Shown here: one piece after another, positions 1-49,470 of the stretch
Layout: each line of letters opens with the position of its first letter
How positions within the stretch are numbered: position 1 is the first letter of the stretch
Source: Candidatus Gastranaerophilales bacterium
GTDB taxonomy: Bacteria > Cyanobacteriota > Vampirovibrionia > Gastranaerophilales > Gastranaerophilaceae
Length of the DNA: 49,470 bases
Assembly: GCA_944322945.1 (NCBI GenBank)
Contig: CALUQN010000017.1
Span: 1-49,470, forward strand
Direction of reading: 5' to 3'
Notes under the pieces: generated by a model
Told to the model about the DNA's origin: nothing
The model's input: only the letters and a program-made list of their open reading frames with translations
The model's database searches: none
Made by a program: the position numbers and the translations under genes

Positions 1-375
1 AAATGTTAAAAATCTCTTTGGATTTATTCTTTTACAAGGATCTTATCCTTAAAGCATTAGTTTGTTAACAATGCCCCAGGTCGGGGAGGGCTAGGGTGGG
101 GATCAAACATTATGTTTGCTCAGAATAACAAACTCTTTGCTCCGGCGACTCAATTTGCCGAAAAACTTAACATTTCTTAATTATCCTCTGTTACTCCTTT
201 ACATTTCTTAATACAAAGCACAGGATATAAACTCTTTGCTGCAAAGTATTACTCAGGATTTTTTAGAATATTTTATATGTTACGTTTTGTAACGGTTTTT
301 CCATATCATTAAATTTTTACTGCATTTATTCCGTTTATTTCTAGTGTAAAAGACAAAAAAAAGGAGGGCTTTAAG
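1..375. other. Leader region with no gene, ending in a ribosome binding site
   Basis: No convincing gene is seen. Around 71-98 lies one copy of the G-rich hairpin repeat (CCCAGGTCGGGGAGGG followed by AGGGTGGGG) that recurs through the window, followed by a CAAACATTATGTTTGC palindrome. At 279-293 there is an inverted repeat GTTAC/GTAAC, a possible operator. A very strong Shine-Dalgarno sequence (AAGGAGGG, 361-368) lies 7 bases before the ATG at 376. No clear -35/-10 pair could be assigned. Confidence 0.5.
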
Positions 376-438
376 ATGAATTTCAAACCTGAAAACCTTG
401 ATAAATCAGTATTTTCCATCAGGGGGGGGGGCAGATGA
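376..438 (+). other. Short leader reading frame with strong RBS, out of frame with the autotransporter
   Basis: The ATG at 376 has the best ribosome binding site of the region, AAGGAGGG at 361-368. Translation from it runs about 20 codons through the poly-G tract and stops at TGA 436-438. The autotransporter frame begins in another register 59 bases downstream. Adding one G (11) or removing two (8) would join this leader to the autotransporter, giving a 1682-residue protein with an extended signal region of about 40 residues. I therefore read it as the true 5' end of the autotransporter gene in an OFF register; a sequencing or assembly error in the homopolymer is the alternative. Confidence 0.65.
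422..431 (+). repeat. Poly-G tract (10 G), candidate phase-variation switch
   Basis: Ten consecutive G residues lie between the strong start at 376 and the signal-peptide coding sequence. Homopolymeric G or C runs of this length are classic slipped-strand mispairing sites; poly-G tracts control Pmp10 in Chlamydia pneumoniae. Here a one-base gain would restore the frame. The run could also act as a weak Shine-Dalgarno for the ATG at 435, 3 bases after its end. Confidence 0.7.
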
Positions 439-3400
439 CAGGTCGTACTCTGCTTGCCGCTCTTTTGATTGGTGCCGCACCAGCACTCGCGGATGATCTT
501 TCGACGCCGACTTTGGGTGACGATAGCGCTTATACCCTCACAAAAGTCGACGCGGCTGGTGATAACACTATTACAAAATTTGAATACAACTCCTCAACAG
601 GCGAGTTTACACCTGTTTACTACCGTATGGATTTGAAAAATACAACATATGGTGAAGGTGCTGACAGCAAATATTTTCAGTTGGAAGATAAATACGGTGA
701 CGGACAATATTATTTAACAGAAGTTGACACACCGGAACCCGGTAAAACAACAATTACTGTCAAATATGACGCGGCTGCCACCGGCAATTACACTACACAG
801 TACAAAGATATTAATTCAACCATTGAAGCAACAAATCCTGAAAGTACTTACAATAATCGTTATCAAATGATTGGTGGTGCAATCAAGGATGTGACGAATT
901 TTGAAAATGTATTATTTGAAAATAATACAACAAATGCTATTTTGCACGTATCAGGCGGAACTTCGGATGATGGGAATTCTGCTTATGCTGATGCGCTAGG
1001 TGGTGCTCTGTATAATGATACTACTATAGGTGACATAAGCGGTACATTTATAAACAACTCAATAATTGTAACTATAGATAAAGATACCATATACGATTAT
1101 GGTGATATGACTACATATGGCGGAGCTATTTATAACAAAGGTGAAATAGGCAATATCAACGCTAATTTTATAAATAATAAAGCAGATTATGGCAGTGCAA
1201 TTTACAATAGCGGTAAAGTGGGAGATATTATAGGTGATTTTGTAAATAATACCGGAGATGAATATAATTCAAACGTAATTGCAAACATAAATAATGGGCA
1301 AATCGGAGACATTACCGGTAACTTTATAAGTAATACCGGAAATGTTATTTATAACAGTGCTGATGAAAATGGTTCCGTAAAGATTGGTAATATTTCGGGC
1401 AATTTTATCGCGAATGATGGTTATGCTATATCTAATGTTGCATATAATGATAAATATGAACAAACAGAAATTGGTGATATCAACGCTAATTTTATTGGAA
1501 ATACCCAAGGTGGTATCAACAACTATGGTATAGTTGGAAACGTAACCTCCACGTTTATCAGCAATGATAGAGGAATTTCAAATGGCGGCATCATTGGAAA
1601 TATTAAAGGTGATTTTATTGGCAATAATACCGCTATAGAAAATTATGGTGAGCTCGGGAATATAACCGGTGATTTTATAGGTAATGGTATTTCTATAGGT
1701 AATAGCGGCACAATCAAAGATGTTAATGCTCATTTTATGAATAATTTAGGCGGCGCAATATCCAATATTAACGGCATATTAGGAACGGTAACAGGTAATT
1801 TCACAAATAATACAGGAAGTCAAAATAGGCTTGACGGCAGTAATGCTGTTGCAGGCGGGGCAATCCTAAATTACGTTGATAATGGCAGCTCAACAAGTTC
1901 CATAATAGGAAACATCAATGCTGACTTTGTCAACAATAGTGCAGTATCCGATAATTACTCTACATACGGTGGGGCTATTTACAATGGAAATTACTATTAT
2001 AGTAGCGAAAACAATAGCATGGCTATAATAGGGGATATTACGGGTGATTTTATAAATAACAGTGTATCATCAAACAGTAGCAGGCGTAGTGGACAAGGTG
2101 GGGCTATTTTTAATGACTATAACAGCAAAATTGGGAATATCACTGGTAATTTCATTATGAATTCTTCTGATGGAGATGCCGGAGCTATCTATAATTCTGG
2201 TACCTTAGGAGATATCACAGGCGATTTTATTAAAAATTCTGCTGATGACTGGGGTGGCGGAATTGAAAATCAGGGTGAAGTGGGTAAAATAACCGGTAAT
2301 TTTACTGAAAATAGTGCCAATAGGGGTGGTGCAATCTACAATGAAGGCATCATGGGTGATATTAACGGTAATTTTATAAGTAACACTGCCAAAGATTCTG
2401 CTGGTGCTATTGTAACGTCTATAGGTGGCGTTAATAACATAACCGGCAACTTTAAACAAAATACGGCAGGGCAAGGTGCCGGTGCTATTGGTTTCAATGC
2501 TAATACTTGGATAGAACTAAATACCACAACAAATATTAAAGATTCTGTATTTGAAGAAAATACAGCAGGGGGGTACGGCGGCGCCATTGCTGTTGCTCTT
2601 GATTATACAAGATCTACACCATTTGAGCAAACAAATATACATTCATTAAATATTGACAACACTCTATTTGAAAATAATATAACAGGTATTGCAGGCGGTG
2701 CTATATATCTTTCAAAACAAGTTACTGATAGCGGTGAGGCATTTGTAAGTTTAATGAATGAAGTTTCGCCATTATCAGAAACAAATACAGACACCGGTTA
2801 TAATTTGGTTGTCAACAACACAACTTTCAAAAATAACACTGCACAAAATAAAGATATAAAGATGTATGCAAGTGGCGGTGCTGTTGCAATGCAAGGCATT
2901 GGTAATATTGAAAATTATAATAGGATAGAAATTACCAAGTGCAAAGAAATATTAGTTGATGAAGACGGTAATAAAATCGCTGATATGCCTGAATATTACT
3001 ATATGGATAATTATGGTCGTGACTCAATAATCATGACTGATCCAATGCATAATATTATCCAAAATTCATATTTTGAAAATAACAAAGCAATTAGTGATTA
3101 CAACGCATTTGGCGGAGCAATATCCGTTATGTCTACAGGCTCTGCTCAAACAGGAACAAATATTGAACAATACGAAGATGTTTATGAACAAACTATTGAT
3201 GATTATCTGGAGTGGCTTCCAATGCCGGATCCTGACATGACACAGGAAGAGTATATCCAATATATTAAAGATGAGTTACAGTCTGCTATTGAAAGCGACC
3301 CTAATATGTTTGCCTCAGAAGAGGAACTCTATGCAGCCCTGGAATCTATGGGCATAGACCCGAATGGTTCAGCAAGCGGCACAAGCCATGATTCACTGGA

Positions 3401-5423
3401 AATTGTCAACACATCTTTCGTTAACAACTCAGCAGAATATGTTAATGAAGAAGACCCGTACGGCGGAGCTTATGGCGGTGCAATATTCAGCCAGACAAAC
3501 CTGAAAATAACTGCCGACAACGGTACCAGCTTGTTTGACGGCAACAAAGTTATTAATAACGGCGTCGAAGAATCCAATGCCATTTATATGAATAACAACA
3601 ACCCGGACAAAACTCCGTTAAAATTAACCCTTGAAGCAAAAAACAACGGTGTTATACAAATAAATGACAAAATTTCCGGCAGTACTTATACGCACATTAA
3701 CAATTCCGTCGGCGAGGTAAAACCCTATCTCGACCCCGGCCCTCAACCATTGGCAGAAACTGTCTATAAAATAAACATAACAGGTGACGAGACAGGTAAA
3801 GTCATATTGAATAACGTTATAGAAGCCTATAACGCAATTGATGACAGATCTCCGTTTGAAAAAGACACTGTCGATATCAGCCTTGAAAAAACTAACTTGT
3901 ACCTCGGTGCGCGCGATGACGTACTCAATGGCAACAACTTAGACCTCAAAAGCGGCTTATTCTCAATGAGCAACAATTCTGTAGGTACAGCTTCACTGAA
4001 CACATTCACTATTTCCGGAGACACAAACTTTGTTGCAGATGTAAACCTGCAAGAGCAAACAATGGACAGAATTACAGCTGATACCTACGGAGCACACACA
4101 GGAAACTTAAATGTCATCGGCATGAATATATTAAATGATGCACCTGTGGGTCGTGACACTACAGAAATTTTCTTCGCTGAAACCGGTTTAATGGATAATG
4201 TTGTTAACGGCACTGGCGAACTTCCTGACAGCAACTATCAGGTTGCACTCACTCCTATATACAAATATAACGTAGGATACGAAACTCGTGAAGATGACGG
4301 AGGTTACTTCGTCTTTACAAGAGGAGATAAAATTCCGACAACACCGGGTGGCAGTACAGGCGGAGGCTCTACAGGAAACCCGTCCGATGCGTTCAACCCA
4401 GCTGTTCTGGCTACCCCTGTTGCAAATCTCGCCGCCGGTCAAGCTGCTATGAACGAAGCGTTCAAATACGTCTTCGAACATGCTGACGCATTTACTCAAT
4501 TACCATCTATGGAAAGATACGCTAAAATCAATGCCAACAAATATGCATTAAGTACTGATTTCAACGAAAATATGCCGTCCTACGCCGACCAGCTTCAAAA
4601 TAAAGCCGTCTGGTTCAGACCATATACTACCTTTGAAACCATGAACATTAAAAACGGTCCGAAAGTTGATGCCATTACTTATGGTTCGCTTGTTGGCTTC
4701 GACGGTGATTTCAAAGAAATGAAAAATGGCTGGAGCAGAATCTTCACTGGTTATGCTGGCTATATGGGTTCTTCTTTGAATTACTCCGGCGTTGATACAT
4801 CAATGAATGGCGGCTTGTTAGGGTTCACTGAAACCTTCTACAAAGGTAACTTCTGGACTGCAATCACAGCTTCCGCGGGTGCAAGCGTTGGTGAAAGCCA
4901 CACCATGTACGGCAAAGAAGATTATACATCACTTTTGGCTGGTGTCGGAAGTAAAACCGGCTACAACTTCGAATTTAAAGACGGCAAATTCATCATCCAG
5001 CCGATTATGTATTTGTCTTATACCTTTGTAAATACGTTTGATTATAAGAACGCGGCAGGTGTAAACATTGAATCTGATCCGTTACACACAATCCAATTAA
5101 ACCCGAGTGTACGTTTCATCGCGAACCTCAAAGGCGGCTGGCAGCCTTATGCGAGTGTTGGTATGGTCTGGAACCTGATGAACGAAAGCAAGGTCACCGC
5201 CAACAACGTGAAACTTCCGGAAATGTCTGTAAAACCGTATGTTGAATACGGAGTTGGTGTACAGCGGAACTGGGCAGATAAGTTCACGGCGTTCTTACAG
5301 GCAATGATACGTAACGGCGGCAGAAACGGTATTGCGCTTACCGGCGGCTTCCGCTTCATGCTCGGCTCCGACAATGACAACTCTGATAAACCAAAAGTTA
5401 AAAAAGAGATTAAGTCACTATAG
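435..5423 (+). CDS. Large autotransporter adhesin with Pmp-like beta-helix repeats
   Basis: This is probably a type V secreted surface protein whose passenger is exported through its own C-terminal barrel. From the ATG at 435 the 1662-residue product begins with a signal peptide core (LLAALLIGAAPALA, cleavage before DD). Residues of about 140-900 hold many 18-25-residue repeats alternating GGAI(Y/F)N and F-x-x-N (FINN, FENN, FIGN) with IGDITGNF-type spacers, the signature of chlamydial polymorphic membrane proteins and other right-handed beta-helices. A Gly/Ser/Thr-rich linker lies near residue 1305. From about residue 1388 a roughly 270-residue region has the alternating aromatic pattern of an autotransporter barrel and ends near GGFRFMLG, followed by a charged tail closing in KKEIKSL. 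The likely native start is the ATG at 376, which is out of frame in this copy. It has no operon partner. The fold is confident; the ligand is unknown. Confidence 0.85.
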   Translation: MTGRTLLAALLIGAAPALADDLSTPTLGDDSAYTLTKVDAAGDNTITKFEYNSSTGEFTPVYYRMDLKNTTYGEGADSKYFQLEDKYGDGQYYLTEVDTPEPGKTTITVKYDAAATGNYTTQYKDINSTIEATNPESTYNNRYQMIGGAIKDVTNFENVLFENNTTNAILHVSGGTSDDGNSAYADALGGALYNDTTIGDISGTFINNSIIVTIDKDTIYDYGDMTTYGGAIYNKGEIGNINANFINNKADYGSAIYNSGKVGDIIGDFVNNTGDEYNSNVIANINNGQIGDITGNFISNTGNVIYNSADENGSVKIGNISGNFIANDGYAISNVAYNDKYEQTEIGDINANFIGNTQGGINNYGIVGNVTSTFISNDRGISNGGIIGNIKGDFIGNNTAIENYGELGNITGDFIGNGISIGNSGTIKDVNAHFMNNLGGAISNINGILGTVTGNFTNNTGSQNRLDGSNAVAGGAILNYVDNGSSTSSIIGNINADFVNNSAVSDNYSTYGGAIYNGNYYYSSENNSMAIIGDITGDFINNSVSSNSSRRSGQGGAIFNDYNSKIGNITGNFIMNSSDGDAGAIYNSGTLGDITGDFIKNSADDWGGGIENQGEVGKITGNFTENSANRGGAIYNEGIMGDINGNFISNTAKDSAGAIVTSIGGVNNITGNFKQNTAGQGAGAIGFNANTWIELNTTTNIKDSVFEENTAGGYGGAIAVALDYTRSTPFEQTNIHSLNIDNTLFENNITGIAGGAIYLSKQVTDSGEAFVSLMNEVSPLSETNTDTGYNLVVNNTTFKNNTAQNKDIKMYASGGAVAMQGIGNIENYNRIEITKCKEILVDEDGNKIADMPEYYYMDNYGRDSIIMTDPMHNIIQNSYFENNKAISDYNAFGGAISVMSTGSAQTGTNIEQYEDVYEQTIDDYLEWLPMPDPDMTQEEYIQYIKDELQSAIESDPNMFASEEELYAALESMGIDPNGSASGTSHDSLEIVNTSFVNNSAEYVNEEDPYGGAYGGAIFSQTNLKITADNGTSLFDGNKVINNGVEESNAIYMNNNNPDKTPLKLTLEAKNNGVIQINDKISGSTYTHINNSVGEVKPYLDPGPQPLAETVYKINITGDETGKVILNNVIEAYNAIDDRSPFEKDTVDISLEKTNLYLGARDDVLNGNNLDLKSGLFSMSNNSVGTASLNTFTISGDTNFVADVNLQEQTMDRITADTYGAHTGNLNVIGMNILNDAPVGRDTTEIFFAETGLMDNVVNGTGELPDSNYQVALTPIYKYNVGYETREDDGGYFVFTRGDKIPTTPGGSTGGGSTGNPSDAFNPAVLATPVANLAAGQAAMNEAFKYVFEHADAFTQLPSMERYAKINANKYALSTDFNENMPSYADQLQNKAVWFRPYTTFETMNIKNGPKVDAITYGSLVGFDGDFKEMKNGWSRIFTGYAGYMGSSLNYSGVDTSMNGGLLGFTETFYKGNFWTAITASAGASVGESHTMYGKEDYTSLLAGVGSKTGYNFEFKDGKFIIQPIMYLSYTFVNTFDYKNAAGVNIESDPLHTIQLNPSVRFIANLKGGWQPYASVGMVWNLMNESKVTANNVKLPEMSVKPYVEYGVGVQRNWADKFTAFLQAMIRNGGRNGIALTGGFRFMLGSDNDNSDKPKVKKEIKSL

Positions 5424-5531
5424 CAAACAGTAATAAAAAAAACAGAGAAGAAAAATTTTTTTCGGAACACGCGACTCACTGCGTTCGCGCTATCGTCCTC
5501 AAAAAACATTTCTCCTCTGTTTTTTGCTATC
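5417..5531. terminator. Inverted repeat after the autotransporter gene, possible terminator
   Basis: The stretch starting ATAGCAAA and containing AACAGAGAAGAAA (5417-5454) is matched in inverse orientation by TTTCTCCTCTGTTTTTTGCT (5510-5529), which ends in a T run. The loop of about 60 bases carries GTTCGCGCTATCGTCCTC, a repeat block found again at 42187-42204. The structure could stop transcription of the autotransporter, but the loop is long and the arms are also dispersed repeats. Confidence 0.35.
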
Positions 5532-5534
5532 ACA

Positions 5535-5558
5535 AAAGAAGAGATTAAGTCACTCTAA
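5535..5558 (+). pseudogene. Relic of an autotransporter 3' end (KEEIKSL-stop)
   Basis: AAAGAAGAGATTAAGTCACT followed by CTAA reproduces the last codons of the autotransporter just upstream (K-K-E-I-K-S-L-stop) with few substitutions. It sits in a repeat block, and a similar copy with ATG in place of AAG is at about 42239-42262. It is too short to be a gene; I read it as a recombination or duplication scar. Confidence 0.5.
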
Positions 5559-5938
5559 AGACGATATGACGATTTCACCCTCTCCCGATTTGGAGAGCGG
5601 GGGGGAGGAATTAAAACTGCTAAGCTCTTACGGTCATGACAAAGTTGGTGGGCACGCGTGCGCTTTGCCCACCCTATAACTCTTTCGCCCAACAATGCAC
5701 TTTGTACCCTCCCCAGGTCGGGGAGGGCAAGGGTGGGGAACAAATATTATGTTTGGCAAACGTAACGTTTGTATCAATAGGACTATTCAACTTTTAAAAA
5801 GTCGCCTTTTGAAAATGCTCAAGAGATTTTGAAATACTTTTAACAGGCGGCTTTTAGTACGCCCGTAAGAGTTTTTCAATCTTAGTAGGGCAGGGGCAGG
5901 GGTGAGGTCTTACTGTCAGGCATTGCCTGACCTACAGT

Positions 5939-5995
5939 AACTCCGACAAAGACAACGACAAACCGAAAGTTAAAAAAGAAATCAAGTCACTCTAG
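5939..5995 (+). pseudogene. Relic of a second autotransporter gene: last 18 codons
   Basis: Read from 5939, the frame gives NSDKDNDKPKVKKEIKSL-stop, nearly the same as the tail of the autotransporter ending at 5423 (SDNDNSDKPKVKKEIKSL). Third positions differ (AAA/AAG, ATT/ATC, CTA/CTC) and one codon is missing, so this is a diverged paralogue and not a fresh duplication. It begins abruptly next to a GTCAGGCATTGCCTGAC palindrome. The rest of the gene is absent, which suggests deletion or recombination between tandem autotransporter genes. Confidence 0.65.
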
Positions 5996-6594
5996 CAAAC
6001 ATGATGGTTGCTGTCATCCTGAAAGCGTAGAAAATCAGTTTTTTTGAAAAACGAGATTTTCAAGCTGTTCAGGATCTTGCCGTGCGGAAAATCTTGCCAG
6101 CTCTTCACAAGCTAAGACCCTGAAATAAATTCAGGGTGACAATAAGTAGGTCAGGCAATGCCTGACCTACTTAAACTTTGTACCCTCCCCAGGTCGGGGA
6201 GGGCTAGGGTGGGGAGCAAACATTATGTTTGGCAAACGTAACGTTTGCATCAATAGGACTATTCAACTTTTAAAAAGTCGCCTTTTGAAGATGTGCAAGG
6301 AATTTTGAAAGGCTTTTAACAGGCGGTTTTTATTACGCCCGTAAGAGTTTTTCAATATTCTCCCCTCTCCTAGTTTAGGAGAGGGGGTAGGGGTGAGGTG
6401 CAAACATAATGTTTGTCCTCTCCAAATCGTGTTAGGGGCTGTCTTAAAATAATTTCATGATATCCTCTTCTGCATAATCTCATTGCCGCTGTATTTTGTT
6501 ACAAAATGTTACAATATCCGGTATTTGCGCAATCTGTGCCGAAAAAAAACGTTATTATATGTATGAGAGTATAACCCATAGGATTACTGTATCT

Positions 6595-7500
6595 ATGTTA
6601 GTCATTGACGGTGATTACAATTATTTAATAAATAAGTTGAACCTGTCTCCGCAGAAACTTGCAGAGTACGGGACAAAAACCGTTGACGAAATTCTGGAAG
6701 CAGAAGCAGCCAGCGGCAACCAGGCTGCGATTAAAATTGTTAACGAAATGTACACCAACGTCGCATTTCTCGTTGAAATTTTTAGGCTTGCTGATCCGGA
6801 AAATAAATACATGATACTCTCACAAATGAGTTCTCAACAATTACAAGAATTTCTGCCGCTTATGGAAGAGCAGGATTTACAACAAGGCTTGATGTATTTT
6901 TCTATGGACAAACTTCTTGATATGATGGAAGATTTGCCCCCAGAACAGCTTGTTAACGCGGTATTTGAGATGTTTTCTCAGGAAGAAATTATCCAATACA
7001 TGCCGGAAGACCAGCTTGATAAAGTTTTGACAGGTCCTGAACTTGATAAAAACAAAGTTCTGGAACATCTGAAATCCATTCCGCCGGAATATCTTGCCCA
7101 GATGATTGAAAACGTCACTGGCGAGCCGCTGGATGAAATGGACAGCCTTGATATGATTAACCAGATTAGCGGGTTTAATCCTAACGAATATAAAGATGCT
7201 CTCACAGGTATGCAGTCAACTCAAAAGCAGCAGCTAATGCTTTCTCTGTGCAAAGAAAATCCGGAACTTTACCAGCTCTTTGCTCCTGAAGAATATACTA
7301 ATATCGTCAATACTTATAAACAAAAACCGCAGGTAGTTAAGGCGCTTAATGTTATTGAAAAAGAAGAAATAATCAAGATGGTTGAAGAACTGCCAAATGA
7401 CCTGTTGTCTATGGTTATTACGCAAATTGACCCTGATACATTCGGCGATATGCTGTTGAAAAAACACGCAGATCTGCTTGCTCAAGTCGTTATGATGTAG
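6595..7500 (+). CDS. Alpha-helical repeat protein of unknown function
   Basis: The product of about 301 residues is acidic and almost entirely helical. It is built of repeating segments such as EFLPLMEEQDLQQGLMYF, MMEDLPPEQLVNAVFEMF and MVEELPNDLLSMVITQ. The pattern (x-M-x-x-L-P-x-x-x-L-x-x-x-x-x) resembles the superhelical N-terminal domain of MgtE or the armadillo-like units of FliG, but no channel or motor domain follows. It has no signal peptide or membrane segment, so it is probably cytoplasmic. The frame is open from 6496; I chose the ATG at 6595 because AGGA lies about 12 bases upstream and a TATAAC box is at 6570-6575. An upstream ATG at 6559 is possible. I do not recognise a specific function. 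Confidence 0.6.
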   Translation: MLVIDGDYNYLINKLNLSPQKLAEYGTKTVDEILEAEAASGNQAAIKIVNEMYTNVAFLVEIFRLADPENKYMILSQMSSQQLQEFLPLMEEQDLQQGLMYFSMDKLLDMMEDLPPEQLVNAVFEMFSQEEIIQYMPEDQLDKVLTGPELDKNKVLEHLKSIPPEYLAQMIENVTGEPLDEMDSLDMINQISGFNPNEYKDALTGMQSTQKQQLMLSLCKENPELYQLFAPEEYTNIVNTYKQKPQVVKALNVIEKEEIIKMVEELPNDLLSMVITQIDPDTFGDMLLKKHADLLAQVVMM

Positions 7501-7505
7501 TTTTG

Positions 7506-8030
7506 CTATTCATCCAGCAATTCAATAGCTGTTTTGATTGCCAGTTCGCTGAAATTGTATTTCATTACACGTCTGTCAAGTGACGAGTTTAGTTTAAATT
7601 CACGGATAACTATTTTGTCGTGGTATTTTACTGCGATATAGACAAGCCCGACGGGTTTATTTTTTGAGCCGCCGGTTGGCCCTGCAATACCTGTCGTGCA
7701 GATGGCAACATCACATCCGGTACGTCTATACAATCCCTGCGCCATTTCAAACGCGCACTCACTGCTGACCGCGCCATACTTTTCCAGTGTTTCGTTCAAG
7801 ACGCCGAGGTTTTTGTGCTTAATCTCGTTTGCATAAGTGACGTAAGCTTCTTTAAAATATTCTGAACTTCCTGATATATCAGTAATTCTTGACGCAACAA
7901 GCCCGCCTGTGCAGGATTCTGCCGTGGAGACCGTCAGCGATTTTTCCTTCAAAAGCCTGCCGAGCGCCTCTTCAGTTTTTATGCTGTTTTTATGGAGATT
8001 ATATTTTATGTTTTCAAATAATTTATTCAT
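7506..8030 (-). CDS. pncC: Nicotinamide-nucleotide amidohydrolase, CinA C-terminal type
   Basis: This stand-alone CinA C-terminal domain hydrolyses nicotinamide mononucleotide to nicotinate mononucleotide and ammonia in NAD salvage. The sequence shows the family hallmarks in order: TAESCTGG near residue 31, the SEYF...VTYANEIKHKNLGV segment, E-x-YGAVS, AICTTGIAGPTGG and the PVGLVYIAV strand. At about 174 residues it is the usual length for the single-domain form, without the N-terminal molybdopterin-binding-like half. I chose the ATG at 8030 (MNKLFENIK); an upstream in-frame start at 8066 would add 12 residues. It converges with the preceding helical-protein gene, leaving only 5 bases between them. 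Confidence 0.88.
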   Translation of the reverse strand: MNKLFENIKYNLHKNSIKTEEALGRLLKEKSLTVSTAESCTGGLVASRITDISGSSEYFKEAYVTYANEIKHKNLGVLNETLEKYGAVSSECAFEMAQGLYRRTGCDVAICTTGIAGPTGGSKNKPVGLVYIAVKYHDKIVIREFKLNSSLDRRVMKYNFSELAIKTAIELLDE

Positions 8031-8127
8031 CACTTTTACTCTATGTACATAAACGGATTTTGTCAATTGTCCGCCTTAACTATTTGTCTTAATTATTCGA
8101 AATAATTGTTGGATATTGAAATTTGAT

Positions 8128-8133
8128 TATACT
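8128..8133 (+). promoter_or_regulatory. Putative -10 box of dnaB
   Basis: TATACT at 8128-8133 lies just before the gene. Its expected start site, near 8140, falls after the ATG at 8137 but before the Shine-Dalgarno AAGGAG (8147-8152), which supports translation from the later ATG at 8164. TTGTTG at 8106-8111 could serve as a -35 with 16-bp spacing. Confidence 0.45.
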
Positions 8134-8163
8134 ATCATGAGTAAAAAGGAGCATGGAAAGAGC

Positions 8164-9540
8164 ATGGCTGTAAACGCAAAGAAACCGCAAAACGATTTGA
8201 ATCTTTTACCTCAAAACATAGAGGCAGAAGAAGCGATTTTAGGGGCAATACTGGTTAATCCGGATTGTATAACAAAGATAGTTGAGCATTTGAAGCCGGA
8301 GAGTTTTTACAAACCCGCCCACAGATATGTTTACGAGGCAATGCTGGAACTTTTTAACAACAACGACAGGATAGATATCGTCACTGTTTCTGATGTTTTA
8401 AGCTACAGCCAGAAACTGGATATAGTCGGCGGTCGTGCTTTTATAAACGATTTGAGTTACAAGACAATAACCACCTCAAACGTTGAATATTACGCCAAAA
8501 TAGTTCAGGAAAAAGCGATTAAGCGCGCCTTGATAAACGCAGGTTCAGAGATAGTTTCATTTGGCTACGATGTGAACCCGATAGATGAATCATTGGACAG
8601 CGCGGAAAAATTGATTTTCGACATAGCAGCAAACAAGGCAACGAGCGATCTTGTACCGGCAAAAGATTTGGTATTAAAAACTTACGAAAAGATAGAATAC
8701 CGCTATGAGCATCAGGATGAACTTTTGGGAGTACCGACGGGTTTTTATGATTTGGACGAAACATTAAACGGGCTTCAAAAATCAGACCTGATAATCCTTG
8801 CGGCGCGTCCTGCGATGGGAAAAACAGCATTTGCGCTGAATATCGCCCAGAATGTAGCGATTAGAGCGAAAGTGCCTGTAGCGATATTTTCTCTTGAAAT
8901 GTCAAAGGATCAGTTGATGCACAGAATGTTATGTTCGGAAGCGGAAGTTGATTCCCAGCGCTTAAAGACCGGAAATATGCAGAGCAAAGACTGGGAAAAG
9001 CTGGTAAATGCAATGAACGAATTTTCACAGGCGCCAATATATATAGATGACACATCAGGGTGTACGATTACGGATATCAGGGCGAAATGCCGCAGATTAA
9101 AGATGCAGGAAAAAGAGCTTGGCTTAATCCTTATAGATTACTTGCAGCTGATGGAGGGTTCGGGTCGTGAGGACCGTATGCAGCAGATATCCGCAATCTC
9201 CAGAGGATTGAAGATACTGGCAAAAGAGCTTGATGTACCTGTAATAGCACTGTCACAGCTATCACGTGCGGTGGAATCCAGAACAGACAAACGCCCGATG
9301 CTGTCAGACCTGCGTGAATCCGGCGCGATAGAACAAGACGCGGATATTGTAATGTTCATATACAGAGATGAGTATTACCGTAAAACCGAGGATGGGGAAG
9401 AAGAGGTTCAAAGAGCGGACACAAAAGGTGAATCCGAGATAATAATCGCAAAACACAGAAACGGCGGCTTGGCGAACATCAAGCTGATATTCCAGGGTAA
9501 TATAACAAAATTCAAAAACCCGATTAAGCCGAATTTTTAG
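8164..9540 (+). CDS. dnaB: Replicative DNA helicase DnaB
   Basis: This is the hexameric ATP-driven helicase that unwinds DNA ahead of the replisome and loads primase. The N-terminal primase-interacting domain (LPQNIEAEEAILGAILVNPD) is followed by the RecA-like motor: Walker A AARPAMGKTAF near residue 214, SLEMSKDQLMHRM, Walker B LGLILIDYLQLM near 319, and the LSQLSRAVESR...LSDLRESGAIEQDAD segment. It is full length (458 residues) with no intein. The frame is open from 8116, but the promoter and the AAGGAG at 8147-8152 favour the ATG at 8164 (MAVNAKK). It stands alone between repeat-rich gaps, about 12 kb from the proposed origin. Confidence 0.95.
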   Translation: MAVNAKKPQNDLNLLPQNIEAEEAILGAILVNPDCITKIVEHLKPESFYKPAHRYVYEAMLELFNNNDRIDIVTVSDVLSYSQKLDIVGGRAFINDLSYKTITTSNVEYYAKIVQEKAIKRALINAGSEIVSFGYDVNPIDESLDSAEKLIFDIAANKATSDLVPAKDLVLKTYEKIEYRYEHQDELLGVPTGFYDLDETLNGLQKSDLIILAARPAMGKTAFALNIAQNVAIRAKVPVAIFSLEMSKDQLMHRMLCSEAEVDSQRLKTGNMQSKDWEKLVNAMNEFSQAPIYIDDTSGCTITDIRAKCRRLKMQEKELGLILIDYLQLMEGSGREDRMQQISAISRGLKILAKELDVPVIALSQLSRAVESRTDKRPMLSDLRESGAIEQDADIVMFIYRDEYYRKTEDGEEEVQRADTKGESEIIIAKHRNGGLANIKLIFQGNITKFKNPIKPNF

Positions 9541-10581
9541 AGCAAACGTTATAGTTTGACAAACGAAACGTGAGTCGACCGGTGGGCACGCATTCGCTTT
9601 GCCCACCTATAACTAAAAAATACAGAATGCTGTCAGGCAATGCCTGACCTACAGAAACTCAACAATGCACTTTGTACCCTCCCCAGGTCGGGGAGGGCAA
9701 GGGTGGGGAACAAACGTAACGTTTGCATCAACATTCTTTCAACAAACTGAAATACCGTCTTTTGAAGATGTTCAAGAAACTTTAAAAGTCTTTGAAAATC
9801 CGGCTTTTATTTCGCCCGTAAGAGCTTTTCAATATTCTTCCCTCTCCTAAATTAGGAGAGCGGATTTGCCGGCTATTACTAACTCCTCCCCCTTGACGGG
9901 GGGAGGAATTAAAACTGCTAAGCTCTTACGGGCATGACAAAGTTGGTGGGCACGCGTTCGCTTTGCCCACCCTATAACTCTGTTGCTCCCCATCCCAGCC
10001 TGTCTTGAATTTGCTTCACGCTCGGAAAGTTTCGCTTTTGAACCTGCGGTTCAACTTCGCTCAATTTCCTCGCTAACCGGACTAACTGCGTGTCGTCCGT
10101 CCGCAAATTCGCTTCCCCAAGCCGGGGAAGGAGGTTTAAACAAATTTAGCATGACAGATTAATGAAATGGACTTAACTGCTTAAAGTCTTAAAGTCCTAA
10201 CGTCTTTAATTTTGAAAGACTTTTAACAGGCGGCTTTTAGTGCGCCCGTAAGAGCTTTTCAATCTTAGTAGGACAGGGGCAGGGGTGAGGTCTTTCTGTC
10301 AGGCATTGCCTGACCTACATAAACTGCAAACATGATGTTTGCTCAGAATGACAATAATTTTGCGGCGATTTGTCTTGCAGTTTCTACTTTATATGTTTTT
10401 CACAAAACAATTGTTTCTGCTGTTTGTCTGAATCCATTGCCGCTGTTGACTCTTGCCAGATAATAATTTATTTTCTGATTGTTTACTGTTAATTTTTGTA
10501 AACATTTCTTTACATATTAGTATTTCGGTTAATTTATTTATGATAAAATTATTGAAAAATTTGTTGAGGGAGTACATTTTT
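9541..10581. repeat. Repeat-rich intergenic region upstream of the glycan cassette
   Basis: About 1 kb without a credible gene. It holds a CAAACGTTATAGTTTG palindrome right after dnaB, the GTGGGCACGC block twice, GTCAGGCAWTGCCTGAC palindromes at 9632-9648 and 10298-10314, G-rich hairpins at about 9677-9707, 9840-9862 and 9888-9906, and one well-preserved copy of the coding-like module (9733-9840, read as TFFQQTEIPSFEDVQETLKV) plus a 3' fragment at about 10204-10260. A run of CTTAAAGTCTTAAAGTCCTAA-like decamers lies near 10182. The last 130 bases are AT-rich and should contain the promoter of the cassette; TATGATAAAAT at about 10539 is a possible -10. Confidence 0.6.
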
Positions 10582-11316
10582 ATGGAGAAAAATGTCATTT
10601 GTATGAAATGGGGTGACAAGTTTGACGCCGATTACGTCAACCGGCTCTATGACATGGTCGAACGTAATTTAAAAATCCCTCATAGATTTGTCTGCTTTAC
10701 TGATAATCCGGATGGTATTAACCCGAAAGTTGAAATCCGCGAAATCCCTCCCCTCAATGAAGACGGCATCCCGGACAGAATGTGGAAAAAGTTAACTGTC
10801 TTTGGCGAAAAACTAGCTGACCTCACAGGACAAGCTCTTTTTCTGGATTTGGACATTATTATCCGTGACGATTTAACCCCGTTTTTTGACGCCGAAGGCG
10901 ATTTTTTAATTATTAAAGATTGGGATTTTCCGCATGATATTATCGGTAACTCTTCCGTTTTTCGCTTTGAAATCGGTAAGCACCCGGATATTATCGAACA
11001 TTTCTATCAGGAAGGCAAAGATATCAGAAAACGCTACAAAAACGAACAGGCGTTTCTGACTTACGAAATGTACAGAAAAGGTATTCTCAAATACTGGGAT
11101 AAAAATTGGTGCGTAAGTTTCAAACGAAACTGCCTGCATAAATTCCCTGTGTGCTGGTTTAAGGTGCCAAGAGACCCGCAAGAATCTAAAATCTTAATTT
11201 TCCACGGCAAACCTACCCCAAAACAAGCCTATGAAGGCTACTTTGGCAAATGCGGGTTCCGATATATAAAACCCACCCGCTGGCTGGAAAAATATTGGAC
11301 CGGAGTTAGCAAATAA
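10582..11316 (+). CDS. Glycosyltransferase with DXD motif, first gene of the glycan cassette
   Basis: This 244-residue protein is likely a cytoplasmic sugar transferase for surface polysaccharide. It has the layout of a recurrent bacterial glycosyltransferase family: N-terminal ICMKWGDKFDADYVNRLY, RFVCFTDNPDGI, the nucleotide-sugar/metal motif LFLDLDIIIRDDL near residue 90, GNSSVFRF, NEQAFLTYEM, WCVSFKRNCLHKFPVCWF and ILIFHGKPTP close to the end. The start at 10582 is preceded by TGAGGGAG (10565-10572), 9 bases upstream; an open extension to 10453 has no such site. Its stop overlaps the next start by one base (TAATG), implying translational coupling with the fucosyltransferase. The sugar donor and acceptor cannot be read from the sequence. 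Confidence 0.8.
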   Translation: MEKNVICMKWGDKFDADYVNRLYDMVERNLKIPHRFVCFTDNPDGINPKVEIREIPPLNEDGIPDRMWKKLTVFGEKLADLTGQALFLDLDIIIRDDLTPFFDAEGDFLIIKDWDFPHDIIGNSSVFRFEIGKHPDIIEHFYQEGKDIRKRYKNEQAFLTYEMYRKGILKYWDKNWCVSFKRNCLHKFPVCWFKVPRDPQESKILIFHGKPTPKQAYEGYFGKCGFRYIKPTRWLEKYWTGVSK

Positions 11317-12296
11317 TGACTAAACCCAAAATTAAAATAAATTTTTGCGATAATGACGAAACTTTTGTCAATAAAGAAAAAAATGTCTTCATCGAAATTT
11401 TACAAAAGTTTTATGATATTGAAATATCTCCTAATCCTGATTTTTTGTTCTTTTCCTGTTTCGGCACAAAGCACTACTCTTTCACAAATTGCGTAAAAAT
11501 TTATTATACCAACGAAAATGTTATCCCTGATTTTAACGAATGCGACTACGGAATAGGGTTTCATCACATAAATTTTGAAGACAGATTTCTGCGCTGCACA
11601 GAATACAACCTCAAACTGCAGCCTCAAATACAAGACCGTAAAAATTTGCCCGATATTCTGGCTAAAAGAAAATTTTGCAATTTTGTATACTCAAATCGCA
11701 TAAACGGCGGCGGTGCCTCTCTCAGAACAGATTTTTGCAAAAAATTATCCCAATACAAACACATCGACTGCCCCGGAAAGGTTCTCAACAATATGCAAAA
11801 CGCCATCGCCCCGAGAAACGGCGACTGGCAGCAAGGCAAACTGGACTTTTTAAGCAATTATAAGTTCACTATTGCTTTTGAAAACCGTATGACTAACGGT
11901 TACACAACAGAAAAACTTTTTCATCCTTTAATGGCTAATTCAATCCCTATCTACTGGGGAAATCCGAAAGCTGCCGAAGATTTTAACCCGAAAGCTTTCA
12001 TCAATTGCAATGACTTTGAGTCTCTCGACGAAGTTATTGAAAAAGTTAAAGAGCTGGACAGCGACGACGAAAAATATATGGAAATGCTGCGTCAGCCTGC
12101 TATGCGTGAAGATTACGACTTTGACGGATATGCAAAACTGGAAAACTTTTTAACTCATATTATCAACAAAGGCAATAATCCTTATGTGCGTCAACGCAAT
12201 GCCTTTATAAGATTTTGCGAAAGATATGCTCCCATCCGCGACAAAGGGATGCACAAAATTTTATATCTGTTTGGAATTAAGATTAAGGTTGGATAA
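11316..12296 (+). CDS. GT10 family alpha-1,3/4-fucosyltransferase
   Basis: This is predicted to transfer fucose from GDP-fucose to GlcNAc-containing glycans. The 326-residue protein has the GT10 signature near residues 180-215: YKFTIAFENRMTNGYTTEKL followed by HPLMANSIPIYWGNP, including the conserved E and K that contact GDP-fucose in the Helicobacter pylori enzyme. Upstream are KFCNFVYSN and the DCPGKV.NN region typical of the family. No C-terminal heptad repeats of the Helicobacter type are present; the protein instead ends HKILYLFGIKIKVG, a motif echoed in the kinase-like protein at 20388-21389. It starts within the stop of the previous gene and is 2 bases from the GT11 fusion. Family assignment is strong; linkage specificity is inference. 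Confidence 0.9.
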   Translation: MTKPKIKINFCDNDETFVNKEKNVFIEILQKFYDIEISPNPDFLFFSCFGTKHYSFTNCVKIYYTNENVIPDFNECDYGIGFHHINFEDRFLRCTEYNLKLQPQIQDRKNLPDILAKRKFCNFVYSNRINGGGASLRTDFCKKLSQYKHIDCPGKVLNNMQNAIAPRNGDWQQGKLDFLSNYKFTIAFENRMTNGYTTEKLFHPLMANSIPIYWGNPKAAEDFNPKAFINCNDFESLDEVIEKVKELDSDDEKYMEMLRQPAMREDYDFDGYAKLENFLTHIINKGNNPYVRQRNAFIRFCERYAPIRDKGMHKILYLFGIKIKVG

Positions 12297-12298
12297 AA

Positions 12299-13978
12299 AT
12301 GGAAAAAACTAAGTATGAAATTGTTTCTCTTGGCTGGAATTGTCAGGTCAGAACATATTTAACAATGTACGGTTTGATAAAAACAAAAGCTCAAGGTCGG
12401 CTTTCTATGCCGTTTGATTTAGCTGTATTCCCAACGGCTAGTGTTTCAAAATTACTTGTGGATAACAGCGATTATTTTTCAGGGCTTGAATACGGCTTTA
12501 TGGAAGATGCAAGAAGAATGGAATGGCAAAATCTAAAATACAACAGCCGCCTACCTCATGACCTTGACTGCGGCGAAGAGGATAGAGAAAAAATTACCGA
12601 ACGCTACAAACAAAGATTTAAAAACCTGAAAGCGACAATAGAATCAGATGATTTCCTCTTTTTTGTCCACAACGTACAGGGTACGACAGACCAGATCAAC
12701 GAATTATACAAAACACTGAAAACCATCCGCAAAGATAAACCATTCAAATTGATTGTGTGGGATATAGAAGACTTGATTACTGATAAAGAAAATCTCAACC
12801 CTGATATCAGCTTGATTCAAAGTTATCATCCTTACGCAGACCTCCATGACGACTGGTACAAACCTGAAAAACAAACCATAAAAACAGATGCATGGACCGC
12901 CGGTCTTGTTGAAGATACTGCAAAAATCATCCAATCATGCGGGTTTGAGGTTGTGCGATACAAGAAAAAATCACTGTGCAGCTTTCTGCCGGCACTAAAA
13001 AGAGATATTAAACTATTCCTCACAATCACAAACGACAGCGGAACAAATTCAAAAGTTCTGGTATTCCTCGGCAAAAAATACCGCCTGAAAACATGGAATC
13101 CGCAGCTTGACAAAGTCATCATCCGACTGCAAGGCAGAATGGCAAACCAGATGTTTGAATGGGCGCTTTCAAAAGCCATCAAAAAACAAACCGGCATACA
13201 GCCGATTTTTGACGACAGCGAAGAAACCCAGAAGCTCTCCGCATTTAATATTGATTTCAAAAAATATACGATTGAAAAGCCGCTCAAATACAAACTTTTC
13301 AGAAAAACAATTCCCCTCCGGAACCTGCGCAACAAGCTCACAAAAATTAAAATAAAGATACCGGAACACCACGAAAATCCGCCGTTTAAGTTTGACGAAA
13401 GGTTTATTAACGTAAAGGCGCCTGTATATCTTGACGGATTTTTCCAGTCTTACAAATATCTGGATATGGTGCGCGATGAACTTCTGGAAGATTTTAAGCT
13501 GAAAAAGCCGCTTGATTCTAAAAACAAAAAAATGCTTGAGCTGATTAAAAACACCGAATCCGTATCTTTGCATTACAGAAGAACGGATTACCTGAAAGCG
13601 CGCGTGGCAAACGTCATGGGCTCCTGCACAGATGAATACTACAAGGCTGCGGTCAACATTATTGCGGAAAAAACCAGAAAGCCTTTGACCTTATTTATCT
13701 TTTCTGACGACCCAGAATGGGTGACGCAAAATGTACATTTTGACCAAAAAGTTGTCGTAGTAGATATAAATTCAGGCAAAAAAGGGTACTGTGACGTAGA
13801 GTTGATGAAAAATTGCAAACATAATATAATAGCAAACAGCAGCTTTTCATACTGGGCAGCCTGGCTTAATGAAAATCCTGAAAAGATAGTCATAGCGCCA
13901 AAAATATGGATGAAGAACATACAATCCGACTACGATTTAATCCCGCCGGAATGGATAAGGATAGGAGGGCAAATTTGA
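12299..13978 (+). CDS. Fusion of a DUF1796-like domain and a GT11 alpha-1,2-fucosyltransferase
   Basis: Two domains are visible in 559 residues. Residues 1-250 resemble DUF1796, a putative papain-like cysteine peptidase family: SLGWNCQVRTYLTMYGL, a PFDLAVFP segment, LLFFVHN-type strands and YHPYAD. Residues of about 270-559 are a GT11 fucosyltransferase: VIIRLQGRMANQMFEWAL, YLDGFFQSYKYLD, the GDP-fucose motif SLHYRRTDYL near 422 (usual form HxRRxDY), FIFSDDPEW, and LMKNCKHNIIANSSFSYWAAWL. The 3' end overlaps the GT2 start by 4 bases. GT11 enzymes add alpha-1,2-fucose to galactose; paired with the GT10 just upstream this would allow difucosylated Lewis-b/y-like ends. The role of the N-terminal domain is unknown. 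Confidence 0.85.
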   Translation: MEKTKYEIVSLGWNCQVRTYLTMYGLIKTKAQGRLSMPFDLAVFPTASVSKLLVDNSDYFSGLEYGFMEDARRMEWQNLKYNSRLPHDLDCGEEDREKITERYKQRFKNLKATIESDDFLFFVHNVQGTTDQINELYKTLKTIRKDKPFKLIVWDIEDLITDKENLNPDISLIQSYHPYADLHDDWYKPEKQTIKTDAWTAGLVEDTAKIIQSCGFEVVRYKKKSLCSFLPALKRDIKLFLTITNDSGTNSKVLVFLGKKYRLKTWNPQLDKVIIRLQGRMANQMFEWALSKAIKKQTGIQPIFDDSEETQKLSAFNIDFKKYTIEKPLKYKLFRKTIPLRNLRNKLTKIKIKIPEHHENPPFKFDERFINVKAPVYLDGFFQSYKYLDMVRDELLEDFKLKKPLDSKNKKMLELIKNTESVSLHYRRTDYLKARVANVMGSCTDEYYKAAVNIIAEKTRKPLTLFIFSDDPEWVTQNVHFDQKVVVVDINSGKKGYCDVELMKNCKHNIIANSSFSYWAAWLNENPEKIVIAPKIWMKNIQSDYDLIPPEWIRIGGQI

Positions 13979-14898
13979 AAGTAACTGTTGCAATACCGAC
14001 TTATAACAACTTAAAAGACCTGAAACGGGCGCTGGAGTCTGTCTTTATGCAAGATTTTGAGGATTATGAAATTATAATTGCAGACAATTCAACAAATAGC
14101 GAAACAGAAGAGTACATCAAAGGATTAAACCATCCGAAAATTGATTATTTTAGGAACATTCCGCCTGTCAGTCCTTCTGCAAACTGGAACAAAATGCTGG
14201 ATAAATCTCAAGGCGAATATATCAAAATTCTCTTTGACGACGACTGGTTCCTTACAAAAGACGCGCTTGGGAAAATCGTTAAAGTAATGGACGAACATCC
14301 GGAGGCTGATTTTGGATATTGCAGACAAATCGGATTTAAGCGCGGCACAAACAAAGTCGTCCACAGACGTGCACAAAAATACGTCAAAAGACTGCAAAAA
14401 GACCCCACGGAACTTTTGCTTGCTAACAGAATTTCCGCCCCGAGTGTTGTATTTTTCAGACGCTCGAAAAATTATAAGTTTGATACATTGTTAACGTGGG
14501 GCGTCGATACTGATTTTTATATTCAGGCAATAACTGATAACCCCAATTTTGCTTTTATAAATGAAGAACTGATTGCTCTGGGTGTCTCAGAAACACAACT
14601 CACAAGGCGTTGTGAAAACAGTATTGACATTTTGTTAAATAATGATTGCTACTTATATAACAAGCACTATGACATTATTAAAACATCAAAATACAAAAAG
14701 AAAATTGAAGCTCGAATACTCAATTCTCTAAAATTTTACAATGTACAAAATTTAGAAGAGTTAAATAGCATACTCACCTATACAAAAGCTCCAGAATTTG
14801 TAGCTGAATACTATACGAAAAAGTCCCAAAACTTAGCGGCGAAAATCCGCACTGTTATTGAAATTCTTACAGGGGGGGGGGGGCTTCGTACGCGTTAG
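13975..14898 (+). CDS. GT2 family glycosyltransferase with poly-G tract at its 3' end
   Basis: This is an inverting GT-A glycosyltransferase of the capsule/LPS type. KVTVAIPTYNN at the N-terminus, IIIADNSTN, ANWNKMLDKSQGEYIKILFDDDW (DDD metal site near residue 87) and APSVVFFRRS are diagnostic. The start is TTG at 13975, overlapping the previous stop (TTGA) and preceded by AGGAGGG at 13963-13969; the upstream in-frame ATG at 13906 lies deep in the preceding gene and lacks a site. The last codons read through a 12-G run (14872-14883), ending LTGGGGLRTR. One G fewer would extend the protein about 70 residues into repeat DNA to 15088; one more would end it after about 10 codons. It is the fourth gene of the coupled cassette. 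Confidence 0.85.
   Translation: MKVTVAIPTYNNLKDLKRALESVFMQDFEDYEIIIADNSTNSETEEYIKGLNHPKIDYFRNIPPVSPSANWNKMLDKSQGEYIKILFDDDWFLTKDALGKIVKVMDEHPEADFGYCRQIGFKRGTNKVVHRRAQKYVKRLQKDPTELLLANRISAPSVVFFRRSKNYKFDTLLTWGVDTDFYIQAITDNPNFAFINEELIALGVSETQLTRRCENSIDILLNNDCYLYNKHYDIIKTSKYKKKIEARILNSLKFYNVQNLEELNSILTYTKAPEFVAEYYTKKSQNLAAKIRTVIEILTGGGGLRTR
14872..14883 (+). repeat. Poly-G tract (12 G) at the 3' end of the GT2 gene
   Basis: Twelve consecutive G lie about 15 bases before the stop of the GT2 frame. Each length class gives a different C-terminus: LRTR-stop with 12, a fusion through 15088 with 11, ASYALA-stop with 13. It is long enough to be slippage-prone. It also marks the junction between the gene and repeat DNA, including a CCTCCCCCTTGATGGGGGAGGG-like hairpin at about 14994-15017, so it could instead be part of a repeat that trimmed the gene. 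Confidence 0.6.
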
Positions 14899-15077
14899 CG
14901 TAAGCTTTGCGGACACCATCCACCCGTTTATCAATTTTCTGTTTCTTCTACCGCACAGCGGCACCGGCGCGGCTTTGCCGGCTATTACCGTCTCCTCCCC
15001 CTTGATGGGGGAGGGCGGGTGGGGGTGTCTCCGCGAACGTGAAACCAATCCAAGACAGATTAGGTGGAAGGGGGCTT

Positions 15078-15626
15078 ATGCAAATTAAAATTGTCCAAAA
15101 AATAATTGATAAACTCCGCGGCAAACCTGTCCGGTTCTATATGTTTGACAAAAAAGTAAACGTCCACCCGACAGCAGACATTGATTCCAATACCGAAATC
15201 GGCGACTACACATACATAAACAAAAACGTCGATATCACAAAATCAAAAATCGGAAACTACTGCTCCATAGGTTCACACGTAAGAATAGGACTGGGAGAAC
15301 ACGACATAACACAAATATCCACCTCCAGCTTACTGTCGGAAAACGGGGGCTACAAGGGGCTTACGCAAAAAGACTGCATAATCAAAAACGATGTATGGAT
15401 AGGAGTCGGCGCCGTCATTCGCCGCGGCGTAACCGTAGGCAACGGGGCGGTTATCGGAGCAAATTCGTTTGTAAACAAAGACGTGCCGGATTTTGCTGTA
15501 GTTGGCGGCTGCCCGGCAAGGATTATCAAATACCGGTTTGATAAAGAAAAAATAGAAAAAATATTAAAAACTGAATACTGGAACTACCCGCCGGAAGAAG
15601 CCAGAAAAATCATCAAAAAGCTTTAA
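15078..15626 (+). CDS. Left-handed beta-helix acyltransferase (CatB/WbbJ-like O-acetyltransferase)
   Basis: The 182-residue protein is predicted to transfer an acetyl group to a sugar of the surface glycan. It has hexapeptide repeats (TAD-IDSNTE-IGDYTY-INKNVD, IGNYCSIGSHVRIG), the catalytic His region GEHDI, IIKNDVWIGVGAVIRRGVTVGNGAVIGANSFV and the VVGGCPARIIKYRF closing strand typical of xenobiotic/sugar acetyltransferases. The ATG at 15078 follows AGGTGGAAGGGGG at 15062-15074; an open extension to 15039 lies in repeat DNA. It is 179 bases behind the GT2 gene and closes the cassette, followed by a repeat array. Confidence 0.87.
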   Translation: MQIKIVQKIIDKLRGKPVRFYMFDKKVNVHPTADIDSNTEIGDYTYINKNVDITKSKIGNYCSIGSHVRIGLGEHDITQISTSSLLSENGGYKGLTQKDCIIKNDVWIGVGAVIRRGVTVGNGAVIGANSFVNKDVPDFAVVGGCPARIIKYRFDKEKIEKILKTEYWNYPPEEARKIIKKL

Positions 15627-16392
15627 CACCGTCCGACAGTATTATTGTCAGGCAATGCCTGACCTACAGTAACACCTGCGCGTTAGCGCTAAAGAGATTT
15701 GTGAAAGTTATCAATTACATTACAAAAAATACGCGTTAGCGCTAATGAAAATTGGGGGAATTATCAATTATATTGCATTAACTGCGCGTATGCGCTAAAG
15801 AGATTTGTGGAAGTTATCAATTACATTACAAAAAATGTGCGTTAGCGCTAAAGAGATTTGGGGGGCACGCGTGCGCTTTGCCCACCCTATAACTCTTTCG
15901 CCCAACAATGCACTTTGTACCCTCCCCAGGTCGGGGAGGGCTAGGGTGGGGAGCAAACGTAACGTTTGCATCAATAGGACTATTCAACTTTTAAAAAGTC
16001 GACTTTTGAAAATGCTCAAGAGATTTTGAAAGACTTTTAACAGGCGGCTTTTTTTACGCCCGTAAGAGCTTGTCAATATTCTTCCCTCTCCTAAATTAGG
16101 AGAGCGGATTTGCCGGCTATTACTTACTCCTCCCCCTTGACGGGGAAGGAGGTTTAAACAAGTTCAGCATGACAGATTAATGAAATGGACTTAACGTCCT
16201 AACGTCTTATCGTCTTAACGTCCCTTTTTCTGCAAACGTTTCGTTTGCTCTTTTAATCGCAATAAAAGAGAAAGAAATGAACATGGAAAAGATTCTTCGC
16301 TAACGCTCAGATTTGCCATATAAGCCCCCGCACTTTTTATTTGAAAATGAACCTTCTTCATGCTAAAAAAGATTTGAAATAAGGATTTTTTT
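15627..16392. repeat. Repeat-rich intergenic region before bioB
   Basis: No gene is seen. Contents in order: palindrome GTCAGGCAATGCCTGAC (15647-15663), the 53-bp periodic array (listed separately), the GTGCGCTTTGCCCACC block, a G-rich hairpin (about 15920-15950), CAAACGTAACGTTTG (15954-15968), a decayed coding-like module (15970-16078), further hairpins (16085-16100, 16128-16150) and decamer-like ACGTCTTATCGTCTTAACGTCC repeats (16195-16227). The last 150 bases should hold the bioB promoter; the RBS ATAAGGA is at 16379-16385. Confidence 0.6.
15679..15860 (+). repeat. 53-bp periodic array around a TTAGCGCTAA palindrome
   Basis: Cores CGCGTTAGCGCTAA occur at 15679, 15732, 15785 (as CGCGTATGCGCTAA) and 15838, exactly 53 bp apart. 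Between cores, two alternating spacer versions are seen: one with AGAGATTTGTGAAAGTTATC and AATTACATTACAAAAAAT, the other with GAAAATTGGGGGAATTATC and AATTATATTGCATTAACT. Both end in similar ATCAATTA-containing segments. The same array, in opposite orientation, is at 27805-27924. It is not a CRISPR: the spacers are related to each other and the core is palindromic. Confidence 0.8.
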
Positions 16393-17301
16393 ATGAGTTA
16401 TACAAAAGAAGAATTAATATATTTATACAATATGGACTTGGAAGAGCTTTTAACAAAAGCTTCAAAATTTCATTCAGAAAAAATAGAATTTTGTTCAATA
16501 GTCAATGCCAGAAACGGCAAATGCTCACAAAACTGTAAATATTGTGCGCAGAGTTCCTATTACCGCACGGAGATAGAATCTTACCCGCTGGTTGATTTGG
16601 ATGTAATAAGAAGAGCCGCAGCAGAGTCAAAATTAAATCAGGCAACAAGATTTGCCGTTGTAACATCAGGAAAAACTCCTGATGAAGAAGATTTTGGCAA
16701 AATACTTGAAATGATAAAAGAACTAAACAAAATAGACGGGCTAAAAAGTTGCGCATCTATTGGTATATTGAATGATGAACAGGCAAAAAAGCTTGCGGAA
16801 GCGGGACTAAAAAGATTTCACCACAATATCAACACATCAGAATCTTACTACCCGGAAGTTTGCACAACTCACAGCTGGCAGGACAGGCTGAACACCTGTA
16901 AGCTTGTAAAAAAATACGGGATGGAATTATGCTGCGGAGTAATTCTTGGAATGGGCGAGACAGTAGAGCAGCGTGTTGAAATGGCTATGGAGCTTGCTGA
17001 AATTCATCCGGAAAGTATTCCTATAAACATTTTGATGCCGATACCGGAAACCCCGTTTGAAAGCTACTATGACAAAATAGATGAAGAAAATATTCTGCGA
17101 ACAATTGCGGTGTTTAAGATAGCAAACCCTGAATCGGTGATAAGATTTTGCGGCGGCAGAATGCGATTATCGGACGCTAATCAGGAAAGAGCGTTAAAGA
17201 CATGTGTCGAAGGTATATTAATAGGCAATTATCTGACGACCGTTGGAAAAAATCCAAAGGAGGATATCCAAACGGTAGAAAACCTTTTCAGCAGGCGCTG
17301 A
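16393..17301 (+). CDS. bioB: Biotin synthase (radical SAM)
   Basis: This enzyme inserts sulfur into dethiobiotin, the last step of biotin synthesis. The radical-SAM cluster motif CxxxCxxC is C44-C48-C51 (NGKCSQNCKYCAQSS). Other family segments are CASIGILNDEQAKKLAEAGL, HHNINTSESYYPEVCTTHSW, GVILGMGET, IPINILMPIPETPF and the GGR/GNYLTT region near the C-terminus. It is 302 residues, slightly short but within the range of clostridial-type BioB. RBS ATAAGGA precedes the ATG. No other biotin gene is in the window, so the cell may salvage dethiobiotin or carry the rest elsewhere. Confidence 0.9.
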   Translation: MSYTKEELIYLYNMDLEELLTKASKFHSEKIEFCSIVNARNGKCSQNCKYCAQSSYYRTEIESYPLVDLDVIRRAAAESKLNQATRFAVVTSGKTPDEEDFGKILEMIKELNKIDGLKSCASIGILNDEQAKKLAEAGLKRFHHNINTSESYYPEVCTTHSWQDRLNTCKLVKKYGMELCCGVILGMGETVEQRVEMAMELAEIHPESIPINILMPIPETPFESYYDKIDEENILRTIAVFKIANPESVIRFCGGRMRLSDANQERALKTCVEGILIGNYLTTVGKNPKEDIQTVENLFSRR

Positions 17302-17405
17302 CACGATGATTGCTGTTACCATATAAATGGCTATTCACTAATCAATTAAAAAAAGAGATTCTTCACCCCTGAATTGTCATCGGGTTCAGAATGACGGCAA
17401 ACATA

Positions 17406-17516
17406 ATGTTTGCATCATTATTCTTTACACAGACTGAAATACCGCCTTTTGATGATGTGCAAGCAACTTTAAAAGTCTTTGAAAAGCCGGCTTTTGTCAC
17501 ACCAGTAAAAGCATAA
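17406..17516 (+). CDS. 36-codon open frame inside the 209-bp repeat, possibly a coding relic
   Basis: The ATG at 17406 opens a frame reading MFASLFFTQTEIPPFDDVQA, TLKVFEKPAFVTPVKA, then stop; an identical copy lies 209 bp further on. Diverged copies elsewhere (9733-9840, 27598-27690 and frame-broken ones at 5780, 6260 and 15970) keep the same hydrophobic/acidic pattern, such as PFEDVQEILK and AFxTPVR. No Shine-Dalgarno is visible. I regard it as a relic of a coding sequence carried by a dispersed repeat, and translation is unproven. Confidence 0.25.
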   Translation: MFASLFFTQTEIPPFDDVQATLKVFEKPAFVTPVKA

Positions 17517-17614
17517 CAACAATACGTCATTCTGAGCGTTAGCGAAGAATCTCAATTAAAAAAGAGATTCTTCACCCCTGAATTGTCATCGGGTTCAGAA
17601 TGACGGCAAACATA

Positions 17615-17725
17615 ATGTTTGCATCATTATTCTTTACACAGACTGAAATACCGCCTTTTGATGATGTGCAAGCAACTTTAAAAGTCTTTGAAAAGCCGGC
17701 TTTTGTCACACCAGTAAAAGCATAA
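17615..17725 (+). CDS. Second copy of the 36-codon frame in the tandem repeat
   Basis: This is an exact repeat of the frame at 17406-17516, shifted by the 209-bp period, and likewise without a visible ribosome binding site. It is listed so the duplication is not lost; the same doubts about translation apply. Confidence 0.25.
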   Translation: MFASLFFTQTEIPPFDDVQATLKVFEKPAFVTPVKA

Positions 17726-18014
17726 CAACAATACGTCATTCTGAGCGTTAGCGAAGAATCTCAATTAAAAAAGAGATTCTTCACCCCTGAATTGTCATCG
17801 GGTTCAGAATGACATTAAGACCTCACCCCTGCCCTCTCCTGAACCAGGAGAGGGGGAAACACACTTAGCGTCCTATCGTCTTAACGTCCTATCGTCCTTT
17901 TTAAACGGATTTTCTACGCTTTCAGTATGACAGCAAACGTGACGTTTGCTCTGTTTTTCTTAATATTCTGGTATCTGAAAATCCATTGTGGTATGATATT
18001 TACAGGGAATAACT

Positions 18015-20375
18015 ATGAAAGAGTGGATTTTAAACAAATATGAGGGTAACGAAAAGTCTTTATGCGAGAGACTTTTGGCGTCACGCGGAATTACGGAAGA
18101 AAAAGATGTTTATGAATTTTTGCACCCGCTTGAAATGAAATTGACCCACCCCCGCGCTTTTAATGATATGGACAAAACTGTCGAAAGACTTGCCCGTGCA
18201 ATTGATAACAATGAAAAAATCGTTATTTACGGAGACTTTGACGCTGACGGGGTTACGTCTACTTCCGTTCTCTACAGAACTTTTAAATTTCTCGGGGCTG
18301 ATGTAAACTACTTTATCCCCGACAGAGAAAAAGAAGGTCACGGATTTGATACAAAAGCTCTTGTCAAAATTATGACTCAGGCTAAACCTAAAGTTATTAT
18401 TTCTGTTGACTGCGGAATTTCTGATGTTGATGCCGTTAATTTTATAAACAGTTTTAAAATAGATGTTATAATCACAGACCACCACGAGGCGCCGGAAACT
18501 CTTCCAAACGCTTACGCTATAATTAACCCCAAGGCGCCGAATGCCTTAAACGAAAATTTAACAGCAAAAGAGATAACAAACCTGACAGCGCTTGCCGGCT
18601 GCGGTGTTGCCTTTAAAACCGCTCAAGCGCTTCTGGAACACTACAACAAAACCTCTTATATTTATGAAATTCTTCCGTTTGTTGCCGTCGGAACCGTTGC
18701 GGATATTGTGCCTTTGATTGGAGAAAACAGATACTTTGTCACAAAAGGGCTGGAGCTTATCTCAAGCGGCAAACATTACGGGCTTAAACGGCTTTTGGAA
18801 AGCGCCGGCTACAAGATAGAAAACGGCATCTCCGCCGAACAAATTGCGTTCGGTGTTGCTCCGAGAATTAACGCGTCCGGCAGGCTCGACACTGTTGAAG
18901 AAGCTCTCAAAGTCCTAATTTCCGATAACCCGCAGGAAATTGAAATGGCCATTTTAGCGTTGAATGACTTCAACAAAGTGCGGCAAACCTTATGCCAAAA
19001 TACGTTTATGGAAGCTGACGCAATGGTTCAGGCAGAAGGAAACAGAAATCCCGCTATTATTTTATTTAACAAAGACTGGCATGTCGGAATCGTCGGGATT
19101 GTGGCATCTAAACTGATGGAAAAATATTACAAGCCGGTATTTTTGATGACGTATTCGGAAGAAACACAGCAGGTAAGATGTTCTGCAAGAAGCGTCGAGG
19201 GAATTCATCTTTATGAAGTCATAAGCGCAAATGCTGAACTTTTTGACGGGTTTGGCGGGCACTCGCTTGCGGCGGGGCTGTCGTTCTCGCCGGAAAAAAC
19301 AAGTTTTGATGCGGTAAAAGCCGCGCTTAACAAAACAATAAAAGAAATGTCTACAGGCAAAGATATTAAACCTTTTATCAATATTGATTTGGAATTGTCA
19401 CCAAGAGAAGTTGATGTTCATCTTGTGGAAGAGCTTTCCAAGCTGGAGCCGTTTGGAGCGTCTAATCCAAGCCCTGTTTTTGTGATGAAAAATTTGAAAA
19501 TAAAAGAAAAACGATTGCTCGGAGAAAACAAAGACCATTTGAGACTGAAAGTTCAGGCGGATAACGAGGAGTTTACCTGCCTTTGGTGGTCGAAAGGCGA
19601 CATTTCTCTGGTTGCCGGTGATACTCTTGATTTGGCTTTCCATCCGCAAATTAATGAATACAACGGCAATATAAGCGTTCAGCTTATTGTTGATGACATC
19701 CATTCTCCATACCTGAAAGAAGCCGAAACAAACACCTCGGGTAAGTTAAAAATTTACGACCACAGAAAAAAAACAAACATTCTGCCACAGGTAAACGATT
19801 ATGTAAAAACAACCAAACAGGATATTGTGATTTTTGCAGAGAGCAAAACCGTTCTGGATAAGTTAAGCCCGTATAAAAATCTGACAGAAAAAATAATATC
19901 CAGAGATAACCTGCGCAGCTGTGATGCGTTGATGTTGTTTGACTATCCGGCAGACAGAGTTTTGTTCGACAAAATCCTTAACGAAACTAATCCGAAAGCT
20001 ATTCATTTTATGAATTACGACATCAAATATTTTGAAGAAAAAGAGTTTTTAAAAACCTGTGCGGGAATGCTGAAATACGCGTGCAACAATAACGGCGGCA
20101 AGGTGGAATTAAAAAGATGTTCCAGTTTTTTGGGCAAACCTGTCAGAGTTTTCGAACTTCTGTTTGATATGTTTGAAGACATCGGGATGATAAAAATTAA
20201 AGAAAAACACCCTGATTACTACCTGATAGAATACATCGGAAACTTTGACCCGGCAAAACTTTTGCACGAAAAACAATATAACGAAATGATGGATTTGATT
20301 GATGAGAGCGAAGCTTTCCAGAAAAATCTTATGGAAGATGAGCTGGAAAATTTTGCGCACACTTCTGCCGTCTAA
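18015..20375 (+). CDS. recJ: Single-stranded-DNA-specific exonuclease RecJ
   Basis: This 5'-to-3' ssDNA exonuclease acts in recombination and mismatch/base-excision repair. DHH-family motifs are present: YGDFDADGVTS (near residue 72), VDCGISD, ITDHHEAPE (DHH near 154) and INASGRLDT-type sequences, then the DHHA1 region NKDWHVGIVGIVASKL, CSARSVEGIHLYEV and GFGGHSLAAGLSF. A nucleic-acid-binding OB-like part follows (DIHSPYL near residue 565). The 786-residue protein carries a C-terminal extension of about 200 residues, as in many Firmicutes-type RecJ. RBS AGGGAATA lies just upstream, and TATGAT at about 17993-17998 is a likely -10. It converges with the kinase-like gene 12 bases later. Confidence 0.93.
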   Translation: MKEWILNKYEGNEKSLCERLLASRGITEEKDVYEFLHPLEMKLTHPRAFNDMDKTVERLARAIDNNEKIVIYGDFDADGVTSTSVLYRTFKFLGADVNYFIPDREKEGHGFDTKALVKIMTQAKPKVIISVDCGISDVDAVNFINSFKIDVIITDHHEAPETLPNAYAIINPKAPNALNENLTAKEITNLTALAGCGVAFKTAQALLEHYNKTSYIYEILPFVAVGTVADIVPLIGENRYFVTKGLELISSGKHYGLKRLLESAGYKIENGISAEQIAFGVAPRINASGRLDTVEEALKVLISDNPQEIEMAILALNDFNKVRQTLCQNTFMEADAMVQAEGNRNPAIILFNKDWHVGIVGIVASKLMEKYYKPVFLMTYSEETQQVRCSARSVEGIHLYEVISANAELFDGFGGHSLAAGLSFSPEKTSFDAVKAALNKTIKEMSTGKDIKPFINIDLELSPREVDVHLVEELSKLEPFGASNPSPVFVMKNLKIKEKRLLGENKDHLRLKVQADNEEFTCLWWSKGDISLVAGDTLDLAFHPQINEYNGNISVQLIVDDIHSPYLKEAETNTSGKLKIYDHRKKTNILPQVNDYVKTTKQDIVIFAESKTVLDKLSPYKNLTEKIISRDNLRSCDALMLFDYPADRVLFDKILNETNPKAIHFMNYDIKYFEEKEFLKTCAGMLKYACNNNGGKVELKRCSSFLGKPVRVFELLFDMFEDIGMIKIKEKHPDYYLIEYIGNFDPAKLLHEKQYNEMMDLIDESEAFQKNLMEDELENFAHTSAV

Positions 20376-20387
20376 TTTTTCCCCACT

Positions 20388-21389
20388 CTAAATTTCATAC
20401 TGTGCAAGTATTCCGGAATCTGTAAAATATTTCTGTAACAGTTTTCTATGTTCTTCGCTTTGCACTAATTTTGTTTTAATTTTCGGATTATTTTTCGGTT
20501 TTACAAAATGTTTTTCATAGTAATGATGTTTGTCCTGATAGCCGAACTTTTCCAGTATCAGCTTATACAATTTACTGTCGTAGTAGTAAAGCATAAAAAA
20601 TATACAATAAGCCCTATCAAGACTTTTGGTGCTCTCCAAATCAAAATCAACAAAATAAAACTTGCCGTCATCCCCGAGAATAAAATTATATAAATGACAG
20701 TCGAGCAGCCTGCCGGAAACTTTTTCCCGATTGTTTCCGTCTGCGTATGTTTTAAAAACATAATCCAATAATTTTAAGATGACATTAACCTTAAAATCCT
20801 CCGGTTTGTTTTTTAAATAATCACCAACTGTCACGCCTTTTATGTACTTTCGTTTTGTTTCTGCAGGCACGTGGCGGATGGCGGACTCATTGCACGGCAT
20901 ATCTTTTTCTTTTACATAAGAAGAATTTATATAAATGTCATTTCCTTCACAAGAAATAAACGAGTGCCCGATGTAATACGTTCTGTCAACGTATTTCCAG
21001 CAAAATTCACCTTTTTTCAGCCTTGCTATGTGCTCTTTGTACAAAAGAGAATTTTTGTCAGGCTTAATCAATTCATATAATTCGTTTGAAAACCCGAAGA
21101 GTACCACATAATCCTGAAAAAATTTGTAGTCCAGTTTGAGGACACCTTTGTTAAAGATAAAAATTATATTATTGCCTCTAATACAAAACAGGTCTTTTTC
21201 GTCTGTGTATGCCAGCTGATTAAAAAGCAAAAGAAGGTTATTTCTGTTCTGAATAACATTGCGTCTGTATAAATCAATTTTCGGGTCGTAAAACTTTATT
21301 TTTACCCCCAGCAGGGTTAAAACTTTTCTTGAACTTTGCCCGTCTAATCTTTTTACGGAAAAAACACTGTCTAAAAATTTTCTAATCAT
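20388..21389 (-). CDS. Kinase-like protein, probably of surface-glycan (LPS core) type
   Basis: The 333-residue product has a protein-kinase-like/APH-fold catalytic core: LLDCHLYNFILGDDGKFYFVDFDLES resembles the D-x-H-x-x-N catalytic loop and DFD metal motif of Kdo/heptose kinases and RIO-like proteins. The N-terminus carries KVLTLLGVKIKFYDPK, like the end of the GT10 protein at 11316-12296 (ILYLFGIKIKV); I have seen such LxGIKIK motifs in polysaccharide-assembly proteins, but its role is unclear. No signal peptide is present. A sugar kinase acting on LPS core or a glycan is the best guess; substrate unknown. It reads away from the origin region and has no partner. Confidence 0.6.
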   Translation of the reverse strand: MIRKFLDSVFSVKRLDGQSSRKVLTLLGVKIKFYDPKIDLYRRNVIQNRNNLLLLFNQLAYTDEKDLFCIRGNNIIFIFNKGVLKLDYKFFQDYVVLFGFSNELYELIKPDKNSLLYKEHIARLKKGEFCWKYVDRTYYIGHSFISCEGNDIYINSSYVKEKDMPCNESAIRHVPAETKRKYIKGVTVGDYLKNKPEDFKVNVILKLLDYVFKTYADGNNREKVSGRLLDCHLYNFILGDDGKFYFVDFDLESTKSLDRAYCIFFMLYYYDSKLYKLILEKFGYQDKHHYYEKHFVKPKNNPKIKTKLVQSEEHRKLLQKYFTDSGILAQYEI

Positions 21390-21472
21390 ATTCTTAATCT
21401 CTTGCTTATTATACCAGAAAATTATTTTTTTAAGAGCCGCCGACTGCAGAAACTCAATTTTTCACGGTTTAT

Positions 21473-21730
21473 TGTAGAAAACTCTGTAGAAAACTTTGTA
21501 AAAAGGTGTAGAAAACTTTTGAGTTTTCTACATGTTTTTCAAGGATTTTTTATAATTTTAGTTTTTATGTAAAAAACTTATAAAGTTTTCTACAATTTTT
21601 TCTACATCCAAAACTTTTGTCCAGTCAAACTTTCAGATAGTTTTCTACAAATTTTTCGAGCTTATTATTATTATTATATTTAATATATTATTATATTATT
21701 AATAAATAATAGAAAAATTGTTGTAGAAAA
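21473..21730. other. oriC: Probable chromosomal replication origin (oriC)
   Basis: Eight exact copies of the 9-mer TGTAGAAAA/TTTTCTACA occur in 258 bases: plus orientation at 21473, 21485, 21507 and 21722; minus orientation at 21524, 21586, 21598 and 21641. The 9-mer differs by one base from the cyanobacterial DnaA box TTTTCCACA. Directly after box 21641 come a small GC cluster (TCGAGC) and a 50-base AT-only tract of TTA/ATT triplets (about 21661-21711), the arrangement expected of a DNA unwinding element with DnaA-trios. dnaN follows at 21846. The identification is inference from box density, AT tract and gene context. Confidence 0.8.
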
Positions 21731-21809
21731 CTTTGAACAACAAGTTAAAATTGTTAAATTATTTTGCGGAGGTTTTGCAAATAAACTACTGCCCAAGTCG
21801 TTTTTATAC

Positions 21810-21815
21810 TATAAT
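21810..21815 (+). promoter_or_regulatory. Putative -10 box of dnaN
   Basis: TATAAT at 21810-21815 sits inside an imperfect palindrome (ATACTATAATTTAGTAT), about 30 bases before dnaN. No good -35 is seen at the usual spacing. GAGGAGTAAGGAA provides the ribosome binding site just before the ATG at 21846. The origin boxes upstream could also let DnaA regulate this promoter. Confidence 0.45.
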
Positions 21816-21845
21816 TTAGTATAACAGAATTAGAGGAGTAAGGAA

Positions 21846-22967
21846 ATGAAATTTGTTGTAAAAAAAGAGGATTTGTATAACGGTATAAAAATAGTAGAAC
21901 GTGCAACAAGTATGAAAGCATTGCAGCCTGTTCTTTTAAATATTTATATAGAAACTATTGATACATCAGCAATTAGACTAATAGCAACAGACCTTGATTT
22001 TACCGTAACAGCAGTTGTCGATGCGCAGATTGAAGAGCCGGGAAAGATAACACTGCCATCAAAAACTCTCAACGAAATCGTTTCCAAAACCGGCAACGAA
22101 TTGATTACATTCTCAATGCAGGAAGGTGAAACAATCGTAAATATAAAAGCCCAAAATTCATCATTTGATATTATCGGGATAGCCGCATCAGAATTTCCTC
22201 CGGAAATAGCAAATGTAGAACTCCACGAAGAAAATAGTTTTGAAATAGCAGTAAAACCTTTGACAAAAGCAGTAAAGCAGGCAGGTTTTGCAGCGGCAGG
22301 ATATGAAACAAGCAATCTGTTGTCCGGTATTGTCTGTGATATCCACGATGAAATTCTTGAAATTGCATCAACCGACGGTAACAGACTTGCCCGCGTCAGA
22401 GAAAAAATTATGAACAAAGACGGCTGTGCGCACCAGCTGATTATCCCGTCAAAAACTCTTAACGAATTTATTAAACTTGCTGCCTTTATCGAAGATGAAG
22501 CTGTCAGAATTTATATCGAAAAATCAAAAATTATTTTTAAAACAGAAACAACCACAACAATTTCAAGACTTCTCGAAGGTCAGTTCCCGAAATATAACCA
22601 GCTTATTCCGAACGAAAGCCCTAAAGAAGCGCTTGTCAATGTGTCAAAATTCATTTCTGCACTGGAACGTGTTGCCATTATGGTTAACGAAAAAACAAAT
22701 ATTGTTAAATTTGATTTTGCTGATAATGTTTTGACACTAGCTGCAGATACTCCAGATGCCGGAAAGTCTGAAGAACACATTGATATAGATTACACATCAG
22801 AACCTATCACTATCGCTTTTAATTACAAATTTATCCTTGACGCTCTAAAAAATATTGAAAGCGATGAGGTCAAAATAGGCTTAAATTCAAATCTTTCTGC
22901 AACAGTTCTTAAACCGAACAGCGAAGATGATTTTGTCTGCTTGATTATGCCTGTTCAAATCAGATAA
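21846..22967 (+). CDS. dnaN: DNA polymerase III beta subunit (sliding clamp)
   Basis: This ring-shaped clamp tethers DNA polymerase III to the template. The 373-residue sequence has the three-fold clamp architecture: MKFVVKKEDLYNGIKIVERA at the start, LPSKTLNEIVSK, the TDGNRLARVREK segment, IIPSKTLNEFIKL, GQFPKYNQLIPNE, and the conserved C-terminal VCLIMPVQIR. It lies immediately right of the proposed origin, as dnaN often does. Its stop overlaps the next start by one base (TAATG), so the C_GCAxxG_C_C gene is translationally coupled. dnaA is not in the window. Confidence 0.96.
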   Translation: MKFVVKKEDLYNGIKIVERATSMKALQPVLLNIYIETIDTSAIRLIATDLDFTVTAVVDAQIEEPGKITLPSKTLNEIVSKTGNELITFSMQEGETIVNIKAQNSSFDIIGIAASEFPPEIANVELHEENSFEIAVKPLTKAVKQAGFAAAGYETSNLLSGIVCDIHDEILEIASTDGNRLARVREKIMNKDGCAHQLIIPSKTLNEFIKLAAFIEDEAVRIYIEKSKIIFKTETTTTISRLLEGQFPKYNQLIPNESPKEALVNVSKFISALERVAIMVNEKTNIVKFDFADNVLTLAADTPDAGKSEEHIDIDYTSEPITIAFNYKFILDALKNIESDEVKIGLNSNLSATVLKPNSEDDFVCLIMPVQIR

Positions 22968-23386
22968 TGGAGATGTTAACTGTGGAAACATTAAAAGAAA
23001 AAGCCATTGAATATTTTATGAACGGATACTCTTGTTCTGAAAGTGTGGTGCAAGCCGCTTCTGATGAGGGGCTTTGTGATAACTCATTGCTGCCTGTTGC
23101 AACATCATTTTCCGGCGGAATGTCATCGGGATGTGTCTGCGGCGCACTCGCTGCTGCTCAAATAATCTCCGGTTATAATTTCGGCAGGGATAACTCAAAA
23201 GGCAACCCTCAGGAGGCCAGAGAACGTGCAAAATTTCTTGTGGATGAATTCAAAAAAAGAAACGGTGCAACGTGCTGCAAAGTTTTGTCCGGCGGACGTC
23301 AGGGGATTGAGCGCAAACTTCATTGCCAAAAAATGGTCAGTGATGCCTGCGAACTTGTTGAAGAGATGTTTAAGGCGGCTGTGTAA
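22967..23386 (+). CDS. C_GCAxxG_C_C family redox-active protein
   Basis: This 139-residue protein belongs to a family of small cysteine-rich proteins of anaerobes thought to be redox or metal active. The defining Cys pattern is visible: GYSCSES near residue 24, the SGGMSSGCVCGALAAAQIISG core, NGATCCKVL and the C-terminal HCQKMVSDACELVEEM. The start at 22967 overlaps the dnaN stop; an in-frame ATG two codons later is equally possible. It is followed directly by the endonuclease-like gene with no gap, so dnaN and these two genes probably form one operon. Function beyond the family name is not known. Confidence 0.85.
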   Translation: MEMLTVETLKEKAIEYFMNGYSCSESVVQAASDEGLCDNSLLPVATSFSGGMSSGCVCGALAAAQIISGYNFGRDNSKGNPQEARERAKFLVDEFKKRNGATCCKVLSGGRQGIERKLHCQKMVSDACELVEEMFKAAV

Positions 23387-24232
23387 ATGCAAAATTTGTT
23401 TAACTTTGACAGATTGAATTTTCTTACTGCCGGTATGCCTTTATCTACCGGAAAAGGCAGTTATAAAAAAGCGTTCCAAATTCTCAAAGAAATGAATCTT
23501 GACGGCATGGAGCTGGAGTTTGTCCACGGCGTCAGAATTAGCGGAGAGTCTAAAAAAACAGTCGCTTCCGCAGTTAAAGAAAATAATTTTATCCTCACTG
23601 CTCACGGACCTTTTTATATCAACCTGAATTCTAAAGAAGAAGAAAAGGTTGAAGCCAGTGTTCAGCGTATCATTGATACTGCAATTGCCGCAAACGATAC
23701 CGGTGCTTTTAGTATAACCTACCACGCGGCTTTTTATATGGGACAGGATAAAGAAACTGTTTTTGAAAAAGTTAAAAAACAAACAGAAAAAATTGTCGAA
23801 GTTATAGAAAAAGAAAATCTAAAAACATGGATTCGTCCGGAAACTACCGGCAAGCCTACCCAATGGGGCGATTTAGATGAAATTATAAGGTTATCAAAGG
23901 AATTTAAACAAGTTCTCCCTTGTATTGATTTTTCACATCTGCATGCAAGAACAGGCGGACAAGAAAACACTTACGATGAATTCTGCCGCACGCTTGAAAA
24001 ATTAGGAACCCTTGGCGAATATGCTCTTAATAATTTCCACGGTCACCTTGCCGGTATCGAATACACCGCTAAAGGCGAACGTTTCCACCTGAATCTTGAA
24101 GAATCCGACATGAATTACAAAGACCTTTTAAAAGCTATGAAAACCTTTGGTGTTAAAGGTGTATTAACTTGTGAAAGTCCTAATATTGAACTCGATACAA
24201 AACTCTTGAAAGAATATTATATGAGTTTATAG
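23387..24232 (+). CDS. Endonuclease IV-like TIM-barrel protein
   Basis: The 281-residue product looks like an AP endonuclease family 2 (Nfo) protein, which would cut DNA at abasic sites using three metal ions. Matching features: GMPLSTGKGSYKKAF near the start, HGPFYINLNS, ITYHAAFYMG, RPETTGKPTQWGDLDEIIRL, PCIDFSHLHARTGG and NNFHGHLAGIEYT...HLNL. These place His, Glu and Asp residues at the expected ends of barrel strands. It starts at the base after the stop of the previous gene. Archaeal/clostridial Nfo-like proteins of this type are usually named only as TIM-barrel; activity on abasic sites is inference. Confidence 0.78.
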   Translation: MQNLFNFDRLNFLTAGMPLSTGKGSYKKAFQILKEMNLDGMELEFVHGVRISGESKKTVASAVKENNFILTAHGPFYINLNSKEEEKVEASVQRIIDTAIAANDTGAFSITYHAAFYMGQDKETVFEKVKKQTEKIVEVIEKENLKTWIRPETTGKPTQWGDLDEIIRLSKEFKQVLPCIDFSHLHARTGGQENTYDEFCRTLEKLGTLGEYALNNFHGHLAGIEYTAKGERFHLNLEESDMNYKDLLKAMKTFGVKGVLTCESPNIELDTKLLKEYYMSL

Positions 24233-24316
24233 CAGAAATATTTTTATAAATTAAAAACTTTTTTTAAGTTGTGTAAAAATTTTTCAAAAAATATTGAAAA
24301 AATAAAGAAAAATGTG

Positions 24317-24338
24317 TTATACTACTAATGTAGTATAA
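24317..24338 (+). promoter_or_regulatory. Perfect inverted repeat overlapping a likely promoter
   Basis: TTATACTAC (24317-24325) and GTAGTATAA (24330-24338) form a perfect 9-bp inverted repeat around TAAT. The right arm includes TATAAA, a plausible -10. The dnaN promoter has a related ATACTA/TAGTAT arrangement. It may be an operator or simply a symmetrical promoter for the GGDEF/HD-GYP gene. Confidence 0.5.
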
Positions 24339-24339
24339 A

Positions 24340-24539
24340 TTGTGTAACCTCGGAAAGGATCTGTCAAAAAAATTAAAATGGTAATCGTTTTTTGATTACC
24401 AAAGTTTGCCATCCGTATGATGTATTGCTAAAGTACGTAAATACGGTAAAATTGTTTTAAGGAATGTAAAGTTCCAAAAATAAAAAGGCAAAAATTTATA
24501 TTGACCGGTTTTAGAAGTGTAAAAGCAGGTGGAATTATT
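24340..24539 (+). promoter_or_regulatory. Long leader of the GGDEF/HD-GYP gene with two hairpins
   Basis: If transcription starts near 24345, the mRNA has a leader of about 195 bases. It can form GGTAATC/GATTACC (24380-24386 with 24394-24400) and CCGTAT/ATACGG (24413-24418 with 24441-24446). The first hairpin is followed by AAAG and no T run, so it is not an ordinary terminator. I could not match it to the c-di-GMP-I or other riboswitch consensus sequences that I know. The preceding 24233-24316 is AT-rich and holds no gene. Confidence 0.35.
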
Positions 24540-26411
24540 TTGAACGAAAACAGCAAAACTGAAGCCAAAGCCAAGACGGTAAAAAAGACATCCGCAGCCT
24601 CGCACCCGTTGAAAGCCCCGATTTCAAACCCGATACAAAAAGATGTCGGGATAGTTGAGCGTTTGAATACTCTGAACAAAAATAAAACCACCAACAGACT
24701 TTACGGCGGATACGTAAACAACCCGTCAGCAACCTCGAAAACAATAGATTACAACTCCTTAATAAGTGAATTAAACAAAAAATTATACGACAAAAACACA
24801 TCAAATGAGCTTTTCGGTATATTCCATGACACGTTGTGTTCAAAGTTAAACTGTGAATATACCGCGTTTGGGCTTTATCATGAAAAATCAAAATGTATAA
24901 ATTTAAAATTGACCGACAAACTTGGGAGCAACTTTTCCCTAAAGATTTTCATGTCAGATGACAAAAATCCGGTGGTGGAATCTTTTAACAAGGTTGCACC
25001 GGTCAGTGTCAAAGATAACAAGTTTTTGAAAATACCGTTTGCAATGGAGTCAGGTGCATTGATTCTTCCGCTGGTTTCTGTCAAGAATTGCATAGGTGTT
25101 ATGATTCTCGGCAAAAATAATTTGGATGATAATAAGGACTTATTTTCATTTTTGTCAAATTATGCAGCAATGTTTGTGCACAATTTGGATTTGATAGAAA
25201 GAACAAACAAATACGCAAACACGGATAATTTAACCTCGCTGTATAATCACAGAGGTTTTCAGGAGATACTTAAAAACGAAATAGATAACGCAGAAAAAAC
25301 ATCAACAGATTTATCAATCATAATGTTTGATGTAAACAATATTTCCAAAATCAACAGAGAGCTCGGGCACGCCAAAGGTGATGAAGTCATCAAGCTGCTT
25401 GCGGAAAAAATAAAGCAGAATATACGTTCAACAGACAAAGCCGGCAGATACGGCGGCGATGAGATAGCTGTAATTTTGCCGAATACAAACACTGCAGACG
25501 CAAAATATCTTGCAGAATATATTACATACTGTTTATCTTGCTGTTTTATTGATGATGTAGGACCTGTCAAGGTTTCCGTCGGGATTTCCACATATCCTGA
25601 ATGTACAAAAAATCAGGAAAAATTACTCATACTTGCAGAGCAGGCAATGTATATTTCGCAGGCAAAAGGCTATAAAGAAGGAATGTCTGCAATCATCAGT
25701 TCATCAGATTTTAATTTCTGGGATGATGTAGCGCTTGATTCTTTTGCGGAAGTTCTTGCAAAACGTCATTCGCAAATAGGTATAAATTTTGAAGAAGAGC
25801 TTGTCCATAAGTTCACAAACGAAAAAATAATATCCCAAAACCACCTGATAGAAATGGTAACATCACTGGCAGGCGCAATAGATGCAAAAGACCCTTATAC
25901 AAAAGGTCATTCTACATCGGTTTCAAGATACTCGGAGGCTCTGGCTCGTTCATTGAATTTGCCGGAAGAAGAAGTTCAGCGGATAAGATTGGGCGCACTG
26001 CTGCATGATGTCGGAAAAATCGGAATTCCGGAAAATGTGTTGAAAAAGCCGGACAGATTGCTGGATGATGAGTGGGAAATAATGAAGCAGCATCCTGTTA
26101 TCGGTGCAGAAAAAGTTTTGCAGCCGAATGAAGCCTTGCACGAATTTATCCCGATAGTAAAATACCACCACGAGCACTATGACGGAACAGGATATCCGGA
26201 AAAATTAAAAGGTGAAGAGATACCCTATGCGGCAAGGATAGTATCAGTAGCAGACGCGTATCACGCCTTGATAAGCGACAGACCTTACAGAAAAGGAATG
26301 AGCGTTGAAAAAGCCTGCGAAATTTTGAAAATGGGTTCCGGAATACAGTGGGATCCGGATTTAGTCAGACAATTCATAACGATTGCGCCCTCTCTGTCGA
26401 CTATAATATAA
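24540..26411 (+). CDS. GAF-like/GGDEF/HD-GYP cyclic-di-GMP regulator
   Basis: This is a cytoplasmic signalling protein of about 623 residues. Domains in order: a low-complexity Ala/Lys-rich head; a GAF-like region (about 100-215, LCSKLNCEYTAFGLYHEK to VMILGKNNLD); a GGDEF domain (TDNLTSLYNHRGF to YGGDEIAVILP near residue 304, with I in place of F); and an HD-GYP phosphodiesterase domain (HDVGKIGIPENVLKKP near 487, HEHYDGTGYPEKLKGEEIP near 545). It could both make and degrade c-di-GMP or use GGDEF as a sensor. I chose the TTG at 24540 because AGGTGG (24527-24532) lies 7 bases upstream. It stands alone. Confidence 0.9.
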   Translation: MNENSKTEAKAKTVKKTSAASHPLKAPISNPIQKDVGIVERLNTLNKNKTTNRLYGGYVNNPSATSKTIDYNSLISELNKKLYDKNTSNELFGIFHDTLCSKLNCEYTAFGLYHEKSKCINLKLTDKLGSNFSLKIFMSDDKNPVVESFNKVAPVSVKDNKFLKIPFAMESGALILPLVSVKNCIGVMILGKNNLDDNKDLFSFLSNYAAMFVHNLDLIERTNKYANTDNLTSLYNHRGFQEILKNEIDNAEKTSTDLSIIMFDVNNISKINRELGHAKGDEVIKLLAEKIKQNIRSTDKAGRYGGDEIAVILPNTNTADAKYLAEYITYCLSCCFIDDVGPVKVSVGISTYPECTKNQEKLLILAEQAMYISQAKGYKEGMSAIISSSDFNFWDDVALDSFAEVLAKRHSQIGINFEEELVHKFTNEKIISQNHLIEMVTSLAGAIDAKDPYTKGHSTSVSRYSEALARSLNLPEEEVQRIRLGALLHDVGKIGIPENVLKKPDRLLDDEWEIMKQHPVIGAEKVLQPNEALHEFIPIVKYHHEHYDGTGYPEKLKGEEIPYAARIVSVADAYHALISDRPYRKGMSVEKACEILKMGSGIQWDPDLVRQFITIAPSLSTII

Positions 26412-26507
26412 TCAGAGCACTTGTAACATTTTATAAAACGGTTACAGAGATGAGTTGCCTTACGGATTAATGCGAAAAAAGCAAAATCTATAGTATAATA
26501 ATTTCAA

Positions 26508-27458
26508 ATGGACAAAATTCTAGAAATAAAAAAGTTAAATTTGGGGTTTAATACAGAAGGCGGTTTTCGGCAGGCGTTATGGGATGTATCGTTGGATTTA
26601 AACCATGGAGAAATGCACGCACTGGTTGGGGAATCCGGCTGCGGGAAAACGATTACCGCAATGAGCACACTCAGACTTTTGCCAAAAAACGCAGAAATAA
26701 AATCAGGTGAAATAATATACCGCGGCGAAGATATATTGAACATAGCCCCCGCAAAACTTTCGACAATAAGAGGAGCAAAGATAGCGCTAATACCACAGGA
26801 TCCGATGACGTCATTAAATCCTTTGTACACAGTGGGAGACCAGCTGCTGGAGGTTATAAAAATACATCAGGGGCTAAGCGGAAAAGCGGCTTATGAAAAA
26901 GCAATAGAGGCGTTGAAGACAGTACAAATACCGAGTGCAGAAGAGCGGTTTAAATCATATCCTCACGAGTTTTCCGGAGGCATGAAGCAGCGGGCTATAA
27001 TAGCAATGGCGCTTGCCTGCCGGGCGGAAATACTTATAGCGGACGAGCCGACGACAGCCCTGGATGTAACAATTCAGGCGCAGATAATGAAATTACTTCA
27101 AAAAATAAAAACCGAAACAGGGGTTTCAATTTTGCTAATCACACATGATCTTGCGTTAGTATCAGAGAATGCAGACTTTGTGTCCGTAATGTATGCAGGG
27201 CGGATTGTAGAGAGTGCGCGAGCTGAAGATTTTTTCAAACAGCCGCGGCACCCGTATTCTCTTGCACTTTTAAAATCAATTCCGTCAAACCGCGGAGAAA
27301 AGTTAGAGACTATTCAGGGGCAGCCGCCATCAATATATCAGGAAATAACGGGCTGTCGTTTTCATCCCAGATGTGAAAAATGTTTTGAGAAGTGTAAAAC
27401 GGAAATACCTCCGTTGATACCGACAGCGCCAAATCATACAGTTGCCTGCTGGCGTTGA
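26508..27458 (+). CDS. Oligopeptide-type ABC transporter ATP-binding protein (OppD/DppD-like)
   Basis: This 316-residue ATPase would energise peptide or nickel import. It has Walker A GESGCGKT, Q-loop IPQDPMTSLNP, signature FSGGMKQR, Walker B ILIADEPTTALD and the H-loop ITHDLA. The Opp-family C-terminal extension with HPRC and the cysteine pattern CRFHPRCEKCFEKC, reported to bind an Fe-S cluster in DppD proteins, is present. No permease, binding protein or OppF partner is adjacent, so its membrane partners must be encoded elsewhere. There is no Shine-Dalgarno: TATAAT (26494-26499) ends 8 bases before the ATG, suggesting a leaderless transcript. Confidence 0.9.
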   Translation: MDKILEIKKLNLGFNTEGGFRQALWDVSLDLNHGEMHALVGESGCGKTITAMSTLRLLPKNAEIKSGEIIYRGEDILNIAPAKLSTIRGAKIALIPQDPMTSLNPLYTVGDQLLEVIKIHQGLSGKAAYEKAIEALKTVQIPSAEERFKSYPHEFSGGMKQRAIIAMALACRAEILIADEPTTALDVTIQAQIMKLLQKIKTETGVSILLITHDLALVSENADFVSVMYAGRIVESARAEDFFKQPRHPYSLALLKSIPSNRGEKLETIQGQPPSIYQEITGCRFHPRCEKCFEKCKTEIPPLIPTAPNHTVACWR

Positions 27459-28128
27459 GCTGTTTCTTTTCAAGATATTTTGAAAGTTTTTTAATCGGCG
27501 GCTTTTACTGTACCCGTAAGAGCTTAATGACTTTATTCCCTCCCCGACCTGGGGAGGGTCAGGGTGGGGGCAAACGTAACGTTTGCATCAATAGGACTAT
27601 TCAACTTTCAAAAAGTCGCCTTTCGAAGATATTCAAAAATTTTTAAATATCTTTGAAAATCCGGCTTTTATCGTGTCCGTAAGAGCTTGACGACTTTATT
27701 CCCTCCCCAGGTCGGGGAGGGTCAGGGTGGGGAGTAATGCTAATTCTGGCAGAGTTTATGTAGTTATAGGGTGGGCAAAGCGCACGCGTGCCCACCAAAT
27801 TTCATTAGCGCATACGCGTATTTTTTGTAATGTAATTGATAACTTCCACAAATCTCTTTAGCGCATACGCGCAGTTAATGCAATATAATTGATAATTTCC
27901 CCAATTTTCATTAGCGCTAACGCGCAGCTGTTTCTGTAGGTCAGGCATTGCCTGACAGTATTCTTTAGAGTTTGTCTTCTGTGCAATAATAGGAATCATA
28001 TTAAAAAAAGATTCTTCACCCCTGCCCCCTGTCTTGGATTTTCTACGCTTTCAGGATGACAGCAAACGTAACCTTACTTGTTATCCCCTAATCTTTTTGT
28101 TATTATTTTTAAATAAGGAGTTAAGAAA
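27459..28128. repeat. Repeat-rich intergenic region before the EndoQ-UvrD gene
   Basis: No gene is seen. It contains G-rich hairpins (about 27538-27567 and 27699-27732), a CAAACGTAACGTTTG palindrome (27572-27586), two copies of the coding-like module (3' part at 27479-27532; full at 27598-27690, read STFKKSPFEDIQKFLNIFEN), the TGGGCAAAGCGCACGC block, the inverted 53-bp array and a GTCAGGCATTGCCTGAC palindrome (27940-27956). The last 100 bases include GATTTTCTACGCTTTCAGGA and the RBS AAGGAG at 28115-28120. Confidence 0.6.
27805..27924 (-). repeat. Second 53-bp periodic array, inverted relative to the first
   Basis: TTAGCGCATACGCG at 27805 and 27858 and TTAGCGCTAACGCG at 27911 are spaced exactly 53 bp. 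The intervening sequence is the reverse complement of the array at 15679-15860, with the same two spacer versions. Each array is flanked by the same G-rich hairpin and CCCACC blocks, so a larger composite block has moved or been copied in the opposite orientation. Confidence 0.8.
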
Positions 28129-31041
28129 ATGTTTTTTTATGCGGATTTACATATACATTCAAAGTATTCACGCGCAACCAGCAAAAGTTGTAATCTCGAA
28201 GAGCTGGCTCAGTGGGCGCAGAAAAAAGGTTTGAGCGTAATTTCAACAGGTGATTTTACACATCCTTCTTGGTTTAAAGAAATTCAGGAAAAATTAATTC
28301 CGGCTGGTGCCGGTGTTTTCCGCCTCAAACCTGAAATTGAAAAACAAGTTCTAAATCCGGCAGGCAATCCTGTATATTTTCTTCTCTCCGTTGAGATTTC
28401 GACAATCTATAAAAAAGGTGATAAAACCAGAAAAGTACACCACGTATGTTTTGTGCCTGATATGCAGTCTGCCGGGAACTTCAGAAACAAACTCGGCGCA
28501 ATAGGCAACATAAACTCAGACGGACGACCTATTTTAGGGCTTGATTCAAGAAATCTTCTGGAAACAGTTCTGGAATCCGGCGAAAATTCTTATATCATCC
28601 CTGCGCACATTTGGACCCCGTGGTTTTCAGTCCTCGGGTCAAAGTCAGGGTTTGATTCGATTGAAGAATGCTACGGTGACCTTGCAGATAACATTTTTGC
28701 CGTAGAAACAGGGCTTTCTTCTGATCCGGAAATGAATTGGAAAGTATCAAAACTTGACAAATTCCGGCTAGTGTCAAATTCTGACGCGCATTCGCCATCA
28801 AAGCTTGCGCGGGAAGCTACTGTTTTTGATACAAATCCTGATTATTTCAGTATTATGAATGCACTCAAAACAGGCGACGGATACGTCGGCACGGTTGAAT
28901 TTTTCCCGGAAGAAGGCAAATACCACGAAGACGGTCACAGAAAATGTAATGTCTGTCTGACACCGGAAGAGACAAAAAATTTAGGCGGGATTTGTCCTGT
29001 CTGCGGCAAGCCGCTTACTATCGGAGTGTCATACAGAGTTCACGAACTCGCGGATCGTCCGTTTAATTCTGATTTTATACCGGAAACAGGCGGAAAAGTT
29101 TTCAGCCTCGTTCCGCTGCAGGAAATTATATCCGAAGTTCTGCAAGTCGGTACCTCCAGCAAATCTGTTGTCACGGAATATGAAAGACTTATCCGTAAGC
29201 TCGGCTCAGAACTTTCCATATTGCAGGATGTCCCGCTTGATGAAATTTCAAAAGAATCGACCCTTCTGGGTGAAGCGATTACCAGACTGCGTGCGGGAAA
29301 GGTTATCAAACAAGCGGGGTACGACGGTGAATACGGTGTCATTAGATTGTTTGATGACGGTGAATTAAACAAGAAAAAATCTACTGTTAACCTTAAACTT
29401 AATATTGAAATTCCTGACGCTCCCAAAAACAAAACAACAAAAACATGGACGGTTCCAAAAGCTGTCATGGAGATTACATCACAGACCCATAAATACAAAA
29501 AAGGACTTGATGAATATCAGCAGGCTGCAGTTGAAAATTCTTCAAACCAAATTTTAATAATAGCCGGGCCGGGTTCAGGAAAAACAACCGTTCTGACCCG
29601 AAGAATTGCCCATCTGATAAATGACTGTAATGCCGCGCCCGAAAACTGTCTTGCGATTACGTTCACCCGCAGGGCGGCAGAAGAAATGCGCCAACGATTA
29701 GCACTGCTGGTGCCTGAAAAATCATCCAAAATTAATATTCACACATTCCACTCGCTCTGTTTTGCAATCCTTAGAGAAAATTACGAAAACGCCGGACTGG
29801 ACAAGAAATTTTCTGTCATAAGCGAGCAGGAAAAATCCCTCTACACTGCAGAGGAACTTTCTGAAAATATGATTACTTTTGACGACTTGATTACACTGAC
29901 AGTCAAACTGTTTGAAGAGTATCCGGAAATCAAATCCTCGTACCAAACCCGTTATAAATATCTGTCAGTTGACGAGTATCAGGATATTGACGAAAACCAG
30001 TATAAACTTATACGTCAGCTTGCGCCGGAAAACGGCAATATCTGTGCAATCGGCGACCCAAATCAGGCAATTTACGGGTTCCGCGGCGGCAGTTCTAAAT
30101 TCTTTAATAATTTCCAAAACGATTACAAAAATGTAGAAATAATTAACCTGAAAAATAATTATCGTTCGACAGAAAGTATCGTAAACGCCTCTAACCAGAT
30201 GATTGACTGCTATACAACAGTATCACAATACGTTAAAAGCTCCGAAAAAATTACCATTCACACAGCACCGACAGACAAAGCAGAAGCTGAATTCATCGTA
30301 AGTTCAATAGAAAACCTCATAGGCGGACACAGCTTTTTCTCAATAGATTCATCACGTTCAGAGGGGCAGTCGGAAGATTATTCTTTTTCGGATTTTGCTA
30401 TACTTTACAGAACATCTTCCCAGCTTAAACCGATAACGGAAGCCCTGGTGCGTTCCGGCATGCCGTTTGTGAAACTTTCTGACGATATGTTGTGTGACAA
30501 AAAATCTGTAAGAACCATATTGAAAAATTTGACAGATGCAGAGCCTGTCAATGAACAGCTTGAACACCTGCCGCCGGATGTCGCCGAGGGGATTGAAGAT
30601 TACATAATGAAATATTTGAAAAAACTTGCTCAAGAAAATCCAAACAGGGCGGACTTTATCCACGAAGTTTATTTGACAAAAGAATCAGACACACTGGACG
30701 CCCGTGCGGACAGAATTTCGTTAATGACGCTGCATGCATCAAAGGGGCTGGAATTTCGTTGTGTATTTATAGCCGGCTTGGAAGACGGAATTTTGCCGTT
30801 ATACCGCGTGCAGACCCCGGAGGAAGTTGAAGAAGAGCGGCGGCTTTTGTATGTCGGAATGACGAGGGCAAAAGAGCGGTTATTTTTAAGCCGAGCAGAG
30901 AAGAGATTTGTCTACGGCGAGAAAAAATCACAGGGGATTTCACCGTTTCTTGCAAAGATAGAAAACGACCTTTTGACCTTATCAAAATTTGAGCGGGCAC
31001 ACGAAGAAAAAGACAACACCAGCCAGCTGAGTTTGTTTTGA
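28129..31041 (+). CDS. Fusion of an EndoQ-like PHP nuclease and a UvrD/Rep-type helicase
   Basis: The 970-residue protein has two parts. Residues 1-400 match the PHP-domain EndoQ family: YADLHIHSKYS (metal His), STGDFTHPSW, PAHIWTPWFS, LVSNSDAHSPSKLAREATVFD and a zinc site CNVCLTP...CPVCGKP near 272-295. EndoQ cleaves 5' of uracil, hypoxanthine, xanthine and abasic sites. Residues of about 450-970 are a superfamily 1 helicase: Walker A IAGPGSGKTT near 478, TFTRRAAEEMRQRL, IHTFHSLCF, VDEYQDIDENQYKL, GDPNQAIYGFRGG, NNYRST, MTLHASKGLEF and RLLYVGMTRAKERL. The helicase is about 200 residues shorter than UvrD, mainly between motifs Ia and II. RBS AAGGAG lies 8 bases before the ATG. A role in repairing deaminated bases is inference. 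Confidence 0.88.
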   Translation: MFFYADLHIHSKYSRATSKSCNLEELAQWAQKKGLSVISTGDFTHPSWFKEIQEKLIPAGAGVFRLKPEIEKQVLNPAGNPVYFLLSVEISTIYKKGDKTRKVHHVCFVPDMQSAGNFRNKLGAIGNINSDGRPILGLDSRNLLETVLESGENSYIIPAHIWTPWFSVLGSKSGFDSIEECYGDLADNIFAVETGLSSDPEMNWKVSKLDKFRLVSNSDAHSPSKLAREATVFDTNPDYFSIMNALKTGDGYVGTVEFFPEEGKYHEDGHRKCNVCLTPEETKNLGGICPVCGKPLTIGVSYRVHELADRPFNSDFIPETGGKVFSLVPLQEIISEVLQVGTSSKSVVTEYERLIRKLGSELSILQDVPLDEISKESTLLGEAITRLRAGKVIKQAGYDGEYGVIRLFDDGELNKKKSTVNLKLNIEIPDAPKNKTTKTWTVPKAVMEITSQTHKYKKGLDEYQQAAVENSSNQILIIAGPGSGKTTVLTRRIAHLINDCNAAPENCLAITFTRRAAEEMRQRLALLVPEKSSKINIHTFHSLCFAILRENYENAGLDKKFSVISEQEKSLYTAEELSENMITFDDLITLTVKLFEEYPEIKSSYQTRYKYLSVDEYQDIDENQYKLIRQLAPENGNICAIGDPNQAIYGFRGGSSKFFNNFQNDYKNVEIINLKNNYRSTESIVNASNQMIDCYTTVSQYVKSSEKITIHTAPTDKAEAEFIVSSIENLIGGHSFFSIDSSRSEGQSEDYSFSDFAILYRTSSQLKPITEALVRSGMPFVKLSDDMLCDKKSVRTILKNLTDAEPVNEQLEHLPPDVAEGIEDYIMKYLKKLAQENPNRADFIHEVYLTKESDTLDARADRISLMTLHASKGLEFRCVFIAGLEDGILPLYRVQTPEEVEEERRLLYVGMTRAKERLFLSRAEKRFVYGEKKSQGISPFLAKIENDLLTLSKFERAHEEKDNTSQLSLF

Positions 31042-31060
31042 TTTTGTGCTTTGAGAAGCA

Positions 31061-31711
31061 TTAAGGTTGCTCTATTTTTTGTTTAAGTTCCTGAACTTCA
31101 TATTTCAGGCGGTTAAGTTCGCATTTGACCGGATCCGGAATTCTGTTGTGCATAAGAACACCGTTTTTATCAAGAATTTTTCTGTGTACAACCCGCCCCG
31201 GAACCCCGACGACTGTTGAATATTCCGGTACATCTTCCACGACAACAGAGCCTGCTCCGATGCGCACATAATCACCTATGGTAATATTCCCGAGAACTTT
31301 TGCTCCGGCGCCGACAATGACATTGTTGCCTAAAGTCGGGTGGCGTTTGCCCTGTTCTTTTCCTGTACCTCCGAGGGTTACCTGCTGATAAATCAACACG
31401 TCATCCCCGATGATAGTTGTGGCGCCAATAACGACCCCTTCCCCGTGGTCTATAAAAAATCTTCTGCCGATACGGGCTGCCGGATGGATTTCTATACCGG
31501 TGATAATCCTTGTGATGTATGAGATTACCCGCGGAATTAACGGGATATGCCATTTGTACAGCCTGTGCGCAAACCTGTATGCAATGAGTGCGTGCAGTCC
31601 GGGGTAGCATAAAATTACCTCGAGAAGGTTATTTGCGGCAGGGTCTTTGTCATAAATAACCTTTATGTCTTCTTTTACCTTTGTAATTCCGCGTCGTAAT
31701 ATTTTGAACAT
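31061..31711 (-). CDS. cysE: Serine O-acetyltransferase
   Basis: This enzyme makes O-acetylserine from serine and acetyl-CoA, the entry to cysteine synthesis. The 216-residue length and sequence fit the short CysE/EpsC form: YPGLHALIAYRFAHRLY, the hexapeptide domain GIEIHPAARIGRRFFIDHGEGVVIGATTIIGDDVLIYQQVTLGGTG (catalytic His and Asp), KRHPTLGNNVIVGAGAKVLGNI and the EYSTVVGVPGRVV loop. A short coiled-coil tail ends the protein. It follows tyrS by 16 bases on the same strand and probably shares its transcript. It converges with the EndoQ-UvrD gene. Confidence 0.93.
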   Translation of the reverse strand: MFKILRRGITKVKEDIKVIYDKDPAANNLLEVILCYPGLHALIAYRFAHRLYKWHIPLIPRVISYITRIITGIEIHPAARIGRRFFIDHGEGVVIGATTIIGDDVLIYQQVTLGGTGKEQGKRHPTLGNNVIVGAGAKVLGNITIGDYVRIGAGSVVVEDVPEYSTVVGVPGRVVHRKILDKNGVLMHNRIPDPVKCELNRLKYEVQELKQKIEQP

Positions 31712-31727
31712 TATTCAATGCCTTATT

Positions 31728-32951
31728 TTATTTTATCAGTCTGGCAAATTTACGTTTACCCGCCTGCAATACTACACTGTCGGTGAAGGTTACGGAATAA
31801 GCCGTGTCGGTAATTTTTTCGCCGTCAATTTTGACACCGCCGCCCTGAATTAATCGTTTTGCTTCGCCTTTGCTTGTTACAAATCCAAGTTCGACAAGCA
31901 GGTCCAAAATTCCCTTGCCCTGTTCAACTTTAACTTCAGGGATATCATCAGGAATACCTTTATTTGAAACAACATTGATAAAGTCAGCCTGTGCTTTGTC
32001 AGCGCCATCTTTGCCGTGATATTCTTCCGTTATGGTATAAGCAAGTTTAAGCTTGATATCGCGCGGGTTAACTGACGAATCTTTCAGTTTTTCCTCAATA
32101 TCTTTCAGCTCTTCGTCCGTCACATCCGTGAGCAGTGTGAAATATTTGACAATAAGCGTATCCGGAATACTCATCAGTTTGCCAAACATATCTTTTGCAC
32201 TGTCAGTGAGGGAGATACAGTGTTCAGGGTAAGTTTTTGACATCTTAACAAGCCCGTCAGTACCTTCAATGAGCGGGAGAAGCATAACCATCTGCGGATA
32301 TTTTTTGCCGTAAGCTGCTTGAATATCACGCCCCAAAAGGGTGTTAAATCTCTGGTCTGTACCTCCGAGTTCAATATCCGCGTCAATCACATGTGAATCA
32401 TAGGCTTGCATAAGCGGGTAGAAAAATTCGTGGATAGAAATCGGACGACCTTCCGCATAGCGTTTTGCAAAGTCGTCGCGGGTCATCATTTGCGCAACGG
32501 TAATTTGTGCGGCAAGTTTTAAAAGTTCGGTAAATCCCATCTTATGCAGCCAGTCTGCATTGTTAACAACTTCTGCGTTTGTGACATCAACAACTTTTGA
32601 CATTTGTTCAAAGTAGGATTTAGCATTTTCTTCAACCTGTTCTTTAGTCAAAGACGGTCTGGTTTCGGATTTTCCTGACGGGTCGCCTATCATTGCGGTC
32701 GCTCCGCCGACAATTAAAACTATCTTATGCCCGAGTTTTTGGAATTCTCTGAGTTTTCTCATAACAACGGTGTGCCCGAGGTGTAAGTCAGGTCTTGTCG
32801 GATCCATACCCAGTTTAACCCTGAGCGGGGTGTTTGTGTCGTGTGCGTGCTGCAATTTTACTGCTAATTCTTCAATTCCGCCCGGCAAAACTTCTGCGCC
32901 GCGTGATAATTTTACTGCCTGATTAATAAATTCTTGTCTTATGTCTACCAT
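31728..32951 (-). CDS. tyrS: Tyrosyl-tRNA synthetase
   Basis: This class I synthetase charges tRNA-Tyr. It has the HIGH-type motif HLGHTVVM within GMDPTRPDLHLGH, the GGTDQRFNTLLGRD substrate loop, the KMSKS-type motif VKMSKTYPEH and a C-terminal S4 RNA-binding domain (TSKGEAKRLIQGGGVKIDGEKI). At 407 residues it is of normal length. A GGAGAGAAAAAG ribosome binding site and a TATAAT box (reverse of 32979-32984) precede it. I see no T-box leader. It is the first gene of a probable tyrS-cysE operon. Confidence 0.95.
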   Translation of the reverse strand: MVDIRQEFINQAVKLSRGAEVLPGGIEELAVKLQHAHDTNTPLRVKLGMDPTRPDLHLGHTVVMRKLREFQKLGHKIVLIVGGATAMIGDPSGKSETRPSLTKEQVEENAKSYFEQMSKVVDVTNAEVVNNADWLHKMGFTELLKLAAQITVAQMMTRDDFAKRYAEGRPISIHEFFYPLMQAYDSHVIDADIELGGTDQRFNTLLGRDIQAAYGKKYPQMVMLLPLIEGTDGLVKMSKTYPEHCISLTDSAKDMFGKLMSIPDTLIVKYFTLLTDVTDEELKDIEEKLKDSSVNPRDIKLKLAYTITEEYHGKDGADKAQADFINVVSNKGIPDDIPEVKVEQGKGILDLLVELGFVTSKGEAKRLIQGGGVKIDGEKITDTAYSVTFTDSVVLQAGKRKFARLIK

Positions 32952-32993
32952 TTCTTTTTCTCTCCTATATACGTTTGATTATATAATAAAAAC

Positions 32994-33030
32994 ACAAAAA
33001 AAGACCGGTTATATTCAACCGGTCTAAATA
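32994..33030 (-). terminator. Rho-independent terminator of the tail-fibre-like pair
   Basis: Read on the minus strand, AGACCGGTT (33022-33030) and AACCGGTCT (33003-33011... as its partner) form a strong stem around a short loop, followed by a run of T (the A run at 32995-33002 on the plus strand). It ends the transcript of the genes at 33037-34045. Confidence 0.85.
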
Positions 33031-33036
33031 AATAAC

Positions 33037-33381
33037 TTATTGAAGTTCTCCGAGTTTGGTGCGAAGTTCCAGAATTTTAAAGTTGTAGTATTCCAGCCAG
33101 GTTCCGCCATCGTCAGCGTCTTTTAGCTCCGGTTCGCAAACTGCTCTGATGCGTTTTTGATCAAGTTCAAAAAGCTGCGCTTTTAGTTCTTCTATCTGTT
33201 GATTTTTGCTTGGCTTTCCAAACTCAGGGTTTAAAGTTCCGTCAGTTTCGTTGGTGCCTTCCGTACAAATATAGTAGTCAGGCTCGTTGAGTTCTAATTC
33301 ACCGTTTACAACGTAGAGGACTTTTCCTGTTTCATTGGCTTGAATTGCCATATTGGTGTACATTTCATCTGTATATGACAT
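33037..33381 (-). CDS. Small protein paired with a tail-fibre-like gene
   Basis: The 114-residue acidic protein has an N-terminal beta-type half (VLYVVNGELELNEPDYYICT) and a C-terminal charged helix (QQIEELKAQLFELDQKRIRA ... FKILELRTKLGELQ) with heptad character. Small proteins with this layout often follow tail-fibre genes in phages and may assist fibre assembly, but I do not recognise a named family. An AAAGGAGAAAT ribosome binding site precedes the ATG. It lies 28 bases behind the fibre-like gene and ends at a strong terminator, so the two form a unit. Confidence 0.6.
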   Translation of the reverse strand: MSYTDEMYTNMAIQANETGKVLYVVNGELELNEPDYYICTEGTNETDGTLNPEFGKPSKNQQIEELKAQLFELDQKRIRAVCEPELKDADDGGTWLEYYNFKILELRTKLGELQ

Positions 33382-33409
33382 AAAATTATTTCTCCTTTCG
33401 TATTTTCAA

Positions 33410-34045
33410 TTATTTAATATAACCGCAGGCAGACCAGAGAACCCGCTTAAATTTTGCGGCAACCATAATTTTAATATTTGCGGTGGCGACTGCAGTGTAT
33501 GCGCCGGCGTCAAGTTTCGGGAAATAGTATGTATTATAAACAAGGTCGCTGCACAGTGATGAGTAGCGGAAAGAATAATTGGTATCTTTAAATGCTTTCG
33601 GAAATGTGATTGTGACAGTAGAATCCGCACTGTTGTTAGCTGCGGCAAGTCCGCCCTGCTCAATCCATTTGTCCGAATACAACCGGTACCAGGTAGAACC
33701 TGAACTGTATGCCGTGACAACAACCGCAGGACGGGTTGCCGAAACATTGTTTGTCGCAGTCCCGAACCAGGTTATTCCTTTTGTGGAAGAGGATGCAAGT
33801 GTTGTGACATTTGCAAAATTTTTATCGGCTTTGTTCGCCAGAGTAGTATCAATTTCGTTGAATTTTTCACTGTTTTCGGAGTCAGTAAGCTCCATATTAC
33901 CGGTTATTTCGTTATATTTCTGGTTAATATAATCTGTGTTTGACTGAATATGGTCGGCAACGGAGATGAAATTTGCGTTGACTTCCTGCGCCTTGGCCTT
34001 TGTACCGGGGACAAAGGTGTAGGGTATGATAGGATTAGTGCTCAT
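33410..34045 (-). CDS. Phage tail-fibre-like protein
   Basis: The 211-residue protein has the N-terminal pattern common in phage fibre and tip proteins (PYTFVPGTKAKAQEVNANF), a coiled-coil-like middle (NMELTDSENSEKFNEIDTTL), and a C-terminal domain with the fibre signature WIEQGG ... VTITFPKAFKDTNYSFRYSS. It would form a trimeric receptor-binding tip. No other phage, tailocin or integrase gene is nearby, so this is either a domesticated fragment or a cellular protein that borrowed the fold. It precedes the small helper-like gene. Confidence 0.72.
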   Translation of the reverse strand: MSTNPIIPYTFVPGTKAKAQEVNANFISVADHIQSNTDYINQKYNEITGNMELTDSENSEKFNEIDTTLANKADKNFANVTTLASSSTKGITWFGTATNNVSATRPAVVVTAYSSGSTWYRLYSDKWIEQGGLAAANNSADSTVTITFPKAFKDTNYSFRYSSLCSDLVYNTYYFPKLDAGAYTAVATANIKIMVAAKFKRVLWSACGYIK

Positions 34046-34230
34046 AAATTTTGCCTGAAATTCCTTTCCGGCAATTCTTTGTTGATGTGTGTGATAATAT
34101 ATTTTACCACGCGATTAAAAAATCCGTCAAGCCGATTTGTACACAGACGAGTCTTTAACGGAATAAGAAAAAATCATATCGAATGCCGAAATAACTCAAA
34201 TGCAGGATTATTTTTTGTATCGTGAGTTTA

Positions 34231-35496
34231 TCACTTCTGTGAATCAAAAAAGCTTGTGATTTTTTTGTACATATCCATAATGTCGCCCATGTCAAAACTT
34301 TCATAGGCATCTTTTGCGGCGGTTTTTGACTTCAAGCCGCAGGAATGCTCCAGCATATCACGGCAAATTTCAAATTTTTCTTTATCACTCATATTGTAAA
34401 ATTTACGGCATAATTCAGGACGGTTTTCCAATTTTGGCTTCATTTTGCCTCTTTGACCCTCCTGCCGCGTCATGTTGCTGTATTTGTACATTGCAGAGTC
34501 TTTTATCCGACGGAGTGTGTTTTCGGGCAAATTATTTACCAGAATTTTGCCGCCGCGGAGCATTTCAACAAAAAATCCCGCCTGGCATACTGCATTTTTC
34601 TTCTGCACATCAGGAATTTGTTCCGCTAAATCTATGTTAAATTGTCCGGCATGGAGGTAGCTGTCCCCTGTGTATAAAAGATTTTTTTTGTATTCGGCAA
34701 TTTTTTCCGGCGTCCTGAATTTCGGGAACAGTTCGTCAACTTCATCAAGAAGCTTCAAAATCTCTTCCATGCAGAATACTTCCGGATAATGCTCGCCCGT
34801 TGTCTCAACCAGCCGCTGATTTATGGAGCCGCCAAGTATGAAACGATTTACCCTTTCGCTGCAGGGTTTTTCTACCAGAACATACAATCCGTCGCAGTCG
34901 CTTCCGGGAAATCCAAGTCCGCGCCCGACAGAGCAGTTGCTGTCATAAGCCGCAAATAATACTCTGTTTCCTGTATCTTTTACCATATTATCCAGACCGG
35001 TCATAATTTCTTTATTTATATTGGCATTTATCCGTCCTAAATCAGGAAATCCTGTCATTCTGCAATATTCTTGGACAAAGGCTTTTTCTTCTTCCGGTTT
35101 CAGCCGGTTAAAAAACTCAAATAATATGCGTTTTGAATCCGGATTTGGCACCGTGCAGCATTTGTTCTCATCAACCTTCCATACATGCGCCGGCAAATCC
35201 CTGATGTGCTCCAGCCATTCCCTGCATTTTATTACCGCTTGCGGCGGAAGGTTTTCATAAATAATTTCTGGCAAAGCTTCCGCAGTTTTTATATCAGGCG
35301 CCTTCCCCCTGAATGCCTTCACCCCGGCATAACCGAGTACCGCAAGCCCCGCCAGGCTGCCGGTTAATATCGCTGCCCGTTGCAGGTTTGCGGAACTTTG
35401 AGTTTTATTCTGTCCGGCAGCTTGCTTTACAGGCTCGTTTTCTCGTACTGATTGCACGACGGATGTCAGATTAACTTGTTTTACCCCCGGTATCAT
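34231..35496 (-). CDS. Membrane-anchored protein with a possible nucleotidyltransferase motif
   Basis: The product of about 421 residues has an N-terminal polar segment, then one hydrophobic span (AAILTGSLAGLAVLGYAGVK near residue 45) and a large soluble domain. In it, SNCSVGRGLGFPGSDCDGLYV recalls the G-S...D-x-D active-site pattern of the polymerase-beta nucleotidyltransferase fold, with a strand-like DGLYVLVEK following. I cannot confirm the fold and do not recognise a family. I chose the ATG at 35496 (MIPGVKQ) because GGAG lies 12 bases upstream; an in-frame TTG at 35517 would add 7 residues. It stands apart from its neighbours by 80 bases upstream and 185 downstream; the 185-base gap holds nothing recognisable. 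Confidence 0.5.
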   Translation of the reverse strand: MIPGVKQVNLTSVVQSVRENEPVKQAAGQNKTQSSANLQRAAILTGSLAGLAVLGYAGVKAFRGKAPDIKTAEALPEIIYENLPPQAVIKCREWLEHIRDLPAHVWKVDENKCCTVPNPDSKRILFEFFNRLKPEEEKAFVQEYCRMTGFPDLGRINANINKEIMTGLDNMVKDTGNRVLFAAYDSNCSVGRGLGFPGSDCDGLYVLVEKPCSERVNRFILGGSINQRLVETTGEHYPEVFCMEEILKLLDEVDELFPKFRTPEKIAEYKKNLLYTGDSYLHAGQFNIDLAEQIPDVQKKNAVCQAGFFVEMLRGGKILVNNLPENTLRRIKDSAMYKYSNMTRQEGQRGKMKPKLENRPELCRKFYNMSDKEKFEICRDMLEHSCGLKSKTAAKDAYESFDMGDIMDMYKKITSFFDSQK

Positions 35497-35575
35497 ATTT
35501 ATACAAAACTCCAACAAAATTTTTTTTGCCAGTGAATTTTTGTCTGCCGGTACGGATTTTATTTGATAATTTTAT

Positions 35576-36193
35576 CTATTCCTGTGTATTTTCCGGCGTC
35601 TTTTCCACAGTATTTTCAGGTTCGTCTTCGGGTTTCTTTTTAACCCACGGATTGTATTTGTTCTTGTAGCGGACATAACAGAATGTTATCATCACTAAAA
35701 ATAACGGCGCCATTATCAGGATAAATTTTTTGCAAAATTCCACTATTACCGTACAGAATAAAGCTATCGTCCGGATTACGTGCATTGAGATGAATTTCGC
35801 ATAATCTTTGAAAAATAATTTGAATTTAAAGGCTTTAAAATAGCAGTTGCCGCGTTTGATAAACCCGGGCGAGTTTGCACAAACTCCGCCATATACATCC
35901 CAGGTGCAATTCTCTAGAGCTATGCTGTAGTCATTGATTGCATTTTGACATCTTGTATTTTCATACAAAAAATTTGCCCTGTCGTAGTATGCTTTTCTGT
36001 ATGCTTCAATATTTTTGTCATTCAGACCCTCTGAATTTACCCGCGCTATCTCATAGTTGTAATCAGATAGCGCATTCATGTAATCATTGTTGGGCTTCCA
36101 GGTGGTTTGCTCAATAAAATATGTTATCCAAACCCACGCTAGCATTGTGATGCAAATTATAATCCCAAAAATTATTTTTGTTCTTCTTTCCAT
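35576..36193 (-). CDS. Small membrane protein of unknown function
   Basis: The 205-residue protein has an N-terminal membrane segment (IIFGIIICITMLAWVWITYF), an external or cytoplasmic loop of about 100 residues with four cysteines (TRCQNAIN, LENCTWD, GGVCANS, RGNCYFK), and two further hydrophobic stretches (HVIRTIALFCTVIVEF and KFILIMAPLFLVMITFCY). It ends in an acidic, proline-rich tail (KKPEDEPENTVEKTPENTQE). An AGAGGTAAT ribosome binding site and the 9-base gap to the preceding gene indicate cotranscription with the TIGR02757 gene. I recognise no family. Confidence 0.65.
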   Translation of the reverse strand: MERRTKIIFGIIICITMLAWVWITYFIEQTTWKPNNDYMNALSDYNYEIARVNSEGLNDKNIEAYRKAYYDRANFLYENTRCQNAINDYSIALENCTWDVYGGVCANSPGFIKRGNCYFKAFKFKLFFKDYAKFISMHVIRTIALFCTVIVEFCKKFILIMAPLFLVMITFCYVRYKNKYNPWVKKKPEDEPENTVEKTPENTQE

Positions 36194-36202
36194 ATTACCT
36201 CT

Positions 36203-36949
36203 TTACTTTTCCGAAACTCCGTAGCCAAACATAGCAAAGTCATACTTTACCGGATCATTAGAATCAAATGTCCGTAATTTTTCTGTTAATTCCAACACTG
36301 ATTTAAAATCATTTGATGTTCTTGTCAAAAGCCCCATTTCTCTTGATATTCTTGCAACATGCACATCCAGCGGAATTAAAAGCTCTGATGAGGGCATAAA
36401 ATTCCAAATCCCGAAATCCACAGGAGGTTTTCTTACCATCCACCGCAAAAACATACACATTCTCTTCATTGCGCCGCCTTTTTCAGGATTCGGTATCATA
36501 AAATAAAACCCCTGACCGGCATTCTTGCCGGCTCTTGAATAAAAATAATCCGATACAGGCTTGAACATTTTTGTACTGCCGCAGGTTTGGTAGCCGTATT
36601 TGAAAAGCTCTTCCAGCCCGCCGTCTTTTAGGTACAGCTCTTTCATTATTTTGAAAATCTCAACGAAATCTTCTGTTCTGCCAAAACGATAATTGAAATC
36701 ACCGATTATTTTTGGCTCAAAGTTTGTTATAAAATTGTACGGCTCGTTATTTGCCATATTGAAAAGCTCATCCAATTTTTTTACAAAAACCTTGCGGCTG
36801 CCGTACGCTACAAGAGAAGAGATAAATCCTGCTATTTCTATATCTTTTTTTTCACTGAAACGGTGCGGCAGACTGACCGGGTCTGCCCAGATAAATTCAG
36901 GATTTTCATACTGTTTTACAAGCTCATCTATCTTTTCTTTTGTAATCAT
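36203..36949 (-). CDS. TIGR02757 (DUF2400) family protein
   Basis: The 248-residue protein matches a widespread but uncharacterised family: ADPVSLPHRFSEKKDIEIAGFISSLVAYGSR near the start, an FLRWMVRKPPVDFGIW segment, and PLDVHVARISREMGLL and DPVKYDFAMFGYGV near the end. The helical pattern with a PLDxHVxR stretch resembles helix-hairpin-helix DNA glycosylases, an inference already made for this family by similarity. Its ATG overlaps the tadA stop by 4 bases (ATGA), so it is coupled to it. Confidence 0.85.
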   Translation of the reverse strand: MITKEKIDELVKQYENPEFIWADPVSLPHRFSEKKDIEIAGFISSLVAYGSRKVFVKKLDELFNMANNEPYNFITNFEPKIIGDFNYRFGRTEDFVEIFKIMKELYLKDGGLEELFKYGYQTCGSTKMFKPVSDYFYSRAGKNAGQGFYFMIPNPEKGGAMKRMCMFLRWMVRKPPVDFGIWNFMPSSELLIPLDVHVARISREMGLLTRTSNDFKSVLELTEKLRTFDSNDPVKYDFAMFGYGVSEK

Positions 36950-37365
36950 CTAATCACCTGAAAGAACTTTTCAAGTATTATATCACATTTTTCTTCCATA
37001 ATGCCACCGTAAACTTTTAATTTTGAATTACAAAAAGTTCGAAGGTCAATTTTGGAGCCGAGAGCGCCGTATTGCAGGTCATAAGAGCCAAAGTAAACGG
37101 CTTTAAGCCTTGATTGAATTATAGCCCACGCGCACATCGGGCACGGCTCCAGCGTAACATACATTTCACAGTCCTCAAGCCGCCAGTTGTTAAGTTTTTT
37201 TTCCGCCGCTCTGATTGCGAGAATTTCTGCGTGCGCTGTTACATCAGAATCTTTTTCTTTTGAATTTACCGCAGAGGAAATTACCTCGCCGTCTTTTACA
37301 ATTACTGCCGCAACAGGGATTTCGCCGTTAACTTTTTTCGCTAATTCTATCGCTCTTTCCATCAT
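36946..37365 (-). CDS. tadA: Nucleoside deaminase, tRNA adenosine(34) deaminase-like
   Basis: The predicted role is conversion of adenosine 34 to inosine in tRNA-Arg. The 139-residue protein has the zinc-deaminase motifs TAHAEILAIRAAEKK (HAE) and TLEPCPMCAWAII (PCxxC), plus YVTLEPC and AVYFGSYDLQYGALGS as in TadA. It is short at the N-terminus relative to E. coli TadA. The start overlaps the end of the sensor-kinase gene by 38 bases; a second ATG follows immediately. A related guanine-type deaminase cannot be excluded from motifs alone. Confidence 0.85.
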   Translation of the reverse strand: MMERAIELAKKVNGEIPVAAVIVKDGEVISSAVNSKEKDSDVTAHAEILAIRAAEKKLNNWRLEDCEMYVTLEPCPMCAWAIIQSRLKAVYFGSYDLQYGALGSKIDLRTFCNSKLKVYGGIMEEKCDIILEKFFQVIR

Positions 37366-39055
37366 CTTTTTGTTCTTCTTCCACGCTTGTCAAATCAAAT
37401 TCAAGGCTTACGCAAAATCCGCATTCTTTAGTTGAAGAAAGACTGATTTTTCCGTTCATAGCTTCCACAAGACCTTTTACAATAAACAATCCCAATCCTG
37501 TTCCGCGGGTCGTGCGGGTTGTGTTGTCATCAAGCCTTATAAACTTTTCAAAAAGTTTGTTCAGTTTATGTTTCGGAATAACAGGACAATCGTTTTTCAC
37601 CTGAATGTAGGCTCTTTTGTCATCATAATTTGTATCCACAATAATTGGTGTCTCAGGCTCGGCATATTTTACCGCATTTTCCAAAAGGTTAACAAAAACC
37701 TGCTCAAGCCTGCCCTTATCCCCCAGAATAAACGGAAAATCTTCGGTTATGTTTATGATAATTTCTTTGTCCTCTTTGCTTTTCAATAGATTTTTGGACG
37801 AAACAAGCACCTCCGGCAGCCAGACTGGCTCCATAACAGTACGCAGACGCATTCCGTCTATATCCGGAATAGTCAGCAAGTCCTCAATCATTCTTTTAAG
37901 CCGTTCTGATTGGGTTTTTATGATGCGGAGGGATTTTTGGCGGGTTTCCTCATCAATTTTGATATCCTGCCGCAAAAGTCGTGTTGTGTAACCTTGAATA
38001 CTTGTCAGCGGCGTGCGAAGTTCGTGGCTTACGGTGTCAATCAGGTTTGAGCGGAATTCATTCAGCTGCTTCAGCTCTTTATTATTCTTTTTTAGCTGCA
38101 GATATGACTTATGAATTTCACTTGCCATACGGTTAAACTCAAAAGCCAAAAATACAATTTCGTGAGGGGTAAACACTGTTGTCAAAAGCCTTATCTGTCG
38201 CTCGTAATTACCTTTTGATATTGCGATAATTCCTTTAAAGAGCTGTCTTATGTTGATATAGAGATAATACGTGTACAATGCGGTCACAAACATTATGGCA
38301 AAAGTCGCCATAAGAACAGATAATATAATTTTTGCCCTGTTATCAGTGATTGCGTGGCGGGTAATCTTTTCCGTTGTATTTACTATGATGGTAATTTTCG
38401 GGTCTGCTTTTTTTACATAAACAATCGGCTGGTTTTTTATGTCACCGAAGATTACAGGAGTGTCAAGAACGGAATATTTCGGCAAAAGGCTCATTGTCTC
38501 GCTGAAAACTTTGTCCGTATAGTTGTGGGAAGCTATCAGCCTGCCGTCATCCATCAAAACATATATCTGCCGCTTGTCATCCTGCAATGACCGGAACAAA
38601 ACGCCGTTGATTGCTTCTGTTGTGTATGTTGCCACCAGATAATCATTATTTTTAAGCTGAACATATACTGTTGCTTTTTTATCTTTCTTATTACGTTCAT
38701 GTATTGCGTCAAGTTCAGCCTGATATTTTACAATCTCAAGTTTTTCACAATAATCCAAATCTTTTATAATTTTGTTCAGGTATTTTATCTTTGCCTCACG
38801 GGTTGGAAAGTAATTAAGAGTTGAGGCAACCTGCTCAAGAATCTGCTTAACGGATTCAGTAAAAAAATCTATTTCATCGGAGACCATATTTGCGATTAAG
38901 ACAGCGGATTCTCTGAGCTGGGAACGCACTGACTGCTGGTTAATATTGTTAATAATAAACCCGCTGATTGTCATCGGAATAAGAACGGCAAAAAATAAGA
39001 CGATGCCGATTTGTTCAACAATTTTGAGACGTTTAAACTTAAAAAATTCTGCCAC
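37328..39055 (-). CDS. Membrane sensor histidine kinase
   Basis: The 575-residue kinase has a membrane segment near residues 15-38 (IGIVLFFAVLIPMTISGFII), an extracytoplasmic sensor of about 200 residues in the Cache style, a second span near 240-265 (IILSVLMATFAIMFVTALYT), a HAMP-like linker, and the phosphoacceptor helix DTVSHELRTPLTSIQGY. ATPase motifs follow: QVFVNLLENAVKYAE (N box), and RGTGLGLFIVKGLVEAMNGK (G box). It lies 16 bases behind the response-regulator gene and overlaps tadA. The ligand is unknown. Confidence 0.92.
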   Translation of the reverse strand: MAEFFKFKRLKIVEQIGIVLFFAVLIPMTISGFIINNINQQSVRSQLRESAVLIANMVSDEIDFFTESVKQILEQVASTLNYFPTREAKIKYLNKIIKDLDYCEKLEIVKYQAELDAIHERNKKDKKATVYVQLKNNDYLVATYTTEAINGVLFRSLQDDKRQIYVLMDDGRLIASHNYTDKVFSETMSLLPKYSVLDTPVIFGDIKNQPIVYVKKADPKITIIVNTTEKITRHAITDNRAKIILSVLMATFAIMFVTALYTYYLYINIRQLFKGIIAISKGNYERQIRLLTTVFTPHEIVFLAFEFNRMASEIHKSYLQLKKNNKELKQLNEFRSNLIDTVSHELRTPLTSIQGYTTRLLRQDIKIDEETRQKSLRIIKTQSERLKRMIEDLLTIPDIDGMRLRTVMEPVWLPEVLVSSKNLLKSKEDKEIIINITEDFPFILGDKGRLEQVFVNLLENAVKYAEPETPIIVDTNYDDKRAYIQVKNDCPVIPKHKLNKLFEKFIRLDDNTTRTTRGTGLGLFIVKGLVEAMNGKISLSSTKECGFCVSLEFDLTSVEEEQKDDGKSDRISEKS

Positions 39056-39071
39056 TTAACCTGCTTTTCTT

Positions 39072-39785
39072 TTATTCTTCCGCAAACGGAGTAAGCTTGT
39101 AGCCGACGTTAGTAACCGTATGGAGATATTTAGGCTCTTTTGCGTTCGGTTCAATTTTATTACGCAGCCCGCCCACGTGAACACGAAGCATTCTCACATC
39201 GTCGTTGCTGTCGTAACCCCAAACTTCATCAAGAAGAGTTGCCAAAGTCACCGGATTGTTAAAATGCTGCATAAGACAGTAAAGAATTTCAAATTCCGTC
39301 GGAGTGAGCTTAACTTTTTTATTAACAACAACGCACTCAAGAGTTTCCGGAAAAATTTGTATATCGCCGACGTTGAGCACTTCATCCGAGAGTGAATTCT
39401 TATCTTCAATCTGGTTGCGGCGCAGCAAAACTCTTATACGCAGCAAGACTTCCTGTATATCAAAAGGTTTGACAAGGTAATCGTCCGCACCGCAGTCAAA
39501 TCCTTCGGTTTTGTCATCAATAGTGCCTTTGGCAGTCAGCATAAGTATAGGTATAGCGAGTTTTGCCTGCCGGATATTTTTGCAGACATCAAACCCGTTC
39601 ATCTTTGGCATCATTACATCAAGAAGTATCAAGTCGTAAGTATTGTTTAAGGCTTTGTGAAGCCCTTCCATACCGTCTTTTGCGGTATCGACAAAATACC
39701 CGCTTTGAGCCACATCAAATTCCAACAGTTCTCTGATTTCATCATCATCATCGACTATCAAAATCCGTTTTTGCATATCTGCCAT
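39072..39785 (-). CDS. OmpR/PhoB-family response regulator
   Basis: The DNA-binding partner of the following kinase, about 237 residues. The receiver domain shows the acidic pocket DDDDE, the phosphoacceptor LILLDVMMPKMNG, the TAKG switch and the conserved Lys in DYLVKPFD. The C-terminal winged helix carries LTPTEFEILYCLMQHFNNPV and VRMLRVHVGGLRNKIEP, ending VTNVGYKL. I chose the ATG at 39785 (MADMQKR) because AGAGGGG lies just upstream; an open extension to 39836 exists. Regulator first, kinase second is the usual order. Confidence 0.93.
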   Translation of the reverse strand: MADMQKRILIVDDDDEIRELLEFDVAQSGYFVDTAKDGMEGLHKALNNTYDLILLDVMMPKMNGFDVCKNIRQAKLAIPILMLTAKGTIDDKTEGFDCGADDYLVKPFDIQEVLLRIRVLLRRNQIEDKNSLSDEVLNVGDIQIFPETLECVVVNKKVKLTPTEFEILYCLMQHFNNPVTLATLLDEVWGYDSNDDVRMLRVHVGGLRNKIEPNAKEPKYLHTVTNVGYKLTPFAEE

Positions 39786-39953
39786 ACGAAAACCCCTCTT
39801 TTTTATAATTTTAGCGGAACAAAGGATTATTTTCAACTTTTTATAAAGATTTATAAAATATTATATAAGGCAAAGACTGCTTTTTACCTGGCTGGCGGGA
39901 AACAGAAAATTTGTGAATATTCCGCGTTTGTCAAAATGTATTTCATTTAACAA

Positions 39954-39990
39954 AAACGCTCCTTGAACTTTTCAAAGAGCGCTTTTCGTT
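39954..39990 (-). terminator. Strong terminator of the rubrerythrin gene
   Basis: Read on the minus strand, GCGCTC-TTTGAA and TTCAA-GGAGCG form a long stem with a short AAG loop, followed by TTTTTG. It begins about 25 bases after the rubrerythrin stop codon. Confidence 0.85.
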
Positions 39991-40013
39991 TTTGTTAATC
40001 ATTTCGTTTCAAA

Positions 40014-40553
40014 CTATGAAAAATATCTTTTCAAAAGTCCGTCGAAACCTTTACCGTGGCGAGCTTCATCCTTAGCCATTTCATGAACTGTATCGTGAAT
40101 AGCGTCGTAGCCTAATTGTTTAGCGCGTGCAGCGATTGCAAGTTTGCCTTCGCAAGCACCGTGTTCAGCTTCTGCGCGGAGTTCAAGATTTTTCTTTGTA
40201 GAATCTGTAACAACTTCACCGAGAAGTTCTGCAAATTTTGCTGCGTGTTCTGCTTCTTCAAATGCGTATCTTTTGTATGCTTCCGCAATTTCAGGATAGC
40301 CTTCTCTTTCAGCTACTCTTGACATTGCAAGATACATACCGACTTCTGTGCATTCTCCGTTGAAGTGTGCTCTCAATCCTTCCATAACTTCTGCATCTTC
40401 AACTTTTCCGTCGCCTACTTTATGTTCGCAAGCATATACTTTTGCGCCGCCGCCAACTTCTTTGAATGTTGTTGCTCCGCATAACGGGCATTTTTCCGGT
40501 GCTTTGTCAGCTTCTGTTGACCAGCCGCATACTGTACATACAAATTTTGCCAT
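40014..40553 (-). CDS. Reverse-type rubrerythrin (rubredoxin domain first)
   Basis: This cytoplasmic non-haem iron protein reduces hydrogen peroxide in anaerobes. The N-terminal rubredoxin-like zinc/iron site is CTVCGW ... CPLCGA (residues 6-27), followed by a ferritin-like di-iron domain with E/H ligands in [37 protein letters not shown] and [12 protein letters not shown]. Rubredoxin preceding the di-iron domain is the reverse rubrerythrin arrangement of Clostridia. A strong RBS (AAGGTGG) and a TAGTATAAT box precede it, and a terminator follows, so it is a single-gene unit. Confidence 0.92.
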
Positions 40554-40703
40554 TATTAACCACCTTTCTTTTTCAAGTACATATTTGATTATACTATTAA
40601 AATTTTTATTTGTAAAGTAAGAATTATTCTCATTTTTTAAAATTTGTTACATTCTGCAGGGCATTTTTATGATAAAATTGAACGGTAAAGAGGGGGAAAT
40701 AAG

Positions 40704-41681
40704 ATGAAAGCAGTAGTATTTAACGAAGGATTGAAGCTAGTCAAAGATTACAAAAAGCCGGAGCCTAAAAAGGGGGAAGCACTGGTCAGGGTGACACTTG
40801 CCGGAATTTGTAATACGGATTACGAAATAACCAAAGGGTATATGGGATATAAAGGTATATTGGGTCATGAAGCCGTCGGGATTGTGGAAGAGATAAACGA
40901 CGAAGACCAATCTTTGCTCGGCAAACGGGTTGTCGCAGAAATCAGCTACGGCTGCAAGGAGCCTGATTGTAAGTGGTGTGCGGAGAAGCTTTACAGACAT
41001 TGTCCGAACCGTCACACACTCGGTATATGGCAAAAGGACGGAGTTTTTTGTGAATATTTTACTATGCCTTTGGAAGTTTTGTTTGAAGTGCCGGAAAATG
41101 TGGAAGATGAGCAGGCAGTATTTGTGGAGCCGCTTGCCGCTGCAATAGAAATTACAGAGCAGCTGCATATCAAACCGATGGACAGGGTTGTAATTCTGGG
41201 TGACGGAAAGCTCGGATTAATTACGGCGCTTGCATTGAATGCGTTGAATATAAACGTTACACTTGTCGGGAAACATCAAAATAAGCTTGATATCGCAAAA
41301 GCGCAGGGTGTTTCAGTTAAGCTTTTGAATGAATTTGAAATAAAGAAAGAATATGATGTTGTAGTAGAAGCAACGGGGTCGGTATCTGGGTTTGAAACAG
41401 CGCTGGCGCTCACAAAGCCGCGAGGTGTTCTGGTATTGAAAAGCACTGTTGCCGCGTCAAAAGAGTTCAACCTTGCGCCTATTGTAATTGATGAAATTAC
41501 GGTATTAGGTTCGCGGTGCGGACAGTTTCCGCCGGCATTACGGCTGCTGCAGTCAGGACGGATTGACCTTAAACCGATGATTTCCGCATCATATTCAGTT
41601 GATGATGCGATAGAAGCTTTTGAGAAAAACAAAGAAAAAGACGTCTTAAAAGTCCTTTTGAAATTTTCCATAAGTGATTAG
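40704..41681 (+). CDS. Zinc-dependent medium-chain alcohol/sugar dehydrogenase
   Basis: This NAD(P)-dependent oxidoreductase of 325 residues has the catalytic zinc ligands ICNTDYE and LGHEAVG, a structural zinc cluster variant (CKEPDCKWCAEKLYRHC), FVEPLAAAIEI, and the Rossmann motif VVILGDGKLGLITALAL with the D of the second strand replaced by VGKH, favouring NADPH or an unusual cofactor preference. The substrate is not readable from the sequence. RBS AGAGGGGGAAA precedes the ATG. It is a single gene followed by a 1.3-kb repeat region. Confidence 0.88.
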   Translation: MKAVVFNEGLKLVKDYKKPEPKKGEALVRVTLAGICNTDYEITKGYMGYKGILGHEAVGIVEEINDEDQSLLGKRVVAEISYGCKEPDCKWCAEKLYRHCPNRHTLGIWQKDGVFCEYFTMPLEVLFEVPENVEDEQAVFVEPLAAAIEITEQLHIKPMDRVVILGDGKLGLITALALNALNINVTLVGKHQNKLDIAKAQGVSVKLLNEFEIKKEYDVVVEATGSVSGFETALALTKPRGVLVLKSTVAASKEFNLAPIVIDEITVLGSRCGQFPPALRLLQSGRIDLKPMISASYSVDDAIEAFEKNKEKDVLKVLLKFSISD

Positions 41682-41705
41682 GGAGTAGACCTTTATATTA
41701 AAATG

Positions 41706-41960
41706 TCATCCTGAAAGCGTAGAAAATCTGTTTAAAAAAAGACTTTAGGACGTTAAGACGTTAGGACGCTAAGTTCATTTCACCCTCTCCTAAATTAGGA
41801 GAGGGGTAGGGGTGAGGTCTTACTTTCATCCTGAAAGCGTAGAAAATCCGTTTAAAAAAAGACGTTAGGACGATAAGACGTTAGGACGCTAAGTTCATTT
41901 CACCCTCTCCTAAATTAGGAGAGGGGTAGGGGTGAGGTCTTACTTTCATCCTGAAAGCGT
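41706..41960 (+). repeat. 120-bp tandem duplication
   Basis: TCATCCTGAAAGCGTAGAAA recurs at 41706, 41826 and 41946. Each full unit contains GTTTAAAAAAAGAC, decamer-like repeats (GACGTTAGGACG, GACGTTAAGACG) and a CCTCTCCTAAATTAGGAGAGG hairpin. The two full units differ at only a few positions, so the duplication is recent. The third copy is partial and runs into a different repeat block. Confidence 0.85.
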
Positions 41961-42106
41961 AGAAAACCGTTTTTTTTTTGAAAAACGTGATTTTCGAGCT
42001 GTTCAGGATCTTGCCGTGCGGAAAATCTTGCCAGCTCTTCACAAGCTAAGACCCTGAAATAAATTCAGGGTGACAATAAGTAGGTCAGGCATTGCCTGAC
42101 AGCATT

Positions 42107-42766
42107 ACTCGCGATTAACGAGTCTTGGCATTGCCTGCTTGTTTTGCTCCTGCAAGCCAACTCTGCAATGCCGGCGCCCTCAGCTCGTTCGCGCTATCGT
42201 CCTCAAAAAACATTTCTCCTCTGTTTTTTGCTATGACAAAAGAAGAGATTATGTCACTCTAAAGACGATATGACGATTTCACCCTCTCCCGATTTGGAGA
42301 GGGTAGCACGTAGTGCCGGGTGAGGGGACGGACATAATAGTTCTCGCCTTGCCCCCCACCTAACCTGTCTTGGATTTGCTTCACGCTCACGGAGACTCGC
42401 CTGTAAGCCCTGCGGGCTTAGCTGGCTCGTTCCGTTCGCTACCCGGACTATCGTCCCCTCTCACAAAACCAGACATTTAGTCAGGTTTTGTTCGGCAGAG
42501 TGCAAATCCGCTCCCCCACTGCTTCGCGCGGGGCAAGGTATTGTTGGGCAAGTATGCCCAACCTACAGTGACTCTTACGGTCATGACAATGTTGGTGGGC
42601 ACACTTTCGCTTTGCCCACCCTATAACTTCTGCACCGTCTGCAAAAAAGAATACAAAAAAGTTATTTGAGGACGATAGTGCGAACGAGCTGAGGGCGCCG
42701 GCATTGCAGAGTTGGCTTGCGGAAGCAAGACAAGCAGGCAATGCCCAGACCCGTTAATCGCGAGTG
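42107..42766. repeat. Large inverted repeat with about 100-bp arms
   Basis: The arms 42107-42208 and 42664-42766 are near-perfect reverse complements (about 90% or better by eye), 455 bp apart. Each arm holds a hairpin: GCATTGC/GCAATGC enclosing CTTGC/GCAAG, flanked by a GCGAACGAGCTGAGG box and a CCGTTAATCGCGAGTGAGC box (plus orientation in the right arm). There is no transposase or ORF between the arms. Pieces of the arm are also present at 5459-5500, and the same flanks with a different hairpin occur beside tRNA-Ala. Confidence 0.75.
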
Positions 42767-43048
42767 AGCAAAAAGCGCGAACGCAGTGAGACGCGTGTTC
42801 CGAAAATAACTTTTTTGTATTCTTTAGTAATGCTGTCAGGCATTGCCTGACCTACATGAACTCCTTAGTAGGAGAGGGGAATATAATAATGTAAACCACT
42901 CAATCACTTAGTTACTTAATGGAATGCTCTATTCCCTACTCACTACTATTGACGCAAACATTATGTTTGCTCAGGCGACTTAGAACCTGCTGGAAACCGT
43001 TTTGACACCTTTATTTTATTTTTTTTGTTTGTCTGCTATTATATTTAT

Positions 43049-43750
43049 ATGAAAAAGATTTTTATTATAATATTTGCATTGATTTTGGGTATGAATTCCG
43101 CTTTGGCTTATGAACTTTCTAACGAAGAGCTTTTGCAAAATATATCCATACAAAATCTGATAGATTCAATTGCGTATGACATGCTGAATGTTGCCCAAAT
43201 TAAGCAGCGGATGATTTTTACTTACGACAAAGAAAGTAAGAAAAAACTCTTGAAATGTAACGAATCACTGACAAAACGTGAAATATTAATCTACGGCGAT
43301 GCTATCCAAAAGATTGCGGACAAAAATGAACTGGCAGCGCTTATTGCACGGGAAATCGTTAAAGCAGACTCCTCATACTGGGGCTATTTTAAAGGTTATA
43401 TCGGTTCAGCACAGGTAAGGTTTGCGCCCAAAAAATATGAAATTTATTTTGACAGCGCAGCCGTTGATTTGATGGTAAAAGCCGGCTATAATCCGGTTGG
43501 GATGATTACTTTTTTGCACAAAGTTTATCCGCAGAGAAGAACGGATTTTATTTCAACATCAAATCTTACAAGCAAAAGGGTTATGTATGTTTATGAATAT
43601 ATTTACAAAACCTATCCGGAATTTTTGGTCAATAATGCCTACCGCGAAAATAAGTATTACCAGAACTTTCTGCTGACCTCGACCGCAAACCGCGCCAAGT
43701 TTTACGAAAAAATGAGAACTCATTCTGATGAGAAAATTAAGTATGAATAA
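43049..43750 (+). CDS. Secreted M48-like protein lacking the metalloprotease active site
   Basis: The 233-residue product starts with a signal peptide (MKKIFIIIFALILGMNSALA, cleaved before YE). The mature part follows the plan of M48 peptidases: NELAALIAREIVKADSSYWG where the zinc motif HEIAH is expected, and DSAAVDLMVKAGYNPVGMITFLHKVY where E-x-E-A-D...AGYDP normally lies. Both histidines are replaced (REIVK) and the last ligand is uncertain, so it is probably not a zinc peptidase. The frame is open from 43025, but the ATG at 43049 begins the signal peptide; TATTAT at 43037-43042 ends only 6 bases before it. The next gene overlaps its 3' end. Confidence 0.7.
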   Translation: MKKIFIIIFALILGMNSALAYELSNEELLQNISIQNLIDSIAYDMLNVAQIKQRMIFTYDKESKKKLLKCNESLTKREILIYGDAIQKIADKNELAALIAREIVKADSSYWGYFKGYIGSAQVRFAPKKYEIYFDSAAVDLMVKAGYNPVGMITFLHKVYPQRRTDFISTSNLTSKRVMYVYEYIYKTYPEFLVNNAYRENKYYQNFLLTSTANRAKFYEKMRTHSDEKIKYE

Positions 43751-44414
43751 ATTGCTGTCCATATTAATAATTCTGTTTGCGATAACCGGCATGTTTTGCC
43801 CCGGTGTTTCAGCGGAAGAATCCGCCGTAAATGCGCCGGCAGAAACATTACATAAAACGCAGACACCTGCGCAGGAGGAGCATTTTGCCGCTGAAACCAA
43901 ACTGCCGCAGACCTGTGAACAAATTCCCGATATGCCCCAAAATCCCCTTTCCGAAAAACTCCGTATTACAAAATACGACTATTCAAACCCGTTGAAAATT
44001 CCTATTTATCTCCATATAGAAAAACACTACCGTACAAACGGCGACACAAAACCGGGCGAGGAGTTTACTTTTGTTGCGGAAAGAAATGTCTATTACAACG
44101 GTGAACTTCTGGTGAAACGCGGCGAAAAAACAACTGCAAAATTGACACATTTTATCCGCCGCGGGATGAACGGTATCCCTTCTATTCTGATATTGGAAGG
44201 TTTTCAGTTTGAAAACTTAGACCCGAACAAGCTTGACGGAAAGTTTATAAAACGCGGGTTTGACAACACTCTCTTTGTTCTTCCGCTAAAATGGGCTTTG
44301 ACGCCTCTGTATCCGCTTGGTTCATTTTCTAATATTATTATCGGCTGCGAGGCGAGGATTTCTCCAAAAGACGATATTATTATATATTATTACCCAGAAT
44401 GGGTCGTGGATTAA
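43743..44414 (+). CDS. Secreted protein coupled to the M48-like gene
   Basis: The product of about 223 residues begins with a signal peptide (MNKLLSILIILFAITGMFCPGVSA). A Pro/Ala/Gln-rich linker follows, then a soluble domain with KIPIYLHIEKHYRTNGDTKP, GEEFTFVAERNVYYNGELLV and RGEKTTAKLTHFIRRGMNG, apparently beta-rich, ending in a hydrophobic GSFSNIIIGCEARIS region. The start overlaps the previous stop (ATGAATAA); an earlier in-frame ATG at 43728 is possible. Coupled translation suggests the two secreted proteins act together. I recognise no family. Confidence 0.65.
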   Translation: MNKLLSILIILFAITGMFCPGVSAEESAVNAPAETLHKTQTPAQEEHFAAETKLPQTCEQIPDMPQNPLSEKLRITKYDYSNPLKIPIYLHIEKHYRTNGDTKPGEEFTFVAERNVYYNGELLVKRGEKTTAKLTHFIRRGMNGIPSILILEGFQFENLDPNKLDGKFIKRGFDNTLFVLPLKWALTPLYPLGSFSNIIIGCEARISPKDDIIIYYYPEWVVD

Positions 44415-44511
44415 ATTGTTAATTTTTAGTTAAAAAATCAGCTTTTCGTTTCAAAAAGAGTTATAACGTACATGTAAGGAATAAATAACAAATTTGAAAG
44501 GAGTGTTGATT

Positions 44512-44967
44512 ATGAAATTTTTAGTTAGAAAAGCACCGGAGAATTTTATAAGAACCGTTAACGATGAAATCAGCTCATTGTTGAACAGACACTTCGACAG
44601 CTATTTTCCGGAAGCTGCCTACTGGGAAGACATGGACAAATACTCTATGCCTGTGGAAATTACGGATAAAGGAAGAGACTACGAAGTCAAAGCCGAATTG
44701 CCGGGTGTTAAAAAAGAAGACTTAGATATTGATATCGACAAAAACTACCTGACAATCAATGCTAAAAAAGAAGAAGAAAACAAAGTCGACGAAAAATCTT
44801 ACAAAAAATCTGAGTTCAGATACGGTGAATTTTCAAGAACAATTTATTTCCCTGAAGAAATTAACGTTGAAAAAACCGAAGCAAAACTTGAACACGGCAT
44901 CTTGAAAATTGATGCACCTAAAAAATACACTGAAAACGAATCTAAAAAGAAATTAGCAGTTAAATAA
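44512..44967 (+). CDS. Hsp20/alpha-crystallin small heat-shock protein
   Basis: This ATP-independent chaperone holds unfolding proteins. The 151-residue product has an alpha-crystallin domain from about residue 45: PVEITDKGRDYEVKAELPGV, KKEDLDIDIDKNYLTINAKK, FSRTIYFPEEINVEKTEAKL and EHGILKIDAPK, ending with a short Lys-rich tail. The ATG at 44512 has AAAGGAG at 44498-44504; an extension to 44494 runs into this site. It is a single gene ended by a terminator. Confidence 0.92.
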   Translation: MKFLVRKAPENFIRTVNDEISSLLNRHFDSYFPEAAYWEDMDKYSMPVEITDKGRDYEVKAELPGVKKEDLDIDIDKNYLTINAKKEEENKVDEKSYKKSEFRYGEFSRTIYFPEEINVEKTEAKLEHGILKIDAPKKYTENESKKKLAVK

Positions 44968-45008
44968 TCAACGTTAATATTCCACGATGAATATTAAGTA
45001 ACCCTGGG

Positions 45009-45041
45009 AACCGCTGTTATTTTATCAGCGGTTCTTCTTTT
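45009..45041 (+). terminator. Terminator of the Hsp20 gene
   Basis: GAACCGCTG and CAGCGGTTC form a 9-bp stem around TTATTTTAT, followed by TTCTTTT. It lies about 40 bases after the stop codon. Confidence 0.85.
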
Positions 45042-45141
45042 ATAAAAAATATTTATATTTTGTAACAATTGGCTTATATCGTTAAACTTTTATTGAAAAA
45101 ATCCGATAACCCATGTGTATACGAAAGGATTTTATCGATAA

Positions 45142-47079
45142 ATGGGAATGGCGGCATCACAAGCTAGGCTGTTGAGTTTAACGACACGGCTGACAAATAA
45201 TGAATTCCGTTCGCAAATGGTTGCAAACAGTAAAATGCGACTTGCGAACGAAACTCAGTATGCAAGTGATGAGTACATGGAAGCCTTGAATGCTACCAAG
45301 TTAGAGTATGTGTATTATGATGCAAACGGGAAACAAACCTCCTACAACCTGACTGCGAATACGATTTATACGTATCAGTCATTGAAAAATCAGTACGGGC
45401 TTGTGGACAGGGCAGGCAGACTAATAGTCAGCAACCTTGACGGAACAAACTTTGAAACAAGCGATACTATGAGCGAGTTTTTGCAGAAATACGGTATTCC
45501 TATGACAGACAACCCTGCATACGAAAACCATTTGAGAGACATTTACGGCGCTAATTACGAAGACTGGTTTAACAAAGACAACAAGGAAGAATGGTACGGC
45601 AAAACCAACGATGCCATAGATCCGAACTTCACAAATATGGGTTCTCAAGACTGGGATACCCTGACAGAAGCCGGCTGGGACGCATTGGTCAACAACCATA
45701 ACAACGGCTTGAACGATTTGAAAAACCAGTTTGGCGGCAAAACACCGGAAAACGCATACGGCAATTGGCTGGATGCACTGTCAGATCCGCCTGATTTTGT
45801 AGAAAAACCGCCGGAACCTGTTTATCCGCCGTTTGTCCCTCCGGTCAAACCGCCTTACCCTGACCTGATTGACGAAGCTATGGGGCTGATTGCACCTGCT
45901 TGTTGGGAGGGTACAGGTATTACAGGTAACCTTAGAAATGATAAAAATAGTAATAATGATACAAACACTTGGCACATTGAACACGTTTTATCACAATATT
46001 TGTGGTCACCAAATTCAAGTGATACTAACTATGCTAGTGGTGGTACAATAACGGTTACTATAAACGGAAAGACTCAAACCATAACTAATGACCCTGGACA
46101 GTGGGCTATGTCTTCAGGAGGTGGTAACGGTGATGACCCGAAAGACGTTCGCGGGATATTAGCAGATCCTGCAAACGCAGAACTTAGAAAAAATTTGGAA
46201 GTATTGTATTATGAAGTTTGTAAAGCTATTGATGAACGTAATATTAATAGAGGGTTAACATCAGGTTCTATTACTACAGACGGAACGCCTGCAAAATCGT
46301 CTGCTGAAATTGGTGCAGAATACTATGACTTGATGTTGGAATTGTTAACACTTGTTGCAGAACAGGATCCTAATTTCATGCAGGATTATCAGGATAAGTG
46401 TGACCAGATTGATGCTGCTTATGAAGAAGAATACAATAAAAAGCACCAGGAATGGGAAGAAGATTGCAACGAAATCAGAGAAGAATATCAGGATGATTTG
46501 AAAGACCACAACAACAGCGTTCAAGAAATTAAAGACTGGCTGGAAGAATGCGATTCTGCCGAAAAAGTTTATAAAGACCTGATAGACAGCATTCCGCCGG
46601 AAGAAATCCCTGATGAAACACACGAAAAATACGACTGGTACACAAACCTCTGGCACAGAATGAACGGCGAAAGCGAAGAAAAAGCACGTAAAGAAGAACA
46701 ATCCTACACCATTTTGGATGACAATTTGTTGAATAGCCAGGAATGGCTGAAATTCGCGCTTGAAAGCGGAGCCGTTACACTTGAACAGGTAAAATTTGAA
46801 GAGGATCCAGAAGACGGAACCGGCATAGAAAATGCTGAATGGACAGAAACAGTTTGGTCATCAACCCCTGATATAATAGAAGTTGAAGACACATTAGCAA
46901 TCACAAAAGCCGAAGTTAAATACAATCAAGCTCTGCGCGATATTCAGGCAAAAGACAAAAAATATGACAACGACATCAAAAAATTAGACACAGAGCATAA
47001 CGCATTGCAGACAGAATACGATTCAATCAAGAGCGTAATGGATAAAAACATGGAACGTTCATTCAAAGCATTCTCATAG
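45142..47079 (+). CDS. Large helical-ended protein of unknown function, lineage-type N-terminus
   Basis: The 645-residue protein begins MGMAASQARLLSLTTRLTNN, an N-terminus I associate with proteins of non-photosynthetic gut Cyanobacteriota; no named family is known to me. It has no signal peptide. Residues 1-75 are helical; a central part is Asn/Gly/Pro-rich (PEPVYPPFVPPVKPPYPDL near residue 230; GGTITVTINGKTQTITNDPG); residues of about 415-480 are strongly charged coiled coil (YEEEYNKKHQEWEEDCNEIR); and the C-terminus is a long helix (NALQTEYDSIKSVMDKNMER, SFKAFS). Paired terminal helices around a variable core recall axial proteins of flagella and type III systems, but that is only an analogy. 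The start at 45142 is preceded by GAAAGGAT (45122-45129). Confidence 0.65.
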   Translation: MGMAASQARLLSLTTRLTNNEFRSQMVANSKMRLANETQYASDEYMEALNATKLEYVYYDANGKQTSYNLTANTIYTYQSLKNQYGLVDRAGRLIVSNLDGTNFETSDTMSEFLQKYGIPMTDNPAYENHLRDIYGANYEDWFNKDNKEEWYGKTNDAIDPNFTNMGSQDWDTLTEAGWDALVNNHNNGLNDLKNQFGGKTPENAYGNWLDALSDPPDFVEKPPEPVYPPFVPPVKPPYPDLIDEAMGLIAPACWEGTGITGNLRNDKNSNNDTNTWHIEHVLSQYLWSPNSSDTNYASGGTITVTINGKTQTITNDPGQWAMSSGGGNGDDPKDVRGILADPANAELRKNLEVLYYEVCKAIDERNINRGLTSGSITTDGTPAKSSAEIGAEYYDLMLELLTLVAEQDPNFMQDYQDKCDQIDAAYEEEYNKKHQEWEEDCNEIREEYQDDLKDHNNSVQEIKDWLEECDSAEKVYKDLIDSIPPEEIPDETHEKYDWYTNLWHRMNGESEEKARKEEQSYTILDDNLLNSQEWLKFALESGAVTLEQVKFEEDPEDGTGIENAEWTETVWSSTPDIIEVEDTLAITKAEVKYNQALRDIQAKDKKYDNDIKKLDTEHNALQTEYDSIKSVMDKNMERSFKAFS

Positions 47080-47118
47080 GTAAATATGATGTTTGCACAT
47101 TTTTAGATAAGCTTTGCG

Positions 47119-47748
47119 CTAATTTGCCTCCTTGATTACGGCAATAGCCTGCTCGATTTCCATTTGCAGATAATTCAGCTGGTCATCAATATTTGTACCG
47201 TTATAAATATGCCCTGCACCCTGATATGCCATATAAGGCGTATATCTGTAAGCTTCTGTTCGCAGCTGGGATATTGTTTTAGCGTGTAAGGATATTTCCA
47301 TTACTTTTTGGAACGACGCATAATTTTCTTCGGGCAGATTAGTATATTTGTCTCTGAAATAATCTGCGTGCGTATTCAGATAGTATACTCGCGCGGCAAA
47401 TCGCTGTACATTCTCGCCGCTTTCTATTGAATCAAGTATGCTTTCGAGCATAGGCACAAATTCCCTCAAATCATTTATATATGGGGAAGTTTTATCAGTT
47501 TTCAAGATAATGTTAACAAAAGCAGGATCCTCGGTTGGAGCAGGCTTTATGGCGTTTGAAGAATGGAAATTTTTTATCTGCTCAAAAGTGGGTAAGGCGT
47601 CTTTTGGCTCTGCAGTAGTGAAGCTTTTTGTAACATCAGGAAGAGTGCCTACATATCCCATTCCGTCATAGGTGTTAGGCTTTTTTTCCGCGTGTACAGC
47701 GCCGGAGCACATGAAAATTATTAGAGCTGCAACGAAAAATTTTTTCAT
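47119..47748 (-). CDS. Secreted protein of unknown function
   Basis: The 209-residue product starts with a signal peptide (MKKFFVAALIIFMCSGAVHA, cleaved before EKK). The mature protein has a Pro/Thr-rich N-terminal half and a mostly helical C-terminal half (YINDLREFVPMLESILDSIE, YASFQKVMEISLHAKTISQL). There is one cysteine, in the signal region. No family is recognised. It ends convergently with the 645-residue gene and starts 67 bases before the stop of the neighbouring secreted protein on the same strand, from which it may be transcribed. Confidence 0.65.
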   Translation of the reverse strand: MKKFFVAALIIFMCSGAVHAEKKPNTYDGMGYVGTLPDVTKSFTTAEPKDALPTFEQIKNFHSSNAIKPAPTEDPAFVNIILKTDKTSPYINDLREFVPMLESILDSIESGENVQRFAARVYYLNTHADYFRDKYTNLPEENYASFQKVMEISLHAKTISQLRTEAYRYTPYMAYQGAGHIYNGTNIDDQLNYLQMEIEQAIAVIKEAN

Positions 47749-47815
47749 AACACTATTATAATGACAGCCGGAAAAAAATCATCATTTATTTAATTTATAA
47801 AAAACTGTTCAAAAA

Positions 47816-48397
47816 TCAGCGTTTATCGCAGTGGCAATTTTTCTTTCCGCAATTGCAGCCTTGTTGGCTTTGTGTGCCGAACCCCGGTGCAAACGGACGC
47901 ATACCGTCCGGCAGTTTACGGCACTCGCATTTTTGGCATTTTTCAATCTCGCGTTTTTGCAGGCGCTCTATTTCGTTGTATTTGCTCTTTTGCAGGCTTG
48001 TCAAATGCTTTTTGAATTCTTTTTGAAAGCATTCATCTATATCTTCTATTTGCTTTTCAAGCTTTTTGACTTCTTTTCTTTGTTTTTTCAATTCTTTTTT
48101 AGGCGCATTAGCAGCTTCAAGTTTTTTCAGGCAGTCATTTGCGCTATAATAGGCAGGCAGAACTTCACTCATTTTCTGAACTTTTTTCTTTTCGAGTTCT
48201 TCTTTGCATTTTGCTTGTTCGCAGGTGAGATTCAGGGCGTTGTACAGAACGCATTTGTCTTTGTACAGAATATTACAATCATAACCGGATTGGGTATTAA
48301 CACATCCGCAGTTCACCGGGCAGGCGGCGGAAGCCGGTGAATTTACACCGCAAAATATTCCAAACAACAAAACTGATATTATAAAAAACTTATACAT
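47816..48397 (-). CDS. Secreted cysteine-rich coiled-coil protein, CpxP/Spy-like in part
   Basis: The product of about 193 residues has a signal peptide (MYKFFIISVLLFGIFCGVNS ... ASA) followed by CPVNCGCVNTQSGYDCN. The centre is a Lys/Glu-rich coiled coil (KKELKKQRKEVKKLEKQIED) with KKHLTSLQKSKYNEIERL, resembling the LTxxQ motifs of CpxP/Spy periplasmic chaperones. The end is cysteine-rich (CQKCECRK and GCNCGKKNCHCDKR), suggesting metal binding. GGAGAGA directly upstream of the ATG at 48397 fixes the start; the frame is open back to 48448. Function is inference. Confidence 0.65.
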   Translation of the reverse strand: MYKFFIISVLLFGIFCGVNSPASAACPVNCGCVNTQSGYDCNILYKDKCVLYNALNLTCEQAKCKEELEKKKVQKMSEVLPAYYSANDCLKKLEAANAPKKELKKQRKEVKKLEKQIEDIDECFQKEFKKHLTSLQKSKYNEIERLQKREIEKCQKCECRKLPDGMRPFAPGFGTQSQQGCNCGKKNCHCDKR

Positions 48398-48475
48398 TAA
48401 TCTCTCCTTATATATCCGTATTTTCACATAAGCGGCACAAAAATTCAAACATTATTTTTATAGTAATATAAAAAT

Positions 48476-48835
48476 ATGGAAGAAATGAATTTAAGGAATT
48501 ACGCATACCTTGGGGATGCCGTGTGGGAATTGTTTATCCGGGAGCAGACAGTGCGTCAGACGGATAACGCGAAAAGATTACACGCGATAACAACGGATAA
48601 AGTAAAAGCGGCATACCAGGCAGAGATGCTGCATTTTATGGAAGAACACCTGACAGAAGAGGAAAAAGAACTTGCTCGGCGAGGCAGGAACCTGCCGATA
48701 CCTGTCGGACGCCGGCAAATGCAAACGGAATACCGGCAGGCGACGGCATTTGAGGTTTTAATCGGATACTGGCATGAGCACGACAAAGAGCGATTATGTG
48801 AGATAGTAAAATTTTTGCCGTTAAAATGGCAATAG
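48476..48835 (+). CDS. mrnC: Mini-ribonuclease III
   Basis: This endoribonuclease consists of an RNase III catalytic domain without the dsRNA-binding domain and matures 23S rRNA in Gram-positive and some other bacteria. The 119-residue protein shows the family motifs NYAYLGDAVWELFIRE (first catalytic Asp), DKVKAAYQAEML, LTEEEKELARRGRN and YRQATAFEVLIGYWH (second acidic site). No Shine-Dalgarno is seen; TATAGT/TAATAT boxes lie 6-11 bases before the ATG, suggesting a leaderless transcript. It is divergent from the preceding secreted-protein gene. Confidence 0.9.
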   Translation: MEEMNLRNYAYLGDAVWELFIREQTVRQTDNAKRLHAITTDKVKAAYQAEMLHFMEEHLTEEEKELARRGRNLPIPVGRRQMQTEYRQATAFEVLIGYWHEHDKERLCEIVKFLPLKWQ

Positions 48836-48861
48836 TTTTCCGGAAAAATTGATGAAAGGGG

Positions 48862-48889
48862 TTTACAAAAAAAAATCAGCATGTAGAAT
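48862..48889 (+). promoter_or_regulatory. Promoter of tRNA-Ala
   Basis: TTTACA (48862-48867) and TAGAAT (48884-48889) are separated by 16 bases. Transcription would start near 48896, about 46 bases upstream of the tRNA. Confidence 0.6.
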
Positions 48890-48941
48890 AAGAAATGTAG
48901 CCGATAACAGATAGTTAACAGGTTGCGTGAAAACAAAATAT

Positions 48942-49014
48942 GGGGGCTTAGCTCAGCTGGTAGAGCATCTGCTTTGCACGCAGAGGGTCAGGAGTTCGAA
49001 TCTCCTAGCCTCCA
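48942..49014 (+). tRNA. tRNA-Ala (anticodon TGC)
   Basis: The 73-base gene folds into a complete cloverleaf. The acceptor GGGGGCT pairs with AGCCTCC; the D arm contains AGCTCAGCTGGTAGAGC; the anticodon stem TCTGC/GCAGA encloses TTTGCAC with anticodon TGC; the T arm is AGGAG-TTCGAAT-CTCCT. The discriminator base is A. The CCA end is not encoded here (the sequence continues AAAATAA). A second copy of the tRNA 3' end, this time followed by CCA, lies about 200 bases downstream. Confidence 0.97.
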
Positions 49015-49053
49015 AAATAAAAGGGACATTGAAAGATGTCCCTTTTATTTTGG
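49012..49053 (+). terminator. Long perfect stem-loop directly after tRNA-Ala
   Basis: An 18-bp perfect stem (arms 49012-49029 and 49036-49053, containing AAAATAAAAGGGACAT and its complement) encloses a TGAAAG loop. The left arm uses the last bases of the tRNA (CCA). Its 3' arm is T-rich, so it can act as a terminator, possibly in both directions. Confidence 0.8.
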
Positions 49054-49089
49054 TTTATCTTGGTATGAGAACCTTCAAAATGCGTCAGC

Positions 49090-49200
49090 ATTTAAGGAGT
49101 ACGAGCGCGAGTGAGCTGAGGCTGGAGTGCTTTTGTTGTAAGGGCGTTAAGCCCTGAAAACAAAAGCACGGAATTGCCGTTAAACGCGAACGAGCAAGAC
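49090..49200 (+). repeat. Hairpin element with flanks shared with the 42-kb inverted repeat
   Basis: GCGCGAGTGAGCTGAGG and CCGTTAAACGCGAACGAGC match the flanking boxes of the arms at 42664-42766, but the inner hairpin is different: GTGCTTTTGTT...AAACAAAAGCAC enclosing AGGGC/GCCCT. So the ends are conserved while the stem sequence changes yet stays paired. It lies between tRNA-Ala and the duplicate of the tRNA end. Confidence 0.6.
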
Positions 49201-49219
49201 AATTTCCTAGCCTCCACCA
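49201..49219 (+). repeat. Duplicate of the tRNA-Ala 3' end, with CCA
   Basis: AATTTCCTAGCCTCCA (49201-49216) repeats the last 16 bases of tRNA-Ala (AATCTCCTAGCCTCCA, 48999-49014) with one difference, and continues with CCA (49217-49219). This is the arrangement left when an element enters a tRNA 3' end, or when one is duplicated. About 200 bases separate the copies. Confidence 0.7.
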
Positions 49220-49225
49220 TTTTTA

Positions 49226-49249
49226 AAAGAGAGCCTAAAAGGCTTTTTT
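49226..49249 (+). terminator. Terminator after the duplicated tRNA end
   Basis: AGCCT (49232-49236) and AGGCT (49240-49244) form a short stem around AAA, followed by six T. It follows the CCA of the duplicated tRNA end by about 10 bases, as expected for the original terminator of the tRNA. The rest of the gap to 49425 holds no gene except a CCCGAACTTGTTTCGGGAT hairpin (about 49377-49395). Confidence 0.6.
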
Positions 49250-49425
49250 ATGTATGTTTACGCTGTTTGCAACAAAAAAAAGAATTCGTCAAATGTGATT
49301 ATTACATTTACATCTTTTCTGATTTTCATAAAAACCTCCTTTTAAATTTGTGTGTTAACTATAAGCGTGCTGTCATCCCGAACTTGTTTCGGGATCTTAC
49401 CGGTATGACGTGTTATAATTAGTCT

Positions 49426-49470
49426 ATGAACAAAACTTATGCTGTCTATATAATGACTAATTATTCACAA
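49426..49470 (+). CDS. Start of a GIY-YIG-type endonuclease gene, cut by the window end
   Basis: The last 15 codons read MNKTYAVYIMTNYSQ. The YAVYIMTN segment is what a GIY-YIG nuclease of the short, stand-alone kind shows at its N-terminus (YxVYIxTN). TATAAT at 49414-49419 ends 6 bases before the ATG, and no Shine-Dalgarno is present, so transcription probably begins at the start codon. Only the first few percent of the gene is visible. Confidence 0.5.
   Translation, partial: MNKTYAVYIMTNYSQ

Follow-up and report, generated by a model that had tools for sequence, protein, structure and literature searches.

The window, as the whole 49,470-bp stretch analysed here is called, comes from a member of the Gastranaerophilales (Vampirovibrionia or "Melainabacteria"), non-photosynthetic relatives of the Cyanobacteria; among named records, its DnaN is nearest to those of Candidatus Gastranaerophilales MAGs, at 94-97% identity. 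The proposed oriC is held in a 456-bp intergenic region (21390-21845) of 24% G+C. Eight exact copies of the 9-mer TTTTCTACA fall within 258 bp (21473-21730) of this region, in both orientations and upstream of dnaN, and 50 bp of A and T only lie beside the boxes, as in the AT-rich unwinding elements of bacterial oriC (Table 1). This tract starts with TTATTATTATTATTA, directly after the box at 21641-21649 and a 12-bp spacer. Farther along the window, two proteins were interpreted by eye: one of 636 aa (24501-26411) has a GGDEF-like and an HD-GYP-like part, and one of 970 aa (28129-31041) combines an N-terminal PHP-like part with a UvrD-type helicase.

Table 1. Features of the proposed origin and its neighbours, in window coordinates; offsets are counted from the predicted BUS box.
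Feature	Position	Strand	Basis or remark
recJ, single-stranded-DNA exonuclease	18015-20375	+	annotation
Left neighbour of the origin, 333 aa	20388-21389	-	without Pfam or NCBIfam match
Predicted DnaA box 1, TTTTCTACA	21473-21481	-	exact match
Predicted DnaA box 2	21485-21493	-	exact TTTTCTACA; -156 from BUS box, conserved place
Predicted DnaA box 3	21507-21515	-	exact TTTTCTACA; -134; left half of conserved inverted pair (17 bp start to start)
Predicted DnaA box 4	21524-21532	+	exact TTTTCTACA; -117; right half of conserved inverted pair
Predicted DnaA box 5	21586-21594	+	exact TTTTCTACA; -55; present in most relatives
Predicted DnaA box 6	21598-21606	+	exact TTTTCTACA; -43; 12 bp after box 5
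Predicted BUS box (box 7)	21641-21649	+	exact TTTTCTACA; adjoins proposed unwinding tract
12-bp spacer, AATTTTTCGAGC	21650-21661	+	consensus AATAWTNNNRGC; exactly 12 in 33 relatives
Five TTA repeats (3'-AAT-5' DnaA-trios on opposite strand)	21662-21676	+	sequence, conservation
50-bp A/T-only tract, proposed DNA unwinding element	21662-21711		sequence
Predicted DnaA box 8	21722-21730	-	exact TTTTCTACA; beyond AT tract; this genus only (L002, L032, L034)
dnaN, DNA polymerase III beta clamp	21846-22967	+	TIGR00663, 271 bits

The cluster lies far above chance and is unique in the draft genome. When the 456-bp intergenic region was shuffled 2000 times with dinucleotides preserved, TTTTCTACA appeared 0.02 times on average and at most once, and 9-mers with at least two G/C never exceeded three copies. 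Elsewhere in the window, TTTTCTACA occurs once, at 45798. The draft genome of this MAG (2.1 Mb in 35 contigs, 98.6% complete) contains 67 copies, the 59 outside the cluster being scattered, and a search of all 35 contigs found no second cluster. According to the first-pass annotation, a richer cluster in another place, for instance at dnaA, would tell against an origin here. The draft genome holds none; the dnaA contig, which differs from that of the window, has a single TTTTCTACA about 28 kb from dnaA, with no cluster at dnaA itself. By our own reading, dnaA lies on C10, flanked by an RNA methyltransferase-like gene and ruvA. Counts at dnaN of three possible alternative boxes, TTTTCCACA, TTATCCACA and TTATCTACA, gave no copy or a single one of each, and these words were rejected. 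The same annotation had called the locus a strong origin signature, citing eight perfect 9-mers in 258 bp and two orientations, an adjoining AT-only triplet tract and a position upstream of dnaN; each element was recovered at the positions in Table 1, and the interpretation is supported.

The elements next to the tract resemble the Bacillus subtilis BUS, which comprises DnaA boxes 6/7, a GC-rich spacer and DnaA-trios. By its published definition, a BUS has a DnaA box and, no more than 16 bp away, at least three trios whose central base is A (3'-NAN-5'); spacer lengths peak at 10-13 bp (PMC8287927). In the window, five TTA triplets stand 12 bp from the box, an arrangement shared with 33 relatives. 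The likeness to B. subtilis extends to the box, the short spacer ending in GC and the presence of at least three 3'-[G/A]AT-5' trios, with a spacer length inside the published range. Unlike in B. subtilis, the box by the spacer is single and perfect rather than tandem, the spacer is mostly AT with a terminal GC, and the origin is not beside dnaA. Judged on sequence, the box-spacer-trio order is the published BUS layout, and its 12-bp spacer fits the published peak.

Conservation in relatives is exact to the base, bearing out the earlier view that box, GC cluster and TTA triplets fit a BUS/DnaA-trio arrangement. When 34 box-spacer-trio matches (the window and 33 relatives) were aligned and numbered from the box beside the AT tract, boxes recurred at -156(-), -134(-), -117(+), -87(+), -55(+), -43(+) and 0(+), within a base or two, and the inverted pair kept its 17-bp spacing from start to start. 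The spacer after the last box ends in GC in the 33 relatives and is followed by (YTA)3-6. A scan for TTTTCTACA-N6-20-(YTA)3 matched 96 of 239 family genomes, mostly with a 12-bp spacer; when any base was allowed at box positions 5-6 but the spacer had to be 12 bp long, matches were found in 102 of 228 genomes, and TTTTCTACA was dominant among those with an AAT...GC spacer. No boxes were confidently identified around dnaN or dnaA in families f3, f6 and f8 of the class. In one relative, L066, the entire origin is turned round with respect to dnaN, its trios facing away from that gene and its spacings largely kept. Separately, four copies of TTTTCTACATTKCCGCTTATTATTA repeat every 201 bp exactly, close to the end of a contig in G174 (C7:64-691) and away from the origin.

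The module is found immediately upstream of dnaN in the window and in most close relatives, and DnaA is a known transcription factor. The boxes might accordingly be a DnaA-controlled regulatory region of dnaN, with the origin elsewhere. The position of the module is not fixed, however. It lies 1.4 kb (L034) and 2.4 kb (L058) upstream of dnaN, 3.8 kb downstream of the dnaN start in L068, 0.3-0.7 kb from the dnaA 3' end in genus g30, between divergent dnaA and dnaN in genus g35, and between dnaA and dnaN, the classical place, in families f2 and f7. In genus g25 it is 80 kb from dnaN (L087; G059:C2:41171 and C2:120794). Since the module, trios included, can adjoin dnaA, fall in the dnaA-dnaN interval or stand 80 kb from dnaN, a dnaN promoter element alone would not account for it; judged by these gene contexts, boxes and trios move together as one element. 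Moreover, we know of no part played in promoter control by an extended AT tract whose trios keep an exact distance of 12 bp, which also counts against dnaN regulation. The g25 module of L087/G059 mixes two boxes, with five copies of TTTTGAACA and four of TTTTCTACA.

GC skew was computed on stretches of relatives' contigs; the organism's own genome consists of 35 unordered contigs, for which the curve would be uninterpretable. In G238 (480 kb), the best contig tested, cumulative skew is lowest at 273,730, which is 90 bp from the centre of the cluster, whose boxes span 273,556-273,720. On shorter contigs, the distance from cluster to minimum is 7 kb (G195), 8 kb (G058) and 22 kb (G035). A 740-kb stretch of G154 displays a double minimum: the curve drops to the cluster at 314 kb, where there is a local minimum, stays low until 490 kb and then rises, with a slightly deeper global minimum near 490 kb, 177 kb away. 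In G059, dnaN sits on a steadily rising skew arm and the module, 80 kb off, on a low plateau. The window has no minimum at 21.6 kb, although in this 49-kb contig, too short for the purpose, gene orientation dominates the skew, and its own curve was dropped as support for that reason. A skew minimum far from the boxes had been named at first pass as evidence against an origin here; G238, G195 and G058 speak for the origin, and the global minimum of G154, that of G035 and the window's own curve speak against it. Overall, the skew favours an origin within or close to the cluster, without amounting to proof for the window's own species. The missing minimum in the window speaks for regulation of dnaN, but with the arrangement in G059 and no competing cluster in the genome, that explanation is very unlikely.

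Taken together, the evidence indicates that 21473-21730 is very probably the chromosomal oriC, with BUS architecture, of this Gastranaerophilales bacterium. The seven to eight TTTTCTACA boxes, which keep fixed spacings, would be bound by DnaA. From the box at 21641, DnaA placed by the 12-bp spacer may then pass to the TTA/DnaA-trio tract at 21662 and bind it in single-stranded form, and the AT-only region would be opened for helicase loading, as at a BUS-type origin.

The box itself departs from known ones. Position 6 is T in all eight copies, which places them outside the canonical TTWTNCACA, with its C at that position. The 9-mer core of the E. coli and Firmicute box TTATNCACA is shared at positions 1-2, 4 and 7-9, whereas the box here has T at position 3 and T at position 6, which is base-specific in E. 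coli. In the E. coli DnaA box, position 5 has no base preference and the other eight positions have one (PMC5295017); the T at position 6 is therefore a change at a read position. The dnaN-linked oriC of cyanobacteria (Synechococcus elongatus type, TTTTCCACA) is close in layout, with a cluster of TTTT-type boxes just upstream of dnaN and dnaA elsewhere; the S. elongatus oriC lies near dnaN (PMC7198777). A one-base difference from the cyanobacterial box, as noted at first pass, was borne out: TTTTCCACA is the box upstream of dnaN, in 5-6 copies, in three of five Cyanobacteriia genomes examined. It differs from the box here in having C rather than T at base 6, and the cyanobacterial DnaA has Asp rather than Lys at residue 433.

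Base-specific contacts of DnaA domain IV are made by R399, P423, D433, H434, T435 and H439 (PMC7561715). When the window organism's DnaA was aligned to E. coli DnaA domain IV (structure 1J1V), only two of these six residues, R399 and H434, were retained; the other four are changed (P423E, D433K, T435P and H439Y). A recognition-residue change to match the C-to-T difference had been predicted, and D433K is such a change. Given that the 9-mer departs from the standard box in a base that is read specifically and that DnaA binding here is predicted, it might be asked whether another protein, such as a dedicated repressor, binds these sites instead. This is scarcely credible, as position 6 is the sole change from the cyanobacterial box, the sites are arranged as in a BUS, and DnaA residue 433 changes along with the box.

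Residue 433 and the box letter can be followed across the class. Residue 433 is Asp in the Cyanobacteriia whose DnaA was read and Lys (rarely Arg) in most Vampirovibrionia, where TTTTCTACA is the box of families f1, f2, f4 and f7. It is Asn in one f1 subclade (genera g3, g22, g27 and g36), in which TTTTGCACA appears. Nine origin-region windows examined in that subclade contain zero copies of TTTTCTACA, with C at position 6 instead. The Asn group forms one clade on the DnaA tree, except for a single Thr member, so residue 433 has undergone about two independent changes. The pairing of D with TTTTCCACA, K with TTTTCTACA and N with TTTTGCACA thus corresponds to about two tree changes and is not independent replication. 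A TTTTCTACA module in G202 (genus g36, Asn type; C5:64623) was set aside as a likely stray contig: it has a 30-mer identical to one in g14 (G123), and the bin is rated 3% contaminated. Other unusual recognition motifs occur in the DnaA of L331, L334, L337 and L293 (KRHQT, KKHQT, RKYTT and RGNSS, respectively). L301 (G240, family f3) and L284 have a Gln433 DnaA (GGRQHST) and three TTATCAACA near dnaN, possibly a further box variant.

The box T6, in place of C, and Lys at contact residue 433, in place of Asp, may have changed together, with residue 433 setting base 6. The putative contact makes chemical sense: Lys would act as a donor towards T6, where Asp would act as an acceptor towards C6. 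A natural DnaA-box specificity switch in the Vampirovibrionia is, on balance, moderately likely: Asp433 would have changed to Lys with C6 to T, and Lys later to Asn, with a return to C6 (TTTTGCACA), in one Gastranaerophilales subclade. A competing account accepts the oriC but treats the DnaA residue changes as unrelated drift, the standard box still being preferred. With only about two changes on the tree, with some Lys433 genera also using TTTTGAACA, so that position 6 is not strictly T, and with other contact residues varying too, such drift is possible, although doubtful: the change affects a contact residue and falls on the tree at the level where the box changes, and the Asn subclade has lost TTTTCTACA from the origin regions examined and has C at position 6.

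The locus is thus a very probable oriC, known in kind but with a DnaA box specific to the lineage, together with a candidate natural specificity switch in DnaA. A literature search found no origin work on this uncultured class. The origin itself is of an ordinary kind in a little-studied class, and the paired change of box and initiator is a target for specialists to test. With this layout, oriC can be mapped to the base in many gut species, a prerequisite for estimating growth rates from read depth; searches with standard DnaA boxes would miss these origins. The natural series of D, K and N at residue 433 provides a test of joint change in an essential initiator and its binding sites. If the switch is real, a single contact would have been the site of co-evolution between initiator and origin, and the two would be exchangeable parts with which a DnaA-box code could be tested directly.
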